Origin: Chloroflexota bacterium | Lineage (GTDB): Bacteria; Chloroflexota; Anaerolineae; J036; Brachytrichaceae | Length of the DNA stretch: 64,000 nucleotides | Assembly (NCBI GenBank): GCA_025354985.1 | Contig: JANXLU010000019.1 | Location: 62,001-126,000, forward strand | Direction: 5' to 3' | Shown: positions 1-64,000 of the stretch, piece after piece | Layout of the letters: each line of letters opens with the position of its first letter | Position numbering within the stretch: the first letter of the stretch is position 1 | The notes under the pieces: generated by a model | Databases searched by the model: none | What the model was told of the DNA's origin: nothing | Seen by the model: the letters and a program-made list of their open reading frames with translations, nothing else | Position numbers and translations under genes: made by a program

Positions 1-829
1 CCTGATCTATTTCCTTATAAGAGCAGAGCGTGAGGGCCAACTTAACTTACTAACATTTAAGTGGAAGTGGTTCATACTTGCGGTTTTGTCCGCATCAGCA
101 AGCACCTGCATGGGTGTCATAAATCTCGTACTGTTGGTAGCAATGATTGCGCCAACTTTTAGTGTGGCGCAAATTGTAACAATACAGCTTCGTTCTATTC
201 CAGCTCGATATTTGCCAGGCTCCTTTTGGAATGTTCCCACAAAGTGGATGGGATTTACGGGCAAAGACATCCAGGCCGGAAGCGTAAGTCGGGTGCTTAT
301 GTTGGAACTGGCTTTACTTTATGGAATAGGAACCTTAATGTTTCTGCTGGCAACAGTTTGGCGACCGTGGTACGCAAAGTACATAGATGTCCCCATAAGT
401 GTTGTAGTTGTCGTCGCTGTTTCGGCGATGTTACTTGGAGTCGTTGGACTCGAATTGGGACGAAGGTCGCTTAACATAACAATTTCGAAGTTCTATGTGA
501 CAATTTCCAAAGCCGCTTTGGTTGTAGCGGTGGGATGGGGATTCATGGTCATTGCACTCGGCTGTTGCGTTGTTGCTGTTAATGGTCTGATCGATTTCAG
601 TCAAATCCAGTCTGTTGCAGCGTTGATGGAGGCGGTAACGTCTGGATTTATTGGCGGTTTTCTTTTAATTGTTAGTCCAGGCGGAGTTGGTGTGCGTGAA
701 GGCATAATGGTTTTTATGTTAGACGGCATAGTACAGGGAGTCAGCATCATCGCGATTGGAATTTGCTTGCGGATATCAATTGCAATAGCGGATCTTTTAC
801 TTGTGTTGGGATCTTTGCTAGTGAAATGA
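1..829 (+). CDS. Flippase-like polytopic membrane protein (LPG synthase TM family), 5' partial
   Basis: The frame is open to the left edge of the window, so the gene starts upstream; the TTG at 86 is not its real start. The visible ~275 residues are a series of hydrophobic helices. Near the C-terminus is the segment SPGGVGVREG, typical of the lysylphosphatidylglycerol synthase transmembrane / UPF0104 family (PF03706). Members are integral membrane proteins that move or modify lipid-linked substrates and are often encoded beside glycosyltransferases. The neighbours (methyltransferases and a GT2 enzyme) fit a role in surface glycan or lipid export. Base composition is A+T-richer than most of the window. 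Substrate unknown. Confidence 0.7.
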   Translation, partial: LIYFLIRAEREGQLNLLTFKWKWFILAVLSASASTCMGVINLVLLVAMIAPTFSVAQIVTIQLRSIPARYLPGSFWNVPTKWMGFTGKDIQAGSVSRVLMLELALLYGIGTLMFLLATVWRPWYAKYIDVPISVVVVVAVSAMLLGVVGLELGRRSLNITISKFYVTISKAALVVAVGWGFMVIALGCCVVAVNGLIDFSQIQSVAALMEAVTSGFIGGFLLIVSPGGVGVREGIMVFMLDGIVQGVSIIAIGICLRISIAIADLLLVLGSLLVK

Positions 830-948
830 TTCGTTTTATAGGTGATTCGACGCAATAACCCGTTTGGCATATTGGATTCGGGTAATTTCTGATCATAATT
901 TCAGTAGTACTTGCATTGGGCAAGGCATAATTAACGTGGTGATAGGTA

Positions 949-2472
949 ATGAAAAATTATTCTAAGACAATTCGTTCAATCGGTTTTGCATGCCTTTGCA
1001 TTGCACTGACATGTAACACCGGTTTGGTCCAGGCGGCTGGACCAAGCGGCTCTTATCAGTCCGAGATCGTATGCGGTAATTTGGATGCAACAACTGCAGC
1101 GGCTGTCCAAATCGTTTATTATCCCGAGGATGGAAGCGCTTCTACAACTTTCGATGATAGCCTTAATCCTTTAGGCCCACTTCAAAGCAAGGTATATGTT
1201 GTGAGTGCTCCCGCGGGCTTTAAAGGTGCAGCAGTTGTAAACTCTAACACTGATATGGCTTGCTCTATTAACCTAAGCAAGACGGGTGCAGACGGTACGC
1301 AAGGTAATCCTGCCCGCATTGCCGCCAGTGAAGGCGTTTCGTCGGCAAACGTGGGGGAAGTACTTTACGCGTCACAGGTAGTGAAGGGGTTGGGCAATGC
1401 CTCAAGTGGGATATATAACGCCTATTATTCGGTCCAAAATACTGATCCAGCGGCGGATGTCGTCGTTGATATTTCCTATACGAGCAGATTGGGTGTAACG
1501 ACTGCGTCTTCATTTTCTGCTCCGCAAAGAACTGTTAAGCCTAACGCTTCCAAGGTGTTTTACGTCGAAGACGATACCGCTGTTCCCACAGGTTTCATTG
1601 GAGGTGTCAAGGTGGTGGGCCCAGCTGGTTCCAAGTTGGCTGGAACGGTTGTTATGTTTAACGATGGATCGGCGCTCAGCAAAAATCAATTGCTTGCTTA
1701 CAGCATGGTTACGGCCGGTGCAAATAAACTAACGGTTCCGCAATTCGTGGTGAATTACTTTGGTTTCAACACTGGCTTTAACGTGCAAAATGTTGACTCT
1801 GTGGCTGCTGTTGTCAACATTGCATTTACGATGGCAAACGGCGTAACGTATAACGAGGGTCCGATAAACCTGGCACCCGGCAATGTGTATGCACCGTTCG
1901 CACCAGGAATTGCTTCTCTGGCACCAATGGCACAGCAACCAACTGGCAAGCGGACTGGCAGCGCAATTATTACAAGCACAGGCGGCAAGATAATTTCAAA
2001 TGTAAATCTGCGCCATGACGGACAGTGTTACCAACAAGCTGGTGCTGATGTGGATTGCAACTTGGCTGGTGTCGGTGCAAACAATGTCGGCGGTGGCACC
2101 GCATTCCTGGCATTTGCGGACGGCACAGCGACAACCAAGGTGTTTATCCCAGACTATCGTAAGCATGTTGGTGGCGGCTCCTTTACGTCCGGCCTTAAAG
2201 TCGTAAACTCGACAGGAAGTGCGACTACCTGTGATATCGCGTTTCCAGGGCAGCCTAGCGGTACCGCTAATATAACTGGGAAGGCGCTTCCTGCCAATGG
2301 CGCATTCGACCTTTTTGCGGGCTCTGCGGTGCCAAGTTTGGCGGACGGTTATTCCAATAGCGTTTCAATAACTTGTGGCCAACCCGTATTTTCAAATTTC
2401 AACATGCGGTCTGAAAACGCATCCTATTTTGGCGACGCAACGACGACGGCAAACGCAGTAAACTTGCCGTAG
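949..2472 (+). CDS. Secreted repeat protein of unknown function
   Basis: 507 residues with a classical Sec signal peptide: a Lys/Arg n-region, a hydrophobic core to about residue 28, and cleavage near VQA-AG. The mature part is rich in Ser, Thr, Gly, Ala and Val, with few charges, and looks all-beta. It contains roughly three degenerate repeats of about 110-130 residues, each with a VQN element followed by beta strands and a PxGFxGG-like turn (VQNTDPAADVVVDISY and VQNVDSVAAVVNIAF are two copies). A few Cys could form disulfides. No catalytic motif was seen. It is probably an extracellular or surface structural or adhesive protein; no named family was recognised. A terminator-like hairpin follows. 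Confidence 0.65.
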   Translation: MKNYSKTIRSIGFACLCIALTCNTGLVQAAGPSGSYQSEIVCGNLDATTAAAVQIVYYPEDGSASTTFDDSLNPLGPLQSKVYVVSAPAGFKGAAVVNSNTDMACSINLSKTGADGTQGNPARIAASEGVSSANVGEVLYASQVVKGLGNASSGIYNAYYSVQNTDPAADVVVDISYTSRLGVTTASSFSAPQRTVKPNASKVFYVEDDTAVPTGFIGGVKVVGPAGSKLAGTVVMFNDGSALSKNQLLAYSMVTAGANKLTVPQFVVNYFGFNTGFNVQNVDSVAAVVNIAFTMANGVTYNEGPINLAPGNVYAPFAPGIASLAPMAQQPTGKRTGSAIITSTGGKIISNVNLRHDGQCYQQAGADVDCNLAGVGANNVGGGTAFLAFADGTATTKVFIPDYRKHVGGGSFTSGLKVVNSTGSATTCDIAFPGQPSGTANITGKALPANGAFDLFAGSAVPSLADGYSNSVSITCGQPVFSNFNMRSENASYFGDATTTANAVNLP

Positions 2473-2502
2473 ACTTTCGCGCGTTTTGCTGTTTTGATTC
2501 TT

Positions 2503-2533
2503 GGGGCGGGCAATTAATGCTCGCCCCATTTTC
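2503..2533 (+). terminator. Rho-independent terminator after the secreted repeat protein
   Basis: GGGGCGGGC (2503-2511), a 7-nt loop and GCTCGCCCC (2519-2527) form a 9-bp stem with one G-T wobble, followed by ATTTTC. It lies 31 bp after the stop of the secreted protein gene and before the lipoprotein gene. Confidence 0.6.
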
Positions 2534-2580
2534 GTGCTCAAAGCAACTCTTGCCATGACACCTATGTTCTAATTAAAATT

Positions 2581-3198
2581 ATGCGTCCGGTTACAGCCTA
2601 TGTATTGAGATTCGTTGGTGCAATAACCATTTTCTTTGCGGGATGTTCGAATAACCTAGTCGTACGAAAGATCGCAGCTCCGACGGCCGTTGAGTCTGGC
2701 CAGAATACGGCAATTTCGCCATCAGATTTGTCGGCAAGAAGCGTTGTAACCTCGGGTGCATTAGCGCTCGCAAGTCCACTTGCGAGTCCATTAAATGGGT
2801 CACCTACTAGTGTGCCCCTAGATCGAAATATAGGCCCGGATTTGGCCAAGTTGCCTGCAGCCGGAAAGGGCGTGGTTAAAGGCGTCTTGGTGAGGTCAGC
2901 GACTAATAAGAATCGAGATATCCTTCTCGCAGGAGATTTATACCTTGCGACGCTGATCAAAAGTAGCAACAAAGCATTTCCACCCGCCGCCTCAGTGGCG
3001 TCTGGCAAAAACCCCCGTGCTATTGTCGACCAAGTATCAGGTAATTTTGTGTTTCCAGACGCTCCGCCCGGTGAATATGCACTGTTCGTTTTAGATCCAT
3101 CGCATAATTATGTCATCGAATCTAAGCCGGGACAGCCTTGGATAGTAGTAGTAGAGGAAAACCAAGCTAAAGATCTTGGACTTGTTCAACTGCCGTAG
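2581..3198 (+). CDS. Lipoprotein with carboxypeptidase-regulatory-like C-terminal domain
   Basis: 205 residues. The N-terminus is a lipoprotein signal with lipobox FAGC (Cys21), so the mature protein should be lipid-anchored on the outer face of the membrane. Residues ~25-100 are Ser/Pro/Ala-rich and probably disordered. The C-terminal ~100 residues have the pattern of a carboxypeptidase-regulatory / transthyretin-like beta sandwich (GNFVFPDAPPGEYALFVLD, the usual 'displays a value and formats it for the bearer' fold). It lacks a catalytic motif. The stop lies 3 bp before the next methyltransferase, suggesting co-transcription. Precise role unknown. Confidence 0.6.
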   Translation: MRPVTAYVLRFVGAITIFFAGCSNNLVVRKIAAPTAVESGQNTAISPSDLSARSVVTSGALALASPLASPLNGSPTSVPLDRNIGPDLAKLPAAGKGVVKGVLVRSATNKNRDILLAGDLYLATLIKSSNKAFPPAASVASGKNPRAIVDQVSGNFVFPDAPPGEYALFVLDPSHNYVIESKPGQPWIVVVEENQAKDLGLVQLP

Positions 3199-3201
3199 TC
3201 A

Positions 3202-4146
3202 ATGAGGAACTTGTGCTGTCCTTGTTGCCAAGGCGTTAGGCTTCAAGATATTGTGACTGGCCGAGACCGGTTGCTTGATTTGCCGATAAGTGCGAGTTTG
3301 GTGTGCTGTGTAGATTGCGGTACCTTTTTTCAAAATCCTCAATTGAATTCTTCGGAATTAGCCGCACATTACCCTCCAGAGTATCATCCATTTGCAGGTA
3401 CGCCACGGAAACCTACGAAAGGCATCAGTAGATGGATTGCAATGAGTGGTTTGCACCAGCGTGTGCGTCATCTGCATAATGTTCGCAAGACTCCCGGCAC
3501 ATTGTTGGATTTGGGTTGTGCAACCGGAACATTTATGCGTTATGTGCAAAATATCGGTTGGCAAACAGTTGGCGTCGAGACGAGCGCACACGCCAGTGAA
3601 ATAGCACGAACCGAAAACGGACTTGACGTTCGAACGGGTGAATTGATCGGAGGCATGTTTCCATCAAATTATTTTGATGTCGTCACTCTCTGGGATGTGC
3701 TTGAGCACGTGCCTGATCCAGTGCAGACGTTATCTACAGTCGCTGAATACATGAAGCCAGGCGGCTGGTTGATCGTTCGGGTGCCTAACCCAGAATCGAT
3801 TGAACGGAGATGGTTTGCGACCAATTGGTCAGGCTGGGATATTCCCAGGCACCTTACTGTCTTTACGTATCAATCGTTGGTCCGAACGCTTAATAGCGTT
3901 GGTCTCGCAGTGAGATTTCGATCAGGCAGTAGCGGCCAGTTTGCGATGTGGGCGCTTTCCGTAAAGTATGCTGCGTCCGAAAACAAACCTGTGTACTCCC
4001 TTTTTGTTCGGCTCTTTCGCGGGAGGATGCGATTCGTAACGCAGATCGTGCTTAGTCCGATGTTTTGGTTTTTTAATGTACTTAGTCTGGGTTCTGTGAT
4101 GACCATAGCTGCGCAAAAGCCAATTACAGCGGTTCATCAAAGCTAG
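3202..4146 (+). CDS. SAM-dependent methyltransferase with N-terminal zinc-ribbon-like segment
   Basis: 314 residues. The N-terminus carries Cys pairs (CCPCC near residue 5 and CCVDC near 36), as in methyltransferases that begin with a small zinc-binding element. The Rossmann fold starts with LLDLGCATGTFM (motif I, ~residues 95-106), followed by acidic VGVET after beta-2 and DVVTLWDVLEHVPDP (motif IV region). These match the class I Methyltransf_11/23 group found in polysaccharide and O-antigen loci, where enzymes methylate sugars or lipid-linked intermediates. The C-terminal ~50 residues are hydrophobic and may contact the membrane. It starts 3 bp after the lipoprotein gene and is followed 11 bp later by a second methyltransferase. 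Confidence 0.75.
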   Translation: MRNLCCPCCQGVRLQDIVTGRDRLLDLPISASLVCCVDCGTFFQNPQLNSSELAAHYPPEYHPFAGTPRKPTKGISRWIAMSGLHQRVRHLHNVRKTPGTLLDLGCATGTFMRYVQNIGWQTVGVETSAHASEIARTENGLDVRTGELIGGMFPSNYFDVVTLWDVLEHVPDPVQTLSTVAEYMKPGGWLIVRVPNPESIERRWFATNWSGWDIPRHLTVFTYQSLVRTLNSVGLAVRFRSGSSGQFAMWALSVKYAASENKPVYSLFVRLFRGRMRFVTQIVLSPMFWFFNVLSLGSVMTIAAQKPITAVHQS

Positions 4147-4157
4147 CTGTCCGGGCA

Positions 4158-4880
4158 ATGTTCCATTTCTTAAAATTGGCCGTCAGGCGATTGCGAAGCG
4201 AAGCTGACTACGTACTATTTCAGCAGCACGTGGCTCAAAACCTTAGGATGGATCTTGAAAAGCAATTGGTCACCTTCTCAAACAAGCGCGTAATCGAGCT
4301 TGGGAGTGGGCATGGTGGATATTCTGATATATTCTCCAAGGGTACGGCGTACTTCGTCGCTACAGATCTTGCATTTGGTGGTGGACGTCAGGCTTTAGAT
4401 CGTGTCCAATTAAATCTTGAGAAGCCTTTCCCATTTCGCGATCACGAGTTTGACGTGGCTTTTTGTAGCAATGTAATAGAGCACCTTGAAAGACGACGTG
4501 AGTTCTACGCTGAAGTCCGTAGAGTTTTAAAGCCGAGCGGCACGTTCATAGTTACATTTCCACCGTTCTACTCGGTCTTTATGGCGGGTGGTCACCATTT
4601 CAAGCCGTTTCATTTTCTTGGACAACGAATTGCAATAAGAATTTACAACCTGCTTCATAGTTATCAAATACGTGATTATCGTACTTCATTCGGTACATTT
4701 GGGCTGTACCCATTGACAATTAAGCAGGTAAGAGTTGAGTTAGCGGACTCAGGATTCCAGATCAAAGCTGAGTTTCCAAGAATGTCTGATTTCAATACTA
4801 TGAACTGGCGGGGACTATTTGCGGATCTATTTACTGCGCATGCCTGTTTTGTCCTTGAACGAGAGGCACGGCCCTTATAG
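4158..4880 (+). CDS. Class I SAM-dependent methyltransferase
   Basis: 240 residues. Motif I is VIELGSGHGGYS (~residues 45-56), followed by a post-I segment with DLAFG. The segment FDVAFCSNVIEHLE and the following VRRVLKPSGTFIVTFPPF are diagnostic of Methyltransf_11-type enzymes. It lies 11 bp downstream of another methyltransferase, probably in the same transcript, and converges with the GT2 gene. The likely role is modification of a glycan or lipid; the substrate cannot be told. A+T-rich like its upstream neighbours. Confidence 0.75.
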   Translation: MFHFLKLAVRRLRSEADYVLFQQHVAQNLRMDLEKQLVTFSNKRVIELGSGHGGYSDIFSKGTAYFVATDLAFGGGRQALDRVQLNLEKPFPFRDHEFDVAFCSNVIEHLERRREFYAEVRRVLKPSGTFIVTFPPFYSVFMAGGHHFKPFHFLGQRIAIRIYNLLHSYQIRDYRTSFGTFGLYPLTIKQVRVELADSGFQIKAEFPRMSDFNTMNWRGLFADLFTAHACFVLEREARPL

Positions 4881-4905
4881 GCAGTATTCACTGATGGCTG
4901 TCTAT

Positions 4906-5862
4906 CTAATCGGTATGGGTCGTTTTCCTTATTCGGCTGAGAATCGCTTCCATGATCAATCGCTGTTCAAGTATTCGGTCAGCGATGATGCCGATTGCCA
5001 ATAATAGTACGAAAATCATTAAACTGACGAGACCAACAAGTAATGATTGAACGTGACCGATGATCCCGCCTTCGGTCGCAGCAATGATTGCCACACGACC
5101 AAGTAGCCCAAATGCAATTACTCCGAATATTGACGAGCTGGTTGCAAATGTCTTGAGCGGTTCGTACGTGATGTAGGTCCGTATCAAAATCAGCGTTTGG
5201 CGAAGAATAAAATCAACCGAGCCGTTGTGCAAGCGGCTCGGACGTGGCGTGGGGTTGGCCCTAATCGGAATACTTGAAACAGCCAAACCCTGTTTTCCAG
5301 CCTGTATCAATGTTTCTACGGTATAGCTAAATCTCGCGGTGGCAAATATCCGTGATGCGGCATCTGCGGAATAGGCACGAAAGCCGCTTACGGCATCGCT
5401 TATTTGTACTCCCGCAGCTTTTTGAACCACCCAACTTCCAAGCTTTTGCAAGGTTCGTTTTGAACTCGTAAAGTGCTGCAAGCCGCCAATTTGTCTATCT
5501 CCAATGACTAGGTCAGCGTCTCCGCTCAGGATTTGGGAAACAAGATTGGGTATATCCTGCCCGTCATATTGCCCATCTGCATCTATGTTTACAAGTACCT
5601 GCGCACCTGATTCAAGGCAGTGGTCAATGCCGGTTTGAAAAGCTCTTGCGAGTCCTCTTCGCTTCGCATGACGTATCACCGAGTCAGCACCCGCCGCCAA
5701 ACTGACTGCTCCCGTGCCGTCAGATGATCCATCATCAATCACAACCACTGTTGTTAAAACCTGATGTCGGCCAACATCGAAACGTCTGGGAATACTCGCT
5801 ATTACTGCGCCTATGGTTTCGCTTTCATTGAGTGCGCAGATTTGAACAAAGAGTTTTATCAA
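4906..5862 (-). CDS. GT2 family glycosyltransferase (dolichyl/undecaprenyl-phosphate sugar synthase-like) with C-terminal membrane helices
   Basis: 318 residues. The GT-A core has VVVIDDGSSDGT (~residues 40-51) for nucleotide binding and VNIDADGQYDGQDI (~90-103) containing the D-x-D metal site. This matches DPM1/GtrB-like enzymes that transfer a sugar from a nucleotide donor to a polyprenyl phosphate. The last ~80 residues form two hydrophobic helices, as in the GtrB subgroup. The gene follows the glycosidase-like lipoprotein by 41 bp on the same strand and closes a minus-strand run that includes glyQS. The sugar donor is not determinable. Confidence 0.8.
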   Translation of the reverse strand: MIKLFVQICALNESETIGAVIASIPRRFDVGRHQVLTTVVVIDDGSSDGTGAVSLAAGADSVIRHAKRRGLARAFQTGIDHCLESGAQVLVNIDADGQYDGQDIPNLVSQILSGDADLVIGDRQIGGLQHFTSSKRTLQKLGSWVVQKAAGVQISDAVSGFRAYSADAASRIFATARFSYTVETLIQAGKQGLAVSSIPIRANPTPRPSRLHNGSVDFILRQTLILIRTYITYEPLKTFATSSSIFGVIAFGLLGRVAIIAATEGGIIGHVQSLLVGLVSLMIFVLLLAIGIIADRILEQRLIMEAILSRIRKTTHTD

Positions 5863-5903
5863 GACCGTTTAGCCATTCCTGAAACCTACTTACTTCGGTA
5901 TCA

Positions 5904-7412
5904 CTATTCGACGAATACTGGCTCTAGACTCACTGAAATTGTGGTGCTCGGAGCGATTACGTTGCCGAGATAGTCAGTCACAGTTTGAGGTACGGCTGGC
6001 AAATTAACGGTGTGTGGCTGTCCATCAGTAGACCACATCACTTTTACCGTATGCGAGCCTTTTCTCGCCATTACAATCTTGACACCGGGGTAACTAAGGT
6101 CGTCACCAAGGTAAGTCGATCCAGCGAGTTCGTGTTGCGCAACCCTGTATGCCGTGTGAGGATCAGTTGAACCTGGCGAATACAAATGTGACTGATTCCA
6201 ACTTCCCTGCAAATCATAATACACTTGCGCCCGAATTCCCTCTGCCATTGCAACGGCATAGGTTTGAGCCATGTAACGTGCTTTTGTTGCTTGTGCTTGC
6301 GGGTCTACGGTTGCACATCTCCCACAAAGTAGAGCGGTCTCACTATTGATCAGATATTTGTTTTTTATGCCGTACGCCTGAAGGAACTGCTTAAGAAACC
6401 TCGACTTTTGAATGATTACCGGCCCAGTTGTGTTCCACGCGGAATTCCAGTTCCCATTGAGATATTTGCCTACCGCACCCGCATAGTAATCATACGCATG
6501 AAAACTCACGCCGTCAAACCCCGTGTTGCCAGCGGTCTGTAGCATCCCTTCAAAAAAGCAGGCCATGTCATAGCTCCCCGGCGTGCCAACCGGACATAAT
6601 GTGGCGTTGACATGCGCCAGCGAATGATCGAGCAGCAGACCAGCGGTAAGCACTTGGGCGTCCGCATTGGCGGCCTTGATCAGCGGATATACCGCCTTTA
6701 GCATTTTGCCGTAGTGCCCACCACCGTAGTATGGGTCGTTCTTGTCACCCATGCAGCCAAAAATGCTGTCCTGTTCCGGTGCCGGGAAATACGACGGATC
6801 GACGTCAACCTCGTTACCGATCTCCCAAAACTTAACGTTGTACGGCGCTACGCTATAGCGCGCCACGGCATCCTGCAAGAAGGCACCGTATGCCGAAAAT
6901 TTGCCTACATCCACTGCGCCGCAGCTCGGACCCGCAGGTGAGATTGGGTTCTTCTGCGCCCAATAGGGCGTGCTTCGCACGATTAGGATCATTTGCAGGC
7001 CATTTGCGCTGGCCGTGATCATGTCTTGTTCCAAGTTTGCCATACTCGCCCAGTTGCGGGCACCCTGGGTTGGCTCTATTGAGGACCAAAGTAGCGCATT
7101 TCGCCGCACCCAGCTTGCCCCGCTTTGCTTGAGCAGGCTGAGTTCCGTATTGGTGATAAACGTTGTTTCAACGCCAAATATACTGCTTGCAAAATTACTA
7201 TTGATGACCAGCGGCAAGGTCACTGTTGTCACCGCGCTTGGAGCTGCCGCAGTCGTCATATCCGAATTCGCCGACTCCGTCGTTATTACATGTGTCTGTT
7301 CAAAGGTTGTCGTAACAGAACCACCTGGTTGAATCAGCGGCAGTGCTGGCTGCCCGCACGATGTCAACGCAATCAGTCCGGCCACGAGGACCGCATATTT
7401 CGAATTTAGCAT
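5904..7412 (-). CDS. Glycoside-hydrolase-like lipoprotein (clan GH-A, GH5/GH39 type)
   Basis: 502 residues. The lipobox LTSC (Cys19) predicts a lipid-anchored extracytoplasmic enzyme, followed by a Thr/Ser-rich spacer to ~70. The (beta/alpha)8 signature is clear: WVRRNALLWSSIEPTQG early in the barrel, KFWEIGNEVD with the Asn200-Glu201 acid/base pair, GVSFHAYDYY, and YLINSETALLCG with Glu358 as probable nucleophile. A C-terminal ~80-residue beta domain follows. The order matches clan GH-A retaining glycosidases, but the substrate is unknown. Its start lies 1 bp from the glyQS stop, so it is probably translated from the same message. It could process the surface glycan made by the neighbouring genes. 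Confidence 0.7.
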   Translation of the reverse strand: MLNSKYAVLVAGLIALTSCGQPALPLIQPGGSVTTTFEQTHVITTESANSDMTTAAAPSAVTTVTLPLVINSNFASSIFGVETTFITNTELSLLKQSGASWVRRNALLWSSIEPTQGARNWASMANLEQDMITASANGLQMILIVRSTPYWAQKNPISPAGPSCGAVDVGKFSAYGAFLQDAVARYSVAPYNVKFWEIGNEVDVDPSYFPAPEQDSIFGCMGDKNDPYYGGGHYGKMLKAVYPLIKAANADAQVLTAGLLLDHSLAHVNATLCPVGTPGSYDMACFFEGMLQTAGNTGFDGVSFHAYDYYAGAVGKYLNGNWNSAWNTTGPVIIQKSRFLKQFLQAYGIKNKYLINSETALLCGRCATVDPQAQATKARYMAQTYAVAMAEGIRAQVYYDLQGSWNQSHLYSPGSTDPHTAYRVAQHELAGSTYLGDDLSYPGVKIVMARKGSHTVKVMWSTDGQPHTVNLPAVPQTVTDYLGNVIAPSTTISVSLEPVFVE

Positions 7413-7413
7413 A

Positions 7414-10400
7414 CTAAAACCCCTCCAATTTGGTCACGTCGCACACATTACTGGCTTGCTTGGCCACGCGTTTGGCCAGTGTCAGACGTGCCGTGCGCAG
7501 TCCAATTTCGTCGGCATTAACCAACACCTTGTCAAAAAAGACTTCTATGGCCGGACGCAGCGCGTGAATGTTTGCGACAAACTCAACAACTGTTTGGGCA
7601 ACAGGCAACCCATCCAGCACATGCTTCAGTGCGATTGAATCCTCATCCGTATCCTCCGCGAGCACCGCACCGTCGCTCTCAAATCCCTTGGCGATACGGG
7701 CACACCGTGAATATGCCGCCAGAACACTCGGCCAGTCAGGCGCGGTTACCGCCTCCGCCAGTTGGGCGGTGGCAACGGATGCGCCAAATGGGTCGTCACC
7801 TTTAACCGACAGCACGGCGTCCACAACATCAACGCGTGTTCCGGCTTCAACAAGCCCCGCCCGCTGGCGCTCGATGATAAAGGTATGCGCCGTCCCCACT
7901 GCCTCTGCGCTGGCTGGCACTGGCAGGCGCACGGCAGCTGCTCGAAGCGCAGCGCGCAGCGAAAAGGATCGACGCGCGTGAACCAGGTTTTGCACGATGC
8001 CAATGGCTGCACGCCGTTGTGCAAATGGGTCCGCGCTGCCTTTGGGACCGAGCCCAACGGCAAACAGCCCTGCCAATGAATCCAGTTTGTCCGCCAATCC
8101 AACAATGAGACCCGCCGGCGTGGACGGTGAGGCATCTCCTGCGAACCGGGGCAAATAGTGTTCGAAGATAGCGACTGCAACTGCCGGATTGCCACCCTGC
8201 TGTGTGTAATATTCGCGCCCCATCGCACCCTGCAATGACGTCATTTCGATGACCATATTTGTCACCAGATCTGTTTTGCACAAGTGCGCTGCCGTCGTTG
8301 CGAGCCCGCGCTCATCCACGCCATCCTGCGGCACAAGCAAGTCCGCAACCGGGCCCACGAGTGATTCAATCCGCCGGGTCTTGTCCAACATACTGCCCAG
8401 TTTTGTTTGAAACGTCAGCGTATCCAGGCGCGGCAACAGTTCCTCAAGTGGCTTTTGTTTGTCGCGTTTATAGAAATAATTCGCGTCTGAAAATCGGGCG
8501 TGAATCACCCCGGCGTTTCCAGAGATCACTTCTGCAGCGTCGTCCTCGGACCCATTGCGCACGGTTATGAAATGCGACACCATTTGGCCGTCGTTGCCGC
8601 CACCATTGGCGACCAGCGTAAAGTAGCGCTGCTTGCCACTCATCGTTTTCGTCAAAATCACCGCCGGGATTTCAAGAAACTCGGGGGCGAAGTCACACAA
8701 TAATGCTGCCGGCATTTCAACCAGGTTCGTCACTTCATCCAGTAGGTCTTCGTCCGGATCCACCCGCGCCGAAATGGAGGCCGCGACGTGGTCTATCTGA
8801 CGCTTTATGGTGGCGCGGCGTTCTTGAACGTCACCAAGAATGTGGTTTGCCCGCAAAAGCGATGCGTAATTGTCTGCCGCGTCCACCTCAAACCTGGGTG
8901 AACCCAGCCCGCGTACGCCCGTGCTCGTCGCGCCGCTCGCGATTCCGGCATACTCAAAATGAATCGGTTGGTTGCCCAGCATGCCAATAAACCACTGTAG
9001 TGGTCGCGCAAATGCAACGTTGCTCGCGTTCCACCGCATGGTCTTTTCAAATGTCAGTTTTGAAACAACGTGGGGCAAAAGCGTGGCAAGTACGGCGACA
9101 CTGGGCTTGCCGTCTTCATGATGAGGTGCATAGACATAGGAGGTTTTCCCGTCCTCAATGATTTGGAGCGCGCCTGGCTCAACACCAAACCGTTTTGCAA
9201 ACGCCAGCGCTGCCTGGGTCGGCTTGCCGTCCTTGTCAAAGGCCACTTTTGCACCGGGCCCCTTCACCATCTCATCAACCGGGTTCTGCACGGTCGCAAC
9301 CTGCTGGACAACTGCGGCGATCCGTCTCGGTGTTGCAATCCAGGCGATTTCGCCGTGTGTTATGCGTGCCTCCTTAAGTGCCTCGGGGAGAATCTTTTGC
9401 AACTGCGTTTGTGCCTGACTGACGTTGTGTGCCGGCAGCTCCTCGACGCCAATTTCGAGCAGGAGCGTGGCTGTAGCGCCGGGCGCGGCATCTGGAAGCA
9501 TGGTCCGAGACACGATTGTGTCGGGTTTTACAGAATTTGCATTGGTAGAGTGCTTCAGCCAGGGGAACCCGGCAGACTCGCGCTGCTTGACATAGGCTGT
9601 CGCCACCTCTCGCGCAAGGTCACGAACGCGTCCCAGGAAACGTTGTCGTTCTGTCACGCCAATCGCGCCACGCGTATCCAGGAGGTTAAACAGACCGCTC
9701 AGCTGCAAAACATAGTCATGAGCGGGGGTGACCAGCCCGGCGCCAATCGTTCGTTTACACTCTCGTTCCATGGCGTCAAATTGCTCGTGCAACATTTCAA
9801 CGTCGCCAAAGTTAAACGCGTATTCGCTGCGTTCCTTCTCCTCAAGGAGTTTCACGTCACCATACGTGCGCAGGTTATCCCACTTAAGATCAAACACTGT
9901 GCTCACGCCTTGCAGCGCCATCGCGATCCGTTCCAGCCCATATGTGATTTCCAGCGGAACTGGATCCAGAGAAATTCCGCCTACCTGTTGGAAGTATGTG
10001 TATTGGGTGATCTCAAGACCATCCAGCCACACTTCCCAGCCCAGCCCCCATGCTCCAATCGCCGGTTGAGCCCAATTGTCTTCTACAAAACGGATGTCAT
10101 GTTTGCTGCCGTCAATGCCAATGGCTGCCAGGCTTTCCAAATACAGTTCTTGAGAATTCTCAGGCGTGGGCTTGAGGATCACCTGATACTGGGTATGTGT
10201 ATACAACCGGTTTGGATTCTCGCCAAAACGACCGTCATCCGGACGAACCGACGGCTCGACGTAGGCAACATTCCATGGTTCCGGGCCAAGCACGCGCAAA
10301 TACGTTGCCGGGTTCATTGTGCCGGCGCCGACGATTTGGTTATGTGGTTGCCAGATCAAACACCCCTTGGATGCCCAAAAACTGTGCAATTTCAGAATAA

Positions 10401-10422
10401 GATCTTGAAAATTCAATGCCAT
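7414..10422 (-). CDS. glyQS: Glycyl-tRNA synthetase, fused alpha and beta subunits
   Basis: 1002 residues charging tRNA-Gly with glycine in the cytoplasm. Residues 1-~295 are the alpha (catalytic) subunit: [51 protein letters not shown], and the adenylate-site segment [21 protein letters not shown]. After a ~20-residue linker, the beta subunit runs from [16 protein letters not shown] (~320) through the HD-like domain ([23 protein letters not shown]) to a DALR-like anticodon domain at the C-terminus. Both halves are full length, so this is a natural fusion of the bacterial alpha2beta2 enzyme, known from Chlamydiae and some other phyla. It sits 36 bp after the M20 peptidase gene, in the same direction. 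Confidence 0.95.
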
Positions 10423-10458
10423 GTCGTCGCGCTAATTCTAACGGCAGGGGGTGTGCGT

Positions 10459-11838
10459 TTACGTGCGCGAACAAAACTCAAACACGGTGTCATAGAGCAC
10501 GTGCACGCCCCAGGCTAGCGCCGAAAGTGCCACCCGCTCATCATGTGCATGAACGCGCTCTGCAAACCTGTCCCCGGGCGCAAATTTCATGGGGGAAAAT
10601 CCATAGCAAATCGTGCCGAGCATGCTGACGTGCTTTGCATCCGTCGCGCCCGTAAGCATGTATGGAATTGGAATCCCCGCCGGGTCATGTCGCTTGATCA
10701 CCCGGTTGATGACATTCATCAAGGGTGTCTCGGTTGGCATCTCAAGTGGCGGTGTTTCGCTGTCGATCTCAAATTTCAACCGATGTGAATCTTTTCCCAG
10801 GACATTGCGCAGTTCGCTTAGCAGGGACTCGGTTGTTGTGCCCGGCAAGGTTCGGCAATCAAGTACTGCGCTGGCGTCCGAAGGTATGACGTTGGTCTTG
10901 AGACCGGCACTCAGACCAGTGGGCGAGCATGTATTGTGTGTAATCGCCTGCAGTTCATTGATAAAGCCGGAATCCCGCAACGCCGGGGAGGAAAGTGTGC
11001 CAAGCCCCCGCATACCAGTGGCCAGGAGCACCCGCAGCCCGGCCCCTTGTGCCCCGCCCAGCCCGGTCGCGAGTTTGCTGACAAATGCGCGCGTTGTCGG
11101 CGTCAACCGCGTGGGTAGGGATCGCGAGCCCAATCTTTGCACTGCGTGCGCAAGATGCACCACGGCATTGTTATTGTGAGGAACGCTGGCGTGGCCCGGC
11201 TGCCCGGTTGCGATCATTCGCATCCAGGCCGTCCCTTTTTCAGCGGTTTGAACTGGGTAAAAACACTTGCCCCCGATATGCAGGCTAAATCCACCAAATT
11301 CACTCAAGCCATATTCGGCGCGCAACAAGTCCGGGTGTAGGTCACACAGCGGTCCCATGCCTTGGTTTTCACCCGTTTCTTCATCGGCGGTAAAGGCGAT
11401 GATGACGTCGCGGTCAAGGGCTTGAATTTCACCAGCGCGAAGTTGTCGGGCCAGTGTCAGAAAGACCGCCAGTTGCATCGCGCCAATGCCTTTCATGTCT
11501 AATGCACCGCGACCATACAGGTAGCCGTCACTTATTTCTCCACCAAACGGGTCCACGCTCCATTTCAGCGGTTCAACAGGTACAACGTCGGTATGAGAAT
11601 ACAACAGCAACGGTTTGGCGTTGCCATTGCCCCGCAGGCGGGCAACGCAGTTTCCCCGGTTTGGTGCGGTTTCCACGATGGTCGGTTCAATGCCCTCAGT
11701 GCGCAAAATCCGGGCCGCAAATTGTGCCGCGATCATTTCGTTCCCAGGTGGGTTCGAGGTGTTTAATCGGATCATGCCTTGCAGTATTCGGATCGTTTCA
11801 TCTGCAATAGCTTCCCAGTTCAAACTTGATTCAGACAT
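10459..11838 (-). CDS. M20 family metallopeptidase / deacylase (ArgE/DapE/CPG2 type)
   Basis: 459 residues, cytoplasmic. Metal-binding motifs are in order: LLLYSHTDVVP (His, first ligand), YGRGALDMKG (bridging Asp), FTADEETGENQGM (catalytic Glu and ligand Glu), and a C-terminal MLTGATDAKHV with the last His. The dimerisation domain lies in the middle (GQPGHASVPHNNNAVVHLA). Length and motifs fit the ACY1/DapE/ArgE/carboxypeptidase-G2 group, which hydrolyses peptide or N-acyl bonds; the exact substrate is not predictable. The start is 3 bp after the VOC gene stop, so the two are co-transcribed, with glyQS next. Confidence 0.85.
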   Translation of the reverse strand: MSESSLNWEAIADETIRILQGMIRLNTSNPPGNEMIAAQFAARILRTEGIEPTIVETAPNRGNCVARLRGNGNAKPLLLYSHTDVVPVEPLKWSVDPFGGEISDGYLYGRGALDMKGIGAMQLAVFLTLARQLRAGEIQALDRDVIIAFTADEETGENQGMGPLCDLHPDLLRAEYGLSEFGGFSLHIGGKCFYPVQTAEKGTAWMRMIATGQPGHASVPHNNNAVVHLAHAVQRLGSRSLPTRLTPTTRAFVSKLATGLGGAQGAGLRVLLATGMRGLGTLSSPALRDSGFINELQAITHNTCSPTGLSAGLKTNVIPSDASAVLDCRTLPGTTTESLLSELRNVLGKDSHRLKFEIDSETPPLEMPTETPLMNVINRVIKRHDPAGIPIPYMLTGATDAKHVSMLGTICYGFSPMKFAPGDRFAERVHAHDERVALSALAWGVHVLYDTVFEFCSRT

Positions 11839-11841
11839 GGA

Positions 11842-12300
11842 TCATTTGTCCCACCGTTGCAGTTCAATGATGTTCCCTTCCGGATCCGTCATGTATATGA
11901 GTGTCACTTTCGTCCCCGTCGCAGTAGTCAATGTCACGATGTCACCAATGACCGCGCCGCCTGCCTCCATAACGGCATCCCGAGCTTCAGTTACGCTTGC
12001 TACTTCGAAGGCAATATGGCCAAATCCTTGTCGGTTGACGGCGGTGCTTGGTTTGCCCAATACGGGTTCATATTGAAAAAGCTCGAGCGTGGGACCTCCC
12101 TCGTCAAATCCCGGGAGTCGTAGGTGCATGCCCGTCAGGTGGGCGGATTCAATGCCGGTTAACAGGTCAAACTGTGAGCCGCGGTAATCCCGCTCGGGTG
12201 GTACCGGTACACAATCGAACACTTCAACATAAAAGTGCGCAAGCGCACGCCAATTTTTGGCAACTAGATTGGTGTGCACGTATCTGGCTTTTATTGTCAT
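11842..12300 (-). CDS. VOC (glyoxalase/bleomycin-resistance) family protein
   Basis: 152 residues forming two beta-alpha-beta-beta-beta modules. The N-terminal ARYVHTNLVAKNWRALAHFYVEVFDC is a typical first module. The second has GFGHIAFEVASVTEARDAVMEAGG and ends with VTLIYMTDPEGNIIELQRW, where the Glu is the usual metal ligand. Such proteins include glyoxalases, isomerases, dioxygenases and binding proteins, so the reaction is open. It overlaps the preceding hypothetical gene by 4 bp and lies 3 bp from the M20 peptidase, in a translationally coupled trio. Confidence 0.8.
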   Translation of the reverse strand: MTIKARYVHTNLVAKNWRALAHFYVEVFDCVPVPPERDYRGSQFDLLTGIESAHLTGMHLRLPGFDEGGPTLELFQYEPVLGKPSTAVNRQGFGHIAFEVASVTEARDAVMEAGGAVIGDIVTLTTATGTKVTLIYMTDPEGNIIELQRWDK

Positions 12301-12932
12301 GGAAAATTTACCGCCACGAGCTTGAAGTTGCCGCCGCTGCTACTGACAAAGTCAAACACCAACCCGCTGTCATCACACCACATGTGGCTGGTACCGAGTT
12401 CGCCAATGATCATGCGGTAATGGTGCAGGGGCAGGCTGCCCAGTCTGGTTGTATGCGATTCAATCCCGTCGTTCACATAGGTTTGCTTCATCCAGTTGGG
12501 TTCAAAGGTAACTGGATCCAGGTAGAGCGTGTCAAATGTACGTTGCTCGCCTTTGCGCAGACTGGAGCGCCGTATGGTGACCATATTGAACAGTGGCGAG
12601 AAATAATCCACTTCATCCGTATCCTTCCATGCATATTCGTTGCGATTGGTGGTTAGACCATGTTGCCAACATGTGAGTACTTTGTCCTCCACCCAGCTGA
12701 TTCGCCCTTCGCGGTGTCCATATAAGCCATGGATATTCCACTGCAGTGGCCGCAGACTTGCGTCCATCATGAACGTAACGGAATCGCTGCGTGGCTCGGC
12801 AAACGGCTTTAGCCTCGTCGTTTCATTGTCAATTTGAATCGACCCATCGGCCAGCGTGGCAACCTGCCACCGCTCGTCACAATACATGGCGTTGGTTTCG
12901 TCAAACGTGTTATAGATGCCCTTTCGTATCAT
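12297..12932 (-). CDS. Conserved-looking hypothetical protein
   Basis: 211 residues, soluble, no signal peptide and no membrane segment. It is rich in aromatic and charged residues arranged as alternating strands (ITW-like pairs such as ISWVEDKVLTCW), which suggests a beta-barrel of lipocalin-like size. No family was recognised. Its stop overlaps the start of the VOC gene by 4 bp, so it is the promoter-proximal member of the 12.9-4.9 kb minus-strand run. Starts at ATG 12932. Confidence 0.55.
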   Translation of the reverse strand: MIRKGIYNTFDETNAMYCDERWQVATLADGSIQIDNETTRLKPFAEPRSDSVTFMMDASLRPLQWNIHGLYGHREGRISWVEDKVLTCWQHGLTTNRNEYAWKDTDEVDYFSPLFNMVTIRRSSLRKGEQRTFDTLYLDPVTFEPNWMKQTYVNDGIESHTTRLGSLPLHHYRMIIGELGTSHMWCDDSGLVFDFVSSSGGNFKLVAVNFP

Positions 12933-13003
12933 GCTCGATTGAAATACATATCAAAAATGTGTTTGACAAAATCAACTAGTCTGGCTCTATGAAGCCGGGA
13001 ACA

Positions 13004-13741
13004 CTAGTTGGCCGGAACCGGCTCGGACGGTGCGCCCAAGGCGTCACGTAGCGCACGCTGCACGCTGGCTGGCAATTCTTTCCACTTGCCCGCGCCTCGC
13101 AAATAGTCCTTGAGCCCATCCGGGCGAATGACCGCATATGGTGTCGGATCAACCGCCAGCTTGACTTGGGGATTGCAAAACACCACGATACTCCTAAGCG
13201 GAATCTGGTAACTGGGCATTTTCGCCTTTAACACGGCGCTGATACCGGTCAACACTTCATCACTTTCCTTTTTGGGATCGCCCAGGGGCTCATTTCTGCC
13301 GATCAATCGCGCGATTACGCCCTGCCCATTCTTCCATTTGCCTTCCTTAAATGTGACAGTCCCCTGCTGATTTTTGCAAATGAAGGCGCTCACGCCACCA
13401 GGTTCGATCAAAATGTAATCATGGGGTTCCTTGAACAGCATCAGCGTGAATTTTCGATCCAGTCCTTTTAGGTTCTCTTTTAGCTGAAGCTCGGGTCGCT
13501 GCGGCGACAGGTGCCGGTTGCCATAAAACATTCCAAACCGGCTTATCAGCAAACCGATCAGGAGAATTCCGGCATAGATGATGTAAAACTGCACGATATT
13601 TTGCGGAGACAACAAACCCCATTGTTGACCAAACAGGGTGAGCGCAAGCCCGCCCATTAGCACTGCAAGCGAGCCGTATATACCGATCTTGGCCAGCATG
13701 GATTCGCGCTTTACGCGTGGTTCGTTCGTTACAATTCTCAT
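13004..13741 (-). CDS. Membrane protein with two N-terminal helices and a NERD-like cytoplasmic domain
   Basis: 245 residues. Two hydrophobic helices (~residues 20-42 and 50-70) are followed by a soluble domain. The core FTLMLFKEPHDYILIEPGGVSAFICKN then strands ending in SIVVFCNPQVKL resemble the nuclease-related NERD fold seen in similar two-helix proteins, but the catalytic residues are not obvious, so the assignment is tentative. The gene is divergent from the alpha/beta-fold gene at 13783, sharing a ~40-bp promoter gap. Confidence 0.55.
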   Translation of the reverse strand: MRIVTNEPRVKRESMLAKIGIYGSLAVLMGGLALTLFGQQWGLLSPQNIVQFYIIYAGILLIGLLISRFGMFYGNRHLSPQRPELQLKENLKGLDRKFTLMLFKEPHDYILIEPGGVSAFICKNQQGTVTFKEGKWKNGQGVIARLIGRNEPLGDPKKESDEVLTGISAVLKAKMPSYQIPLRSIVVFCNPQVKLAVDPTPYAVIRPDGLKDYLRGAGKWKELPASVQRALRDALGAPSEPVPAN

Positions 13742-13782
13742 GTTCGAAGGATTATAAAGTGACCGCGGATTAGAATTACGGC

Positions 13783-14748
13783 ATGATGCACAGACCGCGA
13801 AGTCGCGTCTTGGTGCCTGTTATGGCGCTAACTGGGGGGATTGCCGTAACGGGCGTTACCCTTGCAGCGGCCGCGCATGTGTATCGGCGAGTTCGCCATG
13901 ACTTGCCCATGATCCGTTCTTTGGATGGAACGTTGCGATTTGTGGCCGGCCCCACGGGTGCCATCGCCTTTTATTCAGGAGGCCAATCCCGTCGACTGCG
14001 TGCTCCAATTCTGTTGATCCACGATACTGGTCCGGTTGCGTGCAGCGCCGATTTGAAGCCAATTTGGGATTATTTCAGCGCAACACGCCGCGTAATTTCA
14101 ATCGACTTGCCCGGGTTTGGATTTAGTGACCGGGGTGATCAAAACTACACAGCCGAGACTTACCGTGACGCCATCCTTACGGTGATGGGCGCCGCTGCGG
14201 CCGGAGAACCCGTGGATATAGTGGCATTGGGCCAGGGTGCCGAGTTTGCCGCGCTTGCGGCGATCCTCCAACCAAAACTGGCGCGTTCCATCACGCTACT
14301 TTCGCCCACCGGTCTCATTGGTAGCTCACGCCAGTGGGAGCGTCTGTTTCATGTTTTGCGGCGTAGCGCCCTTGCTCAGATTGTGTTTGATTTGATTACA
14401 TCCAGACCGGTGCTGCGCGTTACATCGGGGCAGGGCGCCACCGAAGCGGATCGCGATGAACTGCTTGGCCAACACTATGAAACAAGTCATCAGCAGGGTG
14501 CATGGTTTGCACCAGCCATGGCTGCGCTGGGTCTCTTATCCACCCCCAAAATGGTCGACAGCTATGAAACGCTCGCCATGCCGGCGCTTGCCATATTTGG
14601 ATCGTCCGAGGTCTCAAAGTTGAACGCTGCCAATGTGCTGAATGCCCGGTCAAACTGGCATATTCACACTGCTGCCTCGCCCGGCACGGCCGGTCGCTGG
14701 CTGGCCCAGCCCGCGGTGTTGGAGCAGATTTCACATCACGTGCGCTAG
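13783..14748 (+). CDS. Alpha/beta-hydrolase-fold protein lacking the catalytic triad (probable pseudo-enzyme)
   Basis: 321 residues. An N-terminal hydrophobic helix (~residues 8-32) anchors it in or exports it across the membrane. The rest follows the alpha/beta-hydrolase pattern: PILLIHDTGPVACSADLKPIWDYF (oxyanion strand), VISIDLPGFGFSDRGD, then the nucleophile-elbow position. There the usual G-x-S-x-G reads ALGQG, so Gly replaces the nucleophilic Ser. The C-terminal His region (SPGTAGRW) also lacks His; compare GVGHLP in the paralogue at 35928-36845. It may be a binding or structural protein. Convergent with the GT-C gene. Confidence 0.65.
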   Translation: MMHRPRSRVLVPVMALTGGIAVTGVTLAAAAHVYRRVRHDLPMIRSLDGTLRFVAGPTGAIAFYSGGQSRRLRAPILLIHDTGPVACSADLKPIWDYFSATRRVISIDLPGFGFSDRGDQNYTAETYRDAILTVMGAAAAGEPVDIVALGQGAEFAALAAILQPKLARSITLLSPTGLIGSSRQWERLFHVLRRSALAQIVFDLITSRPVLRVTSGQGATEADRDELLGQHYETSHQQGAWFAPAMAALGLLSTPKMVDSYETLAMPALAIFGSSEVSKLNAANVLNARSNWHIHTAASPGTAGRWLAQPAVLEQISHHVR

Positions 14749-14770
14749 CGTTAGGCAGCGCGAATTGGGC

Positions 14771-17179
14771 CTATTGCTGGCATTTTTGCACACGGACCGT
14801 GCCGATCTTAACCCCGTTGTCCGCAGTGGAATAGTCCGAAGGCACCACCGACAGCCGTTGACCACCGATGGGTAGGTAGAGCCCAACTACGAGCGAGTAA
14901 TCTCCGGGTTGCACGCTTGGCGGAATTAGCATAACGCGATCATCAGGAACGGCCTCATTTTCACCCCAAACGCTGGTTGGGTAAGTGCCGGCACGCGGAG
15001 GACCATCCGCCTGGCTCAGCGGTTTCTCGGCTTCGGAGTTGCGAAGATGTAGAAACACGGTGTAATTTTCCATCATGGCAAGTCCACCACGCCAGGTTAA
15101 CGGCACGTTGACTGCCGCTCCACTGCAGACCTCAAACGGCTTTGTTAGTAACTGCACGCCAACTCCGTTTGACAGCGGTGCAAAGATTGCCGTGGCATCC
15201 ACTGGAGTTGGGAGTGCTGCAACTTTGACAAAGCCGGCCAATATCTGGCTTGCAGATCCCTCCCAGTTTGCGCTAATGACGTAAACGCCGGACTTCGCAC
15301 TGATGGGCGCCAAAAGCGGGAAATCGAGCCAATCTTCCTCCGCGGCGCGCCACAGGCTGGTGTTGATGACACGACCCGTGACTGGCAGACCGTCGCCACC
15401 GCTGATAAAAATTGGTTGCACCTGTAATACGCGTGATCCGAGGGGTTTGCCCGCTCGAAGTTTCAATTGCACAACAAGAGGATCGTTCGGGGTAATTGAA
15501 CGTGCATTCACCGCCACGCCAGTCACTCGCCAGCCATCCCCAAGATCATGGTTGTCCGCATCCAGTTGAATGGTGCTGGTTATTGCCGGTTTCTGTCGCT
15601 CATAAATTGTAATGGGAGAACCCCAAAATCGTGCGTCTTCAATCGATTGGATGGGGCGATACAGGGCCTTAAACCAGTCCTCGCGCTGTGGGTTGAGCAA
15701 GTAAAGCGGATTGACGCTGGTCAGTGCCACATAGTCCGGTTGTTCACGCACCAGGGTCTGAAGATAATCCCCGTGACGAATTGCGTCGCGGTAGACGGGA
15801 GACACAAGCCCCAAAAAGTCTATGGTGGGTCGCTGGGCATAAAAACTCATCACGCCGAGCTCGGTCACGCCCAACGTGGCGGTTTCGGGTGTGTTTGCAG
15901 CAATCCAACGCCCCACCTGCTCATAGGCAAACACCTTGGTCTCAGGCAACACCTTGCTTTGGCTAAGCGCCGGGTCCGGTGGCGTCGCTCCGTTCCAGAT
16001 CAAGGCGGATTGCCACAGGCATATGGCAAGTGCCATGAGGAGCCCGATGGTCAGTAAGCTAGCAACACGGGTTGCGGAGTAACGCTGTGCGATTCGTGCC
16101 AAGCTGCTGACGCCATGACCGAGTATGAGTGCCGCACCGGGAATCATGGGTGCGTAATACCAAACATATGGCGCCACGCCGATGGCGGTATAGCCAAGCA
16201 AGTGCGCAAGTGCCCACCATGCTGGCGCGGTTGCGGGCCGCACAAGGAACGGCAGTACTTGGCGCGAGCCTTCCCGGTTGTGCAACCTCTGTGCGGTGGC
16301 CAGCGCGCGCACACAACCGATCACGAAAAGCATGATAACCAGGAGCAGGCCGATATTGTTTTGTAGCGCGCCGGTCCCCAAAACAAGCAGACCCCCTGGG
16401 AAGCTGGTGCCGGTATAGAAGCCAGTAAGCCCGCTGGCGGCCTGGGCCGTTTTGGTTGCGAGTGTGGTCGGAATTGGCGATCCAAAACGCACCAGAAGCA
16501 GCGCGCACAGTGGTCCGTAGCTCGCGGCTATCCCGAGCAGCATCCATGCGATAACCCCCAGATTTCTGCCCGTGACCCTAAATCCGTTGACGGTTGCGAA
16601 TGGCAGGATGAGTGCTATGGCGATTGGAATGAGTGCATCTCCGCGCAGCCCCAGTGCCAATCCAAGCAGTGCACCGCAGGTTATCAGTAGCCCCCGATTA
16701 GTGCGTTGGTGTTGTGAGGTCGCAGCGCCCGTCCAAGCCGATGTCGTTGACGCATCTGACAGCCCACGTTCCAACAACGCATATGCCCCAAGAACAACGG
16801 CGATAAACATCGGCGTCTCAAAACCGACGGTTAGCCACATTAGCGCCGAGCACACAAATGTCAATCCTGCCATCAGGCGACTATGCCTGCTCAACAAGAG
16901 GCCACCGGACAAAAGTGACACAACGCCAATGGCATAACTGGCGACCGGAATGGACATGCCGGCCATGTGCGCAAGCGCGAGTACCACGACGTAGGCCGGT
17001 GAGGTGGTGATCAGACTGCCCACGCCCGCACGGTTGAATTGAAAGCCGCTTCCATTGCCAAGATTTTCCGCGAAGCGATAGGTGATGAACGGGTCGTCAA
17101 ACCGTGCGTTGCGCATCACCCACGCCAAAAGCGCCGTGATGGCGCAGAGCGCGAAAATCCCCCCGAATCGCTTAAGCAT
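14771..17179 (-). CDS. GT-C (PMT/ArnT-like) polytopic glycosyltransferase
   Basis: 802 residues from ATG 17179. An in-frame TTG lies 60 bp upstream and overlaps the previous stop, but AGGTGA 11 nt before 17179 and a first helix beginning right after the ATG favour the later start. The N-terminal ~500 residues hold about 12 membrane helices. The first external loop has RFDDPFITYRFAENLGNGSG, the acidic motif of PMT-2 enzymes that transfer sugars from polyprenyl phosphates. The C-terminal ~300 residues are an extracytoplasmic beta-rich domain. It is the last gene of the seven-gene operon starting at 25051, an odd partner for the metabolic genes before it. Confidence 0.7.
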   Translation of the reverse strand: MLKRFGGIFALCAITALLAWVMRNARFDDPFITYRFAENLGNGSGFQFNRAGVGSLITTSPAYVVVLALAHMAGMSIPVASYAIGVVSLLSGGLLLSRHSRLMAGLTFVCSALMWLTVGFETPMFIAVVLGAYALLERGLSDASTTSAWTGAATSQHQRTNRGLLITCGALLGLALGLRGDALIPIAIALILPFATVNGFRVTGRNLGVIAWMLLGIAASYGPLCALLLVRFGSPIPTTLATKTAQAASGLTGFYTGTSFPGGLLVLGTGALQNNIGLLLVIMLFVIGCVRALATAQRLHNREGSRQVLPFLVRPATAPAWWALAHLLGYTAIGVAPYVWYYAPMIPGAALILGHGVSSLARIAQRYSATRVASLLTIGLLMALAICLWQSALIWNGATPPDPALSQSKVLPETKVFAYEQVGRWIAANTPETATLGVTELGVMSFYAQRPTIDFLGLVSPVYRDAIRHGDYLQTLVREQPDYVALTSVNPLYLLNPQREDWFKALYRPIQSIEDARFWGSPITIYERQKPAITSTIQLDADNHDLGDGWRVTGVAVNARSITPNDPLVVQLKLRAGKPLGSRVLQVQPIFISGGDGLPVTGRVINTSLWRAAEEDWLDFPLLAPISAKSGVYVISANWEGSASQILAGFVKVAALPTPVDATAIFAPLSNGVGVQLLTKPFEVCSGAAVNVPLTWRGGLAMMENYTVFLHLRNSEAEKPLSQADGPPRAGTYPTSVWGENEAVPDDRVMLIPPSVQPGDYSLVVGLYLPIGGQRLSVVPSDYSTADNGVKIGTVRVQKCQQ

Positions 17180-17235
17180 GGTTTGGCGCGTCACCTGGTT
17201 ATAGCTGTGACTTTGCACCACCAATAATCGAGATT

Positions 17236-20200
17236 TCAAACACGTGCGCCATCTTCAACAAGCACGTCCGAAAGCGCAGCCAAAAAGTGCTCGGCGTCGG
17301 GCACGCCAAGGCACATGGGGCCGCGTATCTTCAAAACATTGTGATCAATGCCATCGGTCCCGATCAATATGCCCTTGTCCTTCATTCGATTGCAAATGTA
17401 GCCGGCTTGTATGGGAGCAGGCGTTTGTGCCGTGCGGTCCAACACCAGTTCAACGCCCAACATTAGCCCGAGACCGCGCACATCCCCTATGATTGCATGA
17501 TCGCGTTGCAATGCACAAAGCCCGGCACGTAAATAGTTGCCCACTTCTCGGGCGTTATCCATCAGCCGTTCAGACTGCAGTACGTCAATAACGGCATTGC
17601 CAACCGCGCAGGCAACTGTGCTGCCCCCAAAGGTTGAGAAGAATTCCATTCCGTTATCGAAGCTGGCTGCAATCGCCGGTGTGGTAACCACAGCTCCCAT
17701 GGGATATCCGTTGCCGATTGGCTTGCCCAGCGCAACAATGTCGGGGGTGACTCTGTGCTGTTCAAATGCCCAAAGATGAGACCCAATTCTTCCAAATCCG
17801 GTTTGAACCTCATCCGCTATGCACAGGCCCCCCGCCTCGCGAATGATGGCGTATGCCTGCGCAAGATAGGTCTCGGGAAGCACAATTTGACCACCAACGC
17901 TTGGAATGCTCTCGAGAATGTAGCCGCATAGTCCGGTTCTGGTTGCCACGATTCGGTCAACGAGGACCTTCAGGTCGAGGGCATAATTATTGGCGCACTG
18001 CGCCTCGGAATGGTCGCTCGAAATGCGATAGACCCCCCGGTAGCAATCTGGCAAATCGGCCTTATATACCCAGCCCGGCAAACCCGTGCCCCCTGGACCC
18101 TCGGCTTTGTATGGTGAAACGTCGATCAGGGTATTTGTATGGCCGTGATATGCGCCCTCACTCACAATTAGGTTTCGCTTGCCGGTGTGAGCACGTGCCA
18201 GGCGTATCGCAAGTTCGGTGGCCTCGCTTCCGCTGGCCGTTAGAAAGACCACGCTTAGATCCGACGGGAATAATGCCGCCAGACGTTGGGTGTATCGGGC
18301 GTGCTGATGGTGCAAATACCGCGTATTTGTATTTAGCACGGCCAGCTGTCGCTGTGCCGCCCGCACCACCGACGGGTGGCTGTGCCCGACGTGCGGAACA
18401 TTGTTATAGCAATCCAAGTACCTGTGCCCGGTATCGTCAAATAAATACTGGCCTTGTCCCCTGACTAATTGGATTGGCGTACGATAGCTTAGCGACAAAT
18501 TGCCACCGGAATGCTGCTGTCGCGCCAGCTGCAAGGCGTTATTGCTCGGCTCCGTCGGAGGAAAGCTTGCTTCCGGTATGCCCGCAATAAGATTGCCGTC
18601 AGGCGAAAGACTGCACCATACATCCCGGTCGCTTGGGCGCGACACGCCTGGATATGTGCCCGTAAAATCCAGCATATCCGTAATAATTTGGAAATGCAGA
18701 TGAGGTGGCCAGTCCCCGTTGATCGGAAAATCTCCGATAGTTGCGAGCTGAGTACCACGCGCGATGTGCTGTCCCACTTGCAATCCGTCAAGTGACGGAC
18801 GCGACAGGTGACCATACAACGTATAGAAGGAAATACTCGGAGACGCCGTGTGCTTCAATATGATGCACGGACCATAATCCAGTCGTGCCTTGTTGTCGGC
18901 AAAACTGTGCACCTCGCCATCGAGCGGCGCGAACACGGGCGCGCCAGAGGGTTGAAAAACATCCAGCCCGATGTGAATGGTCCGATACTCCACGCCATCC
19001 TCAGTAACGGTTGAGAAATCATCGTTTGCATAGATCAGACGCGCCTCGTCATAGCGTCCGATACCGCTTGGGGCATTTGCCCGTCTCATTTGAGCAAAGA
19101 GCTTTTCGGTAAAGTCCCGGGTGGAAGCGGTCTCTTCCGCCAGCCCAAGGTCGAGGCTCCCGACGCTCAAGTCAAACACGCGTATCGGTTCGGTTCCCAA
19201 ATTTGGTGTCACCAAGCTGGCAAACTGGGATCGGCGAGTGCGCAACCAGCTTTCGACGGCTGGCGTATGTGGAACGGGTGACAGACCACATGCGGCGCGC
19301 AGTTTGTAGGTGGCCAGTCGTGGATGCACGCTGCTTAGCTGCTCAAGCAATGCCCATGCGGGGGCCTCGGATACGGTGAGGTATGGGTCGTCGGGGGTCT
19401 CGCATTTGCGTATCGCACTGTTCACCACACTGACGCACAAGCGCGTCACCACCAGCTGAAACAGCACGTCTATTTCGCTCGCGGTTAACGGGTGAATTGC
19501 ATGGTAGCCGTGGGTGACTTGGGCCGCAGCGGTCAATGGATCGCGCTTACCAAGCATCGCATACGCCAGAGCAATCGCCAGATTGCACACGGTTGGTGTA
19601 AAAATTGCGTCGCCAAAATCAATCAAACCGGTTGTCAGCGCTTCGTAACCTGTTCCTTCGACCAACACGTTGTAATCATTTGCGTCATTGTGCGTCGTGG
19701 AATGCCGCAAGTTTGACAGCACGGGCAGAGTGACAGTCAGAAACGTTGCAAGGTTGATGTCAATAAGCTTTCGGCGCCCAATATTAGTAATTAAATCCAG
19801 ATGACTTGTGATCCACCCCGCCCGAGCCAAGTCCCAAGTTGATTCCCGGTGTGCAGATGGATGATCGAAATCAAGCAAAGCATGATCCACAGAGCCCAGC
19901 AACCTTCCGAAACTGCGCAGTACGGCTTCGGTGTGCGGTTTTGTGGAGACAAGTAGGCGACCCGGCAAAAACGTGAGCAGCCGAACCCAACGACGTGCTG
20001 GTGCTCCCGTGTTGTGTAACGCGACTGGTTCGGACCATTCCGTAACGGTCGTGCCAAATTTGTTTGTGATAACCCGTTGAATCTGACCGGCACAATTTTT
20101 CCGTGAAAGGTGATCCAGCAATGTGTTTTGAAAGTCGACAACGTCCCGCGTTTCTTCGGGTCGTGACACGCGCAATAAAAAGTTGCCCCCGTCCGACGTG

Positions 20201-20307
20201 CACAGATGGAAATTCTCATCGTATTCGCCGGCCAGTGCCTTGACGGTCACGTCAAGGTCAAAATACTCCCGTGCAATCTTCTGAACCTGCTCCTGATGAA
20301 GTTTCAT
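17236..20307 (-). CDS. Three-domain fusion: APH-type kinase, M23 peptidase-like domain, class III PLP aminotransferase/phospholyase
   Basis: 1023 residues, no signal peptide. Residues ~1-340 form an aminoglycoside-phosphotransferase-type kinase with catalytic loop HNDANDYN (206-213) and metal site DFGD (230-233). Residues ~400-560 form an M23/lysostaphin-type domain with H445-x3-D449, His500 in YGHLS and HLH at 536-538. Residues ~600-1020 are a class III aminotransferase with DEVQTGFGR (Asp832) and Lys862 in [12 protein letters not shown] as PLP lysine. Kinase and PLP domains are homologous to hydroxylysine kinase and the ammoniophospholyases AGXT2L1/L2, which phosphorylate an amino alcohol and then eliminate phosphate and ammonia to an aldehyde. 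An M23 domain inside a cytoplasmic protein is unexplained. It overlaps the previous gene by 4 bp. Confidence 0.85.
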
Positions 20308-21248
20308 GTTTCGCGGCCATTCGTTATGCGTGAAGTCAAATAGGCTGTCAACAGCTCAAAATACATGTTCAACCCCTTATAGGTTATCCATTCCGGGGGA
20401 GCGGTTGTTAGCCAGCCAAGCGTGTTGCGGGCCCATGTTCGGTTGCTTGCAATTTCTTCCATGCGCGCGACATAGGTATGGATTGTAAACAAGACGTGGT
20501 TGCTTAACGTCAACGGGGACAAGGTTTGGCGTTCCACCCGAAAATAAAGTTCACGCCCAATGTTTTCCGCAGTTAGGAGCGTTTTACGCTCGTTAACCCA
20601 AGCTGAATGTTGGGGCGTGAGGTCGAGCTGCGCTGTTGGTTTTACACCGCCCCAGTTTGGCCGCCACACCGGTCGGCCCGGCTTCAAACGTTCCATAAGA
20701 TTGGTCGACGGTCGGGCAATTCGGTCGAACAGTGGAACTGGACTGTGCACATCAACAAAAGAACGGTTGAGTTTGTCACCGATCCTCCAGTCTCCGGGAA
20801 AACATACCAGCCCTCCGACCAGGGGTATTCCGGCTACCGCCGAATCCAACAAGCAAAGATCTTCCTGTATTTGCAGGCCAATCCATTCAAGCGGTTGAAC
20901 GGGCAGGCTTTCAACCACGCCGGGTTCAAAGTGGCACGCGTTGCCGCTCAGCTTGTTGCGCCAGCTTATTTCCCTTCCATGCTTTTCAAGCGAAAACCAG
21001 CCTGCGTTGAATTTGGTAAGGTCGCTGAGAATGAGGTCCAGCGATTCCCACTGTGCATCGATTGTGCCTGGAGCAAATAGGCAATACTCATCGTGATTTC
21101 GGTCAACCGCAGTTCGCTTTAGCTCCAGCTCCGATTTTATGCAATCCACGTCAATGTGAATGAGCGGACTGTGCGGTTCAATCGGGCGCGTGCCCATGGT
21201 CATCCCAAACTGTTCACTTGCCAGTGGAAAATATTGTTCGGGGATCAT
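20304..21248 (-). CDS. DUF3445 / heme-dependent oxidative N-demethylase (HODM)-like protein
   Basis: 314 residues, cytoplasmic. The central stretch (LVGGLVCFPGDWRIGDKLNR, then VHSPVPLFDRIARPSTNLMERL) and the later LYFRVERQTLSPL with VLFTIHTYV are the hallmark blocks of DUF3445, the family of the heme-dependent oxidative N-demethylase alpha subunit, which removes a methyl group from dimethylamine. Substrate specificity here is inferred only from the family. It starts one base after the response-regulator stop and overlaps the following fusion gene by 4 bp, so these three are translationally coupled. N-demethylation before phosphorylation and elimination of an amino compound would be a coherent order. 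Confidence 0.7.
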   Translation of the reverse strand: MIPEQYFPLASEQFGMTMGTRPIEPHSPLIHIDVDCIKSELELKRTAVDRNHDEYCLFAPGTIDAQWESLDLILSDLTKFNAGWFSLEKHGREISWRNKLSGNACHFEPGVVESLPVQPLEWIGLQIQEDLCLLDSAVAGIPLVGGLVCFPGDWRIGDKLNRSFVDVHSPVPLFDRIARPSTNLMERLKPGRPVWRPNWGGVKPTAQLDLTPQHSAWVNERKTLLTAENIGRELYFRVERQTLSPLTLSNHVLFTIHTYVARMEEIASNRTWARNTLGWLTTAPPEWITYKGLNMYFELLTAYLTSRITNGRET

Positions 21249-21902
21249 CTAGAGATAGTCTTTAAGGTTGTGCGCCGTTGCATAGGCGGCTGCTTCGGCA
21301 CGGTTGTGCACGTTCAGCTTGCCAAAAATTGTGCTGACATAATTCCGCACAGTTCCTTCGCCCAGGTTTAATGTCTCGGCGATGTCACGATTCGTTTTCC
21401 CCTCGCTCAAGTGCCATAACACGCGCATTTCCTGATCGCTAATCTGGTCAAACGCACTCTCCTCGCGCTTGCGAGCCGCTTCCCGGGTGCGCGCGAATAA
21501 CCGACTGATGGTCGCGGCATCGGCCGCTGAATTGCCCGCGCCCACGTCCTCGATCTTCTTGATCAAGTCATTGGTGCCAATTTGCTTCACAACAAATCCG
21601 CTTGCACCGGCGTTGATGCTTTCGAAAACAGTGTCGTCATCGCCATAGCTGGTCAACATGATGACTTTCACATCTGGTGCTGTGCGCTTAATTTCGCGAC
21701 AGGCTTCAATCCCGCTCATACCAGACAGGCGCACATCCATGAGCACGATGTCGGGTCGGTGTCTTAGTGCGCGACGCACCGCCTCCTGACCGGTGGCGGC
21801 TTCATCGACCACCTCAAAGTTTTCGTGCTGGCTAAGAACGGCCTTCAGACCGATTCGCACGACCTCGTGATCGTCAACCAGAACAATGCGAAGTTTTGGC
21901 AT
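21249..21902 (-). CDS. NarL/LuxR-family response regulator
   Basis: 217 residues from ATG 21902, where the receiver domain begins (MPKLRIVLVDDHEVV); a longer reading from 22007 would overlap the previous gene by ~100 bp. The receiver has the acidic pair Asp10-Asp11, phosphoacceptor Asp56 in IVLMDVRLSGMSG, the Thr/Ser switch in MLTSYG and Lys106. The C-terminal LuxR HTH contains LSEGKTNRDIAETLNLGEGTVRNYVSTIF. The probable partner is the histidine kinase at 23675-25051, encoded two genes upstream in the same operon. It likely controls this operon. Confidence 0.9.
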   Translation of the reverse strand: MPKLRIVLVDDHEVVRIGLKAVLSQHENFEVVDEAATGQEAVRRALRHRPDIVLMDVRLSGMSGIEACREIKRTAPDVKVIMLTSYGDDDTVFESINAGASGFVVKQIGTNDLIKKIEDVGAGNSAADAATISRLFARTREAARKREESAFDQISDQEMRVLWHLSEGKTNRDIAETLNLGEGTVRNYVSTIFGKLNVHNRAEAAAYATAHNLKDYL

Positions 21903-21910
21903 ATATGGGC

Positions 21911-22867
21911 TCAGCTGGATGGCGACGGCCACATTTCCGGATTCAGCATGTGTGGTGGCCGTTCGCCCCGTAAAACTTGTAGCGCCTGGGTGAGCGCGCT
22001 TTCCCATAGTCGCAAAATGCCCACCTCGGTTGCGCTGGCAATGTGTGGAGTGACTACGACCGTTTCGAGCATGAGCAGCGGATGTTCCTTTGGCGGTGGC
22101 TCAATCTGAAATACGTCCAAACCTGCCCCGGCCAGATGACCATTGGTCAAGGCATCGACTAGCGCGGATTCATCGACAAGCGAGCCACGCGCGGCATTTA
22201 TCAAGATTGCACCCTGTTTCATTTGCCCAAACCTGGTGCTGTTCATCAGGTTTTTGGTTTCTTCGGTTGCCGGGGCGTGCAGTGAAACCACGTCTGACTC
22301 ACTCAGGCAAGCCTCAAGCGTTGGCGCCAGGCGCACGCCAATCTCGCTAGCGCGTTGCGTGCTTAGGAATGGGTCAAACACGACTACCGTCATGCCCAGC
22401 GCACGCGCAACGGTTGCGACACGGCTGCCAATTCGCCCGGCGCCAACCAGACCAAGCGTGCGTCCATGTAGCTCCATGCCACGCAGCGCTGGTCGATAAC
22501 TACGGACTGTGCCAGCGCGTGTGTGCTCGTCGTATTGCCGGATGTGCTTGGCAACAGCCATCATTAACGCAATCGTGTGCTCGGCCGTGCTGATTGTTGG
22601 TGCTTCAGGTGCATAGCAGGCAATGATGCCGCGCTGGGTGGCGGCGCGCACGTCCAGGTTTTCATACCCCACGCCCAGGCGCGCAATGACCTTCAGCCGC
22701 GGTCCTTGATCCATAAACGCGCCGTTAAATTGGCTGCCCCCGGCAATCGCGCCATCGCACTCTGCAAGTTGAGCCATTGGTGCACCCGGTCCAATTAATT
22801 CAGCGTGGCCCTCGGTAATCGCGCGAGACTTCGCCGGAATGGATCCATCCAACCAGAGCCGAAACAT
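21911..22867 (-). CDS. D-isomer-specific 2-hydroxyacid dehydrogenase (NAD-dependent)
   Basis: 318 residues from ATG 22867 (MFRLWLDG); a start at 22909 would overlap the aldolase gene. The NAD-binding Rossmann motif is LGLVGAGRIGSRVA. The catalytic set is Arg in NAARGSLVDE, Glu in DVFQIEPPPKEHPL and His in VVTPHIASATEVG. These fit the phosphoglycerate/hydroxypyruvate dehydrogenase superfamily, which interconverts 2-oxo and D-2-hydroxy acids. It starts 1 bp after the aldolase stop and ends 8 bp before the response regulator. In this operon it could reduce the 2-keto acid or hydroxy acid linked to the aldolase reaction. Confidence 0.85.
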   Translation of the reverse strand: MFRLWLDGSIPAKSRAITEGHAELIGPGAPMAQLAECDGAIAGGSQFNGAFMDQGPRLKVIARLGVGYENLDVRAATQRGIIACYAPEAPTISTAEHTIALMMAVAKHIRQYDEHTRAGTVRSYRPALRGMELHGRTLGLVGAGRIGSRVATVARALGMTVVVFDPFLSTQRASEIGVRLAPTLEACLSESDVVSLHAPATEETKNLMNSTRFGQMKQGAILINAARGSLVDESALVDALTNGHLAGAGLDVFQIEPPPKEHPLLMLETVVVTPHIASATEVGILRLWESALTQALQVLRGERPPHMLNPEMWPSPSS

Positions 22868-22868
22868 C

Positions 22869-23666
22869 CTAGTACGGCCCCTTTGACGTGGACGCGGCCG
22901 GGGTCTCACCCCGCGCTTCCTTCACGGCAGTGTTTACGGCGTTCGAAAGGTAGCCACCGTCCGATAACAGCGTAGTGAACTGCACCCCGCGTGCCATCAT
23001 TGCGCGTGCATGTGTCGCGCCCGCGCAGTGCATGCCAGGGACAACCCCATGCTTCTTGCATCCTTGAATGATCGCGTCCAAGGCCTCATTTAACCGGGTG
23101 TCCGTTGCCTCGTATACGGTCTTAGGGTTGCTGCCAAGTGTTATGCTCAAGTCGGCTGGACCGATATACACGGCATCCAGGCCCGGGACGCTGAGGATCG
23201 CATCCAAGTTCTGGATTGCGGTTTCCGTCTCAATCATCGCGAATGTTAGTGTGGTCGCGTTCGCTTGTGCGAAATAGTCCTTAGTAACAAGTCCCGCCCG
23301 AACCGGTCCATAGCTGCGATAGCCGGCCGGAAAGTAACGGCAGGCGCCGACGAATCGTTCGCATTCCTCGCGTGAGTTGATCATCGGGCAAATAATGCCC
23401 TGCGCTCCTGCGTCCAACATTTTCATGATGATCCCGGGCTCGTTCCATGGCACCCGTGCCAGCGGTACGGTGTTCGTGGTGCCAAGCGCCTGCAGCATGG
23501 GGATTGCGCTATCGTAGTTTATTAAACCGTGTTGCAGATCCAAGGTGACACTGTCAAAACCGGCATGGCCCATTAACTCCGCCGACCAGGAACTTGGTAT
23601 GCCACACCAGCCATTGATTACCGCGCCGCCTTGTTGCCAAATGGATTTTAGGTTTGTCTGTGTCAT
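22869..23666 (-). CDS. HpcH/HpaI-family class II aldolase
   Basis: 265 residues, TIM-barrel. Family segments are GGAVINGWCGIPSSWSAELMGHAGFDSVTLDLQHG at the N-terminus, MLDAGAQGIICPMINSREECERFVGACRYFPAGYRSYGP, and the metal-site region FAMIETETAIQNLDAILSVPGLDAVYIGPADLSITLG with Glu and Asp ligands. Family members cleave or form pyruvate-containing hydroxy acids (2-keto-3-deoxy sugar acids, HHED) with an aldehyde as co-product. It lies 8 bp after the sensor kinase and 1 bp before the dehydrogenase. An aldehyde released by the fusion enzyme downstream could be its partner; this is inference. Confidence 0.88.
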   Translation of the reverse strand: MTQTNLKSIWQQGGAVINGWCGIPSSWSAELMGHAGFDSVTLDLQHGLINYDSAIPMLQALGTTNTVPLARVPWNEPGIIMKMLDAGAQGIICPMINSREECERFVGACRYFPAGYRSYGPVRAGLVTKDYFAQANATTLTFAMIETETAIQNLDAILSVPGLDAVYIGPADLSITLGSNPKTVYEATDTRLNEALDAIIQGCKKHGVVPGMHCAGATHARAMMARGVQFTTLLSDGGYLSNAVNTAVKEARGETPAASTSKGPY

Positions 23667-23674
23667 GGTTATTT

Positions 23675-25051
23675 TTAAGATTGTGGAATGTTTACGTCGA
23701 TCCGCGTGCCCTTTCCAGGTGCCGCATCTATGTGAAGTGTAGCGCCAAGCAGTCTGGCTCGCTCTCTCATGTTTCTTAGCCCCCGCCCAAGGGTCGTTTC
23801 CCCGGGTATTGCTCCGGAACCGTCATCCACTACACCCACGGTAAGCGGGTCACCGTAACGTAGTGTAACCTTTACCCGTTTCGCTCCTGCGTGCCGGCTG
23901 ATGTTGGTCAACGCTTCCCGCGTGATCTGATAGACATGTTGCCTGCGCTCCGGGTCAAGTGAGGGACCCGGTTTGCCGTCCACACGCCATTCCGTTTCCA
24001 GGCCGGTGCGCATGCGAAATTCTGTCACGATGTCTAGCAGCCCACGAGCAAGATCCTCATCGGCGCTGGCGTTGCGCAGGTCGTAGATGTATCCACGAAC
24101 ATCGCTCATGGTCTTGTTAAGGAGGGCCTGAACCGGTTGCGCGCCGTTTACGCCCTCCAGCATTAACCCGGCGGCATAAATGCTTTGGATTGTGCCGTCG
24201 TGCAAGTCTCTACTAATCCGTTCGCGCTCCAAAATCAGCGCTTGCTGTTGATGCAATGCCTGGGCCGCGCTATCGGCCTCCAATCGAAAAACCTCCATCG
24301 CACGAAAGAAGAAAAGCAAAATTATGCCACCCACAAACGCGCGCACAATCCCAATTGGTATGCCGCTCGCGACGAACAGGCTTTGCTCGTTCAATAGCAG
24401 GGAAGGGGGCAACGCAGACCGCGGCACCAACAGACCCTCCACCACGGCATAGACTAAGAAGGCCGTGCCGGCCACACGCAGCGCCCGAACGATCCGCTGG
24501 ATATGTAGTGGGCCAAGAAGTCGGCCGGCTTGCTGACGCAGCCCATATGCAACCAGCAGTGCCGCTGGAAACGCTACCAAATATCGAAGACCAGCTTCCA
24601 GAGAGTGGTTTAGCGCGTCATATGGTCCGGCGCCAAGGGTTCGCCCAACCAGAATCACGAACGTGCCAATCGCGATCACAGCAATTGGCAGAATCCATTC
24701 CAGTTTTGGTTTGAGCGGTGGTTGATTTAGCTTTAGACCAAAGCCCAGCAATGATGCGAAACACATTAACTGCACGAACAGCTGCAACAACCGGAGAGAT
24801 TCTATGGTTTCGGAAGTCAAAAGTTGTTGTTGGATCGGAATAAAACTGTTGCCCCAGGTCGCCAGCGCCTCAAACAGCGACATGGCAGCCAGCCACGGAA
24901 GCGCCCGTGACAGGTCAAGCTCACTCCGCTGTCGCCACTGTAGCCACATCGCCACGCCAAGCACCAAAAACACCTGACCGTGCACAAATTGCACGATTAC
25001 ATCGTTAATGGCAAAAAAGGCTGACAAAGTTTCACGAAAAGACTGAGGCAT
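23675..25051 (-). CDS. Membrane sensor histidine kinase (NarL-type, HisKA_3)
   Basis: 458 residues. The N-terminal ~250 residues form about seven hydrophobic helices without a large periplasmic domain, so the signal is probably sensed in or near the membrane. HisKA_3 has His284 in RISRDLHDGTIQS. The HATPase region follows with N-box NISRHAGAKRVKV, G1 VGVVDDGSG and G2 LGRGLRNMRERARLLGA. It is the first gene of a seven-gene operon that also encodes its likely response regulator (21249-21902), separated from it by two metabolic genes. It is divergent from 25083 with a ~30-bp gap. Confidence 0.9.
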   Translation of the reverse strand: MPQSFRETLSAFFAINDVIVQFVHGQVFLVLGVAMWLQWRQRSELDLSRALPWLAAMSLFEALATWGNSFIPIQQQLLTSETIESLRLLQLFVQLMCFASLLGFGLKLNQPPLKPKLEWILPIAVIAIGTFVILVGRTLGAGPYDALNHSLEAGLRYLVAFPAALLVAYGLRQQAGRLLGPLHIQRIVRALRVAGTAFLVYAVVEGLLVPRSALPPSLLLNEQSLFVASGIPIGIVRAFVGGIILLFFFRAMEVFRLEADSAAQALHQQQALILERERISRDLHDGTIQSIYAAGLMLEGVNGAQPVQALLNKTMSDVRGYIYDLRNASADEDLARGLLDIVTEFRMRTGLETEWRVDGKPGPSLDPERRQHVYQITREALTNISRHAGAKRVKVTLRYGDPLTVGVVDDGSGAIPGETTLGRGLRNMRERARLLGATLHIDAAPGKGTRIDVNIPQS

Positions 25052-25068
25052 TGTTTAGATTCATTGCC

Positions 25069-25074
25069 TATAAT
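25069..25074 (+). promoter_or_regulatory. Consensus -10 box 9 nt before the 25083 start
   Basis: TATAAT at 25069-25074 would place transcription start close to 25081, at or just before the TTG start codon, implying a leaderless or near-leaderless message. No good -35 hexamer is seen at 16-18 bp, so the assignment rests on the -10 box alone. Confidence 0.35.
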
Positions 25075-25082
25075 TTTCAAGT

Positions 25083-25988
25083 TTGATTATCCCTGACCGT
25101 TTGCCCCCCGATGCCACTCTAATTGCCCTAGCGGCTCTGGCAATTGCCGTGGTGGGCTTGCTTTTGTTTTTGTTTGGGCTGCGCAAGCTCAGCAGATCGC
25201 AGGGCGGCGTCTACTACATGGTTCGCAAACAGGATCACAAGGATGCCCTCGTGCGAATCAGAGCGTCACTGATTGTTTTGATAAGTGGGGCCATTGTGTT
25301 CTTGCTTAGCCGGCTTATGGCGCCATCCGATTCGGTTGTGGCCGAGGCCATCAATCCAGTTTGGCAGGCGGTGGTCCCGCCGGTGGTCAACACGGCAACC
25401 GCGCTGCCACCGCCCACGTTCACGCCTACGTTGGTTACATCACCCACGTCCACGCCGACGATCGTGCCAAGCGCCACGCCGGCGCCCACTGTGACGCCCT
25501 CACCAAGCCCGGCCCCAACCAAGCTTCCGTCACCCACAACTTCAGCCACGCAAACCCCGATACCGCCCACGGCGATACCCGCGCTCAAGCCGACGGCAAC
25601 TCCCGACACCACATTATCCGCAACAGCTGCTGCTGTTGGCCAGCCAACGGCCACGCTACGCGCACGTTCGTTGCGATTAAACGCGTTGGCGGCTGCTTAT
25701 GATGCGCTTGGGCGCCCCTATGCCCCCACCACCGAATTTGCCGCGGGCACCAAGGTGTTGTTTCTTTTCTTTGACTACACCGATTTACCCGCCGACATAC
25801 AGATTCAGCACATCTGGACGCGCAATGGTCAACCGCCAAATGTTCAACGCACGGTATGGTCAAAGCCGGGCGATGGGTTGGGTTACCTGATGTTGCAACT
25901 GCCAAATGGGTTTGATGCCGGATTATGGGAAGTTCGCGTGTTCTTGGAAGATAAACAGCAGTTTGTTGCGAACTTCGTCGTCAAGTGA
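25083..25988 (+). CDS. Membrane-anchored protein with Thr/Pro-rich linker
   Basis: 301 residues from TTG 25083. This is the only usable start before the first helix, since TAA stops lie just upstream. Residues ~10-35 and 55-75 are hydrophobic. Residues ~100-190 form a Pro/Thr/Ser-rich low-complexity linker common in Chloroflexota exported proteins. The C-terminal ~110 residues are a small beta domain (TKVLFLFFDYTDLP, GLWEVRVFLEDKQ) that looks like an immunoglobulin- or C2-like sandwich. No enzyme motif was seen. Its stop overlaps the queG start (GTGA). A perfect TATAAT lies at 25069-25074, so the mRNA leader may be almost absent. Confidence 0.6.
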   Translation: MIIPDRLPPDATLIALAALAIAVVGLLLFLFGLRKLSRSQGGVYYMVRKQDHKDALVRIRASLIVLISGAIVFLLSRLMAPSDSVVAEAINPVWQAVVPPVVNTATALPPPTFTPTLVTSPTSTPTIVPSATPAPTVTPSPSPAPTKLPSPTTSATQTPIPPTAIPALKPTATPDTTLSATAAAVGQPTATLRARSLRLNALAAAYDALGRPYAPTTEFAAGTKVLFLFFDYTDLPADIQIQHIWTRNGQPPNVQRTVWSKPGDGLGYLMLQLPNGFDAGLWEVRVFLEDKQQFVANFVVK

Positions 25989-27052
25989 TTTCTAAAAACA
26001 AAATCCGAACGTACGCGACCGAGCTCGGGTTTGATCTCTTTGGAATCGTCTCGACTGCAACGGACGCTCCTCATCACAACGCATTCCTGAATTGGTTGGA
26101 ACGGGGCGCGCACGGTGAGATGTCCTATTTGGCGCGGGACTCGGATCGTCGACGAAATCCAACGTCATTGTTCCCGGCATGCAGATCAATCATCATGTTG
26201 GGCGTAAGCTACGACCAATTAAGCGTTCCTGCGCACGTGCTTTCCGATCCCGCACGCGGGAGGATCGCCCGGTATGCATGGGGCCTCGACTATCACGATG
26301 TGCTCGTGCCGCGCTTGCGGGCGCTCGGTGATCTGGTTACACAGAGCTCGCGATCGTATGTGGATACGGGCGCCCTTCTGGAGCGCGATTGGGCCGAGCA
26401 GGCCGGTTTGGGCTTTGTTGGTAAAAACACCTGCATCATCAATCGTGATCGGGGCAGTTATTTGTTTCTTGGCGCCGTTCTCCTCGACGATGACGTCGAG
26501 GAGTCCAAAGAGGCCCCTAACAAAACACCTGCAACTGGCTGTGGTCACTGCACGCGGTGTCTCACCGCCTGCCCGACGTCCGCCTTTACCGCGGCTTATC
26601 AGCTGGATGCGCGCAAGTGCATCTCCTATTTGACGATTGAGCTCAAAGGCGCAATACCGGAACTGTTGCGCCCCCAGATGGGCAATTGGATTTTTGGCTG
26701 CGATATCTGTCAGGATGTTTGCCCGTATGTTCGGCGCATCGAGCGCAATCGCCTGGTGTCGTTGCCGTCAGTTGACAGCGAGGTTGCCGCACCGAGGCTG
26801 AAGGATGTGTTGTCACTCGATCAAGCGTCCTTTCGTGCACGGTTCAAGGCAACGCCAATCATGCGCGCCAAGCGGCGCGGTCTACTCCGGAATGCGTGTG
26901 TCGCTGCGGCAAATTATGGCAAGGAGGACGTAATCCCGGCATTGCGCAACCTGCTTGATGATTCGGAGCCACTGCTTCGCACGCATGCACAGTGGGCGTT
27001 GACCCATCTGACGGGATCCACAAATCGTACAGCGCCACTTACTCAAGGATGA
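25985..27052 (+). CDS. queG: Epoxyqueuosine reductase
   Basis: 355 residues from GTG 25985. It catalyses the last step of queuosine synthesis in tRNA, reducing epoxyqueuosine with cobalamin and two 4Fe-4S clusters. Visible motifs are the N-terminal FDLFGIVSTATDA, the QueG-specific WGLDYHDVLVPRLRALGD and DTGALLERDWAEQAGLGFVGKNT (catalytic Asp region), and two ferredoxin-type Cys motifs, TGCGHCTRCLTACPTSAF and FGCDICQDVCPY. The C-terminal ~70 residues form a HEAT-like pair that binds tRNA. Its start overlaps the stop of the membrane protein gene, and its last 14 bp overlap the convergent VOC gene. Confidence 0.93.
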   Translation: MISKNKIRTYATELGFDLFGIVSTATDAPHHNAFLNWLERGAHGEMSYLARDSDRRRNPTSLFPACRSIIMLGVSYDQLSVPAHVLSDPARGRIARYAWGLDYHDVLVPRLRALGDLVTQSSRSYVDTGALLERDWAEQAGLGFVGKNTCIINRDRGSYLFLGAVLLDDDVEESKEAPNKTPATGCGHCTRCLTACPTSAFTAAYQLDARKCISYLTIELKGAIPELLRPQMGNWIFGCDICQDVCPYVRRIERNRLVSLPSVDSEVAAPRLKDVLSLDQASFRARFKATPIMRAKRRGLLRNACVAAANYGKEDVIPALRNLLDDSEPLLRTHAQWALTHLTGSTNRTAPLTQG

Positions 27053-27683
27053 CGACGTCACGCGGCGTTTGAATCATCGCCTGCAGACCAGCCTCCTGTA
27101 AAGGTGACGTCCTGCGGACGACGAATTGTTGCGCCAGACCCAATGCCTTTATCGTCCTCGATATGGTCTCCGGCGCGCTGTGAAAGCCACGTAGCCCAAC
27201 CAGCCGCAGACCGGTATCGGTCATGCCATCCGCAGGGTGATGACCTGAGTTGTCCCATTCAATAAGGTGGGGAATCAGCCCGTCGCCAATAAGCCCGCCG
27301 TCAGCGGTAAAGCCAAACTGCCAGCTAAAGTCACCGCGGCTCATTGGGCGGATGTCAACAGGCACAGGGAGCGCCCCACTGTCTATTCTCACGGCGGTGC
27401 TGCGTGCTACCCAGGTGAGCAGCCTGGGGCGCAGGCGAAGCTGCGCTTGCAGCGCTGGATCATCCAAATTGAACCATCGGGGCAGGGCGGGTTGCACGCC
27501 ATTCGGGTCAATCGCGATGACTTCCAGGTATTGTCTTTCACCCAGGCGCAACACCCGATTGTGCGTGCCAATTGCCACGTGTTGACCCCCGCCCATTGGC
27601 TGGGCACCCAACACATCATCCACATACGCCATGCCTTGTTCGAGCGTATGTGCGGCCAACACCAAATGATCAAGCGTGATCAC
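27039..27683 (-). CDS. Glyoxalase-like (Glyoxalase_3 type) VOC protein
   Basis: 214 residues. It begins ITLDHLVLAAHTLEQGMAYVDDVLG, the first VOC module with its metal-ligand His, then GGGQHVAIGTHNRVLRLGERQYLEVIAIDP (second ligand region with Glu). This matches PF13468. Family members are poorly characterised hydrolase/isomerase-like proteins. It overlaps the patatin gene upstream by 4 bp, which implies coupled translation, and overlaps the 3' end of queG on the other strand by 14 bp. Confidence 0.75.
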   Translation of the reverse strand: MITLDHLVLAAHTLEQGMAYVDDVLGAQPMGGGQHVAIGTHNRVLRLGERQYLEVIAIDPNGVQPALPRWFNLDDPALQAQLRLRPRLLTWVARSTAVRIDSGALPVPVDIRPMSRGDFSWQFGFTADGGLIGDGLIPHLIEWDNSGHHPADGMTDTGLRLVGLRGFHSAPETISRTIKALGLAQQFVVRRTSPLQEAGLQAMIQTPRDVVILE

Positions 27684-28588
27684 GCGTGTTCTAAAAACGG
27701 TCTGGTGCCGGCCGGGCCCTCCGGTAGCTCATGTTCGCCAAACTTGTGCATTCCGCGCACCCGATTTGGTGCGGGTGACCGCAAATAGTCGCGCATGTCG
27801 CGCGCGCCGCTCGCGATCATGGCATCGGTCTTTGAAAAGTCTCCGAGGTTCACATCAGGAAACTCGTAAAACGGTATGTGGTGGATCGTTATCCCTGGTG
27901 TCGCAATGCCTTTTTGCAGCTGTTCTATGTTGCGCGAATACAAGATCGGCCGACTGGCATGCTCACCAATCTTAAGCACACCTTCAAAGCTGCGCTTGGC
28001 GCGCAGGTCATATGCAATATCAAGCGCATAAATCTCGGTTGCACCCCGCGATATCGCCAACATAATCGGCAAATTTATCAACGAGCCCCCGTCGATAAAC
28101 AGCTCGCCCTTGTGCTTGGTGGGCGGAAAGAATCCAGGAACCGCCGAGCTAGTCGCGATGGCTTCAACCACGTCAGCGCTTGGATCATCGCCATACACAT
28201 ACAGCGTGTGCGTCCGCAAATGTCCAATGGTCACAAACAGCGGAATCTTGAGTGCGCCAAATGTGGTCGTGCCGTCACCCATGCGCGCGCGCGCATAGCG
28301 CTTCAATAGTTGATTGTCGGATATGTGATCTGCGCCCAGCGCAAATTGTTTGACAAACTGCAGTGGGCTGGCCGCAATGAGCTTGTGTTTCCCCGCGCGG
28401 TTCCACAACCGCGCCATCTCATCACATTGTTCGGTGACCGGGTTTAGCGCGAGGAAGGCCCCATTGATGGCACCAGCCGATGACCCCACTATCATCTCGG
28501 GAACAATACCGGATTCCAGGAGCACGCGCAACGCACCCACTTGTAACGGACCCCGGTTGCCGCCGCCGGATAAAACGAATGTAATCAC
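27680..28588 (-). CDS. Patatin-like phospholipase
   Basis: 302 residues, from GTG 28588 with GGAGG immediately upstream. The patatin catalytic dyad is present: GGGNRGPLQVGALRVLLESG (oxyanion loop), Ser in GSSAGAINGAFLA, and Asp in DGGSLINLP. Family members hydrolyse ester bonds of phospholipids, galactolipids or lysophospholipids. There is no signal peptide, so it acts in the cytoplasm or at the inner membrane face. It lies 57 bp downstream of the FtsH-like protease gene in the same direction and is coupled to the following VOC gene. Confidence 0.85.
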   Translation of the reverse strand: MITFVLSGGGNRGPLQVGALRVLLESGIVPEMIVGSSAGAINGAFLALNPVTEQCDEMARLWNRAGKHKLIAASPLQFVKQFALGADHISDNQLLKRYARARMGDGTTTFGALKIPLFVTIGHLRTHTLYVYGDDPSADVVEAIATSSAVPGFFPPTKHKGELFIDGGSLINLPIMLAISRGATEIYALDIAYDLRAKRSFEGVLKIGEHASRPILYSRNIEQLQKGIATPGITIHHIPFYEFPDVNLGDFSKTDAMIASGARDMRDYLRSPAPNRVRGMHKFGEHELPEGPAGTRPFLEHA

Positions 28589-28645
28589 CCTCCATGTATT
28601 GTATGGGTGATCACATTCGGCATCAATCAGGAAGTTTGCTCCGAT

Positions 28646-30784
28646 CTATTCGTCAACCTGGCGAGGCACATAGCGTCCGGTGTTATCTTCATCCACCTGA
28701 CGTGGCGCGTAACTGCCATTGCTTGCGCCGTTAATGACAACGGTCTCTTCCGCCGGTGGTGTGGCCGGAGCCGGTCGGGGTGTATGCTCATTTGTGGTTG
28801 GCACGGGTGTCGGGCTCACTGGTGCGGTCGGTGCGGCGCTGGCACGTGCGCCGTAGGCACCTGCGGGTTGCTCGATCAGAATTCCTGTGCCAAAACCATT
28901 GCCATTCATGTATGTGCCATGGTCATTGCCACGCCGGGCTTCCGCCAGAGCTTGGGCACGAATGGCAGCCAGGGTCTTGGGGATGATGTCATCCTTGAGC
29001 GAGTCTGCTGTCTGGTTACCCTCAATCACTGCTACGACATCCTTGCCGCTCAGGGTGTTCTTCACCAGCAATTCCTCGGCTACCGCCGACACTTCGCGCC
29101 AATGTTTGCGCAACAACTTGTCGGTGGCGTCCTCCATCATCATCCAATATTTCTTGAGTGTGGATTCATCACCACGCAGATACTGATCGTAGCTGGCGCC
29201 CATCGGACCGTTTGCGCCACCGGCCAGCGGTGGGCCAAAGAAACCGTTCTCCACCAAACGCCACATCATGTAGCGGATTCCCGGGAAATCACCGCCCACG
29301 CTCTGATAGATCTCACCGCTGTAAATGCGCTCCGCGCAGCGGCCGGCAAAATAGACAATTACATCGTAGGCCAGCCGATTTACCGGCGTAATGTGCTGTT
29401 CAACCGTGTCAATGGGTTGCATGTGGCCGTAGCTGCCGGTGGACAGCCGCACAATGGTTGCCCGCACAATCTTCTGCTCGGGCATCATGTAATACTGTGC
29501 CACGGCGTGGCCGGCTTCGTGGTGAGCCAATACCCGACGTTGGCCCTCATCAAACTCTTCGATGGGCATCTCCATGCCGCCTGACTGCTCCATGAACGCT
29601 TTTTCAATGTCTTTCTGGCCCACTAGTTTGCGCCCGTCAAAGAAGGCGATTCGGACTGCGTCCTTGGTGATCGCGCCCGCAATATCCGCGGGTGTCAGTC
29701 CGTTGGTATCACCAACAATCGCCTCAAGATCAATCGTGTCGTCCGACTTGATCTTCTTTAGGTAGCCCTGGATGATCAAGCGTCGGCTGGCGCGGTCGGG
29801 CGCTTCCACCGCAATTTTTGTGTCCAACCGACCCGACCGGGTCAACGCGGGATCCAGAACATCGGGACGGTTTGTGCTGCCCATCCACATAACGTTCCAC
29901 TTGGGTGGCTTGGGAATATAGCGCTGACCAAACGTCGAATAAAACCGGCTTTTCAATGTTTCAAGCCGGGAGGGTTTGTTGATGCCGTCCATTTGGCTGA
30001 GCAGTGTGCTCAGGGCCATCATCCCCATCATGCCCATACCCATGCCGCCACCCATCATCTGGGTTGCGCCGCCACCACGCACGCCGCCCCGGCTCATGCC
30101 GATGGCGTCAATTTCGTCGATGTATGCAACGCACGCTCCATATTTTTTTGCCAGCTGCCGGGCCCATGCGGAAAACCGCAGCACCTTCAAAATGTCCATC
30201 CCCATGAACATGGCCTGAAAGCTCGTGCCCTCGGCGCTGATAAACGCCATGCCGCTTTCACCTGCGATGGCTTTGGCCAACATCGTCTTGCCGGTTCCAG
30301 GAGGGCCATACAGCAACAGTCCGCTGATGTATTTGCCACCCATCTTCTCGAATTCCTTGCGGTCACGCAAGAGAAACATCCACTGCTTGACCAGCTTTAC
30401 CAGCTGGGGCTGGCCCCAATAATCGGCAAAGGTCACGGTGGTGTTGTCGCCGGGTTTGATGATCTCGACCTTCGGGCGACCCAAAAACCAGAACAGCAGA
30501 CCAAACTGCAACACAATGCCGGCCATCAGCGTCATTATCTGAAGACCGATCTGCAGTGCCGTGGTGATGCCCGAGAGCACCATATTCATCGAGACGTCGT
30601 CCGTTGTCGCGAACGAGATCACGGCCCCAAGCACGCCAACTACAAGCACGATCTTGATGAAGTTCTTGATGTATCGCTTGAGTCGCGCCGGCCAGTAGTT
30701 ATACGGTATGTCGAGCTTTTGCTTGGCGTTGCTCATTTCCGTTGAGGAATTTGGCGAAAGGAGGGGGTTTGTCACACGTGCCAT
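28646..30784 (-). CDS. FtsH-like AAA+ membrane zinc metalloprotease with Gly/Met-rich insertion
   Basis: 712 residues from ATG 30784, chosen because GGAG lies 12 nt upstream; TTG 30802 and ATG 30736 are alternatives. Two N-terminal helices lie within ~40-105. The AAA module has Walker A GPPGTGKT (~160-167), Walker B VAYIDEIDAIG (~219-229), sensor STNRPDVLDPALTRSGRLD with the second-region Arg, and the protease motif HEAGH (~422-426). Between Walker B and sensor 1 it carries a Gly/Met-rich insert (~241-258) and a further ~30-residue insert absent from ordinary FtsH. The C-terminus is a Pro/Thr tail with a repeated PRQVDE element. Likely role: membrane-protein quality control. It is unlikely to be the only FtsH of the cell. 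Confidence 0.85.
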   Translation of the reverse strand: MARVTNPLLSPNSSTEMSNAKQKLDIPYNYWPARLKRYIKNFIKIVLVVGVLGAVISFATTDDVSMNMVLSGITTALQIGLQIMTLMAGIVLQFGLLFWFLGRPKVEIIKPGDNTTVTFADYWGQPQLVKLVKQWMFLLRDRKEFEKMGGKYISGLLLYGPPGTGKTMLAKAIAGESGMAFISAEGTSFQAMFMGMDILKVLRFSAWARQLAKKYGACVAYIDEIDAIGMSRGGVRGGGATQMMGGGMGMGMMGMMALSTLLSQMDGINKPSRLETLKSRFYSTFGQRYIPKPPKWNVMWMGSTNRPDVLDPALTRSGRLDTKIAVEAPDRASRRLIIQGYLKKIKSDDTIDLEAIVGDTNGLTPADIAGAITKDAVRIAFFDGRKLVGQKDIEKAFMEQSGGMEMPIEEFDEGQRRVLAHHEAGHAVAQYYMMPEQKIVRATIVRLSTGSYGHMQPIDTVEQHITPVNRLAYDVIVYFAGRCAERIYSGEIYQSVGGDFPGIRYMMWRLVENGFFGPPLAGGANGPMGASYDQYLRGDESTLKKYWMMMEDATDKLLRKHWREVSAVAEELLVKNTLSGKDVVAVIEGNQTADSLKDDIIPKTLAAIRAQALAEARRGNDHGTYMNGNGFGTGILIEQPAGAYGARASAAPTAPVSPTPVPTTNEHTPRPAPATPPAEETVVINGASNGSYAPRQVDEDNTGRYVPRQVDE

Positions 30785-30802
30785 TCGATTTATTTGCTCC
30801 AA

Positions 30803-31121
30803 TTTGCTAGCGCTTTAAGAGATTGTAGCGCAGCGACAGGGGGTGAAGTGGTAGTTCGCGCTAAGACGTTCGTGAGAATTTGCCACGGGTTTTATTGCGC
30901 GTTCATGTTGTTTGTCATTGCGATCTCTTGTTAACTATACGTTGAAAAGTCATGGGTTGGTTCTCTCCGCTGGAAATTGTCATGGTTCTGTCACTTTTGT
31001 GTCAAGCCAAAACTTCTGGTTGAAGGCATGCTGATGCCGTCTTCACGTTGGGACAACCGTCGCAGGTTCCACAACCTGTCTACAAACCAAATACAAGCCA
31101 CTCCAAAAGAAGGAAAAAATC
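30803..31121. other. Intergenic region between divergent FtsH-like and VWA genes
   Basis: About 320 bp without a convincing reading frame. It must contain both divergent promoters. The best plus-strand candidate is TTGTCA (30912-30917), an 18-bp spacer, and TATACG (30936-30941), which would give a ~175-nt leader before the VWA gene at 31122. The ribosome-binding site GAAGGA lies just before that ATG. No clear structured RNA or operator was recognised. Confidence 0.5.
30912..30941 (+). promoter_or_regulatory. Candidate sigma70-type promoter for the VWA lipoprotein gene
   Basis: TTGTCA, an 18-bp spacer and TATACG. It matches four to five of six bases in each box and is the only good pair seen in the divergent gap upstream of 31122. 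Confidence 0.35.
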
Positions 31122-32960
31122 ATGACCCGCAAACCTTATCAACCCGTCCCGCTCATTTTCGCCGCCTGCGCTGCAGTGCTGGTGTCTGCCTGCTCCGCCC
31201 CGGCTGCACTGCGGCCGCCCGACATTGTTGAAATCCCCGCATCGCACACCCAGGACGTTCCGTCATCTCGTCCGGCCGCGACCACCGCGCCTCGACCCGA
31301 CGCCGTCGTTCGACGACAGCCCGCGGCAACTGCGGCGCCTGCCGCGTCACAACCAAATCCCGTGGTTCGATCACAGGCCGCCCCCACCGCGGCGTCAGCG
31401 GACACGGCAAAGCAAGCCAGCACCTATCAATCTGTGCCGCAACCAATACCAAACCAACCGACCTTACCCGGCGCTTCGGTTGGCCAGCCACCCGTTCCGC
31501 CCGCCGGCGAGATCGCCCCTGTGCCCGGCCCACGCCAGATTGACCCGCTCAACAACCGCCTGCCCGCGGAACCCACGTCCGTCGTGCCGCCCGTTGTCCA
31601 ACCCGCTGATGCAGGTTTCAAGGACTATGGGGTCAATCCATTTGTGAATACCAATCGTGATCAATTAAGCACCTTCGGTCTTGATGTCGACAACGCCAGC
31701 TATAACGTGGCCAAGCGCTACATCCAACAAGGGTCGTTGCCTCCATTTCAGTCCGTGCGCGTTGAAGAATTTGTTAATTCATTCAAACAAGGCTTTCCGT
31801 CACCCCGCACCTCTGTGTTTGGAATTTTTGCCGATGGCGCACCCAGCCCGTTTCACACCGATGGCAGCTATTTGCTCCGGATTGGCGTGCAAGGATATGA
31901 GCTGCCCGTCTTTGCCCGGAAGCCGGCCAACTTCACCTTTGTCATCGACGAAAGTGGCAGCATGTCCGATGGCAACCGCATTGCAGTGGCGCGTCAGGCC
32001 GTGCGGTCATTGGTTGCAAAGCTCAACGCGGCCGACACGGTCGGCGTGGTGGCTTTTACCGACAGAACCCGCGTGGTTATCGAGCCAACGAGTGCAACAA
32101 ACCGGGACGCGATCGAGCGCGCAATTGGCACAATCTATCCAAAGAATGGGACAAACTTGCAAAGTGGTCTTGTAGCCGGTTATGACATGGCAGTCGCAAA
32201 TCTGCGACCCGGCAACACCAACCGAATTATTCTCATAAGTGATGGCGTGGCGAACGAAGGCGGTATTCGTCCGGAGGAAATCTTGCGCAGCGTGCAGGAT
32301 TATGCGAATCGGGGCGTGGCCTTCACCAGCGTTGGCGTTGGTTTTGGCAACTATAACGACACGCTGATGGAGCAGCTGGCCGACAAGAGCGAAGGCGGCA
32401 ACTACATGTATCTAAACACGCTTGAAGATGCCGATAATTTGTTTGCAAACAAGCTGGTGGCACTGCAGGAGATTGCCAAAGACGCCAAGGTGCAGGTCGA
32501 ATTTAACCCGGCGGTGGTGGGTGAATATCGATTGCTCGGATATGAAAACCGCGCAATCAACGATGCTGACTTTCGCAATGATGCAGTTGTGGGCGGCGGC
32601 ATCGGCGCAGGCCACACTTCCACGGCCATCTATGCACTGCGGCTGTTGCCAAATTCCAGCGGACGGATTGGCACGGTCAACCTTCGCTGGACCGATCCAA
32701 CCAGCCACGCCGTTAGCGAAATCAACGGCGATGTGCTCACGAGCGATCTGAGGTCTCGTTTTGAGGACACCACTCCACGCTTTCAGCTGGCCGCGACCGT
32801 GGCCCAGTTTGCCGAGGTGCTTCGCAAGAGCGCATATCGCGGCGAAGGAAATCTGCGCGACCTCAGCCACCGCGCCCACGCCATTGCCCAGTTAATCCCG
32901 GACGACCCTGCAGTTGGCGAGTTCTCAGCCCTGGTCAGCCGTGCCGCGCAACAGCGCTAA
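31122..32960 (+). CDS. VWA-domain lipoprotein (YfbK-like)
   Basis: 612 residues. Lipobox VSAC (Cys24) predicts a lipid-anchored extracytoplasmic protein. Residues 25-165 are Pro/Ala/Thr-rich and probably disordered. Residues ~170-265 are the conserved N-terminal YfbK domain (NPFVNTNRDQLSTFGLDVD, then NASYNVAKRYIQQGSLPP). The VWA fold (~270-450) has an intact MIDAS start in DESGSMS (276-282) and later metal contacts. The C-terminal ~150 residues match DUF3520. These proteins are thought to act in metal-dependent protein binding at the envelope. It is followed by a long hairpin and the convergent L,D-transpeptidase gene. Confidence 0.85.
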   Translation: MTRKPYQPVPLIFAACAAVLVSACSAPAALRPPDIVEIPASHTQDVPSSRPAATTAPRPDAVVRRQPAATAAPAASQPNPVVRSQAAPTAASADTAKQASTYQSVPQPIPNQPTLPGASVGQPPVPPAGEIAPVPGPRQIDPLNNRLPAEPTSVVPPVVQPADAGFKDYGVNPFVNTNRDQLSTFGLDVDNASYNVAKRYIQQGSLPPFQSVRVEEFVNSFKQGFPSPRTSVFGIFADGAPSPFHTDGSYLLRIGVQGYELPVFARKPANFTFVIDESGSMSDGNRIAVARQAVRSLVAKLNAADTVGVVAFTDRTRVVIEPTSATNRDAIERAIGTIYPKNGTNLQSGLVAGYDMAVANLRPGNTNRIILISDGVANEGGIRPEEILRSVQDYANRGVAFTSVGVGFGNYNDTLMEQLADKSEGGNYMYLNTLEDADNLFANKLVALQEIAKDAKVQVEFNPAVVGEYRLLGYENRAINDADFRNDAVVGGGIGAGHTSTAIYALRLLPNSSGRIGTVNLRWTDPTSHAVSEINGDVLTSDLRSRFEDTTPRFQLAATVAQFAEVLRKSAYRGEGNLRDLSHRAHAIAQLIPDDPAVGEFSALVSRAAQQR

Positions 32961-32968
32961 CCTGGATT

Positions 32969-33012
32969 GGGGAAGGTGACGGAACCACTACTGTGGGTCC
33001 GTCACCTTCCCC
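32969..33012. terminator. Long hairpin between convergent genes
   Basis: GGGGAAGGTGACGGA (32969-32983) pairs perfectly with TCCGTCACCTTCCCC (32998-33012). Inside, CCAC-TACT-GTGG extends the stem past one mismatch. It fills the 53-bp gap between the VWA and L,D-transpeptidase genes and could stop transcription from both sides, although neither side has a strong T-run. Confidence 0.55.
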
Positions 33013-33013
33013 T

Positions 33014-34072
33014 CTAATAGTTGATAATGACCTTCGTGCCGCTGTTCCATTCCTTGGGGAAATACCATCCGGATTCATAAGGAGCAATCGGGTTTGACCA
33101 GCGCCACACCCATCTGGCTGTGTCGTTGCTCGCGTTTACGCAGCCGTGGCTGCGGCGTGCTCCCCAATCGTAATGCCAGTATGTGCCGTGAATGGCGACC
33201 CCCTGCGCGGTAAAGAACGAGCAGAAGGCAACACCTGGTAGATCGTAGCCATCCTCGGTGCCCAGGTCGCCCGACATGTGCGCGGTAGGAGCCTTATACA
33301 AAATGCGATGTTCACCACCAGGTGTAAATTGCCCGGTCTTGCGCGTGCCGCTGGCAATCGGGGCGTGAAACACCGCGGTATCGCCTTCAAATGCCGTCAG
33401 AATGCTGGTCGGCAGGTCCACTTCAATGCGTTTGTTCTCAACGTTTGGTGAAATTGGTGCGATTTCCTCCGGGCTGATGCGTCGCAGATGTTGGGCCTTG
33501 ACATAGCCGCCGCCATTTACACCTTCGGCCACCCGATACCACCAGGAGGCGTCATCATCCTGCACCGCATCAATCACGCGATAAACCGTTCCATAATATA
33601 GGCGATGGCTGTAATAAGTGCTGCCGGGTCGGTAGTGCGCCTCGCTCACTGGCACGCTTACTTCGCTCCAAAATTTTGCCTTGGCCGTTTCCTTGGGTTG
33701 CACTTCGTTGGGGCGGTTGTCCACGGGTTGCATCCACGCAGAATGCACAAAACCGCCGTCGGTGCGAAACCATACCGCGTTTTTGTGCGCCCCAAGCGGG
33801 TCACCCGTCACCTGCTCAAGCAGCGGGATGATCTCGTCATAATCAAAGTATTTGACGACCGTGGCGTCAAAGGAGGGCTTTTCGCGCAAGGCATATCCCC
33901 ACACGGCGACGCGGCCAAATGGCAGTGGCGCTGCAACCGCCGAGGTGCCCGCAAATGCGTTATAGACCGGTATTTGGGCCAGTGTCAGCGCACCCGCACC
34001 TTTGGCTGTCAACGAGAGGAGCGAGCGACGTGAAATCATCGCGCCAATTGTAGTCGTGCGCCGTTTACGCAT
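33014..34072 (-). CDS. L,D-transpeptidase (YkuD) with Tat-type signal
   Basis: 352 residues from ATG 34072, supported by AAGGA 9 nt upstream; 34081 and 34039 are alternative starts. The N-terminus has a twin-arginine signal, ISRRSLLSL, then a hydrophobic stretch to an AxA-like site. An SH3-like region (~60-200) precedes the YkuD catalytic domain with HGTYWHYDW (His~295) and SHGCVN (catalytic Cys~311). Such enzymes crosslink peptidoglycan stem peptides or anchor proteins to them. Presence of this enzyme suggests the organism has peptidoglycan. The first 8 bp overlap the end of the GT4 gene upstream. Confidence 0.85.
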   Translation of the reverse strand: MRKRRTTTIGAMISRRSLLSLTAKGAGALTLAQIPVYNAFAGTSAVAAPLPFGRVAVWGYALREKPSFDATVVKYFDYDEIIPLLEQVTGDPLGAHKNAVWFRTDGGFVHSAWMQPVDNRPNEVQPKETAKAKFWSEVSVPVSEAHYRPGSTYYSHRLYYGTVYRVIDAVQDDDASWWYRVAEGVNGGGYVKAQHLRRISPEEIAPISPNVENKRIEVDLPTSILTAFEGDTAVFHAPIASGTRKTGQFTPGGEHRILYKAPTAHMSGDLGTEDGYDLPGVAFCSFFTAQGVAIHGTYWHYDWGARRSHGCVNASNDTARWVWRWSNPIAPYESGWYFPKEWNSGTKVIINY

Positions 34073-35171
34073 TGTGAGCATTCCTTAACACGGCGGTTGT
34101 TTCCAGAGCGGTGCGTTGCCAGCTAAACTGCGCTGCGCGCAACAGCGCTCGTTGTGCCAGCCGGTCGTGGAGCTCGTCATCCGTGCAAACTGCGATCACG
34201 CTTCCCGCCATTCGCCGCGCATTCATGGGCTCGATAAGCATGCCGGCGTTCCCCACCACCTCGGGCAGAGAACTGGCATTGCTCCCGACAATCGGCACAC
34301 CGCAGGCCATGGCCTCCAGCGGAGGCAGACCGAAACCCTCGTAGGTGCTTGTGAATAAAAAGCAGCGTGCCAGCGCAATGACCCCGCGCTTGTCTTCGTC
34401 GGCCACGCGTCCTATTAGCCTTACAACATCCGCCAGTTCAAGATCTTGGATCAATTGCCCCAGCGTTGTGCGTGCGCCGGCAGCAGTGGTCACCGGGGTG
34501 TCCTCCGTGCCGTTGATCACCAGAGTGTATTCATGCCCGATAGTCTCGCCACACCAGGTAAACACCTGGAGCAGGGTCTCGATATTTTTGCGCGGGTCAA
34601 ACCCGCCGAGATACAGCACGTAGCCCTCGGGCAACTGATAGCGGGCGCGCACGCGCGTGGCTTCATCATTTGAAATGTTGGGTGTTAGGGTCGGGTCCGC
34701 TGCGAGCGGCACCACTGCCACCCGGCTTGAAGCGACCGGAAGCAGCCTCACAATATCCTTTTTGCTGTGCTCGCTGTCGGTCAGAATGCCCTGTACGCCC
34801 GCGGTTGCGGCGCGGGCAAGGCTGCTGTATAGACGATGCCGCAGCGCCCCGCGATAATCCGGAAGTGCCAGTGGAATGACGTCGTGCACCGTGCATACGA
34901 TTGGCGCCGGGCATCGCAGGGGTGGCGCCCAATACGGGACAAAAGCCACATCCGCTTTCATCCGACCCACCGCCCGCGGAAATCCATTTTGCTCAAAGGC
35001 GACCTTGGCCAGATCGTTGCGCGACCGCGGCTCGACGAATTCGAAGGCGATATCCGGGGTAACCTGACGGATGGCGGCTGCCAGTTGAATCAGATATTGC
35101 CCGCTGCCAATATGCGGTGAGTGCGCAAACCACGCGTTTACGGCGACGGTAAGCTGCTGACATGGTTGCAT
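34065..35171 (-). CDS. GT4 family glycosyltransferase
   Basis: 368 residues from ATG 35171. A longer open frame extends upstream to 35591 but runs antisense through the HTH gene and has no protein-like content. The N-terminal domain begins TVAVNAWFAHSPHIGSGQYLIQLAAAI, a glycogen-synthase-fold acceptor domain. The C-terminal domain has LYLGGFDPRKNIETLLQVF and the GT4 donor motif STYEGFGLPPLEAMACGVPIV (E-x7-E arrangement). It probably transfers a hexose from a nucleotide sugar onto a cell-surface glycan. Only 13 bp separate it from the divergent HTH regulator. Confidence 0.85.
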   Translation of the reverse strand: MQPCQQLTVAVNAWFAHSPHIGSGQYLIQLAAAIRQVTPDIAFEFVEPRSRNDLAKVAFEQNGFPRAVGRMKADVAFVPYWAPPLRCPAPIVCTVHDVIPLALPDYRGALRHRLYSSLARAATAGVQGILTDSEHSKKDIVRLLPVASSRVAVVPLAADPTLTPNISNDEATRVRARYQLPEGYVLYLGGFDPRKNIETLLQVFTWCGETIGHEYTLVINGTEDTPVTTAAGARTTLGQLIQDLELADVVRLIGRVADEDKRGVIALARCFLFTSTYEGFGLPPLEAMACGVPIVGSNASSLPEVVGNAGMLIEPMNARRMAGSVIAVCTDDELHDRLAQRALLRAAQFSWQRTALETTAVLRNAHNA

Positions 35172-35184
35172 GTAAACTTGGATT

Positions 35185-35931
35185 ATGCCTGATGCCAGCT
35201 CACCGAACCCGCGCAAAAAAGCATCGCAAACACCATCGCCCGCCATTCCGTCGCTTGGCGCGCAGCTAAAGCGGGCCCGCGAAACTGCGGCGCGCTCCGT
35301 CAAGGATTGCGCGCAGCAAATCAGCATCAGCGCCGCGCAATACGAAGCATATGAAGATGGCAGTCGGCAGCCTGGTCTGCCCGAGCTTGAGCAGTTGGCA
35401 CTGTTTCTGCAGGTGCCACTTGCCGCGCTGCTCGACGGCACGGAGTTTTCGCCGTTGGTTCCGTCGGCAACCGAGGTGGCCGAAATCATCGCATTGCGCA
35501 CTCGGATCATTGGGGCGCGCTTGCGCAAGGCCCGGATCGACCGCGGTGAAGACCTGCCCACCGCTGCCCGGGCAATGGGTCTGCGCGCCATGGATTTGGA
35601 ACGAATCGAGCTCGCAAACCGGGCGCTGCCGCTTTATAGGCTGGATCAGTTGGCCGCTCACCTTGGTTTGACCCGGGCGGACTTTTTTGAATCCAAACCC
35701 GCCCCGGTGAATGCGGTTGAAGAGCCCGCACCCGCCGAACCAAAATCGGAGCACGCACAACAATTTGCAGCGTTTATGCGGTTGCCGGCGGATGTGCGCG
35801 GCGCATTGCTTGATGTTGAGGCGCTGGAATATGTGCGCGCAGGTCTCGCTTTGCGGGCGTTTCGCCCGAAGGACCTGCGTCGGGCGGGCAGGGCGCTGAC
35901 CAACTTGGCCGGTGCCGTGGAAGCGCCATGA
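35185..35931 (+). CDS. XRE-type transcriptional regulator with two HTH domains
   Basis: 248 residues. The first helix-turn-helix (~residues 28-95) reads LGAQLKRARETAARSVKDCAQQISISAAQYEAYEDGSRQPGLPELEQLA. The second (~105-170) reads IIGARLRKARIDRGEDLPTAARAMGLRAMDLERIELANRALPLYRLDQLA. Both fit the lambda-repressor/XRE fold, and the C-terminal ~80 residues are a short helical tail. Tandem XRE domains in one chain suggest recognition of two half sites. It is divergent from the GT4 gene across 13 bp and overlaps the hydrolase gene by 4 bp (ATGA), so it may control either or both. Confidence 0.8.
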   Translation: MPDASSPNPRKKASQTPSPAIPSLGAQLKRARETAARSVKDCAQQISISAAQYEAYEDGSRQPGLPELEQLALFLQVPLAALLDGTEFSPLVPSATEVAEIIALRTRIIGARLRKARIDRGEDLPTAARAMGLRAMDLERIELANRALPLYRLDQLAAHLGLTRADFFESKPAPVNAVEEPAPAEPKSEHAQQFAAFMRLPADVRGALLDVEALEYVRAGLALRAFRPKDLRRAGRALTNLAGAVEAP

Positions 35932-36845
35932 CGACAGCCATGACTGATGAGACGCGATTCCGCCGGCACATGGCGCTTGTGCCCGAGTTGGCCGGCTTTG
36001 CAAGAACAATCAGTTTGCCAAAGACCGGCGTGCGGCTGCATGCATATGACACGGGTGAAGCCAAGCCACCCTTGTTGCTCGTTCATGGTCTTGCGGATGA
36101 GAGCGACAGCTGGCGACATGTGATTCCGACGCTGGTCCGCACCCATCGCGTCATCGCGCCAGATTTGCCGGGTTTTGGTCGGAGCGACAAACCCCGGCGC
36201 GCTTACACGATCGACTTCTTTCGCGACACCCTGCTCGAACTTCTGGACGTGCTGGGGTTTGATGGGGTGATCTATGTGGGCAACTCGCTTGGAGCAATGA
36301 TCGGTCACTGGCTGACAATCTCGACACCGGCGCGGGTGCGCCGATTGATTCTCGTGGATGGCTCGTTGGTAATCACCCAGCGACCCACGACCCTGCGCGG
36401 CAAGTGGCAGGCAGCGCTTGGGCTGGCGCCAATCCTTGGCGAGCGTTGGTATAACAGTTTGCGGGGCCGGCCCGATGCGGCCTACGCCACTCTAGCGGCT
36501 TATTATGCTGACATGTCTGCCTTGCCGCAGACCGACCGCGACTTTTTGTATCAGCGGGTAAACGAGCGCGTGTGGGATGACCAGCAACGCGACGCATACT
36601 TCAGCACCCGTCGCAACACCACGGCTTGGTTTCTGGCTCATGGCGACCTCGCCGCCCGGATCACCGCGCTGACAACCCCAACCCACGTCATCTGGGGTGA
36701 AGCGGATCGCATCCTTGACATTTCGAACGCCCGTGACTTCATAAAAATCCAACCCTCTGCGAATTTGACCGTCCTGCCCGGCGTGGGGCACCTGCCGCAG
36801 CAGGAGGCGCCAGAGGCTTTTCTGGCCGCGCTGGCGCTTGGGTAG
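35928..36845 (+). CDS. Alpha/beta hydrolase
   Basis: 305 residues, cytoplasmic. Motifs are LLLVHGLADESDSWRHVIPTL (oxyanion strand), VIAPDLPGFGRSDKP, nucleophile Ser in VGNSLGAMIG, acid in WGEADRILD and catalytic His in GVGHLPQQEAPEAF. This is a complete triad of the epoxide hydrolase / haloalkane dehalogenase / esterase superfamily; the substrate is not predictable. Overlap with the HTH gene by 4 bp indicates translational coupling. Confidence 0.85.
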   Translation: MTTAMTDETRFRRHMALVPELAGFARTISLPKTGVRLHAYDTGEAKPPLLLVHGLADESDSWRHVIPTLVRTHRVIAPDLPGFGRSDKPRRAYTIDFFRDTLLELLDVLGFDGVIYVGNSLGAMIGHWLTISTPARVRRLILVDGSLVITQRPTTLRGKWQAALGLAPILGERWYNSLRGRPDAAYATLAAYYADMSALPQTDRDFLYQRVNERVWDDQQRDAYFSTRRNTTAWFLAHGDLAARITALTTPTHVIWGEADRILDISNARDFIKIQPSANLTVLPGVGHLPQQEAPEAFLAALALG

Positions 36846-36874
36846 GAATCTATTCGTCCGAGTTTGGTGCCTGA

Positions 36875-36982
36875 ATGTGGAACGCGCCACACGTCTTCGC
36901 GGTTGCGGCTCTCGTCCTTATTCTAATTACGGTTACCACGCTGGCGGCCCCGTCTGAGCACGCCGAATTTGCGGCGCTATGA
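36875..36982 (+). CDS. Possible 35-residue single-helix membrane peptide
   Basis: ATG 36875 opens a 35-codon frame whose centre (VFAVAALVLILITVTTLAA) is a strong transmembrane helix, ending in a short acidic tail. There is no clear ribosome-binding site. It lies in the ~280-bp gap between the hydrolase and DinB genes, 29 bp after the hydrolase stop. It could be a real small membrane protein or chance coding; evidence is composition only. Confidence 0.25.
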   Translation: MWNAPHVFAVAALVLILITVTTLAAPSEHAEFAAL

Positions 36983-37127
36983 TGAGTTCCGTGCGTTTAT
37001 GCGGAACCGACCCACGGTGGATGTGCTGCGGCTGCAGATGCAAGATGTGCTGGGTACGGCGATATACCTCTGGTGCATCGCATGTTGTGTTATTGTCTGG
37101 GACGGGCGCCCAATCCGTCGCACGATC

Positions 37128-37643
37128 ATGAGCATCCAATTACCGATCACAATTCAGCGCATGCAGGCCAACCTGACTGTGATAAAGGGTCTCTTTTCAG
37201 GCGCGTCAGATGATTTGGCACGCTGGAAGCCCGATGACAATGAATGGTCGCTTCTTGAAGTGTTGGGTCACCTGTGTGACGAAGAGCGTGAAGACTTTAG
37301 ACCCCGCCTTGACATTATGCTCAATCGCCCCGGCGAGGTGTGGACGCCCATTCACCCATCGGCATGGGTGATCGAACGGGGCTATGCCCGGGCTGATCTG
37401 ACCGACCTTATGGTAACCTTTGAGGCCGAGCGGAGTCGCTCAATAAGCTGGCTGAAGACATTAGGCACGCCGATTTGGACCACCGCTTATGTGCGCGATT
37501 TTAATACGGTTACCGCAGGGGATATGCTGACGTCATGGCTGGCCCACGATCATCTTCACATCCGGCAGATCAACGCGCTGCACTATGGTTGGCAGGCGCG
37601 CAATGGCATTCCTTTTAGCCCGGCCTATGCCGGGGATTGGTGA
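37128..37643 (+). CDS. DinB-family protein
   Basis: 171 residues from ATG 37128; an upstream reading from 36969 has no protein-like sequence. The four-helix-bundle DinB pattern is visible: SIQLPITIQRMQANLTVIKGLFSG, WKPDDNEWSLLEVLGHLCDEE with the first His, and DMLTSWLAHDHLHIRQINALHYG with the paired His residues of the metal site. These are metal-binding proteins; several relatives are bacillithiol or mycothiol transferases, others unknown. No operon partner is evident. Confidence 0.75.
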   Translation: MSIQLPITIQRMQANLTVIKGLFSGASDDLARWKPDDNEWSLLEVLGHLCDEEREDFRPRLDIMLNRPGEVWTPIHPSAWVIERGYARADLTDLMVTFEAERSRSISWLKTLGTPIWTTAYVRDFNTVTAGDMLTSWLAHDHLHIRQINALHYGWQARNGIPFSPAYAGDW

Positions 37644-37753
37644 TGTTCTGAAGCAAAAAGTTGAGCGAATGGCAGCAAAGTCGTAACGAAATCGCAGGGT
37701 AGCCGGTGGGTTCGATTAAGGCCTGATAAAGTCAACCGAACTAGTCTGGAGTG

Positions 37754-38446
37754 ATGAAGACTTGGAATCAGGCATTGCTGACGCGCTTCAGCTTTAGCTC
37801 AGGCACGTTGATCCTGAGCTCTGCCCTGTGTGCCGCGATGCTGCTTGTGCGCGCCATCGCCTATGGAGATTTAGCATACTGGTTTCTGGGGTGGAATCTG
37901 GCGCTGGCATGGATTCCACTGATGGCGGCCTCCGGTGCAGCCATGGCCGTGCAGAGGGGTGCGCGCATTGGCTGGCTGATCGCCGCTCCCCTTCTGCTCA
38001 TATGGGTTGTGTTTCTGCCAAATGCGCCCTATTTGATCACCGACATGGTTCATTGGCGACCGCAGTCAAACTGGCAGGGTTGGTTTGAGCTCTTGATGTT
38101 TATGACCTTTGCCTGGACCGGTTGTTTGCTGGGCATTGCCTCGGTTCGGCTCTTGCAAGAAGTGGTAATTGCAAGGTTGGGTGCGCTTGCCGGATGGCTG
38201 CTGGTTTTGCTCGCATCGGCGGCAAGCGGAATCGGCGTATACGTTGGGCGATTTTTGCGCTTCAACAGCTGGGATCTGGCCTCGGCTTCTGGTGATGACG
38301 TTGTGATGCAGACGCTTGGATTGTTGCTTCATCCGCGCCGCAATGCCCTGCCACTTGCGTTCTCAGCCACACTCGCCGTGTTCTTTCTTGTCGTGTATAC
38401 CACCATGTTCGCCATCGGCGCGCGCAACCGTTCCACCGCGACGTAG
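37754..38446 (+). CDS. DUF1361 membrane protein
   Basis: 230 residues with about six membrane helices. Family DUF1361 is recognised from AYWFLGWNLALAWIPLMAA, LLLIWVVFLPNAPYLITDMVHW (the conserved LPNAPY-ITD segment) and IGVYVGRFLRFNSWDL. The function of the family is unknown. Start at ATG 37754, preceded by GGAG; a GTG three bases earlier is an alternative. It stands alone on the plus strand, 14 bp before the next GNAT gene, which may be co-transcribed. Confidence 0.8.
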   Translation: MKTWNQALLTRFSFSSGTLILSSALCAAMLLVRAIAYGDLAYWFLGWNLALAWIPLMAASGAAMAVQRGARIGWLIAAPLLLIWVVFLPNAPYLITDMVHWRPQSNWQGWFELLMFMTFAWTGCLLGIASVRLLQEVVIARLGALAGWLLVLLASAASGIGVYVGRFLRFNSWDLASASGDDVVMQTLGLLLHPRRNALPLAFSATLAVFFLVVYTTMFAIGARNRSTAT

Positions 38447-38459
38447 AATTTGTCTTATC

Positions 38460-38954
38460 ATGCCGCCCACGATTTTCATACGCGCGACCGAACTTTCCGA
38501 TGTGGAGGCACTACAGCGGCTTTCCACCGGTCCCAAGGCGGTTTGGGGAACGCTGCAGATGCCCTTCACCTCCATAGAGTTCTATCGCAAGCGCACGACT
38601 GAGCGACCCGACAACGTCCACTCACTGGTCGCTGTCGTCGAAAGCGATGTCGTTGGAAACCTGGGGCTAAATGTGTCCACGGCGCTTCGCCGCCGCCACT
38701 GCGGTGCGATCGGCATGATTGTTCGCGATGATTGGCATGGTCGTGGCGTTGGCAGCGCGCTGCTGCGTGAGGCACTGTCGTTGGCCGACAATTGGTTGAA
38801 TCTTAAGAGGGTCGAATTGGATGTCTACGTGGACAATAGTGCCGCAATCGCGCTGTATACAAAGTTTGGCTTTGAGCAGGAAGGCGTGTTGCGCGCGTTT
38901 GCCTTTCGCGATGGCGCCTATGTGGACGTTTTGGCCATGGCCCGCGTGCGGTAA
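38460..38954 (+). CDS. GNAT N-acetyltransferase (YhhY-like)
   Basis: 164 residues from ATG 38460; an upstream open stretch from 38316 is antisense-like and overlaps DUF1361. GNAT motif A is clear: GMIVRDDWHGRGVGSALLREAL, the acetyl-CoA pyrophosphate loop. Motif B follows with VELDVYVDNSAAIALYTKFGFEQEG. The closest pattern is the YhhY/amino-acid N-acetyltransferase type; substrate unknown. It starts 13 bp after DUF1361. Confidence 0.8.
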   Translation: MPPTIFIRATELSDVEALQRLSTGPKAVWGTLQMPFTSIEFYRKRTTERPDNVHSLVAVVESDVVGNLGLNVSTALRRRHCGAIGMIVRDDWHGRGVGSALLREALSLADNWLNLKRVELDVYVDNSAAIALYTKFGFEQEGVLRAFAFRDGAYVDVLAMARVR

Positions 38955-39017
38955 GGGGTCGGACGCCAGCGGCAGGCACACTGCCTCTGCGACATAATTG
39001 ATATCTTCCACGATTGT

Positions 39018-39608
39018 ATGACCGCGAAAAAAACTTCTGGCGAACCGACAATTGCCAGCTTTGCCACCCCACAGGATTGGTCCGCATGGCTGGTGGAGCA
39101 CCATGCCGAGCCCGACGGTGTCTGGATGCGCATCTCAAAAAAGGGCGCATCAATCCTGACCATTAACTATCAGCAAGCGCTTGATGAGGCGCTGGCGTGG
39201 GGATGGATCGATGGCCTGAAGAGGCCGATTGACGCGGAGTTTTGGATGCAGCGATTTACGCCTCGGCGGCCCAAAAGCATCTGGTCCGTCGTGAACCGTG
39301 ACAAGGCGCTGGCCTTGATAAGCAGTGGGCGAATGACCCCTGCCGGGCTCCGTGAGATCGAACGCGCCAAGGCTGATGGCCGCTGGGACAGGGCCTATGA
39401 ATCGCAATCCACTGCTGCGGAACCAGCCGATTTGTTGGCTGCGCTCGCGCAAAATCCCAAGGCCGCGGTGTTCTATCGCACGCTCAATCGGGTGAATCGT
39501 TATGCCATTTTGTTTCGGCTGCAAAATGTGAAGAAAGCTGAAACCCGCGCGCGCAAACTGTCGCAGTTCGTAGAGATGCTGGCGCGCGAAGAAAAAATCT
39601 ATCCGTAA
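39018..39608 (+). CDS. YdeI/OmpD-associated family protein
   Basis: 196 residues, cytoplasmic. The family pattern is strong: SFATPQDWSAWLVEHHAEPDGVWMRISKKG, then LDEALAWGWIDGLKRPID, the RFTPRRPKSIWSVVNRDKALALISSGRMTPAGLREIERAKADGRWDRAY block, and a helical C-terminus. These proteins are annotated as bacteriocin-protection (YdeI) proteins in enterobacteria, but their biochemical role is not established. It is followed by a GC-rich hairpin. Confidence 0.85.
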   Translation: MTAKKTSGEPTIASFATPQDWSAWLVEHHAEPDGVWMRISKKGASILTINYQQALDEALAWGWIDGLKRPIDAEFWMQRFTPRRPKSIWSVVNRDKALALISSGRMTPAGLREIERAKADGRWDRAYESQSTAAEPADLLAALAQNPKAAVFYRTLNRVNRYAILFRLQNVKKAETRARKLSQFVEMLAREEKIYP

Positions 39609-39628
39609 GCGGGCCGGCCCGCTTTCCC
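39607..39628 (+). terminator. GC-rich hairpin after the YdeI gene
   Basis: AAGCGGG (39607-39613), CCGG loop, CCCGCTT (39618-39624), then TTCCCC. The 7-bp perfect stem overlaps the YdeI stop codon. The T-run is weak. Confidence 0.45.
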
Positions 39629-39745
39629 CTGGTACACCGTGGTTCTCTGCCGCTCAACTAGCAGCAACGTATGCTCATCCAGCACGCACGCAAACCAGGG
39701 CGGGTCAGTGCGCAGTGAAATATCCAACGGTTGCGATTCTATGAG

Positions 39746-40765
39746 TCACTGAGTACTATTCGCGTCAACAGGCACCGCTTGAGGATCCGCCACCAGCAGC
39801 ATCTTGCCCGCGGTCATGTCCGCCACATAGGCATCAAGTGCATGCTGCGCGCCAGACAGCGGCACGCGTTTGCGGATCGGCGTATGCAGGTCGATGGCTG
39901 CCAGCGACTGCGCACGCTGCGCAAGGCGTAGCGATTGCAATAGGCTTTTGCCCTCAATCCAATTTGACAGAAACCAGCCGTCAAAGTGCAAATCCTTGAC
40001 GAGCGCCGTGCGCGCATCGATCATGCAATCCTGAAGCGACAGGCGTGAATAGAGCAGGATGGTGCTGCCGCGTGGTGCGGCCTCGGCCAGCTGTTGGGTC
40101 ATGGTCCCGCCGATGGCGTCCAGCAACAGGGTCGCGTGCAGCCGTTTTGTAAGCGTCTGTAGTTGTGCTTCAAAATCCGCCGTGCTGCTGTCCAGCACGT
40201 GCTCGGCGCCCTGGGCGCGCAATTGCTGCACCTGGGCATCCCGACGCACGATGTGAATCACCGGGATGGCGTGCCGGCGGAACAGCCGGGCGATCATGCC
40301 GCCAAGTGCGCTGGCGGCCGCGGTGCTGACCACGGCCCGGTGTCGGCCGCGCTGAGCAAGCTCGAGAAAGGCCAGCGCGCTCAACGGATTGACAAGCAAG
40401 GTCGCACCCTGCTCCATGCTCACGCCGTGGTTAAGTGGAATGCACTGGCTTGCGCTGGTCACCATGTACTCCGCCCACGCACCGTCGCCCGCAAGTTCTG
40501 CTGCACACGTCACGCGACGCCCGACAAACAATCGACCGCGCAATCCGGGGCCGGCCTTGACCACCGTGCCGCTGCCTTCCAGCCCCGGCACAAATGGATA
40601 GCTGCGGGTGCCGCTGTAGTTAAAGCCCATCAGCGCGCCCAGATCGGATGGATTGATCGGTGATGCCGCCATGCGCACAAGCACTTGGCCGGGCCCCGGC
40701 GTAGGCACCGGCACCTCGCGCACGCTCAGCTTGCCATTTGCCGCGTCTTGATGCACTGCCAGCAT
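39746..40765 (-). CDS. Medium-chain zinc-independent dehydrogenase (quinone oxidoreductase-like)
   Basis: 339 residues. The N-terminal GroES-like domain includes PVPTPGPGQVLVRMAASPINPSDLGALMG and FVPGLEGSGTVV. The Rossmann half has VVSTAAASALGGMIARLFRRHAIPVIHIVRRD for NADPH and later LLDAIGGTMTQQLAE. Zinc ligands of alcohol dehydrogenase are absent, so it fits NADPH:quinone reductase / 2-enal reductase types. Its ATG overlaps the stop of the upstream beta-helix gene by one base (TAATG), an unusual pairing of a cytosolic enzyme with a secreted protein. Confidence 0.8.
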   Translation of the reverse strand: MLAVHQDAANGKLSVREVPVPTPGPGQVLVRMAASPINPSDLGALMGFNYSGTRSYPFVPGLEGSGTVVKAGPGLRGRLFVGRRVTCAAELAGDGAWAEYMVTSASQCIPLNHGVSMEQGATLLVNPLSALAFLELAQRGRHRAVVSTAAASALGGMIARLFRRHAIPVIHIVRRDAQVQQLRAQGAEHVLDSSTADFEAQLQTLTKRLHATLLLDAIGGTMTQQLAEAAPRGSTILLYSRLSLQDCMIDARTALVKDLHFDGWFLSNWIEGKSLLQSLRLAQRAQSLAAIDLHTPIRKRVPLSGAQHALDAYVADMTAGKMLLVADPQAVPVDANSTQ

Positions 40766-42357
40766 TATTGGGATTTCATCAGGAAGGCCAGGAAGGTTTG
40801 ACGCTTGCTGGTTTTTGGCTTGGCCGTCGCGGTCGGCGTCGTCGTTGCAGTTACAGTTGGTGAACCCGTCGGCGTCACCGTGACAGTCGGTGTCAGCGTG
40901 CTCGTCACCGTTAGGCTGATCGTCGGTGTTCGGGTGGGGGTGATCGTTGCGGTGTTGGTCGCCGTTCCTGTGCTCGTCGAAGTCCCGGTCGGTGTCACCG
41001 TCCCAGTGCTCGTTGATGTCGCAGTATTCGTCGGAGTGCCGGTTTGAGTCGCAGTCCCGGTCACTGTTGCGGTGGATGTCTTGGTCCCGGTTGGCGTCAC
41101 CGTGCTTGTGCTCGTCGGTGTACCCGTCTGCGTAGGCGTCTGTGTCACAAACCCGGGCGCCTGGCGCTCGACTGCGCCGATATCACAAAGTGAGGTATCC
41201 GGGCGCGGATATCCGCGCTGATCGATGGCAACACCGCTAATGCATGCGCCTTTGTCAACCAGCGGGCTGGTCGGCCCTGGCAGCATCGTAAACGTGGCGC
41301 CGCCATTGTCCTGCAGCGCTCCAAGCAATGCCGGTGTATTGCTAGTGTCGGTAGTTGCCGTGAGCACGCTTGAGCAGGATCCGTCATCGGCCAGGTTGGT
41401 TCCCAGCGACACGATCCCGCCGTTGCCAAACGAACAATTGCTGCCGACACCGCTCACCACAAAGACGGAATTCTGCAGCGTGGCCACGTTTGCCCCGGCA
41501 TCATAGATTGTGGCGCCCTGGCTCGCTGTATTCTGCCCAAGGGTGCTATTTTGTATCAGGAAGCTTGCGGCCTGGGCATATAGCCCGCCTCCGTTGTTGT
41601 TGCTGGAGCCATTGGCTGCGATGGTGCTATTTCGGATGTTCAAGCTGCAGTAGTAACAGTCGATACCACCACCAAACCCAATAGTTATGTTGTGATCAAT
41701 GGTTGATCGATCAATGTTCGTAAGCCCGGCCTGAGCATAGATTCCGCCGCCATCATTGGCCGCGCTGTTGTGCGAGATCGCGCTGCCGTTGATCGTCAAC
41801 GTGCCACTGGAGTTATAGATCGCTCCACCGAATCCCGCGCCAGTAATGTGCGACCCGGTGATGATGACCGAGTTTAGCGTCACAAACCCGGTATCAATAT
41901 TGATTGCCCCGCCATTGCCTGTTCCGCTTCCACCCGTCAGCGTCGCGTTGTTCAAGGTCAACGTATCCGTCACCGACAGGTTTCGGTTTCCAACTGCTGC
42001 GGTGATGACGTGACCGTTGCCATTGATGGTGATGGTCGAGGTGATCACCGCCTCGACGGTTTCGGTCACATCCGCCGACAGATCAATGGTATCCGCACCG
42101 GAACCGGCCGGGCACCCACCCACCGCGCTGTCCATGTTCGCGGCCATGATCGCATCATTAAACGTGCAAGCACCCCCGACCGTGATGCCCGCTTGCGGCG
42201 CGGCCTGCGGCCGCACCCAAAAAAGCAATCCACACAAGACAAGCAGCGCGAGCACCGGTGCAGCGGTAATAACCGTTCGGGGACCTCTGCGTGTTATGGA
42301 ACGTTTGTTTATGATGATGTCACCTCTGGCGTTGCGATTGCTTGACGGCGCAGCCAT
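40765..42357 (-). CDS. Secreted right-handed beta-helix protein with Thr/Pro-rich C-terminal region
   Basis: 530 residues from ATG 42357, supported by GGAGGG 8 nt upstream. The N-terminal hydrophobic helix (~25-45) is a signal or anchor, preceded by RRGPR. Residues ~60-395 are repeated short beta segments typical of parallel beta-helix / polymorphic-membrane-protein-like folds (GGAIYNSSGTLTINGSAISHN, NNGGGLYAQAASFLIQNSTL). They end at the choice-of-anchor-like block DQRGYPRPDTSLCDIGAVERQ. The last ~130 residues are Thr/Pro/Ser repeats with a short hydrophobic end (TFLAFLMKSQ). It is probably a surface adhesin-like or anchored protein, divergent from the AKR gene across 31 bp. Confidence 0.8.
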   Translation of the reverse strand: MAAPSSNRNARGDIIINKRSITRRGPRTVITAAPVLALLVLCGLLFWVRPQAAPQAGITVGGACTFNDAIMAANMDSAVGGCPAGSGADTIDLSADVTETVEAVITSTITINGNGHVITAAVGNRNLSVTDTLTLNNATLTGGSGTGNGGAINIDTGFVTLNSVIITGSHITGAGFGGAIYNSSGTLTINGSAISHNSAANDGGGIYAQAGLTNIDRSTIDHNITIGFGGGIDCYYCSLNIRNSTIAANGSSNNNGGGLYAQAASFLIQNSTLGQNTASQGATIYDAGANVATLQNSVFVVSGVGSNCSFGNGGIVSLGTNLADDGSCSSVLTATTDTSNTPALLGALQDNGGATFTMLPGPTSPLVDKGACISGVAIDQRGYPRPDTSLCDIGAVERQAPGFVTQTPTQTGTPTSTSTVTPTGTKTSTATVTGTATQTGTPTNTATSTSTGTVTPTGTSTSTGTATNTATITPTRTPTISLTVTSTLTPTVTVTPTGSPTVTATTTPTATAKPKTSKRQTFLAFLMKSQ

Positions 42358-42388
42358 TTTAGCGCCCTCCGGCAATACAATAACAGGC

Positions 42389-43303
42389 ATGACAACTCTT
42401 CCCATGCGAACACTCGGACGAACCGGCTTACAGGTGACCCAACTCAGCTACGGCGCAATGGAAGTGCGCGGACGCCGCATCTGGGGCGGTCGACCATGCA
42501 CCTCGGATCAGGCCGGGACGATCCTCAACGCTGTCGTGGACGCGGGGATTAACTTTATCGACACCGCCAATGACTATGGCACCAGTGAGCTCTTTATTGG
42601 CCGGCATTTGGCCAAACGCCGCGATCAGTTTGCCATCGCCACCAAGTGTGGCTGCCACATGCAGCACGCGGGCGACCACGACGAAACCCCGCACGTGTGG
42701 ACCCGCGAAAACCTGCTGCGCAACATCGCCGATTCGCTGCAGAAGATGGACACCGATCACGTTGACATCCTGCAACTTCACAACCCCGACGTCGAGGCCT
42801 GCGAACGTGCCAACCTTGTGGATGTGCTCAACGAGATTAAGCGATCCGGCGCAGCTAAATGGATCGGATGCTCGTCCACTTCGCCGCACCTGAAGACCTA
42901 TATTGGCTGGGGTGTGTTTGATGTCTTTCAAATCCCCTATTCCGCGCTTGAGCGCCAGCATGAGAACCTGATCACCGCTGCCGCCATGGCCGGCGCCGGG
43001 ATCATCATCCGCGGCGGCGTAGCCAGGGGTGCACCAGGGGCCGGTCTGGGCAATGCCGATCGCTGGGCCGGCTTTGAGAAAGCCAAGTTGGACGAGCTTC
43101 GTGCGCCCGGCGAGAGCCGCACCGCCTTCCTGTTGCGATTCACCCTTAGCCATCCACATTGCGACACCACTATCGTGGGCACCATGCACCCGGAGCATCT
43201 CCAGGAAAACCTGACCGTTGCCGCGCAGGGTGGGTTGCCCACGGACGTGTATGCCGAGGCTAAGACTCGATTAACCGCGGCGGGCATTGTGCCCGAAGCC
43301 TAA
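42389..43303 (+). CDS. Aldo/keto reductase
   Basis: 304 residues from ATG 42389; ATG 42404 is a possible alternative. It begins MRTLGRTGLQVTQLSYGAMEV, a typical AKR opening. The catalytic tetrad is visible: Asp and Tyr in NFIDTANDYGTSE, Lys in FAIATKCG and His in DHVDILQLHNPD. The NADPH-site region is ILRGGVARGAPG-like and near the C-terminus SHPHCDTTIVGTMHPEHLQENL. It reduces aldehydes or ketones with NADPH; the substrate is unknown. The SGNH hydrolase gene follows 38 bp later. Confidence 0.88.
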   Translation: MTTLPMRTLGRTGLQVTQLSYGAMEVRGRRIWGGRPCTSDQAGTILNAVVDAGINFIDTANDYGTSELFIGRHLAKRRDQFAIATKCGCHMQHAGDHDETPHVWTRENLLRNIADSLQKMDTDHVDILQLHNPDVEACERANLVDVLNEIKRSGAAKWIGCSSTSPHLKTYIGWGVFDVFQIPYSALERQHENLITAAAMAGAGIIIRGGVARGAPGAGLGNADRWAGFEKAKLDELRAPGESRTAFLLRFTLSHPHCDTTIVGTMHPEHLQENLTVAAQGGLPTDVYAEAKTRLTAAGIVPEA

Positions 43304-43341
43304 AGCCAATCCGTCTCAAACCCCTCACCCCAAGAGCCAAC

Positions 43342-43992
43342 ATGATTATTGAAAACAACAGCAAACTCGTGATGATTGGTGACTCCATTACAGACTGTGG
43401 GCGTGCCCGCCCGGTGGGCGAGGGGTTGTTTGATGCCCTCGGCAAGGGTTATGTGGCCGCCATCGAGGCCACGCTCACCGCCGCGGCGCCCGAGCGGCGC
43501 ATCCGGGTAGTGAACATGGGCACGTCCGGTAACACTGTGCGCGACCTTAAAGCGCGTTGGCAAACCGATGTCGTCGACCTGAATCCGGACTGGCTTTCGA
43601 TCATGATCGGAATCAACGATGTGTGGCGTCAGTTTGACTCGCCGCTGCAGACCGATCAGCATGTGCTCATCAGCGACTATGCGACCACGCTTGAGGCGCT
43701 GGTGTCGTCAACTCGGCCATCACTAAAAGGGCTGGTGCTAATGACGCCGTACATCATCGAACCCAACCGGGACGACGCCATGCGGGTGGTCATGGACGCG
43801 TATGGCGCGATTGCGAAAGACATTGGTGCGCGTTATAGCGCCGTTGTCATTGATACCCAGGCCGCTCTTGATCGCGTACTCGCAACGTTGCACCCAATGG
43901 CCCTGGCCTGGGATCGCATTCATCCCAATGCCGCCGGCCACATGGTGCTGGCACGGGCATTCCTTCAGGCGATCACTTTTATGTCCGACTGA
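43342..43992 (+). CDS. SGNH/GDSL hydrolase
   Basis: 216 residues without a signal peptide. All four blocks are present: LVMIGDSITDCGR (nucleophile Ser, block I), MGTSGNTVRDL (Gly, block II), IGINDVWRQ (Asn, block III) and WDRIHPNAAGHMV (Asp and His, block V). The family contains esterases, lipases and acetylxylan esterases, which cleave ester bonds. It follows the AKR gene by 38 bp, likely in one transcript. Confidence 0.88.
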   Translation: MIIENNSKLVMIGDSITDCGRARPVGEGLFDALGKGYVAAIEATLTAAAPERRIRVVNMGTSGNTVRDLKARWQTDVVDLNPDWLSIMIGINDVWRQFDSPLQTDQHVLISDYATTLEALVSSTRPSLKGLVLMTPYIIEPNRDDAMRVVMDAYGAIAKDIGARYSAVVIDTQAALDRVLATLHPMALAWDRIHPNAAGHMVLARAFLQAITFMSD

Positions 43993-44059
43993 TCCGCGCC
44001 GCTCCCGAACCATGCCCTAATCACGGCCTATCAGCAGCGTCCATCACCCATTTGGCGAC

Positions 44060-45777
44060 ATGCTGGCGCAGCTTCGCCACCGTTCTCCCGGTCTTACTCA
44101 GAGTCGACTGGCCGAACTGAACGGTTACGACCAGGCAATCCTGGTCCGCATGAACGCGGGAGGCAAGGACCTGACCGGTCCCAGCGGGCGCGAACGGGTC
44201 AACCGCATTTTGCAAACGCTGGTACAACTTGGTGTGCATCTCACCTTGGACGAGGCCAACGAACTGCTCGCGAGCGCGGTCATGCCTCCGCTGTTTGGGC
44301 AACAGCCAACCGAGGCACAGCTGCTTGCCCGTCTGTCGCCATCGCCAAACGGCCGCAAGGCTATTCGAACCAACCTGCCTGCGCCGCTCAGTGGGTTTGT
44401 CGGGCGGTCCGCCGAGCTGGCGGTTGCACGCGACTTGTTGGCGGGCACCAGGCTGCTCACCCTCACCGGTTCGGGCGGCTGCGGCAAGACCCGGCTAAGC
44501 CAGCGCCTGGCCGCTGAAGTGATGTACCAATTTGCCGATGGTATCTGGGTTGTTGAGTTGGCATCCGTGCTTGATCCCGCGCAAATCGCCCCAGCCGTTG
44601 TCGCCGCAATCGGTCTTGCGCTGGGCGAAAAGATCGCGCTTGACCGCCTGCAGGAATACTTGACGGACCGCATGGCCCTGATCATCCTCGATAATTGTGA
44701 ACACCTCATCGAAGGCGTGGCGGCATTTGTGCTCGCGATTCTGCGGGGCTGCCCGCGCATCACCATCCTGGCTACCAGCCGCGAAGCCTTGAACATCGAG
44801 GGTGAAACACCCTGGCGGGTGCCACCGCTGCGCCCCGCGGAAGCCGAGGAATTGTTTGTCAAGCGGGCCGCCGCCGCGCGCCACGAAGCGCCAGTGCAGG
44901 CGACAAACCCACTCGTGCGTGACATCTGCCGGCAGTTGGACGGCATGCCATTGGCCATCGAGCTTGCCGAGGCCGAGGCCTTTCTTGCGGATCAAGACCT
45001 GCCCAGGGAGCGCGTGCTGGCGGTGCTCGGCCGGCTCATCGCCAAGACTTTAATCGTCGTTGAGCAGATTAAAGAAGGCTTGCGCTATCGATACTTGGAG
45101 ACAATTCGCCAATACGCGCTGCTAAAACTCGAAGCCCTTGGTGGTGCGGCAGAGGTTGGCAGGATGCAACATCGGCATGCATCCGCCTTTCTTGCGCTGG
45201 CCAAGGACTCTCACAAGTGGCTGCATGGTCACGGTCAAGGGATCTGGCTGGCCAAAATGAGCCGCGAAAATCCAAATTTCCAGGCCACGTTATCTTGGAC
45301 GTTGGAGCTCGAACATGATAGTGTGCTGGGGTGCGGATTGTTGGGAGCGCTGTTTCACCACTGGTGGTTACAGTACGGCGTCCAATTCAACATTGACAAA
45401 TGGGTGGCCCTGGGTACTCGCCTGGCCAGTTCCGATTTGCCACCAGAAGTCCAAGTTACATGTGCGGATTTGCGATGGAACGAGGGCAGTTCGAATCAGC
45501 TCTAAAGCAAGCCGAAGAATCACTCGAAATAGCTCGACGTCTTGGCGAAGCCGCGCTGGAGTGCACGGCCAACAACCGAGTCGCACAGTGTCTTTATTTT
45601 CTGGGCGATTATGACGGTGCTGTCCAGAAGATCACAAGTTGCACTGAGTTCGCCCGTGATCGGTTGCCTGCCTTGCAGGTCGCTGACTGTCAGGTGGTGC
45701 TTGCGCGATTTTTTGCTTTCGCGCGGCAGCTTCAATGAAGCTCACGATCTTCTCAACCATGCCCTGCGTGTTCGTTT
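44060..45777 (+). pseudogene. Degraded LuxR/AfsR-like ATPase regulator
   Basis: The N-terminal ~80 residues contain an HTH-like element. An NB-ARC/AAA module follows with Walker A LTLTGSGGCGKTRLSQRLA (~140-160), Walker B ALIILDNCEHL and GMPLAIELA. Directly after LAIELA the protein jumps to the conserved VLAVLGRLIAKTLIVVE and YLETIRQYALLKLEALG, so about 85 residues of the winged-helix region are missing in frame. The frame then stops at 45505, while TPR-like helices continue in another frame (~45479-45730) and, past a TTTTTT run at ~45712, in a third up to ~45777, where homology ends. Three lesions and a lost 3' end mark it as non-functional. Confidence 0.8.
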
Positions 45778-45980
45778 ATGGCAGCGGCCGCGGGCAGTGC
45801 CGTGGTTGCCACGCCCACCGCCAGCCCTGACCCAGCCAGTGCGGTTGCACCCATAAAATTTCGCCGGCTAAATTTGCCGGCCCTGGATGTCTTTGCTGCT
45901 CCTGATCGTTCCTTTTTCCCAATCATCTTTGCCTCCGTTTCTGTTGTTCCGTTTCTGTTGGTCAATACTGTTGAATTCAT
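45753..45980 (-). pseudogene. 5' remnant of a Tat-exported protein gene
   Basis: From ATG 45980 the minus strand encodes a textbook twin-arginine signal peptide: basic n-region, FSRRNFMGATALAGSG, then Ala-rich LPAAAA cleavage site. It ends after residue ~66. The next codons (INEHAGHG, stop) are the reverse strand of the degraded regulator's TPR tail, so the mature protein has been lost. The junction is near 45777. The partner gene cannot be identified from the signal alone. Confidence 0.7.
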
Positions 45981-46050
45981 GGTTATCCACCGAACAACAC
46001 AATAGCGCCACCGAGGCTGAAATTATTGACAAATCTATCAACTTTTCGCG
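45778..46050. other. Junction-to-MlrC region without other genes
   Basis: Apart from the Tat-signal remnant on the minus strand (to 45980), about 70 bp to 46050 hold no recognisable gene or terminator. The region is A+T-rich at 45950-46050. The MlrC gene ends at 46051. Confidence 0.5.
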
Positions 46051-47544
46051 CTAACCCCGCCGGAACAGCTGCGCTACCGGCTGGTAGTCTGTTATGTTAT
46101 CCAACGGCCATATTGGCCGGGCGCAGATGGTGTGGCCAAGCCCGCGCACGTTTGCGCTGGTGCTGCCTGGTGCGTCCACGTCCACATAGCGCGCGGCCCA
46201 GCTGCGAAACATGTGCGGCTCGCACTGCGGTGATTTCACGATCACGCAGTCATACGTCGCCGGGTCGCACCCGTGTGCCAGAAACAGGCTGCGGTTATAC
46301 AAACTCACCGGGCGACTGGTGGCGATGATCATAAAGTTTTGCGCCGCCAAAACTGCCGTGTCGCCCGCCAGCCAGGTGGCCCCGTCGCTCTCGTTCACAA
46401 AGCTTCCATCCGAAAGCATCCGAACACGCACCTGCAAGTCGATGGGTTCAAACCGCGCCCGATCCAACGCGCCACCCATGGGCACAGGGATGTCCGCTCC
46501 AACCCCGGCCACGAACGCCGCCCGCACCGCCGGTGCATCGACGATTGGGATCAGCGCCCGTCTTGCATAGTCACCGTCACGCAGCGCCCGTAGAATCGCG
46601 TTGCTATCACCCGATGCGCCGCTGCTTGTCGCATCGGCGGCGTCGACCAGGATGGTCGTTCCGGGCGTGGTCTCACGGGCGATCCGCACCGCGTCGCCCA
46701 GGCTGGTCAAGGGCACCTGCATCCGCTCATGCCCATCCCAGAAATCGCGGGCTATTGCCAGCGCCTCGCGCTGCGCGAGCCCCGCGTCATCATTTGTGAC
46801 CACAACCGCATTGCTGCGCAGCTCGGGCACATCTGTAAATGGATTGCCGATAAACATGCCCGCGCTCAATCCGGCCGGATGGTTTTCCAGTGCCAGCGCC
46901 ATGCGCAGTTGCCGGCCAAAATAACCCGTGGCCGTGATAAGTTCATCCCCACGCACCAGCGCTGGTATGGGCACCCGTGCGGTCACTGGGCGCGCCGCGC
47001 CATCCATAACCTTAAGCAGTAGCCGTGCCGCCCGCGCACCCGTGCTGGCAAAGTCAGTGTGCGGATACGTGTGATAAGGCACCACCGCGTCAGCGTGCCG
47101 CAACATTTTGTCGGTCAATATTCCGTGCAAATCCAATGACACCACGATGGGCACGTGTGCACCCAAAATAGCGCACATTTCAGCCAGTAAAAAACCTTCC
47201 GGGTCGTGCTCGCCATCCGCATCCATGGCTCCATGCATGCACACATATGCGCCGTCCGGTCTTTCGGCCTGCCTCACGGCCTCCAGAAACTCCGTCGCCA
47301 GGTGCCGCCACGCCACCGTCGTTAACCGGCCGCCGCTGGTGACCGCGTGGGCCGCGTAAGTCGGGATGACCGTTACATCCGTACGCCCTTCAAATATGCC
47401 CAACGCCCCCGCCACTTCCAGGTTCCGTCCGCGCCGGGCCGCCAGAAAGGCTTCGCCGCGCGTGACCACAAAATCTGCGTGCGTCGTGGGCGCCGGGTTA
47501 AACGTCGACACTTCCAGCATCATTTCAGCGATGAGAATATTCAT
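46051..47544 (-). CDS. M81 family metallopeptidase (MlrC-like)
   Basis: 497 residues, no signal peptide. It begins MNILIAEMMLEVSTFNPAPTTHADF, the MlrC opening with metal-binding residues. It continues with GAYVCMHGAMDADGEHDPEGFLLAE and VVSLDLHGILTDKMLRHADAVVPYHTYPHTD, the His/Asp-rich zinc site. The C-terminal MlrC domain has VDAADATSSGASGDSNAILRAL. MlrC cleaves linearised microcystin peptides in sphingomonads; most family members have unknown peptide substrates. The gene is intact and sits among pseudogenes. Confidence 0.88.
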   Translation of the reverse strand: MNILIAEMMLEVSTFNPAPTTHADFVVTRGEAFLAARRGRNLEVAGALGIFEGRTDVTVIPTYAAHAVTSGGRLTTVAWRHLATEFLEAVRQAERPDGAYVCMHGAMDADGEHDPEGFLLAEMCAILGAHVPIVVSLDLHGILTDKMLRHADAVVPYHTYPHTDFASTGARAARLLLKVMDGAARPVTARVPIPALVRGDELITATGYFGRQLRMALALENHPAGLSAGMFIGNPFTDVPELRSNAVVVTNDDAGLAQREALAIARDFWDGHERMQVPLTSLGDAVRIARETTPGTTILVDAADATSSGASGDSNAILRALRDGDYARRALIPIVDAPAVRAAFVAGVGADIPVPMGGALDRARFEPIDLQVRVRMLSDGSFVNESDGATWLAGDTAVLAAQNFMIIATSRPVSLYNRSLFLAHGCDPATYDCVIVKSPQCEPHMFRSWAARYVDVDAPGSTSANVRGLGHTICARPIWPLDNITDYQPVAQLFRRG

Positions 47545-47629
47545 GCGGAATATTATGGGCTTGAAACGTGTATTCGGGGTTCAACTGCGATCACTTGACG
47601 GTAGCAGATTACCTGACTACTATTGAGAC

Positions 47630-48421
47630 ATGCTCACCCAAATCCAGGTCGCCTTTTATCTTGATCACGGTTATTTGCACGTTCCGGAAGTATTTACACC
47701 CGTCGAAGTCGACGAACTGTCGGTTGAGATGAACCGGCTGATGGCGGAATGGGCGACCACCAATCAGGGCTGGACCGGTCCTTGGCGCAAGGCCTATATG
47801 GATGCCGCCACCGAGCAAAAGTCCAAACTCACTGCCATGCATGACCTGCACTTCTATTCGGCGCCTTGGATGCGCGCGATTACCAGTCCCAAAGTTGCCG
47901 CGATTATGGCTGATCTATTGGGTCCAAATGTGGAGCTGCATCATTCCACGATGCATGTCAAACCCCCGTCCACGGGGCACCCGTTCCCGATGCATCAGGA
48001 TGATCCGTTTTACACCCACGAGAATGGTGAATACATCGATGTCCTTGTGCATCTCGATGACACTTTCCATGCGAACGGCGAAATTCGCTTTCTGGATGGC
48101 TCGCACAAATTGGGCGCAATCAAACACGTTACCGAGACCGAGCAAGGGCGCTGCTCACCACATTTGCCATTTGAAGACTATGCGCTCGAAAGCACGGTTC
48201 CAGTGTCGGCTAAGAAGGGTGACCTGGTGCTGTTCTCAATCTACACGATTCATGGCTCCTACATCAACACCACCGACAAGGCGCGTCGGCTTGTTCGGGT
48301 GGGTTATCGCAACCCGGCCAACAAGCAATTGGCCGGCCAAAGCCTTGGTCGCCCGGGTCTGATCGTCGCAGGATATCGCGAGCGTCAGGATGGTCAACTG
48401 CCGTTCGCAGTCGAGGCTTAG
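47630..48421 (+). CDS. Phytanoyl-CoA dioxygenase (PhyH) family Fe(II)/2-oxoglutarate oxygenase
   Basis: 263 residues. The double-stranded beta-helix iron site is MHQDDPFYTHENGEYIDVLVHLDD (His-x-Asp) and later IHGSYIN (second His). The Arg in RRLVRVGYRNP is the likely 2-oxoglutarate contact. NGEIRFLDGSHKLG is the typical PhyH loop. Such enzymes hydroxylate small molecules; the substrate cannot be inferred. It stands alone on the plus strand, divergent from MlrC. Confidence 0.85.
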   Translation: MLTQIQVAFYLDHGYLHVPEVFTPVEVDELSVEMNRLMAEWATTNQGWTGPWRKAYMDAATEQKSKLTAMHDLHFYSAPWMRAITSPKVAAIMADLLGPNVELHHSTMHVKPPSTGHPFPMHQDDPFYTHENGEYIDVLVHLDDTFHANGEIRFLDGSHKLGAIKHVTETEQGRCSPHLPFEDYALESTVPVSAKKGDLVLFSIYTIHGSYINTTDKARRLVRVGYRNPANKQLAGQSLGRPGLIVAGYRERQDGQLPFAVEA

Positions 48422-48425
48422 CGCC

Positions 48426-49238
48426 TTAGTCCTCGATTAGGTGCTTTGCCGCACAACCAACGTCGGCTGAAGCAATAATGGGGCCGGCTCCGGCAGCTCC
48501 GAGGGCTCGGGCCAAGTCAACCACCCGGTGCAGCTCACGCACGGCCAGCTGCCCCAGGGTTTCGAGATTGTGGTCGATTGTCGTAAGTGGCGGGCTAAAA
48601 AACGGCGACTCCGGCGTATCGTCAAAGCCGGCCACGGCCAGGTCGGCGGGTACTCGAATTCCCAACTCGTGAGCCGCGCGTAGTGCGCCCAGTGCCATCT
48701 GATCATTGCTGGCAAACACCGCGTCCAGGTTCGGATGACGCGTCTTCAGGTCATGCAGCGCCAGCGCACCGCTCGCGGCACTCCAGTTGCCGCCGCTAGT
48801 TGGCGCATCGGGTGTCCACCGACCCGCTGATTGCAGCGCGTCCATCCAGCCCTGATGGCGCTGCTGCGCCGACCACAGCGCCATCGGCCCGGTGATGATC
48901 CCGATATTTCGCCGCCCCCGCGCAATCAGATGATCCACCACCAACCGCGCACCCATCCGGTTGTCAACACTGATTACCGCCGAGTCGCTCTGCGCCTCCA
49001 TGCTCAAGAAGATGATCGGCGCCAGCGATTGCACCTTGGCATGAAATGCCCGCTCGCGACCACCCGTGAGCTCGGGGTAGGCCCACACGATCCCGGCTAC
49101 CCGCTGGGCTATCAGGTTGTTTGCGATCCGCTCATAGTCATCCGGCTTGCTCACGTCCGCCACCTGTAATAGAACTTGCCAGCCCGACCTGGCGGCTTCG
49201 CGCTCGATCCCGGTCAAAAGCTGCGACGGCCCGATGAA
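48426..49238 (-). pseudogene. LacI-family sugar regulator lacking its DNA-binding domain
   Basis: The PBP-like ligand-binding domain is well preserved. It contains FIGPSQLLTGIEREAARSGWQVLL, IISVDNR-type SVDNRMGARLVVDHLIARG, FASNDQMALGALRAAHELGIRVPADLAVAGFDDTPES and LTTIDHNLETLGQLAVREL. The whole N-terminal HTH and hinge (~60 residues) is missing. Homology begins abruptly at about 49238, exactly where the divergent sugar-binding protein also loses its 5' end. The only in-frame start (TTG 49259) adds a few residues from the other gene. It cannot bind DNA as a normal LacI repressor. Confidence 0.8.
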
Positions 49239-50079
49239 GGAGCTGACCCGCAACGGCAAGATCTATGGTCTGCCCCGCGACATCAGCACCATGGTCGTGT
49301 ATTACAACGAAGACATGTTCAAGGCCGCTGGTCTGCAGACACCCGCCGACCTCGGCAAGGCCGGCAAGTGGGACAAGGCCGCGCTGACCGATGCAAAGAA
49401 GAAGCAGTATGGCGTCACTTGGGGCAACTGGCGGGGCCCGGACGGCTGGTTCGTGTTCAGCGCCAGCAGCAACTTCTACAACGCCGACAAGACCGGCTGC
49501 GGTTTGGATAACGACAAGACCGCCGATGGCGCCAAGGCTGCCCTCAACCTGCTGAAGTTTGCACCCGAAGGCGACGCCGATGGCGAGGCACAGTTCACAG
49601 GCGGCCAGGTTGGCATGTTGTGGAGCGGTCGCTGGACCACTCCCGGTCTGCGCTCCGGCGCCAAGTTCAAGTGGGACGTGGCAGAAATGCCCAAGGGCGC
49701 CGCAAACAGCACCTGGCTGTTCTGGGGCCTGTATCTGATGAACGCCAAGGCCGATCAAAAGGCCGCCTGGGAAGTCATGAAGGTGCTGACCAGCGCCGAA
49801 GTCACCGGCAAGGTTGCCGGCCTGGGCGCCAACATCCCCCCGCTCAAGAGCGCGGCGGCGGTTGATGCCTTCCTGAAGAGCATCCCCCCAAACAACGATC
49901 AGGCGTTCGTGGCCGGTGCGGACTACGCCATGAGCGAGGCCCCGCTCTGGACTGGCAACTTTGGCAAGTTCAGTGATGGCTTCGGCAAGGTCTGGGGCGA
50001 TATGGTCGCCGGCAAGGTCAAGCCCGAGGACTTTGGCAAGAAGGCTTGCACCGCCTCAGTTGATGGCTTCAAGCCGTAA
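49236..50079 (+). pseudogene. Carbohydrate ABC transporter substrate-binding protein, 5'-truncated
   Basis: About 280 residues from KELTRNGKIYGLPRDISTMVVYYNEDMFKAAG to the C-terminus (AWEVMKVLTSAEVTGKVAGL, then PLWTGNFGKFSDGFGKVWGDM). It is a type I sugar-binding protein, normally ~430 residues. Signal peptide, lipobox and roughly the first 150 residues are absent. Residues before KELT translate the antisense of the LacI fragment. Without export it cannot serve an ABC importer. Three hairpins follow before the permease gene, as is usual after a highly expressed binding-protein gene. Confidence 0.8.
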
Positions 50080-50116
50080 TCTCAATGCGGTCGTTGGACC
50101 GTTACTGCGACCGTAA

Positions 50117-50134
50117 CAGCCGCCAAAGCGGCTG
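50117..50134 (+). promoter_or_regulatory. Hairpin in the binding-protein/permease spacer
   Basis: CAGCCGC-CAAA-GCGGCTG, a perfect 7-bp stem with a 4-nt loop, no T-run. It is preceded by a weaker GTTAC...GTAAC pair (50101-50117) and followed by the terminator-like hairpin at 50143. Such structures commonly stabilise the binding-protein message and reduce downstream expression. Confidence 0.5.
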
Positions 50135-50142
50135 AAGACGCA

Positions 50143-50180
50143 AAAAGCGGATTGTGAGCCACGGTTCATAATCCGCTTTT
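50143..50180 (+). terminator. Terminator-like stem-loop between binding protein and permease
   Basis: AAAAGCGGATTGTGA pairs with TCATAATCCGCTTTT across a 7-8 nt loop, with one mismatch, ending in TTTT. It lies 24 bp before the permease start and would partially terminate the transcript. Confidence 0.6.
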
Positions 50181-50204
50181 AGCTTAAGTGATCACCAGCC
50201 AACC

Positions 50205-51140
50205 ATGATGAAATCCAAACGTCTGCGCGATGCGATTGATGGTTGCAGCATGCTTTTCCCCACGATTGTGGGCGTGCTTGCCTTTTTCGCCTTTCCACTG
50301 GGCTACTCGTTATATTTGAGCTTCACCAACGCCAATTTGCTTGAGCGCGCCAACGAGCCCGCACGCTTTATCAGTGTGCAAAATTATCTAAACGCGTTTC
50401 AGAGCGACGTGTTTCAAGAGGCATTGGGCAACACCGCTTGGTTTGCGTTCTTTGTGCTGGTCTTCAGCATCCTCCCCGCCTTGTTGCTGGCCGTGCTCAT
50501 AAACGAGAAGATCTGGGGCCAGAGCTTCTTCCGCTCCATCTATTTCGTGCCGGTCGTGGCCAGCGTGGTTGGCGTTTCGCTGGTTTGGAAATTCCTGCTC
50601 AACAAGGACTTTGGCTGGATCAACCTGGCCATCGAGTGGTTTGGTGGCATCACCGGTTTGGAGAACTTTGGGCTCGTCCTGATCTCCTGGTTGGGCAATG
50701 CCAAGTATGCGCTCACCGCGGTAACCATCGTGTTTGTTTGGAAGACCATCGGCTACAACATGGTGATATTCATGTCCGGGTTGCAGGCCATTAACAAGCA
50801 GCTGTATTAGGCCGCCAATATCGATGACGCCACCCGCTGGCAAACCCTTACCCGCATTACGGTGCCGCTGCTCTCACCAACCACGTTTTTCGTGCTGGTC
50901 ACCACTCTAATTTCCTGCCTGCAGATATTTGACGTGCCCTATGCTTTGGGTTGGTCGCCTGGCAACCAGGCCGGCCCCGCCTATAGCACGTTAACCAACG
51001 TCGGCCAGCTCTACCGCGAGGGCTTTATCAACAACAGCACCGGTTATGCCTCCGCACTGGCTTGGATCCTAACCATCATTATTCTGATCATCACAATTAT
51101 CCAGTTTCGCGCCAGCGCACGCTGGGTGAACTACGAATAA
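50205..51140 (+). pseudogene. MalF-type carbohydrate ABC permease with in-frame amber codon in the EAA motif
   Basis: Reading from ATG 50205, the protein is a typical six-helix sugar permease (LFPTIVGVLAFFAFPLGYSLYLSF, FRSIYFVPVVASVVGVSLVWKFLL) to NKQLY. There TAG (50808-50810) stands where the family has the Glu of the EAA-x3-G loop that docks on the ATPase. The same frame continues AANIDDATRWQTLTRITVPLLSP through the last two helices to 51140, about 311 codons in all. A GAG-to-TAG change explains it. The second permease downstream has an intact ELEEAAMIDG. Either a nonsense mutation or amber read-through; the damaged neighbours favour decay. Confidence 0.85.
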
Positions 51141-51144
51141 CATC

Positions 51145-51999
51145 ATGGCACAAAGTTTCCTGCGAACCCCGTTTGAAAAAGCGCTGGCCTACGCCCTGCT
51201 GATCGGTCTTGGCTTCATCATGGTGTTGCCGTTCTTCTATATGTTCTCGGCCTCGCTCAAGCAACACGCCGAGATCGTCCAGATTCCGCCCTCGTTCTTC
51301 CCCCGCGGGCTGCCCCTTGACTGGCGCTGGGGCAACTATGCCGAGGTCCTGCAAATCGTTCCTATCGGCACACAGTTGGTGAATTCGATCATAGTCACCT
51401 TGTCGGTCGGCTCTTTACAACTGCTCACAAGCGTGCTCGCCGGTTACGCGTTTGCGCGCATCCCGTTCCCTGGTGCGAATACCGTGTTCAGCGCCTATCT
51501 GGGCACTCTCATGGTGCCTTTTGCGGTCATCCTGGTTCCCATGTATCAGCTGATGATCTGGCTCGGTTGGGTGGACAGCCTGGCCGCCTTGATCATCCCC
51601 TGGATCACGACTGCATATGGCACGTTTCTGCTGTGCCAGGCCTTTATGGGTTTGCCCCGCGAATTGGAAGAAGCCGCCATGATCGATGGCACATCACGAT
51701 GGGGCGCATTGTTTCGCGTCTATTTGCCGCTGGTCATCCCAACGCTGGCCACTCTGGGCACCATCGCCTTTCTATATTCGTGGAACAGCTTTACCTGGCC
51801 CCTGATCGTCATTAATTCCAAGGAGCACATGGTGGTCACCCAGGGTCTGATGAACTTGCAAGCGCTCTATGGCGGCACCCGGCTCGATCTGGTTATGGCC
51901 GGCTCGGTCATGGCCGTCGGACCCACGCTGCTTATTTATCTGTTTTTTCAGCGCTACTTTATCGAAGGTGTAGCCTCCAGCGGCATGGGTGGCAGATAG
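51145..51999 (+). CDS. MalG-type carbohydrate ABC permease
   Basis: 284 residues, intact, with six membrane helices. The N-terminus is FEKALAYALLIGLGFIMVLPFFYMFSASLK, and the conserved cytoplasmic EAA loop is ELEEAAMIDGTSRWGALFRVYLPLVIPTL. A C-terminal helix ends in FFQRYFIEGVASSGMGG. It would form the translocation pore with the MalF-type partner at 50205-51140, which is broken by a stop codon, so this gene is probably an orphan. No ATPase gene is in the cassette, as usual for MsmX-like systems. Confidence 0.85.
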   Translation: MAQSFLRTPFEKALAYALLIGLGFIMVLPFFYMFSASLKQHAEIVQIPPSFFPRGLPLDWRWGNYAEVLQIVPIGTQLVNSIIVTLSVGSLQLLTSVLAGYAFARIPFPGANTVFSAYLGTLMVPFAVILVPMYQLMIWLGWVDSLAALIIPWITTAYGTFLLCQAFMGLPRELEEAAMIDGTSRWGALFRVYLPLVIPTLATLGTIAFLYSWNSFTWPLIVINSKEHMVVTQGLMNLQALYGGTRLDLVMAGSVMAVGPTLLIYLFFQRYFIEGVASSGMGGR

Positions 52000-52044
52000 T
52001 ATTCGTGTCGGCACACGCCGTCCGTGTGCGCTAAGCTTGGTCCC

Positions 52045-53511
52045 ATGAAAGTGATCCACTGGTTCCGGCGCGATCTGCGCCTGCTGGATAACACCTCCCT
52101 GATGGCGGCGTGCGCCGAGGCCGCTGGCGCGGTGATTCCAGTCTTTATTCTCGATACCCGCCTGCTGGCTGGTGCGGGCGTGGCGCCTGTGCGGCTGCAG
52201 TTTATGCTGGAGAGCTTGCGCGACCTGGATGCAAACCTGCGCAAGAGCGGTTCGCGTTTGATACTTCGCAAAGGTCTTCCGGAAGTGGAATTGCCAAAGC
52301 TGGCCAAAGAATTTGGCGCGAATGCGGTTTATTTCAACCGTGACGTCACCCCACGCGCCATCGCGCGCGACAGCCGTGTGGCGTCCGCGTTGAACGAGGC
52401 TGCGGTTGACTGCAAATCCTTCAAGGATGTTGTGGTGTTTGAGGGAGCCGAAATGCTAACCAAGGACGGCCATCCTTACACAGTCTTTACCCCTTTCAAA
52501 AGGAATTGGCTGGCAAAGTGGGATGGCCTGAATGGTGGTGCGCCCATCAAAAACCTGCCAAACTTCTCGCCCCAAACGTTGTTGCTTCCCACGGGTGTTT
52601 CGCTTCCGCTTCCCACGCTCAAGGAATTGGGTGTCACCGCGACCGTTCCTGGCCAGGGTGGTGGAGAGACCCAGGCTGCAGCGTTGCTGGCAAAATTTCT
52701 GGCCGATGGCGTGCATAAATACGGCACGCTGCGTGACTCGTTAACCGTCGACGGCACCTCGCGGCTGTCACCTCACTTCCGCTTTGGCACCCTTTCGCCA
52801 CGGATTGCCGTGCATAGTGCGTTTGCCGCACGAATGGAAGAGGGTAACCGCTTTAGCACCGCAATCAAGCAACCGGAGAACGGTGTGGACGTCTGGGTCA
52901 GCGAGGTGGTCTGGCGTGAGTTCTACATGCAGATTTTGCAATTGCATCCGCACGCCTATTCCGGCAATTTCAACCGCGCGTGCGATGCACTCCAATGGGG
53001 TGGGGGCAACGCCAAAAAAGACGCCGAGCTGTTCGCCGCGTGGTGCGACGGCCGTACCGGCTACCCGATCGTGGACGCAGCAATGCGCCAGCTAAACACA
53101 ACCGGCTGGATGCCCAACCGCGCGCGCATGATCGTCGCCTCGTTTTTGTGCAAGGACCTCCTGCTGGATTGGCGCTTGGGTCAGCGTTACTTTATGCAAA
53201 AACTGGTGGATGGCGACCCAGCCGCCAACAACGGCGGTTGGCAGTGGTCGGCCAGCACCGGCACCGATGCCCAGCCCTATTTTCGCGTGTTCAATCCAAC
53301 GCTGCAGAGCGAGAAATTTGACCCAACCGGGGTGTATATCCGCAAATACATCCGCGACCTCGCTCGCTGCCCTCAGGAGTTTATCCACGATCCCACCAAG
53401 GTGCCACCCATGATCGCGCTACAGACCAACACCGCCAGTTACCCCAAGCCAGTGGTCGACCACGCCAAACAGAAAGACATCATGGCCGCCAGGTTTAAGG
53501 CTTTGAAGTAA
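52045..53511 (+). CDS. phrB: Deoxyribodipyrimidine photolyase
   Basis: 488 residues from ATG 52045 (MKVIHWFRRDLRL). It repairs UV-induced cyclobutane pyrimidine dimers with FADH2 and an antenna cofactor. The N-terminal photolyase domain (~1-130) is followed by the FAD domain with LSPHFRFGTLSPR, EVVWREFYMQIL, GRTGYPIVDAAMRQL, TGWMPNRARMIVASFLCKDL, LVDGDPAANNGGWQWSASTG and YFRVFNP, the full class I CPD photolyase series. It is followed by a strong terminator and is monocistronic. Confidence 0.93.
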   Translation: MKVIHWFRRDLRLLDNTSLMAACAEAAGAVIPVFILDTRLLAGAGVAPVRLQFMLESLRDLDANLRKSGSRLILRKGLPEVELPKLAKEFGANAVYFNRDVTPRAIARDSRVASALNEAAVDCKSFKDVVVFEGAEMLTKDGHPYTVFTPFKRNWLAKWDGLNGGAPIKNLPNFSPQTLLLPTGVSLPLPTLKELGVTATVPGQGGGETQAAALLAKFLADGVHKYGTLRDSLTVDGTSRLSPHFRFGTLSPRIAVHSAFAARMEEGNRFSTAIKQPENGVDVWVSEVVWREFYMQILQLHPHAYSGNFNRACDALQWGGGNAKKDAELFAAWCDGRTGYPIVDAAMRQLNTTGWMPNRARMIVASFLCKDLLLDWRLGQRYFMQKLVDGDPAANNGGWQWSASTGTDAQPYFRVFNPTLQSEKFDPTGVYIRKYIRDLARCPQEFIHDPTKVPPMIALQTNTASYPKPVVDHAKQKDIMAARFKALK

Positions 53512-53513
53512 GG

Positions 53514-53556
53514 ATCTGGATGGCTCCTACTTCGTAGGAGCCATCCAGATTTTTTG
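53514..53556 (+). terminator. Strong rho-independent terminator after phrB
   Basis: ATCTGGATGGCTCCTAC (53514-53530), loop TTC, and its perfect 17-nt complement (53534-53550), followed by TTTTT. It ends the photolyase transcript 3 bp after its stop and also lies near the end of the convergent VOC gene. Confidence 0.85.
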
Positions 53557-53570
53557 AACTGGGAAAGCGC

Positions 53571-54344
53571 CTATCGCTTTGGCGACTCAATCACCTTAAA
53601 CTGTGCTCCAAACGGATCAGACAGTGCCGCCATCCGCCCAAATTCGGAATCGTCAATGCTGCCCATCTGCTTGCCACCGTGGCTGACCACCGTCGCGGCG
53701 GTGGCGTCCGCGCTCTCTACACTGAAATAATTAATCCATGCTGGTGCGCTTGCGTCACCGGAGGTTCCCACTTGCATGATTCCCGCCAGCATGGCCTCGC
53801 CGTGCTTCAGCACGTAATATTCCATGCCGCCCGGCATTGGGTCGGCCGTGGCGTTGAGCAACGCACAATAGAAATCGCGCGCCTTGGCCGCATCATTCGT
53901 ATACAGTTCACACCAGGCCGGTGCACCGTGCTCCTCGGTGATCCGCGAGCCAATGTGATGACCTGATCGCCATAGCGCAAACGGCGCGCCAGTTGGGTCA
54001 CTGAGCATCGACATCCCGCCAAACTCGCCGATGTCCATCGCGGGCGACAGTACTGTCGCGCCCAGCTTTGCCGCGTGATCCGTGTCTCCCGCCAGGTCAT
54101 TGCTGGCGAAATATAGCGTCCACACCTGCGGCAGCATGGGTTGCCCTGGCATCGGCGCGGCGATCCCAGCCACATCATGACCGTTTTTCTGCGCCACCGT
54201 ATAGCCGCCAAATTCCGGCCCGCCCACGTTATAGGTCCAGCCAAAAACCGCGTGATAAAACTTCCGTGCGGCCTCCGGATCGTGCGCCATCAAGTCCAGC
54301 CAGGTAGGCGTGCCAGGCTTCTTCGCTTGTTTGTGAATTGCCAT
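53571..54344 (-). CDS. Two-domain VOC protein (Cfp30B-like)
   Basis: 257 residues made of two VOC modules: GTPTWLDLMAHDPEAARKFYHAVFGW with SMLSDPTGAPFALWRSG, and GAPAWCELYTNDAAKARDFYCALL with AALSDPFGAQFKVIESP. This is the arrangement of the CFP30B / 27-kDa antigen type, with no established reaction. AAGGAG lies 10 nt before ATG 54344. An AGAAC-N4-GTTCT box lies ~120 bp upstream (54466-54479), so regulation by a LexA-type repressor is possible. Confidence 0.82.
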   Translation of the reverse strand: MAIHKQAKKPGTPTWLDLMAHDPEAARKFYHAVFGWTYNVGGPEFGGYTVAQKNGHDVAGIAAPMPGQPMLPQVWTLYFASNDLAGDTDHAAKLGATVLSPAMDIGEFGGMSMLSDPTGAPFALWRSGHHIGSRITEEHGAPAWCELYTNDAAKARDFYCALLNATADPMPGGMEYYVLKHGEAMLAGIMQVGTSGDASAPAWINYFSVESADATAATVVSHGGKQMGSIDDSEFGRMAALSDPFGAQFKVIESPKR

Positions 54345-54465
54345 TTTCTTGTTGCTCCTTGTTTGCCGTGTCCTCTTAATGCTTGTAATTGTTTGAATGT
54401 CAGTTTATTCAAAATAGGCGATCTACACACGGTGTATATCGCAAATGAAAGTATAGCCGCGAAAA

Positions 54466-54479
54466 GAACAAACGTTCTC
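54466..54479. promoter_or_regulatory. LexA-type SOS box (GAAC-N4-GTTC), copy 1
   Basis: AGAACAAACGTTCT fits the Bacillus-type SOS core GAAC-R-N-R-Y-GTTY. It lies 122 bp upstream of the VOC gene start on the minus strand. The match is by eye. Confidence 0.45.
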
Positions 54480-55065
54480 ATTTGCTGCGTTTTTTTCAAA
54501 TGGCAATGCGGAGCGATCCGCCAAATCGCGTTCTCCGCCCGCCTTCCCGCACTGGGTGAGTTGACCGAACCCCTCCCCTGTCAGATTGCCGCCCGCCCTT
54601 GCGTATCCCCGCTCATACCCGGCATTCTGTTCGGGGGGCTGGGTGCTTACGGGGGTAGGTTTTTTCGAATTGTGAATTTAGCGCGTGATTTGGGGCGGGA
54701 GGGCCAGGAGCAGGGAGACAGGCGAGTTGGGAATAAAAGGTTGGATTTGAGGTGAGGTGAGTTGAACAAAAGAAGACCGAGAGTGGCGAGTCTGAGAACG
54801 GGATATTTTGAGGTGGATGAGGCTTGAAGCCAGCCTGTGAAAAGGCGGCTGAGTTCGGGGTCGGATTCAAACTGCGGGCCGATGGCGACGACCCAAAGGG
54901 TGACAACCGCGAGGACCAGCAACAGCGGTCAGCCCGGGTTGGATCAGTGACACGGGTACGCTGCCACTGCCAAGTGCCGCGCTTGAGTACGCCGACGTCT
55001 CTACTACCAACGCCGCGATGCTAATGTTCTTGTTTGGTCCCTGATGCGCTCTCACCTCCCCCTAG

Positions 55066-55079
55066 AGAACATATGTTCT
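55066..55079. promoter_or_regulatory. LexA-type SOS box (GAAC-N4-GTTC), copy 2
   Basis: AGAACATATGTTCT is a perfect 14-bp palindrome and fits the core GAAC-R-N-R-Y-GTTY. It lies 11 bp upstream of the putative minus-strand GTG start at 55055, just ahead of its GGGGGAG ribosome-binding site. Confidence 0.5.
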
Positions 55080-55273
55080 AATCGTGTGGATGCCCACGCC
55101 CAAAACTCAATTCAATCACTGCCAATGCCCACCCCCATGTCCTCATGCCCCGAAAAAATTTGTTTTTGAGGAAATTTTAGGACATCCAAAAATCACTCGC
55201 ACCCGGCAAAAACCCCTGCGGCACTGCAAATCGTGTCACGCCCCGGCCAAATTTCCATTCAGAAAAAACAATC

Positions 55274-55915
55274 TCATTTGGAGGACGTCGCGGGCCCACC
55301 GGGGAGCTCGGCATGCCGGGCTTTCGTCGTCTCAAGCAACCGTTCAAAGTAGGCGACCTGCATCCGCTTGGCGGCGTCCAGAATGCGCTGGGCCGCTTCG
55401 GCGTTCCCAGCCCGCAGCTCGGTGATCGACCAAATCAACAACGGCCGCATTGCGGCATTTGAAACACGCGCATAAAACAGGCTCTCCTCTTCGCTCAACG
55501 TGACTCCGTGTTGCGCGGCCACCTGTGCAATAAGCCAGCCCAGCCGCGCCCATACCAGCTTCTGAAACTGCTCGGTCAGCTTGGCCAGGGCGGAGCCCTC
55601 GCTGGCATTCAGGCTGATCGCGACATATCCCAGGTGCCCCCGACCGTAGGCAAAGATGTTGTCGATCAGCTGGGTGATCAGCCGTGCAGTTGAGCCATCC
55701 CCCGGCGCCCAATGTTGCGCCTCGGCATCCAGCGCGGCGAAGAAGCCTTGCGCATAACGACTCCCCACCGCCTGCAACAGCGACTCCTTGTTTGCAAAAA
55801 ACTGATACAGGCTCCCTATCGAAATGCCCGCCTGAGCCGCGATGTGATTGGTGGACGCGCGTTCATACCCCACATCCACAAACAGCTGCTCTGCCGCGTC
55901 CAAGATGCCGTCCAC
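55274..55915 (-). CDS. TetR-family transcriptional repressor
   Basis: 213 residues from GTG 55915. HTH: ILDAAEQLFVDVGYERASTNHIAAQAGISIGSLYQFFANKESLLQAV, a full TetR N-terminal domain. The C-terminal ligand domain is helical. The frame stays open upstream and reads like a genuine TetR extension (RPRLANLLRRDPQQERGQQR) to about 55990 with no ATG, GTG or TTG, so the true start may have been mutated or be a rare codon. The gene is divergent from the P450 remnant, and the operator at 56074-56110 lies between them. Confidence 0.85.
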   Translation of the reverse strand: MDGILDAAEQLFVDVGYERASTNHIAAQAGISIGSLYQFFANKESLLQAVGSRYAQGFFAALDAEAQHWAPGDGSTARLITQLIDNIFAYGRGHLGYVAISLNASEGSALAKLTEQFQKLVWARLGWLIAQVAAQHGVTLSEEESLFYARVSNAAMRPLLIWSITELRAGNAEAAQRILDAAKRMQVAYFERLLETTKARHAELPGGPATSSK

Positions 55916-56063
55916 CCGCTGTTGGCCACGCTCCTGCTGCGGGTCGCGTCTAAGCAGGTTGGCAAGCCGTGGGCGTCTGCCGCGTACCGGTCTTCCTGAT
56001 GCAGTTGTCGATTCTTCCGAAGTGATTGGAATACAGCTTACCCGACTTACTAAATTTTTACAC

Positions 56064-56092
56064 TTTACAAAGTGAGCAATTACTCGTATATT
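56064..56092 (+). promoter_or_regulatory. Promoter of the P450 gene
   Basis: TTTACA (56064-56069), a 17-bp spacer and TATATT (56087-56092). The first half of the TetR operator lies between the two boxes, so bound repressor would block RNA polymerase. Confidence 0.55.
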
Positions 56093-56110
56093 ATATGCGA
56101 GTAATTGCTC
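56074..56110. promoter_or_regulatory. Perfect 13-bp inverted repeat: putative TetR operator
   Basis: GAGCAATTACTCG (56074-56086), 11-bp A+T spacer, and its exact reverse complement (56098-56110). Each arm is itself a near palindrome (GAG-x-AATT-x-CTC), which suggests two repressor dimers. It overlaps both divergent promoters. Confidence 0.75.
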
Positions 56111-56117
56111 ATGTTAA
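56090..56117 (-). promoter_or_regulatory. Promoter of the tetR gene
   Basis: On the minus strand, TTAACA (56117-56112), a 16-bp spacer and consensus TATAAT (56095-56090). It overlaps the operator, which implies autorepression. Transcription would begin near 56083, about 170 nt before GTG 55915. Confidence 0.55.
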
Positions 56118-56131
56118 GGAACATCCTAATC

Positions 56132-56567
56132 ATGCAAACCACACTAGTTTCAAGTGACTCATCCGCCCGCCGCCCGGTGCGGGCTGCCAATAAAAAGAAG
56201 TCCCCGGGCCTCCTCATGCTCCGCAATGATTTGGTCGGTGCGCTCGATGCCGTATGGCAACAACAGGGTGATTTGGCGAATCTGCAGCTGGGACCGCGCC
56301 CAATGAAAATCATCTCAAACCCAGTGTTGGCGCGCGTTGCTGCTTGAGAAAAAGGCCACTTTGAACCGTGATGCGTATATTCCTTTCCTGACCGGCCCGC
56401 ACCTGTGCATCGGCAACTTCTTTGCGCTGATGGAAGGTCAGCTCCTGATTGCAATGATGGCCCAACGCTTTACCGTCCGTGAATTGCCTGGTCAGAATGT
56501 TGAGAAGCTGGCTACCATCACCATGCGCCCCAAGCACGGGCTCATGGTCCGGCTGGAGCGGCGCTAG
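56132..56567 (+). pseudogene. Cytochrome P450 remnant: N- and C-terminal ends joined
   Basis: From ATG 56132 (AAGGA upstream), ~65 residues match a P450 N-terminus: PGLLMLRNDLVGALDAVWQQQGDLANLQLGPRPMKIISNP. Near 56335 the sequence changes frame and jumps to the C-terminal end: LLEKKATLNRDAYIPFLTGPHLCIGNFFALMEG, with the heme-ligand Cys, then the last strands to 56567. Roughly 300 residues, including the I-helix and ExxR, are deleted. The upstream operator and promoter are still perfect. Confidence 0.85.
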
Positions 56568-56636
56568 TGGATTCATGCGGGCTTCAAATCTTTCAACCCG
56601 CAACCGCGCTGTTTGAGGGGTGCGCGGTCTCAAGAC

Positions 56637-56666
56637 ATGACTTATTTCGCCAGTTTGCCGTATACT
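56637..56666 (+). promoter_or_regulatory. Candidate promoter of the ABC exporter leader
   Basis: ATGACT (56637-56642), an 18-bp spacer and TATACT (56661-56666). Transcription would begin near 56673, giving a ~125-nt leader containing the leader peptide and attenuator described separately. Confidence 0.45.
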
Positions 56667-56675
56667 GATTCTTCA

Positions 56676-56711
56676 GTGCATTGGGCTAACATTAAGTCAA
56701 TTGGTTCTTGA
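56676..56711 (+). CDS. Possible 11-codon leader peptide of the ABC exporter operon
   Basis: GTG 56676 to TGA 56711 encodes MHWANIKSIGS. It starts within a few bases of the predicted transcription start, so it would be translated as a leaderless frame. Its last two codons and stop overlap the antiterminator arm GGTTCTT (56703-56709). No ribosome-binding site is visible. Speculative as a coding unit; the placement relative to the attenuator is the argument. Confidence 0.3.
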   Translation: MHWANIKSIGS

Positions 56712-56793
56712 CCATTTCTACCAAAACGCCTTGCCGACGCAACTCGGAAGTCTAAAAGAACCGCAGGTGCAACGCGTCTGCGGTTCTTCTTTT
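56703..56793 (+). promoter_or_regulatory. Attenuator: terminator with competing antiterminator arm
   Basis: AAGAACCGCAG (56756-56766) pairs with CTGCGGTTCTT (56778-56788), followed by CTTTT: a rho-independent terminator ending just before the ABC gene. GGTTCTT also occurs at 56703-56709 and can pair with the same AAGAACC (56756-56762), which would dissolve the terminator stem. The two folds are mutually exclusive, as in transcription attenuators. Confidence 0.6.
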
Positions 56794-56797
56794 CCCG

Positions 56798-58552
56798 TTG
56801 AACATCCCACTTGGAGACTATCTGAAATTATTGCGCGGATACCTGCGCAATGAGCGTGGTCGCGTGGCGCTGTTGGCACTGCTCATCATCTTGGGCATCT
56901 TCTTTGAGATCGCCAACCCACAGCTCGTGAGATTGTTTATTGATGAAGCACAGGCTGATGCCGATTACGCCAGGTTGGTGGGCCTGGCGGCGACATTTGT
57001 CGGGTTGGCTATGGTTCGCCAGATTATGGCGGTCGGCGCCGCGGTGCTGGGTGAGTCCGTGGGTTGGACCGCCACAAATGCCCTTCGCGGCGACCTTGCC
57101 GCACATGTGTTGGGTCTTGATATGGCGTTTCACAATAGCACGTCACCCGGCGCGCTAAATGAGCGGATTGATGGTGACGTCACCAACCTCGCCACTTTCT
57201 TCACACAAATGGTCATCAAGGTGATCGGCAATGGATTGTTGATGATCGGCGTGTTGATCGCGGTCGCGCGGGTGGATGCGCGCGTTGGGCTGGCAATCGG
57301 TGCGTTTGCGCTTATCACCATTGCGGTGTTGGTCCGCGTGCGCACATGGGGTATCCCGTATCAGGTGGCTAACCGCGCCCGATCCGCTGAGTTTGCCGGT
57401 TTTATTGGTGAGCGCCTGTCCGGTACGGAAGACATCCGCGCCCTAGGTGCGGTCAACCACACCATGTGGCAGCTCGACACGCTTTTGCGGGCGTGGTATC
57501 CGCACAACTGGCGCTCGGGCATGGTCTGGCTGGTCACCTTTTTTGTCACCGTCCTGATGTTTGCAGTCGGAATCACCGTGGCGTTGTGGGTGGGCTCTTC
57601 ACTGTGGCAGGCCGGGTTGATTTCGATCGGCACGGTGTATCTGATCTTTTCGTACACCGAAATGCTGCGCCGCCCTGTCAACGAAATTCGTCAGCAGGTC
57701 GAGGATCTTCAGCGCGCCAGCGCGAGTATCACCCGCGTTCGGGATTTGTTCGCGCTCAAGCCTGCGATTAATGACGACCAGGCCCGGCCCCCCGGCCCTT
57801 CCGTGCCATCGGCACCCACTGTCGCATTTTGCAACGTCACGTTTGCATATGAAGACGATGCGCCGGTGCTCCATGATGTCTCGTTTGAGTTGCCCGGTGG
57901 CGCCACTCTGGGGCTGCTTGGGCGCACTGGCAGCGGTAAGACCACCGTGGCGCGCCTGCTCACCCGACTGTATGAACCGAAACTAGGTGACATTTTGTTG
58001 GCTGGCGATTCGATGCGTCACCTGCCTTTGACTGTGCTGCGTCAACGCGTGGGCTTGGTCACGCAGGACGTCCAACTATTCAACGCCAGCGTGCGCGAGA
58101 ACGTGACATTGTTTGATGACCGCATCTCAGACGATGCGATTATGGGCGGGCTAAGCGGGCTCGAGCTTGGTGAGTGGTTGACGCGTTTGCCGGATGGGCT
58201 GGAAACTCGCCTGAAATCCGGTGGTGCGGGCATATCGGCGGGCGAGGCGCAACTGCTGGCGTTTGCGCGCATGTTTCTGCGCGCGCCCGGATTGGTGATT
58301 CTTGACGAGGCGTCCTCCCGATTGGACCCGGCAACCGAACGCTTGCTTGATGTTGCCACCGCCCGCCTGTTGCAAAACCGCACCGGGATCATCATCGCCC
58401 ACCGCCTGGCCACGGTGCAACGCTGCGATTACATTTTGATCCTGGATCATGGTCGGGTGCTTGAGTTTGGTCGCCGCCTCGATCTCGCACTCAACCCCGC
58501 CAGCAATTTTTACAGTCTGTTGCGTGCCGATCTTCACGAGGTGCTGGCGTGA
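56798..58552 (+). CDS. ABC exporter half-transporter (degenerate signature, catalytic Glu present)
   Basis: 584 residues from TTG 56798; CTG 56822 or TTG 56828, after GGAG at 56813, are alternatives. Residues ~15-310 are a six-helix ABC membrane domain. The ATPase has Walker A GRTGSGKTTV, Q-loop VGLVTQDVQLFN, a degenerate signature SAGEAQLLA in place of LSGGQ, Walker B LVILDEASSRLD with the catalytic Glu, and switch His in IIIAHRLATV. It pairs with the next gene, overlapping by 4 bp, as a heterodimeric multidrug-type exporter similar to BmrCD/LmrCD/TM287-288. A leader attenuator precedes it. Confidence 0.9.
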   Translation: MNIPLGDYLKLLRGYLRNERGRVALLALLIILGIFFEIANPQLVRLFIDEAQADADYARLVGLAATFVGLAMVRQIMAVGAAVLGESVGWTATNALRGDLAAHVLGLDMAFHNSTSPGALNERIDGDVTNLATFFTQMVIKVIGNGLLMIGVLIAVARVDARVGLAIGAFALITIAVLVRVRTWGIPYQVANRARSAEFAGFIGERLSGTEDIRALGAVNHTMWQLDTLLRAWYPHNWRSGMVWLVTFFVTVLMFAVGITVALWVGSSLWQAGLISIGTVYLIFSYTEMLRRPVNEIRQQVEDLQRASASITRVRDLFALKPAINDDQARPPGPSVPSAPTVAFCNVTFAYEDDAPVLHDVSFELPGGATLGLLGRTGSGKTTVARLLTRLYEPKLGDILLAGDSMRHLPLTVLRQRVGLVTQDVQLFNASVRENVTLFDDRISDDAIMGGLSGLELGEWLTRLPDGLETRLKSGGAGISAGEAQLLAFARMFLRAPGLVILDEASSRLDPATERLLDVATARLLQNRTGIIIAHRLATVQRCDYILILDHGRVLEFGRRLDLALNPASNFYSLLRADLHEVLA

Positions 58553-60354
58553 CCGCGACAAGTCCACGCAGTCTGAGCACGGCACAATTAATCTGGAGAT
58601 TGATGGGTTACCGGCCCTGGCTTTATTCTGGCAACGTGCTGGCCTGGAGCACCGTTCATATGGTTCCGCTGTTGCCCGGACTATTAAACCGCGAGTTCTT
58701 CAATACCTTGACTGGCAACGCCACGATGGGGCTAAGCTTGAACACGTTGCTCCTGGGCACGTTTGCTCTGGCGTGCCTCACCGCAATTACCGAGTTGTTG
58801 GGTGCCCTTGTGGATATTCCACACCGGTTTGTCACCGGCCATTTGCTGCGGCGAAATGTGTTTGGTCACATCTTTACCCGACCCGGTGCCCGTGCTATCG
58901 AGGGCTCCGTGGGCGATGTGTTTAACATTATCCGCGATGATGCCCGCACGGTGGAGGATCTGCTCAGTTGGGTTTGCGATGTGTCCGGCCAAATTCTGTT
59001 TAGCATCGTTGCCTTGATCATTTTGTTGAGTATCAATGCCCGCATGGCGCTGCTGGTCTTTGTGCCAATGATCCTGGTGGTGTGGGTTGCGCAGCGCGCC
59101 AACGATCGCATCTACCGTGCCAACGAAGTCAAACGCAATGCAGACGCCTCGGTGAGCGATGCGCTAAACGAGATGTTTGAGGGCGTGCTTGGCGTCAAGG
59201 TTGCAGGTGGAGAGGCGCGCTTGGTCCGACGCCTGGCCGCGCTCAGCGAGACCCGCAAACGCGCCGCGGTGCGCGCCAGCATCTTAAATTCGCTGCTGCA
59301 ATCCTTGTTTGGTAACACCGTGCAAGTGGGCACCGGTCTGCTGTTACTGGTAGCCGCCAGCCTGATGCAAGCCGGCACAAGTGCGTCTTTTACCGTGGGT
59401 GACTTTGCATTGTTTGTCTACTATCTGGGGTTTGTATCGAACCTAACCGTATTCTGGGGCCGCTTGATCGTGACCGTACAACAGTCCAGCGTGGCGCTGG
59501 ATCGAATGGATGGTCTGCTTCAGGGCGCTCCGAACTCGGTGCTGGTGCGCTATAGACCCCTGCCGTTGCGGCATGCGCTGGCCGCGGCAGTACCGGATTA
59601 CATTGGTGAGAGTGCGCCGTTGGCGCATCTTGAAACCCGAAAGCTGACCTGCGTGCATCCATCCACCGGTCAAGGTGTGCGGGACATCAACCTGACCATC
59701 CGCCGCGGCGAATACGTTGTTATCACCGGGCGGATCGGGAGTGGCAAATCCACCCTGGTGCGTGCGATGCTTGGGTTACTCCCGCTCACCGCAGGCGAAA
59801 TCCTGTGGAACGATAAACCGGTGGGCGACCCAGCAACGTTCTTTGTGCCTCCGCGTTGCGCGTACACGCCCCAAACACCCCGGCTATTTAGCCAAAGCCT
59901 GGAAGACAACATACGCCTGGGTGCGGCCGTCTCTGATGAAAAGCTGCGCAGCGCAGTGCGCCAGGCCGTACTCGAAGATGACCTGGCCGGGATGGAACAT
60001 GGACTCACCACGCGGGTCGGGGTGCGCGGCGTCAAGCTAAGCGGCGGCCAACAGCAGCGGGCCGCCGCTGCGCGGATGTTTGCCCGCTCCGCCGATCTGT
60101 ACGTATTTGATGATTTGTCCAGCGCGCTGGATGTGCTCACCGAGCAGCGGCTTTGGCAGCGGCTCGGTGATCTGCAGGGTGCAACATTTTTGGTGGTTAG
60201 TCATCGGCGCGCCGCACTTCAACGCGCCGATCGCATTATTCTGCTAAAAGACGGCATGTTGCACGCCGAGGGCACGCTGTCGGAACTGCTCGCGCAAAAC
60301 GACGAGATGCGCGCCATTTGGCGCACGGAGGATGGTGAAGCAAACAACCCGTGA
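58549..60354 (+). CDS. ABC exporter half-transporter (canonical signature, catalytic Glu replaced by Asp)
   Basis: 601 residues from GTG 58549, overlapping the previous stop (GTGA). Six membrane helices lie within ~20-320. The ATPase has Walker A GRIGSGKSTLV, Q-loop CAYTPQTPRLF, canonical LSGGQQQRAA, and Walker B LYVFDDLSSALD, where Asp replaces the catalytic Glu, and His in VVSHRRA. Together with its partner this gives one consensus and one degenerate ATP site, as in heterodimeric drug exporters. Acts in the cytoplasmic membrane to export an unknown hydrophobic compound. Confidence 0.9.
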   Translation: MTATSPRSLSTAQLIWRLMGYRPWLYSGNVLAWSTVHMVPLLPGLLNREFFNTLTGNATMGLSLNTLLLGTFALACLTAITELLGALVDIPHRFVTGHLLRRNVFGHIFTRPGARAIEGSVGDVFNIIRDDARTVEDLLSWVCDVSGQILFSIVALIILLSINARMALLVFVPMILVVWVAQRANDRIYRANEVKRNADASVSDALNEMFEGVLGVKVAGGEARLVRRLAALSETRKRAAVRASILNSLLQSLFGNTVQVGTGLLLLVAASLMQAGTSASFTVGDFALFVYYLGFVSNLTVFWGRLIVTVQQSSVALDRMDGLLQGAPNSVLVRYRPLPLRHALAAAVPDYIGESAPLAHLETRKLTCVHPSTGQGVRDINLTIRRGEYVVITGRIGSGKSTLVRAMLGLLPLTAGEILWNDKPVGDPATFFVPPRCAYTPQTPRLFSQSLEDNIRLGAAVSDEKLRSAVRQAVLEDDLAGMEHGLTTRVGVRGVKLSGGQQQRAAAARMFARSADLYVFDDLSSALDVLTEQRLWQRLGDLQGATFLVVSHRRAALQRADRIILLKDGMLHAEGTLSELLAQNDEMRAIWRTEDGEANNP

Positions 60355-60875
60355 CAAGCGTTTGCATGTTAAACCGCGGGGCGATAATCACGTATGTGAC
60401 ACCAACCTACACCTTGCGCGATGCGCACCCTGCCGATATCCCGAAATTGGTTACGTATCGCGTGCTGATGTTCGAGGAGATGGCCCGGCAGGCCGGCCAG
60501 ATGAACGATGCGGTCGTTATGGACCGGATGAACCGGGACTGTAACCGCATCATTTCAGCCGGCTTTGGCGCCGAGCATGTAGGCTGGCTGATCGAACACG
60601 AGGCGCGCCCGGTGGCCGGCGCAATGGTGTGGCTGCAGCCCTGGCTGACCACGCCAAAATATCCGGATGCAGTGCGTGCCTACCTGCACTCAGTGTATAC
60701 CGATCCCGCGCACCGTGGGGAGGGGTTGGCGCGCCGCCTAACCGAGCACGCAATGGAATGGTGCAAGGCGCATGGTCTCGGCTGGCTCCTGCTGCACGCC
60801 AGCGAGCAAGGGCGACCACTGTACGAAAGCCTCGGGTTTGAACAGGGCAACGAATGGCAGAAGGCTCTGACGTGA
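60351..60875 (+). CDS. GNAT N-acetyltransferase
   Basis: 174 residues from GTG 60351, overlapping the ABC gene stop by 4 bp; ATG 60366 or GTG 60395 are alternatives. It begins TYTLRDAHPADIPKLVTYRVLMFEEMAR. Motif A is YLHSVYTDPAHRGEGLARRLTEHAMEWCKAHG, and motif B is LLLHASEQGRPLYESLGFEQGNEW. It acetylates an amino group with acetyl-CoA. Its coupling to a drug exporter suggests it could modify the same compound; this is inference. Confidence 0.82.
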   Translation: MTSVCMLNRGAIITYVTPTYTLRDAHPADIPKLVTYRVLMFEEMARQAGQMNDAVVMDRMNRDCNRIISAGFGAEHVGWLIEHEARPVAGAMVWLQPWLTTPKYPDAVRAYLHSVYTDPAHRGEGLARRLTEHAMEWCKAHGLGWLLLHASEQGRPLYESLGFEQGNEWQKALT

Positions 60876-61381
60876 CGTTTTACAAATCGATTTGGAGCCG
60901 GGCGCTTACGATCAACACGATCTTGGGCGTGGCGCTATCACTGGTCACAGCCGCCGCATTCTCGTCCATCGGGATGACCGGTTTCTGGTTCCCAAGCGTT
61001 CTCGCAACTCTGCCAATCCTCTTAATCGCTGTTATGTTTGCACGATCCATTCGCGGCTACGAAGTGTCAACCGACGCGGTGTGGGTCGTGCGCTGGATTG
61101 ATCGGCGCCGCATTCCGCTCGACGGGCTCAAGGAAGTCGAACGCGCTCCAAGCGATATGGCGGCCGGTGTTCAACCCGGAAATCGCCAGACCAACGCCGC
61201 GCTGTTTGCCTACAACGCGATGTATGACAACGATGTATTGGGCCCGCACCAGGCCTATGCGACCGATCTTCAGCACGTTGTGGTGCTTCGTTACCCGGAT
61301 CGCATAGTCATTATTTCGCCCGACCGACCGGACGACTTTGTAAACGCAGTGCGATGCGCAATCGGCACTGCCAAAGCCTAA
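60872..61381 (+). CDS. Small membrane protein with bacterial PH-like domain
   Basis: 169 residues from GTG 60872, which overlaps the GNAT stop as GTGA and has AAGG 8 nt upstream; ATG 60854 is an alternative. Two hydrophobic helices (~15-60) are followed by a beta domain (GYEVSTDAVWVVRWIDRRRIPLDGLKEVERA, HVVVLRYPDRIVIISPDRPDDFVNAV) matching the bPH fold. Function unknown. It is the fourth and last gene of the exporter operon by spacing. Confidence 0.65.
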   Translation: MTFYKSIWSRALTINTILGVALSLVTAAAFSSIGMTGFWFPSVLATLPILLIAVMFARSIRGYEVSTDAVWVVRWIDRRRIPLDGLKEVERAPSDMAAGVQPGNRQTNAALFAYNAMYDNDVLGPHQAYATDLQHVVVLRYPDRIVIISPDRPDDFVNAVRCAIGTAKA

Positions 61382-61402
61382 CGAAGGCATAGAATCCTTT
61401 TT

Positions 61403-61659
61403 ATGAAAACCCCAACGGATGCGCGCGTCGAAACGCTACTGAAACGGATGACACTTGAAGAAAAGTGTGGCCTGATGTTTTACGCGGCGATTCAGGTTGG
61501 TTAGTACGGCAGTCTGGTTGAGGGGATGTCCCCACGTGGACCGGTAAGCTGCCATTTGAGTTACCCAAATCCATGGAAGCTGTTCGCAACCAACTTCCGG
61601 ATGTGCCCCATGATTCGGAGAACCAGCTGTTTGCTTTCGGGCATGGGCTTACGTTTTAG
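61403..61659 (+). pseudogene. Glycoside hydrolase family 3 remnant: N- and C-terminal ends joined
   Basis: ATG 61403 encodes RVETLLKRMTLEEKCGLMF, the standard GH3 beta-glucosidase opening, then stops at 61504. In another frame, from about 61525, the C-terminal end continues: TGKLPFELPKSMEAVRNQ and SENQLFAFGHGLTF before TAG 61657-61659. More than 500 residues between the ends are gone, including the catalytic Asp. Confidence 0.8.
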
Positions 61660-61689
61660 TTGCTGGCGCTTTAATAGGTAGTAAATTTG

Positions 61690-62034
61690 ATGCCAGATTG
61701 GTTCTATCGCACGGTCAGCCAGCGGGTGTTATTTGCACTGTCGCCCCAGCGTGCCCGTGATTTTGCGCAGGGAATGGTGGGTGGTCTCAGCCGGCTACCA
61801 GGCGGCAAGTATGTTATCGATTTGCTGGCGTTTCTCGTGCATGATCGGAACACCCTTGCCGGGCTAATGGCAACGGCTGGTGTCCCATACACCGGTCTTG
61901 CTTGGTTTGGCGCTCGACGTGGCCGTCATCGGGGCCAGGTGAACCAGCAGGATGACGGTCTGTTTTGTGCTATGGGTCATGATGGCGCGGCGGCCAAAAG
62001 CTGTGCCGAGATCGGACGAATGGCCGCATTGTAG
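61690..62034 (+). pseudogene. Dihydroorotate dehydrogenase 5' fragment fused to unrelated remnants
   Basis: ATG 61690 encodes PDWFYRTVSQRVLFALSPQRARDFAQGMVG, an opening seen in PyrD (quinone-type) proteins, for ~45-50 residues. From ~61840 the sequence is different: NTLAGLMATAGVPYTG resembles the D-Ala-D-Ala ligase segment that precedes the ATP-grasp core. The rest to 62034 is not recognisable. A full PyrD has ~350 residues. The pyrD match is moderate, the ligase match weak. Confidence 0.5.
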
Positions 62035-62106
62035 GCCCAACATCATGATTGGATGCACGAGTTACCCCGCGCGGATTTTCGGGCGGTCTTTGCCTGAGTG
62101 TGACCC

Positions 62107-63225
62107 TCAGGTGAGTTTGTGATGCGCTATAAATTGTTCCAGCGCACCAAGTGCTTCGGGCATGTTCTTGCGTCCGAAACCCAGGCGAAAATGGTTGTTG
62201 GAATCCCCAAATACCGATCCGGGCAACAGTAGGACGCCAGACTCTCGCGCCAGCGCATCTGCATAGGCCTCAATTAGGCCAACGTGCAATTTTGGAAATG
62301 CCATGGCGCTGGCAATAGGGCGGACCCAACTAAACAGCCCGGCGTGGCGCACAAAGAAATCATCCAGCAGCGTCAGGTTTCCGCGCACGATCTGCAGCGC
62401 GCGCCCGGCCAGCACCGCGCGATGCCGCAGCGCAACCTCGGCCAGGAACTCACTGGGCGCACTGTTGCAAATCGTGGTGTAGTCCTTCAGAGAAGCCATG
62501 CGCTCGCGTATCCGCTGGTTATGAGTGGCGATCCAGCCAATTCGAAGCCCGGCCAGACCATAGGTTTTGCTTAAGACGCCGAGGGACACGGCCGTCGGGT
62601 TTACGTCACAGGCGGCAGCCAGTCGATCAGCCGGGTCATGCTCAAACTCGCGAAAGACTTCATCGCTGAATAGCACAATTCCGTGTTCCTGTGCAATCGC
62701 ATTTACTGCGGCAAAATCGGCGGAAGACATGAGCGCCCCGGTTGGATTGTGCGGCGTGTTGATCAGAATCATCCGCGTGTTGGGCTGGATCAACCGGCGC
62801 AGTTCATCCACGTCCAGCTGCCAATTGTTTTCTGCGCGGGCGCGCCACTCGGTGACTTGCGTACCGATGGCGCGCGCGACCTCTGTGTGGCTTTGGTAGC
62901 ACGGCGCGTGCACGATAATGTGATCGTCCGACAAGAGCGAAGCGTGCATAAACCAGTAGATGCCTTCTTCTGCGCCCGCGAAGCACAGGATTTCGGCCGG
63001 GTCGATTGTCGTATACAGTTTTCCGGCTTCCGCCCGCAAGGTCGGGCTTCCGGTGCTTTCGGTATAACCCAGCCAATGGTTCAGGAAGCGTTCTTGCGCG
63101 CCCGGTTCCAAATCCAACAGCTCCCGGGTGGTGACGCTTTCGGGATCGCTGCTACAGAGTAGGAAGCGTGTTGCAAATTCGTACTTTGCGAAGTAGCGCT
63201 CAAGAGCAAATGGGCGTAACGGCAT
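62107..63225 (-). CDS. Class I/II PLP-dependent aminotransferase
   Basis: 372 residues, fold-type I. Motifs are LNTPHNPTGA-like INTPHNPTGALMS (Asn contact with PLP), IVLFSDEVFREFEHD (Asp/Tyr region), SLGVLSKTYGLAGLRIGW with the PLP-binding Lys, and a C-terminal HFRLGFGRKN (Arg binding the carboxylate). It transfers an amino group between an amino acid and a 2-oxo acid; specificity unknown. The SAM methyltransferase upstream ends 8 bp before its start, so the two are probably co-transcribed. Confidence 0.85.
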   Translation of the reverse strand: MPLRPFALERYFAKYEFATRFLLCSSDPESVTTRELLDLEPGAQERFLNHWLGYTESTGSPTLRAEAGKLYTTIDPAEILCFAGAEEGIYWFMHASLLSDDHIIVHAPCYQSHTEVARAIGTQVTEWRARAENNWQLDVDELRRLIQPNTRMILINTPHNPTGALMSSADFAAVNAIAQEHGIVLFSDEVFREFEHDPADRLAAACDVNPTAVSLGVLSKTYGLAGLRIGWIATHNQRIRERMASLKDYTTICNSAPSEFLAEVALRHRAVLAGRALQIVRGNLTLLDDFFVRHAGLFSWVRPIASAMAFPKLHVGLIEAYADALARESGVLLLPGSVFGDSNNHFRLGFGRKNMPEALGALEQFIAHHKLT

Positions 63226-63233
63226 GTGATCGA

Positions 63234-64000
63234 CTATAGCGTGTGTGCCTTTTGAAACACGCCGCAGAAAACCGTGACCCGATCTTCCAGAAGGTTACGA
63301 ATAAAGTTCATGGTCATGTGCCCGGTTTCGGCGCCCAAAATCGTGCTCAACCCAAGAGCGGGGGGCCGACCCACTTGGGCCTCAAGTGCTGCGCGTGTTT
63401 GCTGAGCCCAGGCCCGGGTCGGTTCGGTCACATCCAGCCATTTAAGTTCCGTAAACCCGGCCGCGTGAATGATCGCATTCACCTCTGTGGCCGGCGCAAG
63501 AAAGCTGGTGCAGGATTGGTTTGCCCAAGGTACCGGAAAGTGCGGCGGCGTTACGAACCCGCCCATGACTTCGTGCAGCGCCAGCTTACCGCCAGGGCGC
63601 AGCACTCGAAAAGCTTCGCGATATAGCGCGGTTTTGTCCGCCACGTTCATTGAACTATGCTGGGTCCAAACGGCATCAAAGCCGGCGTCGGGGAACGGCA
63701 TATCGGTTGCGTCTCCATGCTTAAATGAAACCTGCTTGTCCTGGCCCATCTGCCGTGTCAGACGTTCGCCCGCCAAGCAGAAGTCGACGCTCAGATCGAG
63801 CACGGTCACGTGCGCCTTCAATTTGGCGGAGATGAGCCGGGCGGACCCACCAATGCCGCCGCCAACATCCAATACGTTGCAGCCCTCCGGCATGGCGGCA
63901 AGTTCAAGCAATTCGAGCGTGGCCATCGTGCCACGCGCGTGAAATTGATCCACGGGCGCCAGGTCTTCGCGGGTCAAGGCATCCAGGTTTTTGCCCGATG
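63234..64000 (-). CDS. SAM-dependent methyltransferase (glycine/sarcosine or tocopherol methyltransferase-like), 5' partial
   Basis: The frame is open past the right edge (SGKNLDALTREDLAPVDQFHARG); the TTG at 63977 is not necessarily the start. Motif I is CNVLDVGGGIGGSARLIS, with VTVLDLS (acidic residue), KHGDATDMPFPDAGFDAVWTQHSSMNV and FRVLRPGGKLALHEVMGG. This is the pattern of gTMT/sarcosine-dimethylglycine methyltransferases, which methylate small amines or phenols. It precedes the aminotransferase by 8 bp. Confidence 0.85.
   Translation of the reverse strand, partial: SGKNLDALTREDLAPVDQFHARGTMATLELLELAAMPEGCNVLDVGGGIGGSARLISAKLKAHVTVLDLSVDFCLAGERLTRQMGQDKQVSFKHGDATDMPFPDAGFDAVWTQHSSMNVADKTALYREAFRVLRPGGKLALHEVMGGFVTPPHFPVPWANQSCTSFLAPATEVNAIIHAAGFTELKWLDVTEPTRAWAQQTRAALEAQVGRPPALGLSTILGAETGHMTMNFIRNLLEDRVTVFCGVFQKAHTL

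Follow-up and report, generated by a model that had tools for sequence, protein, structure and literature searches.

The stretch of DNA analysed here, called the window in the following, comprises 64,000 nucleotides from a Chloroflexota bacterium of the class Anaerolineae. Towards its end, two consecutive genes encode the subunits of an ABC exporter (Table 1). Subunit A combines a canonical Walker B motif (LDEAS) with a degenerate signature motif (ISAGEAQ), subunit B a canonical LSGGQ with a degenerate Walker B motif (FDD; FDDLS). As judged from these motifs, the pair is a heterodimeric multidrug-type ABC exporter with asymmetric, complementary degenerate ATPase sites, as an earlier, sequence-only reading of the locus had held when it assigned the exporter to the type of Bacillus subtilis BmrCD. 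The PDB matches of subunit A include BmrD (YheH) in addition to P-glycoprotein and TM0288. The subunit B gene overlaps at its end with a gene for a GNAT acetyltransferase, and the three genes therefore likely form one operon. A MNIPL start is found at the same place in several orthologues of the same family, and the TTG start of subunit A is therefore well supported; it is not preceded by a Shine-Dalgarno sequence.

Table 1. Genes and candidate regulatory features in and around the exporter leader
Feature	Position	Strand	Basis
Promoter-like site, ATGACT-18-TATACT	56637..56666	+	9/12 consensus matches, prediction only
Candidate leader frame from ATG, 24 codons, MTYFASLPYTDSSVHWANIKSIGS	56637..56711	+	Frame only; poor ribosome-binding site spacing
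Candidate leader frame from GTG, 11 codons (sequence-only reading)	56676..56711	+	Read from sequence
GGTTCTT, candidate antiterminator arm, overlapping the end of the leader frame	56703..56709	+	Folding and complementarity
Terminator-like hairpin, 5' and 3' arms	56756..56788	+	15-bp stem, 3-nt loop
U-rich tail of the terminator, CTTTT	56789..56793	+	Read from sequence
ABC exporter subunit A, TTG start	56798..58552	+	ABC_membrane and ABC_tran
ABC exporter subunit B	58549..60354	+	Domain match and translation
GNAT acetyltransferase, overlapping the end of subunit B	60351..60875	+	Acetyltransf_1, 2.2e-13

Directly upstream of the exporter lies a hairpin with the arms AAGAACCGCAG at 56756 and CTGCGGTTCTT ending at 56788, which had been described as a terminator with a CTTTT tail. 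The coordinates given for it proved to be exact, and the stem (AAGAACCGCAGGTGC-AAC-GCGTCTGCGGTTCTT) is longer than had been stated. Its strength is far beyond chance: the fold energy of -20.2 kcal/mol (z -4.9) was equalled by none of 200 shuffles. Hairpin and tail precede the TTG codon at 56798, the distance being 9 nt when counted from the end of the hairpin. A main promoter downstream of the terminator, which the sequence-only reading had named as an argument against its own proposal, was not seen; no promoter-like site lies between the hairpin and the start codon, and there is no room for one. Transcription must therefore pass a hairpin located 9 nt before a conserved start, and this position makes the leader hairpin a likely, albeit predicted, transcription attenuator at which RNA polymerase would terminate. 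As in ribosome-mediated attenuators of the bmrB type, a predicted intrinsic terminator is situated between the promoter and the structural gene. It is unlikely that the hairpin marks the end of the preceding P450 gene, because it starts 188 nt past the stop codon of the remaining fragment and is crossed by the exporter transcript anyway; the strongest gene-end terminator within the window, at 53512, in contrast abuts its own gene. An Rfam scan of the leader region (56000-57200; T-box, riboswitch and other models) returned chance-level matches only, and no copies of the leader were found elsewhere in the genome.

The heptamer GGTTCTT occurs twice, at 56703-56709 and at 56782-56788, exactly where it had been noticed before, and the upstream copy had been taken for an antiterminator. 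Taken alone, the complementarity of the heptamer is near chance and weak evidence, as 5.5-13% of shuffled leaders can form a helix of the same quality with the 5' arm. The folding of growing transcripts, with 5' ends set at 56637 or 56674, is suggestive of an antiterminator at this place: in RNAs ending at 56764-56780, GGUUCUU is predicted to pair with AAGAACC (56756-56762) with a probability of 0.80-0.99, which falls to 0.03 or less once the 3' arm emerges, and the terminator takes over at 56784. In silico, the antiterminator pairing is abolished when the leader is deleted up to 56712 or beyond; the deletion up to 56712 mimics a ribosome sitting at the leader stop codon. The candidate antiterminator, mutually exclusive with the terminator, is the predicted dominant fold of truncated transcripts, and the shuffle P depends on the measure: it is 0.0075-0.01 when the base of the arm is considered, a register chosen after it had been seen, and 0.03-0.15 when the arm is taken as a whole. 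For the remaining strong hairpins in the window, sequestration by upstream sequence does not reach a comparable degree (P 0.17-0.78).

Two candidate frames cover the putative antiterminator arm and end at the same TGA codon (56709-56711). The GTG frame, which had been located correctly, forms the downstream portion of a longer frame that opens in the same register with the ATG at 56637, a point missing from the sequence-only reading. The promoter-like site overlaps this ATG and predicts a transcription start near 56673. If this promoter is used, the GTG frame would be essentially leaderless, and a ribosome site for it is absent in any other case. With a transcription start farther upstream, the ATG frame would be available, though its candidate ribosome site, GAGGGG, is poorly spaced at a distance of about 16 nt. 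Neither the ATG-frame nor the GTG-frame peptide is conserved among related loci. The choice between the two frames is uncertain and neither is convincing; the exact version of the switch with the 11-codon GTG leader, as originally proposed, appears unlikely.

A heptamer match close to chance and a weak leader frame would also be expected of a fixed partial terminator, which leaks at a constant rate and simply keeps the exporter at a lower level or holds back transcripts arriving from upstream, without any regulated antitermination. Co-directional genes of the class indeed often have a terminator upstream: across 21 control stretches, in a scan that did not call short P450 fragments as genes, one was located within 200 nt upstream of 16/91 genes with a co-directional neighbour versus 2/78 genes in other arrangements, one of the latter two being the window exporter itself. 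However, the immediate vicinity of a start codon, so far behind the previous stop, is an odd place for a gene-end terminator, and pairing that precedes terminator formation is unusual among the strong hairpins of the window. We therefore regard a fixed partial terminator as rather improbable when compared with regulated attenuation.

Close orthologues with the same leader were found neither in the genus (4 genomes) nor in the family and order (28 genomes), and the other genomes of the genus encode only distant relatives of subunit A (~30% identical). The closest orthologues of subunit A, with 55% identity, are located behind an ABC-F gene in two of the family/order genomes (G004 and G005), which share one genus other than that of the window. 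In G005, the exporter gene overlaps the ABC-F gene, leaving neither spacer nor hairpin. In G004, a short spacer after the ABC-F gene contains a hairpin (z -6.7) that ends at -9 like the one in the window; AGAACC/GGTTCT lies near the base of both, and the inner stems differ in sequence yet stay paired. These two hairpins are the strongest start-proximal ones among 84 homologous and paralogous upstream regions. The motif AGAACC/GGTTCT, picked after the two hairpins had been compared, is rare, with one occurrence in the G004 assembly and four in the genome of the window, so that its shared position at -9 is unlikely to be due to chance; as these counts are at control level, the motif was rejected as a repeated element. 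By this comparison, the -9 hairpin is probably conserved between the window and G004. The two-copy GGTTCTT switch, judged in the same way, is not conserved: G004, the only orthologue with a comparable hairpin, has neither the upstream GGTTCT copy nor a U-tract after the hairpin, and the conservation of both copies on which the sequence-only reading had made its proposal depend was thus not found.

Because the hairpin is probably conserved and the two-copy switch is not, a role at the level of translation has to be kept as a rival. The conserved element would then be the hairpin at -9 with its AGAACC/GGTTCT base, which would chiefly affect translation or the stability of the RNA, or would serve as a binding site; the U-tract in the window would be of secondary importance. 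Position, base and altered inner pairs of the G004 hairpin, its missing U-tract and the rank of both hairpins among the homologues agree with such a role. On the other hand, the comparison comprises two cases with a motif chosen afterwards, the congeneric G005 lacks spacer and hairpin altogether, and the hairpin in the window does possess a good U-rich tail. A function mainly beyond transcription is accordingly unlikely, and we return to attenuation and to the evidence for it from the class as a whole.

Of 80 sequences upstream of subunit A homologues across the class (mostly 45-55% identical), 26 had a terminator with a score of at least 15 within 200 nt, compared with 1.3% of shuffles. Within one family (f27), eight leaders could be aligned, and three helices can form in them as alternatives: the ribosome site pairs with the end of the leader frame (92% of cells paired), the end of the leader frame with the 5' arm of the terminator (100% paired, without two-sided changes), and the two terminator arms with each other (100% paired, with two-sided changes). 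The whole-arm sequestration test applied above to the window fails to separate most of these covarying leaders from shuffles and must therefore be considered weak. A covariance model built from the f27 leaders (R1) found more members and was enlarged to model R2. In 52 leaders, two-sided changes occurred in 137 cells versus 38 in shuffles, a count that is biased in this direction by the fitting of the alignment to the structure. R2 matches at E <= 1e-4 were obtained in 97 of 396 genomes. A set of 98 downstream genes comprises 47 with ABC_tran (39 with ABC_membrane), at least 23 of the GNAT family, 11 for RsgA, nine for RIO1 and one each for MFS and RtcB. About 21 subunit A homologues have an R1 or R2 match upstream when weaker matches are included. 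At laxer settings, R2 also matched twice in the genome of the window, where these weaker matches (E 5.6e-4 and 0.004) precede an MFS-type transporter and a GNAT-type gene; in its genus, R2 matches lie upstream of RIO-type kinases (G001, G003), and some of those in its family lie upstream of ABC-F-type genes. A terminal sequence of the form [PD]SRSAP[VIA][DN]R, or one close to it (SRSAPVDR-like), is shared by many of the leader peptides. For S-A-P, the codons AGT GCG CCT are almost invariant, in line with the demands of RNA pairing; the arginines, in contrast, persist although four or five different codons are used for them, an indication that the peptide is under selection too. When 20 related loci were scanned against Rfam, the matches were either at chance level or to eukaryotic and viral models with scores well short of the cut-offs. 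The general picture is that of a predicted class of leader-ORF attenuators in Anaerolineae that is well supported by covariation, may be triggered by slowed ribosomes, and is apparently undescribed and widespread before exporters and other resistance-type genes.

The leader in the window is not significantly matched by either model (R1 4.2 bits; R2 5.6 bits, E 0.24 in 1 kb), and with R2 a match on the minus strand outscores the one on the plus strand. It shares class, frequent exporter context, leader frame and terminator with the R1/R2 attenuators; unlike these it lacks both the clear AGGAGG ribosome site, which in them pairs with the leader-frame end, and the SRSAPVDR-like peptide end that is frequent among them. 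That it is a decayed or strongly diverged R1/R2 member with remnants of the three pairing segments (GAGGGGTGCGC, AGTGCATT and GGTGCA) is very unlikely: gene family and class agree, R1/R2 members exist in this genome and genus, and GATTCTTCAGTGCATTG at 56667-56683 resembles GATTCTCGYAGTGCGCC of other leaders, but this resemblance is frame-shifted and interrupted by a TGA stop, the AGGAGGCGCAC ribosome site is missing, and the model aligns other segments. A wider reading, which we consider doubtful, would see in the leader a rapidly evolving outlier of an extensive regulon of Anaerolineae that responds to translation stress and is as yet undescribed. In this regulon, slowed ribosomes would turn on the genes for ABC exporters, ABC-F proteins, GNATs, RsgA and RIO kinases through leader-ORF attenuators, many of them ending in SRSAPVDR-like peptides.

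Taken together, the reading we prefer, at a probability of about 0.48, is that the leader acts as a ribosome-sensing transcription attenuator of the exporter-GNAT operon. By default, RNA polymerase would stop at the hairpin. When translation runs well, a ribosome translating a short leader frame up to its end at 56711 would cover GGUUCUU and the terminator would win; when a drug or another translation stress slows the ribosome near the beginning of this frame, GGUUCUU would be free, the antiterminator would form first and pre-empt the 5' arm of the hairpin, and the operon would be read. Initiation at the TTG codon may be impeded by the hairpin as well. This reading is favoured by the strength of the hairpin, its distance from the previous stop and the lack of a promoter behind it, by a predicted folding order that places the antiterminator before the terminator, by an upstream sequestration that other strong hairpins of the window do not show, by the covarying leader-ORF attenuators that often precede exporter homologues in the class, and by the two weaker model matches in the same genome. 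It is weakened by the near-chance heptamer, by the lack of a convincing ribosome site for either leader start, by the absence of the upstream GGTTCTT and the U-tract in G004 and by the insignificant score in the class model. The observation made in the sequence-only reading is confirmed and its interpretation partly supported: a ribosome-sensing switch around the hairpin is plausible, the candidate antiterminator folds first in silico (shuffle P 0.0075-0.15), and homologous exporters of the class repeatedly have predicted leader-ORF attenuators with mutually exclusive helices upstream. The class-wide family supports the idea for the class and the gene family, not for the window sequence itself.

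In B. subtilis bmrB-bmrCD, the requirement for leader translation and lincomycin-dependent read-through have been shown experimentally, and the terminator lies inside the coding region of bmrB, a gene of 162 nt (PMC4191407). As in that system (PMC4191407), the leader in the window precedes a heterodimeric multidrug-type ABC exporter, has a predicted terminator with a candidate antiterminator that would compete with it, and contains a short candidate leader frame overlapping the switch; this frame differs in having 11 or 24 codons and in ending before the hairpin. Attenuators have been widely predicted upstream of ABC transporter operons, several of them, as here, without a known sensor (Naville and Gautheret 2010; PMC2965389), and no mention of Chloroflexi was found in that study. 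Escherichia coli toiL is a short upstream ORF that, in the manner proposed for the window, senses several classes of ribosome-targeting antibiotics via ribosome stalling, but it acts on translation initiation and Rho-dependent termination and not on an intrinsic terminator (PMC12121999).

In our literature search, which had most subscription papers outside its reach, we found no description of ribosome-sensing control of resistance genes in Chloroflexota, in agreement with the sequence-only reading, and none of the leader-ORF attenuators of Anaerolineae. What is known of such control comes mostly from bacteria in culture, for example Bacillus, Streptococcus and E. coli. If the switch in the window works as proposed, the same logic would be present in a largely uncultured phylum, and if a response to drugs were shown, the window would add a further attenuator of the bmrB or ABC-leader type. 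The most interesting outcome, wider and better supported than this single switch, is the class-wide family of leader-ORF attenuators, and its occurrence before resistance-type and ribosome-maintenance genes could guide the study of the antibiotic response of Anaerolineae.

The attenuators preceded by short leader frames that are described by the covariance models R1 and R2 (the latter enlarged) are spread across the class, with matches in 97 of 396 Anaerolineae genomes (E <= 1e-4). In these leaders, a AGGAGGCGCAC ribosome site pairs with the end of the short frame, whose peptide frequently has an SRSAPVDR-like end, and the terminator carries GGYGCA within its 5' arm. The genes downstream encode ABC exporters, GNATs, RsgA and RIO kinases, and weaker matches lie ahead of ABC-F and MFS genes. 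Similar attenuators are hinted at in Clostridia, where terminator-like hairpins with CCGCAGGT stems, preceded by short frames, are located 5' of exporter homologues in Herbinix (L053; two hairpins, weak match to R1 with 18.6 bits, E 0.08) and Clostridium oryzae (L022; two apparent hairpins).

A separate leader type is found 5' of exporter homologues of family f35 (L155, L162, L168). Here a GCCCCGCATGT terminator lies downstream of a short frame that encodes MRWRLFSG, and this peptide contains an R-x-R motif that resembles those present in known macrolide-stalled leaders.

Upstream of the exporter, a near-perfect palindrome, TGAGCAATTACTCG-N11-CGAGTAATTGCTCA, is positioned between a TetR gene and cytochrome P450 remains and overlaps promoter-like sites on both strands. 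It is likely a TetR operator, and the exporter may therefore be under a second control. The P450 remains are probably a pseudogene: one fragment is N-terminal-like without a Pfam match, the other is C-terminal and matches p450 (Pfam, 8e-10), the middle part is absent and the frame is broken.

Positions of features (window coordinates unless a locus or contig is named)
Feature	Position	Strand or remark
TetR gene	55274-55915	-
Palindrome, candidate TetR operator	56073-56111	
P450 remains, probable pseudogene	56132-56347 + 56361-56567	
R1/R2 family loci	L194-L243, L260-L272, L281-L320	related loci
R1/R2 family locus, window's genome	G000:C80:22295-22453	(-)
R1/R2 family locus, window's genome	G000:C81:38637-38850	(+)

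At the loci of the two closest orthologues (L089 and L090, reverse strand), an ABC-F gene lies immediately 5' of the exporter, and in L089 its stop overlaps the exporter start. This adjacency hints at a common role in protection from ribosome-targeting drugs.
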